This document shows, in pieces, positions 1 through 11,580 of a stretch of DNA of 11,580 nucleotides; positions within the stretch are counted from its first letter, which is position 1; every line of letters begins with the position of its first letter. Source of the DNA: Lachnospiraceae bacterium UBA7480 (GTDB lineage Bacteria; Bacillota; Clostridia; Lachnospirales; Lachnospiraceae); assembly GCA_002479655.1 (NCBI GenBank), contig DLOQ01000161.1, positions 1-11,580 of the forward strand. Direction: 5' to 3'. A program made the position numbers and the translations under genes. The notes under the pieces were generated by a model. That model saw nothing but the letters and a program-made list of their open reading frames with translations. It was not told the origin of the DNA and searched no databases.

Positions 1-19
1 TGAGTTTCGCAATTACCTA

Positions 20-1078
20 TCATTTATTTTTTTTAGGCTTTTTTCCAAACATAAAACTAAGATATCCCTGAAACAGCCATATCAGAAAAATCTCTGATAC
101 AATCAATACAGTAAGCATTATGACATTTCGCAGGAAATCATGATCAAGGGCCGCAAAAACAAGATCCCCTGCCCATTCGGCAAGCGCCGCCACCTTAAAA
201 TCAAGACAGGTAGCCAACACGATCAGAGACGACTTTCCAAGAGCTTCCAACGGACTGCATTCATTGATCCATCTGCAAAGAAACAGCAGACCGCCACAGA
301 GGCATATAGCGGTCAGGAAATAAACTATCATCTCCCCCGTAAGCAGATAGCGGAAAGATATCGTGCCATCGGTTCTCTCCTGATTCTTCAAGGCAAGAAA
401 AGTCCCCAATCCGGTCAGAGCAGATCCGGACAGGATCATCACCAGTTTTTTGTTCTCCAGATATGCAAGCAGCATGGCAGCCCCTTCTCCTACTGCACAG
501 AAAAGCATGCCCACACAGCCGCGCCAGAAAGCATAGACGGCCTGTAGCAAGAACACCTCCACCGACATCCCCTTTCCGTAAAGATATACCGGAATCCCAT
601 TAATGCCGCAGATGACAGCCGCAAGGATCGCGGTAAGGATCAGTGCAATGAAATAAGGCAGCTTCCTGCGTATCACCCAATAGCCTGTCACGCCGATGAA
701 AAACACAGGCAGAAACCATAGAATATCACCACCATATAACGACAGCATATCCCAGATCATATCGATCGTATCTTCCCTTGTAAACCGTACAGGAGATATC
801 AGCATAACGGCACAATGACCGGCTACCACTAAAAAGCTCATCCAGCCGTATGGAATCATGATCTCCTTCGCAGCCCTTTTGGAGAACTCCGACACACTTT
901 GTTCCGATATGCTGTATTCCCTGCCATAAAGTCCCGCCGCGGCAAAAAACAACAGCAGCACAAAGGCATCCGCCCATATCTTAAACGCCTGTGGCATGAT
1001 CCCCGAATACCCCAGAAGCAGTATACATATACCAACTCCGGCATAAACATTGATATACCTGTTTTCGCTCTCCTGCAT
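20..1078 (-). CDS. Degenerate acyltransferase-3 (AT3) family membrane protein
   Basis: A 352-residue polytopic protein with about ten hydrophobic segments. It resembles the AT3 family, integral membrane enzymes that acylate cell-surface sugars or peptidoglycan. Visible AT3 landmarks are the first helix starting near NRYINVYAGVG, a GLY turn near 49-51, a basic stretch leading into IPY (about 65-77), and an ILWFLP-type helix start near 119-124. The family usually has a Lys/Arg and a His ten residues apart in the first helix (pattern KGxx...GH). Here those positions are Ala13 and Tyr24, so the catalytic motif appears lost. I chose ATG 1078 because GGAAGGGG lies just upstream and because an earlier start would run into recJ. 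It begins 31 bases after the recJ stop, so the two are probably co-transcribed. The membrane fold is clear; substrate and activity are unknown. Confidence 0.75.
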   Translation of the reverse strand: MQESENRYINVYAGVGICILLLGYSGIMPQAFKIWADAFVLLLFFAAAGLYGREYSISEQSVSEFSKRAAKEIMIPYGWMSFLVVAGHCAVMLISPVRFTREDTIDMIWDMLSLYGGDILWFLPVFFIGVTGYWVIRRKLPYFIALILTAILAAVICGINGIPVYLYGKGMSVEVFLLQAVYAFWRGCVGMLFCAVGEGAAMLLAYLENKKLVMILSGSALTGLGTFLALKNQERTDGTISFRYLLTGEMIVYFLTAICLCGGLLFLCRWINECSPLEALGKSSLIVLATCLDFKVAALAEWAGDLVFAALDHDFLRNVIMLTVLIVSEIFLIWLFQGYLSFMFGKKPKKNK

Positions 1079-1109
1079 AAACTTCCCCTTCCTTGTTTTT
1101 TGTGTACGC

Positions 1110-2909
1110 TCAGCAAAAATCTTCCATAATAAATTGAATATTTTTCTGTCCCTGCCATTCATTCCACTGCGGATAATACGCCGCGGAAAATTTCAAGCCT
1201 TCTCCTCTGCCGCGGAAAACCTCCCGCACCTTCTCCTCCCCGTAGCGGTCTGTCAGGAACTTTTTAAATTCTTTATTCTTTTCATAAAATAAAGTCAGCT
1301 CAGCTATCCCGCCGTCGGTATCCCTAATCTGATATTTGCCGACTTTTCCTTCCGCCCCCAGCATTCTTGCGCTGCACAGCAGCAGATCTCTCTTCGCAAA
1401 AAGCGGTTTCGGATTGCCATTGCCAAACGGCTCCAATAACGCAAACTGGTCTAACAGCTGCGGGGAAACATAAGAAAACGGCAATTCAGCGTCAATCCTG
1501 AGTTTCTCTCTGAAGTCCGCCTCCGTCAGTCTGCTGTTTTCATTCAGCCTTCTCCTCAATTCCGACAATCTATCTTTCGGCAGAGAAAATCCCGCCGCCT
1601 GTGCATGACCGCCAAATTTCGTAAAGATATCCTTAACCGCGGACAACTCCTGATACATATCATAGCTTTCTATCGATCTGCCCGACCCCTTAAGTCCATC
1701 CTCCGCATCCGTGATGACCAGCGTCGGATGATGATACCGTTCCCTGATCCTTCCGGCAACGATCCCCGCAATGCTTTCATGACATTCCGGCAGATAGATG
1801 ACATATACGGAAGCTTCATCATGCTCTCCCTTCTCGATCTGTTCCACCGCCTTTGACGTGCCTTGCTCGGTAATTGATTTACGGCTGTCATTCATCTCTT
1901 TCAGTTCCATGGCAAGACGCATTGCCTCAGATTCCTGCTCTGTCATCAGCAGCTCCAGCGCTCTGGATGCCGTATCGATACGCCCTGTTGCATTGATACA
2001 GGGCCCCAGCAGATATCCCAGATGATATGCCGTCACCGGCATCCCCCATCTGCCCATCACGCTAAGCAAAGCTTTCAGTCCAATATATGACGTATTACTC
2101 ATCAGCTGCAGTCCTGCTTTCACCAGGGCGCGGTTCTCATCCTTCAGCTCCATGACATCGCCCACTGTCGCAAATGCAGCCAACTGCAGCAATTCTTTAT
2201 CCAGCTGTTCCCAAGCTGTCTCCCTGCCGCTTCCCTCAAGAAGTCTCCCTGCATATCCTCCGTCCATCATGGCACGCATCAGCTTATATGCGACAAACGC
2301 TCCGCAAATACCCGGAAACGGGTATTCACAATCCTTCTGTTTGGGATCTATGACCGCCTCTGCCTGCGGTAAAAGCCACACCTTCTTTCCGTCCTTCTCC
2401 TCATAAGGCACCTCATGATGATCGGTAACGATCACGGTCATGCCAAGCTCATAGGCATAAGCAGTCTCATCCCTCGCCGCAATACCGTTATCACAGGTAA
2501 TGATCGTATCCACTCCGGCCTGTGCCGCGTCTTTAATCAATTCCCTGTTCAGTCCATATCCGTCCCTGATCCTGTGCGGAATAACAGCATCCACGTCACC
2601 ACCCAAAAATTTAAGTCCCTTTAAAAGGATCGCCGTAGCACATACGCCGTCAATGTCATAATCCCCAATCACGCGAAGCCGCTTCCCCTGCGAAATCTTC
2701 TCCTCCAGCTTCCCGCATGCAACGTCCATATCTTTTAACAGCATGGGATCATGAAAGCTTTTACTGTCGCCGTAAAGATACTGCTCGATCTCCTGCTCCG
2801 TAACAACTTCCCGGTTTCTGATAAGTCTGGCAAGCAGCGGATCGATATGATATTTTGACCCAATCGCCTGAAAATCCGCTCCTTTTGTCAGCAGAAGCCA
2901 CTGATTCAT
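1110..2909 (-). CDS. recJ: Single-stranded-DNA-specific 5'-3' exonuclease RecJ
   Basis: A cytoplasmic DHH-family exonuclease that degrades 5'-ended single-stranded DNA in recombination and repair, using two metal ions. The 599-residue protein has all landmarks in order: IGDYDIDG at 81-88, CDNG at 139-142, the DHH triad at 163-165, ATVGDV ending at Asp251/Val252, the GRIRERY stretch near 387-392, and the DHHA1 GGH motif at 433-435. A C-terminal OB-like segment follows, starting near a GNGNP loop. Length matches the short type (E. coli about 577 residues); longer Bacillus forms carry an extra C-terminal region. The reading frame continues 38 codons upstream, but ATG 2909 is preceded by GGAGG at a 6-base spacing and the protein then starts MNQWLLL, so the longer form is rejected. 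In many Clostridia recJ follows secD/secF; here a plus-strand gene and a GH25 gene lie between them. Confidence 0.97.
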   Translation of the reverse strand: MNQWLLLTKGADFQAIGSKYHIDPLLARLIRNREVVTEQEIEQYLYGDSKSFHDPMLLKDMDVACGKLEEKISQGKRLRVIGDYDIDGVCATAILLKGLKFLGGDVDAVIPHRIRDGYGLNRELIKDAAQAGVDTIITCDNGIAARDETAYAYELGMTVIVTDHHEVPYEEKDGKKVWLLPQAEAVIDPKQKDCEYPFPGICGAFVAYKLMRAMMDGGYAGRLLEGSGRETAWEQLDKELLQLAAFATVGDVMELKDENRALVKAGLQLMSNTSYIGLKALLSVMGRWGMPVTAYHLGYLLGPCINATGRIDTASRALELLMTEQESEAMRLAMELKEMNDSRKSITEQGTSKAVEQIEKGEHDEASVYVIYLPECHESIAGIVAGRIRERYHHPTLVITDAEDGLKGSGRSIESYDMYQELSAVKDIFTKFGGHAQAAGFSLPKDRLSELRRRLNENSRLTEADFREKLRIDAELPFSYVSPQLLDQFALLEPFGNGNPKPLFAKRDLLLCSARMLGAEGKVGKYQIRDTDGGIAELTLFYEKNKEFKKFLTDRYGEEKVREVFRGRGEGLKFSAAYYPQWNEWQGQKNIQFIMEDFC

Positions 2910-2966
2910 CCCTAGCCTCCATATTTTTCTTCCGTTTTTCGGTTCACTCCGCTCAGTTTTGTACCT

Positions 2967-2972
2967 ATTATA
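2967..2972 (-). promoter_or_regulatory. Probable -10 box of the recJ promoter
   Basis: The minus strand reads TATAAT here, 57 bases before the recJ start. No good -35 hexamer sits 16-18 bases upstream, so the promoter is assigned on the -10 box and on its place in the divergent recJ/chaperone region. It implies a leader of about 50 bases carrying the GGAGG site at 2916-2920. Confidence 0.55.
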
Positions 2973-3043
2973 CATCAAACATCTTATTTCCGCTATATAT
3001 TGTGTTGATTTTCTATTTATCATTAGAATAATGTTTATCTTAG

Positions 3044-3075
3044 TTGTTTTATTTCTATCAAATATGTGCTATACT
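3044..3075 (+). promoter_or_regulatory. Probable extended -10 promoter of the trigger-factor-like gene
   Basis: TGCTATACT at 3067-3075 is an extended -10 element (TATACT at 3070-3075 with TG one base upstream). The best -35-like hexamer is TTGTTT at 3044-3049, but the 20-base spacing is long, so the extended -10 probably carries the promoter. The predicted start of transcription is about 40 bases before the ATG. Confidence 0.5.
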
Positions 3076-3122
3076 TATTCCGGTCAATTTTTTATCTCAA
3101 CATTTTATGATGGAGGCTTACC

Positions 3123-4289
3123 ATGAGTAATAATGAAATCAGTAAATCAAAGCAGAAACGTCTGGACATAGAAAATGCCAGAAAAGAACAGCAGAGGAAA
3201 AAGGCTCTGTCAAACCTGATCGCCATCCTGATCCCTGTAACGATCATATTAGTAATCTGCCTTGTCTATTTTATGTACCAGAGCAGGCAGTTAAACTATG
3301 GAAAATATCTAACTGAAGAAGGATTGATCAGTGATATTTCCCCTGCTGATTACGTCCAGTTTGACTATAAAAACCTTTCCTATAGCAGGGCGGAGCTTCT
3401 TCCCGATGATGCATTGGTAGAAGCCGATATCGCATCTACCTGTGAATCGCTTGCCGCGCTTTCCGATGATGCAGCACTGGTCACAGCCTCAGAAAATAAG
3501 ATCAGCCTTACCTATAACTCATTCATTGGAGGCATTTCCTGCAATGCCGTTGCACAGCAGGATTATACCATCGGCAGCGGTGCAGTCTCCGATCTGTTTG
3601 ACGAAGAGCTGATCGGTCACAAGCCCGGCGACAATTTTCAGACGGAGATTGCCTATCCTGCCGATTACCCCGATGCGGAAGTTGCCGGCGTAACCTTCAC
3701 CTACGATATCACCATCCACGGCATATATGTCGTTCCCGAATTTACTGACGAGCTGGTAGCCCTCAATTTTAGCAACATTGCCACTACGGCGGAAGGCTAT
3801 CGTGAATATCTTGTCCAGCAGTATTTTAAGGAAAATCTGCGCAATGCGATCACCGACTCGCTGAGAAACGGCGGCACCGTACTAAACTATCCTGCCGGTT
3901 ATCTGGAGAATGTGAAAAAGATCTACCGCACGCAAAACCAGCAGCAGTTTGATCAATATAACCAGATGTTCTATCAGAGCCTTGGATATTACGCATACAG
4001 CTCTGTATATGAAATGTACGGTTATTCCACCGAAGCCGAATACCTTGCGGCAATAGATTCCATAGCTGCCGACGACGTAGCTTATTATCTTGCCGTTATG
4101 ACTGTTTTCAAAAACGAGGGAATGACAAACACCAGAGAAGATGTGATGAACTACTACCTTGAACAGGGTTATGATACGGCTTCCTTCCAGGAACTGGAAA
4201 CACAATATCATTTCAATTATCTGGCGCAGATGGCGCTTGCCGATAAAGTAACGAACTATCTGATGGATACGGTGACGATCGTGGATTAA
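3123..4289 (+). CDS. Membrane-anchored trigger-factor-like FKBP peptidyl-prolyl isomerase / chaperone
   Basis: A 388-residue protein with a very basic N-terminus (residues 1-30), one membrane helix at about 31-52 and a long extracellular part. Residues 126-200 align with the FKBP domain of trigger factor: the stretch IGSGAVSDLFDEELIGHKPG, then YPADYPDAEVAGVTF, then a strand ending in PEFTDELVAL. The remainder (about 201-388) is helical, Tyr/Gln-rich and resembles the trigger factor C-terminal (SurA-like) substrate cradle. The N-terminal ribosome-docking domain of true trigger factor is absent and replaced by the anchor, so this should be an extracytoplasmic folding factor for exported proteins. 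The FIPGFE segment that helps form the FKBP active site is altered to AVSDLFDE, so isomerase activity is uncertain. ATG 3123 has GGAGG at 3112-3116, spacing 6. It is monocistronic, ending in the terminator at 4350-4378. Confidence 0.82.
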   Translation: MSNNEISKSKQKRLDIENARKEQQRKKALSNLIAILIPVTIILVICLVYFMYQSRQLNYGKYLTEEGLISDISPADYVQFDYKNLSYSRAELLPDDALVEADIASTCESLAALSDDAALVTASENKISLTYNSFIGGISCNAVAQQDYTIGSGAVSDLFDEELIGHKPGDNFQTEIAYPADYPDAEVAGVTFTYDITIHGIYVVPEFTDELVALNFSNIATTAEGYREYLVQQYFKENLRNAITDSLRNGGTVLNYPAGYLENVKKIYRTQNQQQFDQYNQMFYQSLGYYAYSSVYEMYGYSTEAEYLAAIDSIAADDVAYYLAVMTVFKNEGMTNTREDVMNYYLEQGYDTASFQELETQYHFNYLAQMALADKVTNYLMDTVTIVD

Positions 4290-4349
4290 TGATTTCGGAT
4301 CGATAATATCAATTGATGATCATGGATTACGATTTGATGGTAAGACGAT

Positions 4350-4378
4350 AAAAAGGAAGTCCGGCGGACTTCCTTTTT
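4350..4378. terminator. Bidirectional intrinsic terminator between convergent genes
   Basis: A perfect 13-bp stem (AAAAAGGAAGTCC paired with GGACTTCCTTTTT) around a GGC loop. The A-tract on one arm is a T-tract on the other, so it can end the chaperone gene on the plus strand and the GH25/secDF/scf cluster on the minus strand. Confidence 0.93.
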
Positions 4379-4392
4379 CCTTGAAAACTCTC

Positions 4393-5184
4393 TTATTCTT
4401 CCTCTGACAGACCATAGATCCGATAATCTTCCAGCTCCTGTTCATTTCCCCGGAAAACATCCAGATCAATATATCTTTCTTCTCCTGAATATCCTTCCAG
4501 CTCCCCTTTGTCGCTATACTGCCAGAAGCTCCATTTCCTGCCGCCGAAAAGCGGCCGGTAATAAATATTTCTGATCCACAGCGGATATTGCGTAAACTCT
4601 CCCCGAATCAATGTCCTGTATGCCGTCATGGTCGTATAGATGACCGGTTTGCATCCATAGTATGCTTCCAGTTCATCCAGCAAAAGCTGCAACTCGCTTC
4701 TGAGTGCGTCCACATCGACGCTGCCATCATAGCTGCTGTAATACTCGACATCCACAGCAGGCACAAGCATGCCGTCCCAGCTGCCCACCACCTCAATATA
4801 ATGATCCGCCTGCGTTTTTCCGCTGCTCTCAAAACTGAAGAAATGATACGCCCCGACTGCAAGACCGGTCTCCAGCGCGCCCGCCAGATTCTCCTCAAAG
4901 CGGATATCCTGATGGCTGCTTCCCTCCGTAGCTTTCATATACACAAACGAAAGATCGTCCGCCAGTACCGGCCAGTCAACATTCCCCTGATAATAGGAGA
5001 TATCCACACCCTTTACGCTATATCTTTCTGCCATCTTCAGGGCAAGCTTTATCCTTCCCTGATATACCCCCGCAGCAAATGCGGCAAGCGCGGCGATCAT
5101 TACAGCCAAAAGCACCAGCCACAATCCTGCTCTATGCTTTTTTGATTCTTTTTTTTTGATATCCTTAACCATCCTCTTACACAA
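4393..5184 (-). CDS. Membrane-anchored GH25 family lysozyme (N-acetylmuramidase)
   Basis: A 263-residue protein predicted to hydrolyse the beta-1,4 bond after N-acetylmuramic acid in peptidoglycan, acting outside the membrane. A Lys-rich N-terminus (1-18) is followed by one hydrophobic helix at about 21-41 with no clear cleavage site, so it is probably an anchor. The GH25 domain fills 57-250: GVDISYYQG with Asp61, YMKATEG near 82-88, GAYHFFSF near 111-118, the catalytic-type Asp-Val-Glu at 145-147, PLWIRNIYY, and the closing WSFWQYS...YIDLDVFRG region. No wall-binding repeats are present. The start is uncertain: TTG 5184 has only a weak AGAGA upstream, while ATG 5172 (four codons in) directly abuts AAGAGG. 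It begins 31 bases after the secDF stop with no terminator between, so it is likely the last gene of that transcript. Confidence 0.9.
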   Translation of the reverse strand: MCKRMVKDIKKKESKKHRAGLWLVLLAVMIAALAAFAAGVYQGRIKLALKMAERYSVKGVDISYYQGNVDWPVLADDLSFVYMKATEGSSHQDIRFEENLAGALETGLAVGAYHFFSFESSGKTQADHYIEVVGSWDGMLVPAVDVEYYSSYDGSVDVDALRSELQLLLDELEAYYGCKPVIYTTMTAYRTLIRGEFTQYPLWIRNIYYRPLFGGRKWSFWQYSDKGELEGYSGEERYIDLDVFRGNEQELEDYRIYGLSEEE

Positions 5185-5215
5185 TCGCCGGATTTCTCTA
5201 CCGGATTACTCTTGA

Positions 5216-7624
5216 TCAGTCATCATCTTCCTCCGTCTGCGGGAATTTATCCCGAAGCAGTCCCCACAACGGAGCTGCCAGAAAGATAGAAGAATATGTT
5301 CCACACAGGATACCGACCATCAGAGGAAGCGCAAATTCTTTGATGGAGGATACTCCCAGAATATAAAGCACCGCGATCATAATAAATGTTGTCAGGGACG
5401 TAAAGATACTCCTTGAGAGCGTCTGCGCCACGCTTTTATTGATGACATCATCCAGCGTCTCCCTGCGTCCCATATTGCGCTTGTTCTCACGCACCCTGTC
5501 AAAGATAACGATCGTTGCATTGATGGAATATCCGACGATCGTCAGCATACAGGCGATAAACGTAGAACCGACGCTCAATCTTATCACTGCATAGAATGTC
5601 AGCACGACCATAACGTCATGCAGAAGCGCAGCCACTGCGCTTGCACCGAACCTGATATCGCTGAACCGGAACCAGATATAGATCATCATGCAGAATGTCG
5701 CCACCAGCACGGATATGATGGCTTCCCGTTTCATTTCACCGGAAACCGTCGCACTGATCGTCTCCATCTCGATCTTATCCTGCGTTATGCCGAAATTTGT
5801 ATATAAAAGCTGTTCCAATGCTTCATGCTCTTCCGCTTCCAGCGCCCTTGTCTTAAAGATGATCTCATTGGTATCATTCACAGTCTGCCATGATACATTG
5901 GCATCATTCGTGATCTCCTCCAATCCGGTGACGATCACTCCGTCAACTACCTCCCTGTCAGGCACCGTGTCAAAAGTAACGCTTGTTGCCGTACCGCCGA
6001 CAAAGTCCAGACTGTAATTTAATACGGAACCGATCGTCGCCCTATTGACAAACAGCATAATGATCCCCACCAATATAATTGCGCCGGATATTCCAAAGAA
6101 CGTCTTTCTTTTTTTCACATACTCAAACGCCCTGCCGTCCTTCCCTGAGCCATACCATTTGACATCTCTAAGTCCCATTGCATACATGCTGTTGAGCAGC
6201 AGCTTTGTGATGACCAGCGCCGTAAACATGGATACGACAATACCCATTGCCAACGTATAAGCAAATCCTTTCAGGCTTCCGCTTCCCATGGCAATCAGCA
6301 CGATTGCGGAGATAAGCGTCGTGATATTACCGTCGATGATCGCGGAAAATGCCTTTGAAAATCCGCTTTTGATCGCGGACTGTACGGTCATTCCCTCCTT
6401 GATCTCCTCCCTAATCCTTGCAAATACGATAACATTGGCATCCACCGCCATACCGATGGACAGGATGATGCCTGCAATACCGGGCAATGTCAGCGTCACT
6501 TCAAAAATATTGATGCCAAGAAGTATCAGTATGACATATAAGATCAATGCCAGAGAGCTTGCCAGTCCCGGAATCCGATACACAACAATCATTAACAAAA
6601 TCACCAGTGCCAATCCGATCACGCCTGCCGTCAGGCTGGTTTTGATGGCATCCGTACCAAGCTGCGCCCCCACCACATTGGAACGCAGTTCCTGAAGCTC
6701 GACCTTCAATCCGCCGATACGGATACTCTGTGCCAGACGATCCGCCTCCTCAAAATTACGCATATTCGTGATCTGCGCCCTGCCGCCATCGATTCTGGAA
6801 TTGACATTCGGCACACTTAACATTTCTCCATCATAGTAGATCGCAATCGTACCATATAGTCCCGGCTTTCCCGCTGCCGCGCCGGTAGCGTCCCCAAATT
6901 TGGCTGCCGCCTCATCACTGAAAACAAGTTCAACGATATATTGTGTTCTGTTATAATCATCCGTATAACCGCCGCCCTTTGCTGATACCACATCCGTACC
7001 GCTTAAGATGGCGCTGCCGTCCGCCACAATCTCGTCAATGCTTCTGACCAGTTCATACTGCATTTTTGATGCCATCTGATCCCCAATCTCATAAGGGATC
7101 GGACTGCCGGCTTCATCCAGCATGATCTCATCCGTATCCTTATCATATAAATAAGCTGCACTCCCCATATAACAGAATAAGACGCCATCTTCTGAATATA
7201 CCTGCAGACCGCTTCCGGTCGTCATATTCTGATAATTCATATTGCCGTTTGAATCCGTCGCCCGGATAAAATATAACGATCCCGGAGAGCCCAGCTCCTG
7301 CAGTACCTTATTGGCATCCGTCACACCGGGGATCTCAATATTGATACGTCTGTCACCCTCCTGATACACCTGCGCTTCGGTAGAAAATTTATCAATACGC
7401 CTTCTCAGTTTATAGATCGTATCGCTGATATCCTCTGCGGTAGGCGTTTCTTCACCGACCGCCTCGTAGGTGATGCTGACACCGCCCGCCAGATCAAGTC
7501 CCAGCTTTATCCGCTCCATAGAACCGGCTTTTTCCGGTCCGACGCCAACCAGCGCAATATACCCAAGCGCCGCCGTAATGACGATAAATGCCAGAAAAAC
7601 CAGATAACCTGTCCCTTTTTTCAT
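5216..7624 (-). CDS. secDF: Fused protein translocase subunit SecDF
   Basis: An 802-residue fusion of SecD and SecF, the proton-motive-force-driven accessory part of the Sec translocon that pulls exported proteins from the outer face. The SecD half shows a first helix (about 7-27), LGLDLAGG at 41-48, an external domain to about 325, QSIRIGGLKV near 299-308, and helices containing SIGMAVDANVIVFARIREE (389-407). The SecF half starts near 505, with DFVGG at 540-544, an external domain to about 630, and helices containing HDV (669-671) and VGYSINATIVIFDRVREN (697-714). Asp395 and Asp670 are candidate proton-pathway residues by family position. A single-chain SecDF also occurs in Bacillus; many Clostridia keep secD and secF separate. 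ATG 7624 has an AAAGGAAAGG site 8 bases upstream. It follows scfB after 123 repeat-rich bases. Confidence 0.97.
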   Translation of the reverse strand: MKKGTGYLVFLAFIVITAALGYIALVGVGPEKAGSMERIKLGLDLAGGVSITYEAVGEETPTAEDISDTIYKLRRRIDKFSTEAQVYQEGDRRINIEIPGVTDANKVLQELGSPGSLYFIRATDSNGNMNYQNMTTGSGLQVYSEDGVLFCYMGSAAYLYDKDTDEIMLDEAGSPIPYEIGDQMASKMQYELVRSIDEIVADGSAILSGTDVVSAKGGGYTDDYNRTQYIVELVFSDEAAAKFGDATGAAAGKPGLYGTIAIYYDGEMLSVPNVNSRIDGGRAQITNMRNFEEADRLAQSIRIGGLKVELQELRSNVVGAQLGTDAIKTSLTAGVIGLALVILLMIVVYRIPGLASSLALILYVILILLGINIFEVTLTLPGIAGIILSIGMAVDANVIVFARIREEIKEGMTVQSAIKSGFSKAFSAIIDGNITTLISAIVLIAMGSGSLKGFAYTLAMGIVVSMFTALVITKLLLNSMYAMGLRDVKWYGSGKDGRAFEYVKKRKTFFGISGAIILVGIIMLFVNRATIGSVLNYSLDFVGGTATSVTFDTVPDREVVDGVIVTGLEEITNDANVSWQTVNDTNEIIFKTRALEAEEHEALEQLLYTNFGITQDKIEMETISATVSGEMKREAIISVLVATFCMMIYIWFRFSDIRFGASAVAALLHDVMVVLTFYAVIRLSVGSTFIACMLTIVGYSINATIVIFDRVRENKRNMGRRETLDDVINKSVAQTLSRSIFTSLTTFIMIAVLYILGVSSIKEFALPLMVGILCGTYSSIFLAAPLWGLLRDKFPQTEEDDD

Positions 7625-7660
7625 GTTCTTAACCTTTCCTTTCCCCGTCTGTACACATGG

Positions 7661-7688
7661 ATTTCTTTATTTACATTTCTGTATTTAC
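7661..7688 (-). repeat. 14-bp tandem duplication in the scfB-secDF gap
   Basis: On the minus strand GTAAATACAGAAAT (7688-7675) is followed directly by GTAAATAAAGAAAT (7674-7661), matching at 13 of 14 positions. It overlaps the last three bases of the 22-bp array, so most of the scfB-secDF spacer is repeat. Confidence 0.8.
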
Positions 7689-7772
7689 GTCCTGAATGTC
7701 ATTCTCAAACGTCATGTACGTCATCCTCAGACATCCTGTAGCCATTCTCAAGTGTCCTGTATGCCATTCTCA
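7686..7772 (-). repeat. Four-unit 21-22 bp tandem repeat spanning the scfB stop codon
   Basis: Four adjoining units on the minus strand, each starting TGAGAATG or TGAGGATG: 7772-7751 (22 bases), 7750-7730 (21), 7729-7708 (22) and 7707-7686 (22). The consensus is about TGAGAATGRCATACAGGACG plus two variable bases. Unit 1 is read in frame as ENGIQDT at the ScfB C-terminus. Because the unit is not a multiple of three, the TGA opening unit 2 comes into frame and ends the protein. Units 2-4 are untranslated. There are no spacers, so this is not a CRISPR array. Confidence 0.9.
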
Positions 7773-9142
7773 GGCATCCCATCCTCCAAATCAGCTTCCG
7801 CCGCCTTCATCATGATTGCACATTCAACTCTCTTTTTCTGCAAAGTACAACCGATCTCATATGCGGCATGGATATCACCATGAAAGTTATATGCATTTGC
7901 CGCGCATCCGCCGCTGCAATAAAACTTCGCAAAACAATTTTTGCACGCTTCCTTGGAATAGACGTTGCACTCATGGAATATGCTGCGGATCTTTTCATTC
8001 GTAATGCCATCATAAACATTACCCATCAGGAAATCTTTCTGTCCGACGAACTGATGACAGGGATAAAAATCCCCACCCGGCGTCACCGCCAGGTATTCAC
8101 AGCCGGAACCACAGCCTGACAAGCGCTTTGCCACACAGGGACCTCCTTCCAGATCGATCATAAAATGAAAGAAGTTAAAGGAATTCCCCTCTTTTTTACG
8201 TTTCAGCATTTCGGCGGCAAGTTCGTCATACTGCCGAAGCAAAACTGGAACATCCTCCTCCCTAAGAGCGTAATCAGCCTCAGGCGGCGCTACCACCGGC
8301 TCTACCGAGATCTGTTTGAAGCCAAGATCGGCAAGATGCAGCACATCCTTGGAAAAATCAGTATTATAATGCGTATAAGTCCCCCGCACATAATAATTCG
8401 TCTGATTCCTTGACTCCGCCGCCTTGATATATTTCGGAAGTATCCTCTCATAACTCCCCTGTCCTCCGCGGTCAGGACGCATACGGTCATTGACCTCTTT
8501 ACGTCCATCGATGCTGAGAACAAGATTGCTCATCTCCTGATTGACAAATTCCATGATCTCATCTGTCAAAAGCGTACCGTTTGTCGTCAGCGTAAAGCGG
8601 AATTTTTTATTGTTCGGCTTCTCCAGACTGCGTCCATAGGCAACCAGCTGTTTTACGACCTCCCAATTCAACAGCGGCTCCCCGCCGAAAAAATCCACTT
8701 CCAGATTGACCCTGTTTCCGGAATGTTCCACCAGATAATCCAATGCTTTTTTACCGACCTCAAGGCTCATCAGTTCCCTGCTTCCATGATACTCTCCCTC
8801 TCCCGCAAAGCAATAACGGCAGGCGAGGTTACAGTCATGGGCAACATGAAGGCACATTGCCTTAACAACGGTCTCCCGTTTCATAAACTGCTCAATATAG
8901 CCCTCATAAATATCATCCGTAAAGAGCATATTCTCTTTTACCAGTTCCAGAATCTCATCCAGCGGTTCCGCCAATGCAGTATCCGCATATCTCTTTCTGA
9001 GCGTTTCTTCATCTGTTCCTGAAGCAAGTTCCTTTTCTATCTCCGGGATCAGACCATATACCGCGTCATCTACTACATGGACGCTTCCGCTATTAACATC
9101 TAATACAATATTATAACCATTACTCTGATATTGATGAATCAT
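7748..9142 (-). CDS. scfB: SCIFF/ranthipeptide maturase, radical SAM-SPASM protein ScfB
   Basis: A 464-residue enzyme expected to use S-adenosylmethionine and an iron-sulfur cluster to form a Cys-to-Thr thioether in the ScfA peptide. An N-terminal leader-binding (RRE, PqqD-like) region fills about 1-90. The radical SAM motif C-x3-C-x2-C is at Cys104, 108 and 111, followed by FFGGEPLLNW (151-160) and TLTTNGT (184-190). The C-terminal SPASM/twitch region holds the auxiliary-cluster cysteines 336, 344, 348, 362, 392, 400, 403, 409, 413, 432 and 441, with KNCFAKFYCSGGC characteristic of the family. All motif cysteines are present, so it should be active. The residues after about 450 form a non-conserved tail ending in the tandem repeat. 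The ATG at 9142 has only a weak AGGA site about 10 bases upstream, in contrast to the strong site of scfA. Confidence 0.96.
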   Translation of the reverse strand: MIHQYQSNGYNIVLDVNSGSVHVVDDAVYGLIPEIEKELASGTDEETLRKRYADTALAEPLDEILELVKENMLFTDDIYEGYIEQFMKRETVVKAMCLHVAHDCNLACRYCFAGEGEYHGSRELMSLEVGKKALDYLVEHSGNRVNLEVDFFGGEPLLNWEVVKQLVAYGRSLEKPNNKKFRFTLTTNGTLLTDEIMEFVNQEMSNLVLSIDGRKEVNDRMRPDRGGQGSYERILPKYIKAAESRNQTNYYVRGTYTHYNTDFSKDVLHLADLGFKQISVEPVVAPPEADYALREEDVPVLLRQYDELAAEMLKRKKEGNSFNFFHFMIDLEGGPCVAKRLSGCGSGCEYLAVTPGGDFYPCHQFVGQKDFLMGNVYDGITNEKIRSIFHECNVYSKEACKNCFAKFYCSGGCAANAYNFHGDIHAAYEIGCTLQKKRVECAIMMKAAEADLEDGMPENGIQDT

Positions 9143-9242
9143 AATATATTTTTCCTATCTATATACATATCTTCAGCATATAACCGGACTTTGACTTATC
9201 AAGACATAAATATTTCATGATACATGCCGGTATTCTATCAAA

Positions 9243-9269
9243 GAAGCAGCGACTTATCACCGCTGCTCC
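9243..9269 (-). terminator. Hairpin (partial terminator or mRNA stabiliser) between scfA and scfB
   Basis: On the minus strand GGAGCAGCG pairs with CGCTGCTTC around a 9-base loop: nine pairs, one of them G-U. Only TTT then mixed bases follow, so any U-tract is weak. It starts 24 bases after the scfA stop, a good place for partial termination or 3'-end protection of a short scfA message. Confidence 0.65.
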
Positions 9270-9293
9270 CCAACACATTCATATTCATATGAA

Positions 9294-9437
9294 TTACTTC
9301 TGATTCTCACAACTCTGATTTCCAACGGTACAGGATGTCTTGCATGCTGACTGGCAGGAAGTCTGACACTCTCCGCAGCCGCCCTTCTTCATGCTTTTCT
9401 TAAAATCCCTCGTATTTAATGTTTTAATATGCTTCAT
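9294..9437 (-). CDS. scfA: SCIFF ranthipeptide precursor ScfA (six Cys, 47 residues)
   Basis: The precursor peptide modified by ScfB. The 47-residue protein starts MKHIKTLNTRDFKKSMKKGG, a basic leader, and continues into a core with exactly six cysteines at 21, 24, 28, 32, 36 and 43, ending ENQK. The core segment ACKTSCTVGNQSC is typical of SCIFF peptides. Thr at 26, 34 and 37 are possible thioether acceptors. In the characterised Caldanaerobacter homologue I recall the bridge joining Cys32 and Thr37, and both residues occur here at those same numbers. I chose ATG 9437 because GGAGG (9451-9447) lies 9 bases upstream; an in-frame ATG at 9443 is only 3 bases from it. No double-Gly cleavage site in a bacteriocin-like context is evident, although a GG sits at 19-20 just before the first Cys. 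It has its own promoter. Confidence 0.95.
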   Translation of the reverse strand: MKHIKTLNTRDFKKSMKKGGCGECQTSCQSACKTSCTVGNQSCENQK

Positions 9438-9504
9438 ATCCATCTTCCTCCACTTTGTCCGTAAATATTATTGATATTTTTGTCCATCTCATAGAACATA
9501 AAGC

Positions 9505-9533
9505 ATTATACCACATATTTCCACAAATAGAAA
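9505..9533 (-). promoter_or_regulatory. Extended -10 promoter of scfA
   Basis: The minus strand has TATAAT at 9510-9505 preceded by TGG, giving an extended -10. TTTCTA at 9533-9528 is a poor -35 at a 17-base spacing. Two TGTGG pentamers (9525-9521 and 9515-9511) lie in the spacer exactly 10 bases apart. The predicted transcript starts near 9498, about 60 bases before the scfA ATG. Confidence 0.75.
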
Positions 9534-9547
9534 GTATTTTTTTATGT

Positions 9548-9913
9548 TTATCTGGAAATCATACCACCCAGCATCCCGCCGCCGCTGCACAGGCACAATA
9601 CCGTCACAAATTCCCTGTTGATCTCAAATGCGGAACCATCAACGATCATGGAGATCAGCGTCAGCAAAAGAAAGTATGCCAAGCCCATCAGCAGACCGAA
9701 TAAAAACCGATGATGACCGGCACGGCTTCCGGCAAGCATCCCGGAGACCAGGCAGGATACGACATATACCACGATGATCCCTACGGACACCACTCCGGGC
9801 GCCAGATCAAACCAGTATAACAAAAACGACATGACGATCAGCATCATCGCCGTGATTGCATACGAGATCAATAAATATTTTAATAAATGCAGGTTCAGAT
9901 CCTTATTTTCCAA
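9548..9913 (-). CDS. Small four-helix membrane protein, TIGR04086 type
   Basis: A 121-residue, very hydrophobic protein with four predicted membrane helices, at roughly 10-33, 38-62, 68-91 and 101-120. Sequence cues such as LKYLLISYAIT, VVSVGIIVVYVVSCLVSGMLAG and LFGLLMGLAYFLLL match the TIGR04086 family, which I recall as Firmicute-specific and often found beside the SCIFF/Sec region in Clostridia. Its function is unknown. The start is TTG 9913, with AAGGAG at 9929-9924 and a 10-base spacing; no ATG fits. Its leader shares GACAAAGTGRAGGA with the scfA leader. scfA begins 111 bases downstream with its own promoter, so the two are probably only partly co-transcribed. A role in membrane handling of the SCIFF product would be guesswork based on position alone. 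Confidence 0.8.
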   Translation of the reverse strand: MENKDLNLHLLKYLLISYAITAMMLIVMSFLLYWFDLAPGVVSVGIIVVYVVSCLVSGMLAGSRAGHHRFLFGLLMGLAYFLLLTLISMIVDGSAFEINREFVTVLCLCSGGGMLGGMISR

Positions 9914-9924
9914 AATCTCCGCTC

Positions 9925-9938
9925 TCCTTCACTTTGTC
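9925..9938 (-). promoter_or_regulatory. Leader motif of the TIGR04086 gene shared with scfA
   Basis: GACAAAGTGAAGGA overlaps the ribosome binding site. The scfA leader has GACAAAGTGGAGGA at 9459-9446, identical at 13 of 14 positions. In both cases the motif runs into the Shine-Dalgarno sequence. No function is established. Confidence 0.5.
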
Positions 9939-9981
9939 AAAAATTTGCCTTTTTAATATATATTCATAACTTTATTAAAAC

Positions 9982-10009
9982 TTGACTTTTTACAGATATC
10001 TTTTATAAT
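9982..10009 (+). promoter_or_regulatory. Sigma-A-type promoter of the CorC-like gene
   Basis: TTGACT (9982-9987), a 16-base spacer and a perfect TATAAT (10004-10009). Transcription should start near 10016, giving a leader of about 40 bases before the TTG start codon. It is the closest to consensus of the promoters in this window. Confidence 0.85.
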
Positions 10010-10056
10010 TTATTATTAAATAAAATCTACCATATTTTAAAGGAGTGAACCGAATT

Positions 10057-11352
10057 TTGGACCAAACCGCATGGATACAGCTTATTATCATCATTTTTCT
10101 TTTGTTTTTGTCCGGTTTCTTTTCTTCGGCGGAAACCGCATTTTCCACAGTCAATCAGATCCGGCTGCAGAATCTTGCGGACGAAGGCAATAAAAAAGCC
10201 GCTCTTGTATTAAAGATCCTGTCTGCATACAGCAAGATGCTCAGCACGATCCTGATCGGCAATAATATCGTCAATATCGCTTCTTCTTCCATCGTCACAA
10301 TCTTTGCAACAAGGATTTTCGGCAGCTGGGCAATCGGTATCGCAACAGGCACTTTGACCATATTTGTACTTTTATTCGGCGAGATCATCCCGAAAACCTG
10401 GGCAAAACTGAATAATGAAAAGCTTACCCTTGCCTATGCGCCTGTCATTCACGGTCTTTGCATAATCCTGACACCTGTCATTTTTGTGATCGATAAACTG
10501 TCCAATGCCATCCTGCGCATCCTCGGCATCGATCCTAACCGAAAAGTCATCAGCATCACAGAAAGCGAGCTGCTCTCCTATGTTGACGCAAGTCATGAAG
10601 AAGGCGTCATCGAATCCGAAGAAAAGGAAATGATCTATAATTTATTTGACTTTTCCGATTCCGTAGCAAAGGATATCATGATCCCAAGGATCGATATAGT
10701 AGAGATCGATGTCCATGCTTCCTATGAGGAACTGCTGGAGGCATTCCACAAGAGTATGTACACAAGGATCCCTGTCTATGAAAACACCCCGGATAATATT
10801 ATCGGCGTCGTCAATATCAAAGACCTGATCCTGATTGATGACATGGATAAATTTAAGATCAGGAAAGTCATGCGCGATGTATATTATACATATGAATATA
10901 AGAAAACGCCCGACCTACTTAACGAAATGCGGGAAAAGACCGCCGCGATCTCCATTGTGCTTAATGAATACGGCGCGGCGGAAGGCATGATTACTATGGA
11001 AGATCTTCTGGAGGAGATCGTCGGCGAGATACGTGATGAATATGATGAAGACGAAAAAGAACTTTTGCAGTGCGTCGGAGAGCGCGAATATCTGATCGAG
11101 GGCAGCATGAAGCTTGATGATATCAATGACCAGCTTCAGACAGAGTTATGCAGCGATGACTATGACTCCATCGGCGGCATCGTCATAGAGCATCTGGATG
11201 ACTGCCTGCCTACCGTTGGTGAAGAAGTCCTGCTGGATGACGGCACAAAGCTGCGTGTCGAAAGCTTTGAAAATAATCGTATCCAGTCCGTAAGAATGTT
11301 CCTTCCCGCACCGCAGGAGGAGGAAAAAGCGGACGACGGCGAGGACCCATAA
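10057..11352 (+). CDS. CNNM/CBS-domain membrane protein (CorC/HlyC family), probable Mg2+/Co2+ efflux transporter
   Basis: A 431-residue protein in the family of Mg2+/Co2+ exporters that includes MpfA/CorC; older annotations call them haemolysins. The N-terminal CNNM (DUF21) part starts with a helix and SGFFSSAETAFS (about 19-30), followed by further helices and GEIIPKTWA (about 108-116). A pair of CBS domains follows, from IMIPRIDI (about 208) through TRIPVYENTPDNIIGVV to GMITMEDLLEEIVGEIRDEY, and could sense Mg-ATP. The acidic C-terminal domain has YDSIGG near 369-374. A GTG at 10045 is in frame but lies inside the AAAGGAG ribosome binding site. The TTG at 10057, 11 bases after that site, is therefore the better start. 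It has its own promoter, is divergent from the TIGR04086 gene, and ends at the terminator at 11371-11401. The ion transported cannot be read from the sequence. Confidence 0.93.
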   Translation: MDQTAWIQLIIIIFLLFLSGFFSSAETAFSTVNQIRLQNLADEGNKKAALVLKILSAYSKMLSTILIGNNIVNIASSSIVTIFATRIFGSWAIGIATGTLTIFVLLFGEIIPKTWAKLNNEKLTLAYAPVIHGLCIILTPVIFVIDKLSNAILRILGIDPNRKVISITESELLSYVDASHEEGVIESEEKEMIYNLFDFSDSVAKDIMIPRIDIVEIDVHASYEELLEAFHKSMYTRIPVYENTPDNIIGVVNIKDLILIDDMDKFKIRKVMRDVYYTYEYKKTPDLLNEMREKTAAISIVLNEYGAAEGMITMEDLLEEIVGEIRDEYDEDEKELLQCVGEREYLIEGSMKLDDINDQLQTELCSDDYDSIGGIVIEHLDDCLPTVGEEVLLDDGTKLRVESFENNRIQSVRMFLPAPQEEEKADDGEDP

Positions 11353-11370
11353 TGTATTAAGATAAAAGAA

Positions 11371-11401
11371 AGGACTTGGCTTTTATAAATTTCCAAGTCC
11401 T
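11371..11401. terminator. Bidirectional intrinsic terminator overlapping the sigma gene's last codons
   Basis: AGGACTTGG (11371-11379) pairs with CCAAGTCCT (11393-11401), a 9-bp stem with a 13-base AT-rich loop. A T-run follows on the plus strand and TTTCTTTTAT on the minus strand. The sigma gene's TAA stop lies in the loop. Confidence 0.9.
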
Positions 11402-11580
11402 TTTTTTATTTTATTTTTCACTCTTTGCAGGGCATTATCCGTAGATTTTTCATCTCTGCCAAGGATCTTTGCGATCTCGATATAATTCAGCCCCACCATG
11501 CAGAGATCGCATACCTGCCGTTCCAGCGGACTCAATTCTTCATTGATAAGCTTTTCTATGCGTTCCACATTTTCCAGAGG
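11383..11580 (-). CDS. sigH: SigH-like RNA polymerase sigma-70 factor, C-terminal part (5' end outside window)
   Basis: The last 65 residues of a sigma factor that stays open to the window edge; the visible protein begins PLENVERIEKL. It contains region 4: LSPLERQVC, then YIEIAKILGRDEKSTDNALQ, the helix-turn-helix that reads the -35 element. The KS-x-DNALQRVK signature is typical of SigH, the transition-phase factor that starts sporulation programmes in Firmicutes, rather than of ECF sigma factors. The protein ends KKGLGNL. A GTG at 11568 could look like a start but would leave only region 4, and the frame continues upstream without a stop. The final codons and stop overlap the terminator. 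Which SigH-type paralogue it is cannot be settled without regions 2 and 3. Confidence 0.78.
   Translation of the reverse strand, partial: PLENVERIEKLINEELSPLERQVCDLCMVGLNYIEIAKILGRDEKSTDNALQRVKNKIKKGLGNL

Follow-up and report, generated by a model that had tools for sequence, protein, structure and literature searches.

Organization of the SCIFF locus

The window, that is, the whole stretch of 11,580 nucleotides analyzed here, carries on its minus strand, in this order, genes for a TIGR04086 membrane protein, a SCIFF precursor (scfA), a SCIFF maturase (scfB), SecDF and a glycosyl hydrolase 25, with a spacer of 151 nt between scfA and scfB, which lie on the same strand (Table 1).

Table 1. Coordinates of the genes, codons and signals of the SCIFF locus in the window
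Feature	Position	Strand	Basis or remark
TIGR04086/DUF3792 membrane protein, directly upstream of scfA	9548..9913	-	profile matches
Shine-Dalgarno-like GGAGG	9447..9451	-	sequence; 9 nt from the ATG at 9437
scfA, SCIFF precursor, 47 aa	9294..9437	-	family models and translation
scfA leader, residues 1-20	9437-9378	-	
scfA core, residues 21-47	9377-9297	-	
scfA stop codon	9296-9294	-	
Cys32 codon TGC	9342..9344	-	thioether donor as reported for homologues (PMC8326336, PMC8172795)
Thr34 codon ACA	9336..9338	-	likeliest acceptor; Thr in 249/249 domains, and accounts in reviews
Thr37 codon ACC	9327..9329	-	acceptor named in the initial annotation; 239/249 domains
Hairpin between scfA and scfB, 13-pair stem (G-U counted)	9241..9271	-	folding
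scfB, radical SAM/SPASM SCIFF maturase, 464 aa, CxxxCxxC motif	7748..9142	-	TIGR03974 and CteB match
SecDF, directly downstream of scfB	5216..7624	-	profile matches
Glycosyl hydrolase 25, after SecDF	4393..5184	-	profile matches

The product of scfA, MKHIKTLNTRDFKKSMKKGGCGECQTSCQSACKTSCTVGNQSCENQK, matches the full length of both SCIFF family models, TIGR03973 (91.1 bits; cut-off 50) and PF13165 (90.3 bits; cut-off 27). The SCIFF precursor at 9437..9294 is thus confirmed: the initial annotation, made from the sequence alone, had described a 144-base gene for a 47-residue peptide with 6 cysteines and had proposed the family-model search, which places both models far over cut-off; the strand is minus. 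Counted on the translation, the cysteines are residues 21, 24, 28, 32, 36 and 43, in line with the 6 cysteines per approximately 45 residues by which SCIFF precursors are recognized, and the core threonines, read from the start at 9437, are residues 26, 34 and 37. A longer reading frame of 49 aa begins at 9443, but by eye its ATG lies only 3 nt from the GGAGG; the distance to the ATG of the 9437 start is 9 nt, which makes 9437 the better start. Over core residues 20-43, comparison with 248 other SCIFF domains gave identities of 92.7, 93.3 and 45.4% at codon positions 1, 2 and 3, respectively, and 2,929 synonymous versus 538 non-synonymous codon changes, indicating that scfA is a translated gene under purifying selection. 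Database searches returned 6,192 homologues at E<=1e-3, the best named ones being from Lachnospiraceae; as several homologues already bear the NCBI family name, the suggestion that gene callers could overlook so short a gene holds only in part. Within the genome of the window (a 3.0 Mb draft of ~83% completeness), scfA is the sole SCIFF match.

The maturase expected beside the precursor is also present at the locus: ScfB matches TIGR03974 with 763.1 bits (cut-off 425), and its score against the look-alike exception model NF040492 (not_ScfB), 600.7, falls below the cut-off of 855. The closest known system is CteA/CteB (thermocellin; PDB 5WGG) from Clostridium thermocellum. ScfB aligns with CteB (5wgg_A) over 449 residues at 614 bits, and CteA residues 1-21 (5wgg_B) align without gaps to residues 1-21 of the window peptide; the solved CteA chain consists of these residues only, so that the likeness covers the leader register and not the core. 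Among the 249 SCIFF domains compared here, core residues 20-43 have no deletion and 1 single-residue insertion (between residues 21 and 22, in L223), and this near-gapless core together with the gap-free leader fits the window peptide to the CteA numbering. A second likeness, drawn via reviews, is to Tte1186a/Tte1186 from Caldanaerobacter subterraneus, the residues given there being Cys32, which is the fourth cysteine, and Thr37 (PMC8326336, PMC8172795). Freyrasin (PapA/PapB) is another ranthipeptide, and its maturase is related to ScfB, which scores 279 bits against the PapB model, under the cut-off of 340; the window core lacks aspartate, whereas freyrasin is described as having 6 Cys-Asp bridges (PMC8326336).

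Distribution of the precursor-maturase pair

SCIFF was present in 140 of the 150 genomes of the window's family; in a sample of 249 genomes from across the phylum, 201 had a match over cut-off, and 14 control genomes had none. The window locus is therefore an ordinary, complete member of the named family, and the SCIFF pair is carried by most clostridia. This does not bear out the earlier view that a locus from this lineage is useful for its origin; the locus itself adds little, and its value lies in the comparative test it brings. Precursor and maturase occur together across the genomes tested, as has also been stated for 234 loci analyzed previously (PMC5300114). When SCIFF-bearing genomes were re-searched, 20 of 21 had a maturase over cut-off, 19 of the 21 having been chosen since the stretch around SCIFF had no strong maturase match; the remaining genome, G166, is an 82%-complete draft with SCIFF at a contig end. 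Conversely, none of the 10 SCIFF-less genomes of the family has a maturase over cut-off, nor do 18 of the 20 that were tested among the 47 SCIFF-less genomes of the phylum, the genes of the other 2 both being cut at a contig start. SCIFF-less genome G192 encodes a 241-bit maturase relative, under cut-off.

Residue counts refer to 249 SCIFF domains from 248 loci (247 fetched plus the window), 186 from outside and 63 from inside the window's family; a second copy of the window (L001) was left out, and G284, under cut-off, was dropped. The outside domains cover 186 of the 197 non-family phylum genomes over cut-off, and the family share (63 of ~148 matches) deliberately includes the lowest-scoring matches, so that variants are over-represented. 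All 249 are matches to one family model, which very divergent peptides would escape, and the relatives counted are not independent samples.

A hairpin between scfA and scfB

The scfA-scfB spacer of the window contains a strong stem and a terminator-like site; for the spacer as a whole, the folding z is −1.85, with 11 of 200 shuffles folding as well. Strong stems, counted as at least 9 bp with at least 4 GC, are common at this position among 181 loci with N-free spacers of 60-320 nt. Within the family, they occur in 45 of 58 spacers versus 3 of 58 upstream controls of equal length and 5 of 290 shuffles, and elsewhere in 55 of 123 spacers versus 8 of 123 upstream controls of equal length and 17 of 615 shuffles. 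The spacers had a median folding z of −3.76 for family loci and −1.79 for the others, compared to −0.42 and 0.04 for the respective upstream stretches. The stem sequence is variable, with GCAGCG or CGCTGC found in 17 of the 58 family stems, and Rfam searches at gathering thresholds yielded no match in the window. The hairpin would likely serve uneven expression of precursor and enzyme: located 3′ of scfA, it would allow the precursor to be made in excess of the enzyme.

Thr34 as the probable acceptor of the thioether

The published assignments of the SCIFF bridge disagree. According to 2 reviews, studies in vitro of Tte1186a and of CteA placed it between Cys32 and Thr37, whereas CteA co-expressed in Escherichia coli carried a Cys32-Thr34 bridge via C-gamma; one bridge per peptide is reported for both Tte1186a and CteA, and the discrepancy for CteA is left unexplained in the accounts given there (PMC8326336, PMC8172795). 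The initial annotation had matched Cys32 and Thr37 of the window peptide to the bridge of the Caldanaerobacter homologue. The positions do coincide, the numbering being that of CteA, but the co-expression result points to Thr34 instead. It had also offered Thr34 and Thr26 as acceptors for the other cysteines; the reviews put Thr34 on Cys32 itself, and Thr26 is unlikely to serve family-wide because it is threonine in only 150 of the 249 domains, another residue occupying the position in 99.

Conservation differs among the candidate residues. Thr34 is invariant (249/249), whereas Thr37 is threonine in 239 domains and lost in 10; all 10 of the latter retain Thr34 and 8 retain Cys32. Cys32 is conserved in 247 domains, Cys36 in 236, and Cys21, Cys24, Cys28 and Cys43 in all. 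Since the entire block around Thr34 (Gln29-Ser30-Ala31 and Lys33-Thr34-Ser35) is likewise invariant in the 249 domains, the invariance of Thr34 is not specific to an acceptor role and is no proof by conservation alone. The 2 domains without Cys32, L184 (genome G014) and L133 (genome G216), have Ser32 in place of the reported donor, along with Ala37 or Ser37; both loci keep Thr34 and encode maturases over cut-off, which speaks against the Cys32-Thr34 reading.

By analogy with the homologues, Thr34 is a likelier partner of Cys32 than Thr37 in the window peptide, and a Cys32-Thr34 bridge is most probable. We consider it probable, overall, that the window holds a ranthipeptide locus of the canonical SCIFF (ScfA/ScfB) kind, the product of which carries one Cys32-Thr34 thioether and keeps its other cysteines, with the hairpin skewing expression. 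As judged from the homologues, ScfB would bind the leader (residues 1-20) and use its radical SAM centre to join the Cys32 sulfur to C-gamma of Thr34, yielding a single small thioether loop with a loss of 2 Da. Cys21, Cys24, Cys28, Cys43 and usually Cys36 would be left in the form of thiols, disulfides or ligands, conserved because the product itself needs them to function.

A SCIFF type with glycine at position 37

A pattern scan of named genomes for SCIFFs with glycine in place of Thr37 matched at least 119 stretches, and the 80 listed loci were read; the pattern fixes residues 29-41, including Cys32, Thr34, Cys36 and Gly37, and no conservation is inferred there. Among the matches listed, the hosts include Faecalibacterium prausnitzii, Gemmiger formicilis, Anaerococcus and Emergencia. 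The Thr37Gly type belongs to the same peptide family as the window peptide and has the same adjacent maturase, found on the same strand in 56 of 56 of the loci read that have at least 1600 nt downstream, but it differs in having Gly at position 37 and in its maturases, which group apart from that of the window. In all 30 genomes searched (drafts, many of them metagenome-assembled), it is the only SCIFF type over cut-off: 28 have 1 SCIFF match and 2 have a tandem pair, in one case accompanied by a third match under cut-off. The 30 loci returned contain 32 domains, all with Cys32, Thr34 and Gly37. A literature search, with most subscription journals outside its reach, found no description of this type.

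In a tree of 102 maturases, the 9 from Thr37-lacking loci, representing 4 family codes, cluster together (SH-aLRT 100) next to ordinary maturases from the window's family, a pattern suggesting that the Thr37-lacking system has spread between families. When the tree was extended to 161 rows with 59 maturases of the 80 listed loci, all 68 Thr37-lacking maturases fell on one side of a branch (SH-aLRT 99); both trees were built with a simple model and a short search and include rows of odd composition, and the second also joins 2 long branches. This group, found in common gut bacteria, is a natural experiment on the published disagreement between Thr34 and Thr37, for it lost Thr37 while keeping Thr34, the maturase and, with 2 exceptions seen, Cys32.

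The same observations bear on the alternative that the bridge is Cys32-Thr37 and that Thr34 owes its conservation to being recognized by the maturase or a target. The 2 in vitro studies of homologues (via PMC8326336, PMC8172795) and the presence of Thr37 in 239 of 249 domains agree with it, but co-expression in E. coli re-assigned the bridge to Thr34 (PMC8326336, PMC8172795), and a group with 68 of 68 maturases on one side of a branch (SH-aLRT 99) has dispensed with Thr37 and retained the maturase, Thr34 and mostly Cys32. We therefore regard a Cys32-Thr37 bridge as unlikely.

Two further features were seen at Thr37-lacking loci. Tandem double SCIFF domains in one frame, all of the Thr37Gly type, occur in L180 (6968-7264), L343 (959-1339), L348 (2261-2617) and L331 (1272-1559). 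An Orn/Lys/Arg decarboxylase-like gene belonging to a single cluster lies near SCIFF on the same strand in 5 of the 9 Thr37-lacking loci (L186, L187, L188, L180 and L133); this cluster is found in only 6 of 127 wide loci, the sixth being L070, and its members in L187, L188, L133 and L070 were scanned against Pfam.

The remaining cysteines and the role of the product

Besides the single Cys32-Thr34 bridge that we favor, several thioethers could be formed, with Cys28, Cys36 and other cysteines linked to Thr26 and further acceptor residues; heterologous expression would then have revealed only the first thioether. There are indeed 5 further cysteines, 4 of them invariant, and Cys36 is lost in 13 of the 99 domains without Thr26 and in none of the 150 with it, as a Thr26-Cys36 link would predict; in addition, position 26, which is outside the search pattern, is threonine in all 83 Thr37Gly domains of the listed loci. 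By contrast, Thr26 is absent from 99 of 249 domains, the 9 of 13 Cys36 losses that were placed in the tree fall in only 2 lineages, so that the association amounts to few independent events, and the reviews give one bridge each for Tte1186a and CteA (PMC8326336, PMC8172795). A multiply bridged product thus appears about as improbable as a Cys32-Thr37 bridge. The 13 five-cysteine SCIFFs (L156, L167, L178, L193, L200, L201, L214, L125, L126, L137, L139, L154 and L194) have Ile or Leu in place of Cys36, and in each of them residue 26 is Val or Asn.

The core is far more conserved than the rest of the system. Compared to the window, the 186 non-family domains have a median identity of 87.5% (71-96) over core residues 20-43 and 33.3% over the leader, 2 segments that are similarly short yet very different in conservation. 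Across 157 loci with a comparable maturase, median identity was 91.7% for the core versus 46.5% for the maturase, and the core was the more conserved in 157 of 157, although a short core set against a long enzyme is an uneven comparison. That the core is conserved even more strongly than the enzyme speaks for one conserved partner or fold rather than for a strain-specific signal, and, as far as sequences can tell, would fit an internal or universally recognized product better. A more specific proposal makes SCIFF a housekeeping peptide, as opposed to a bacteriocin or a signal that evolves fast, in which a Cys32-Thr34 staple sets the fold and Cys21, Cys24, Cys28 and Cys43 bind a metal or Fe-S cluster or act in redox chemistry, the naturally successful Thr37Gly clade showing the published Cys32-Thr37 bridge to be inessential. 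Such a fold would explain why conservation is higher in the core than in the maturase acting on it; nevertheless, we hold the proposal as a whole to be doubtful, somewhat more so than either alternative bridging pattern. The peptide matches a Cys-rich stretch of epoxyqueuosine reductase weakly (E 0.017 for the whole, 0.33 for the best stretch), and its AlphaFold model, built from 43 aligned sequences, was uninformative (pLDDT 51.5, pTM 0.25).

As to published roles, a single study cited in reviews connects SCIFF with quorum sensing, which PMC8326336 lists, and with sporulation: disruption of the genes in Clostridium beijerinckii is described as lowering sporulation genes and raising the agr locus (PMC8102284). 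Apart from SecDF, the 10 window proteins scanned against NCBIfam and Pfam gave no match to exporter or leader-peptidase families.

Neighboring genes

Neighbors were sought with profiles built from the window's own proteins, which may miss distant ones. Among loci with enough flank, those with SecDF near SCIFF number 20 of 28 in the family and 13 of 103 elsewhere, and those with TIGR04086 24 of 55 and 21 of 175, respectively; clusters of tgt and yajC are found near SCIFF in 18 and 15 of 127 wide loci. In 6 loci from 2 families (L135, L176, L232, L205, L206 and L213), SCIFF lies by TIGR04086 and SecDF, and the maturase is elsewhere in the genome. At the level of genomes, TIGR04086 is present in 26 of 30 SCIFF-bearing versus 16 of 30 SCIFF-less genomes, that is, 9 of 12 versus 1 of 10 within the window's family and 17 of 18 versus 15 of 20 outside it. 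TIGR04086 is thus associated with SCIFF, which favors some connection of SCIFF to that locus; as an exclusive partner it was rejected, given its presence in the 16 SCIFF-less genomes and in the control Bacillus subtilis, in which SCIFF was not found.

That the SCIFF product works with the Sec translocase, its locus adjoining genes for SecDF, YajC and TIGR04086, is in our estimate the least probable of the alternatives: the frequency of SecDF in the family, the 6 loci that keep SCIFF, TIGR04086 and SecDF without a strong maturase match alongside, and the co-occurrence of TIGR04086 within the family speak for it, but most loci outside the family lack these neighbors, TIGR04086 is nearly as frequent there without SCIFF and occurs in B. 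subtilis, and a minority of loci have tgt and yajC close by too. An old, inherited string of genes, given that most families lack the arrangement, explains the neighborhood as well as a functional link.

Elsewhere in the window, a 380-aa protein (20-1162, minus strand), hydrophobic by eye, has no match in NCBIfam, Pfam or PHROGs. PHROGs searches with 4 window proteins besides the SCIFF peptide gave no match for one and assigned the other 3 to lysis, sigma-factor and unknown families. The gene at 3123-4289 (plus strand) has a weak trigger-factor match (76 bits, below the cut-off of 180) and encodes an N-terminal hydrophobic stretch, and its product is possibly a membrane-anchored foldase.
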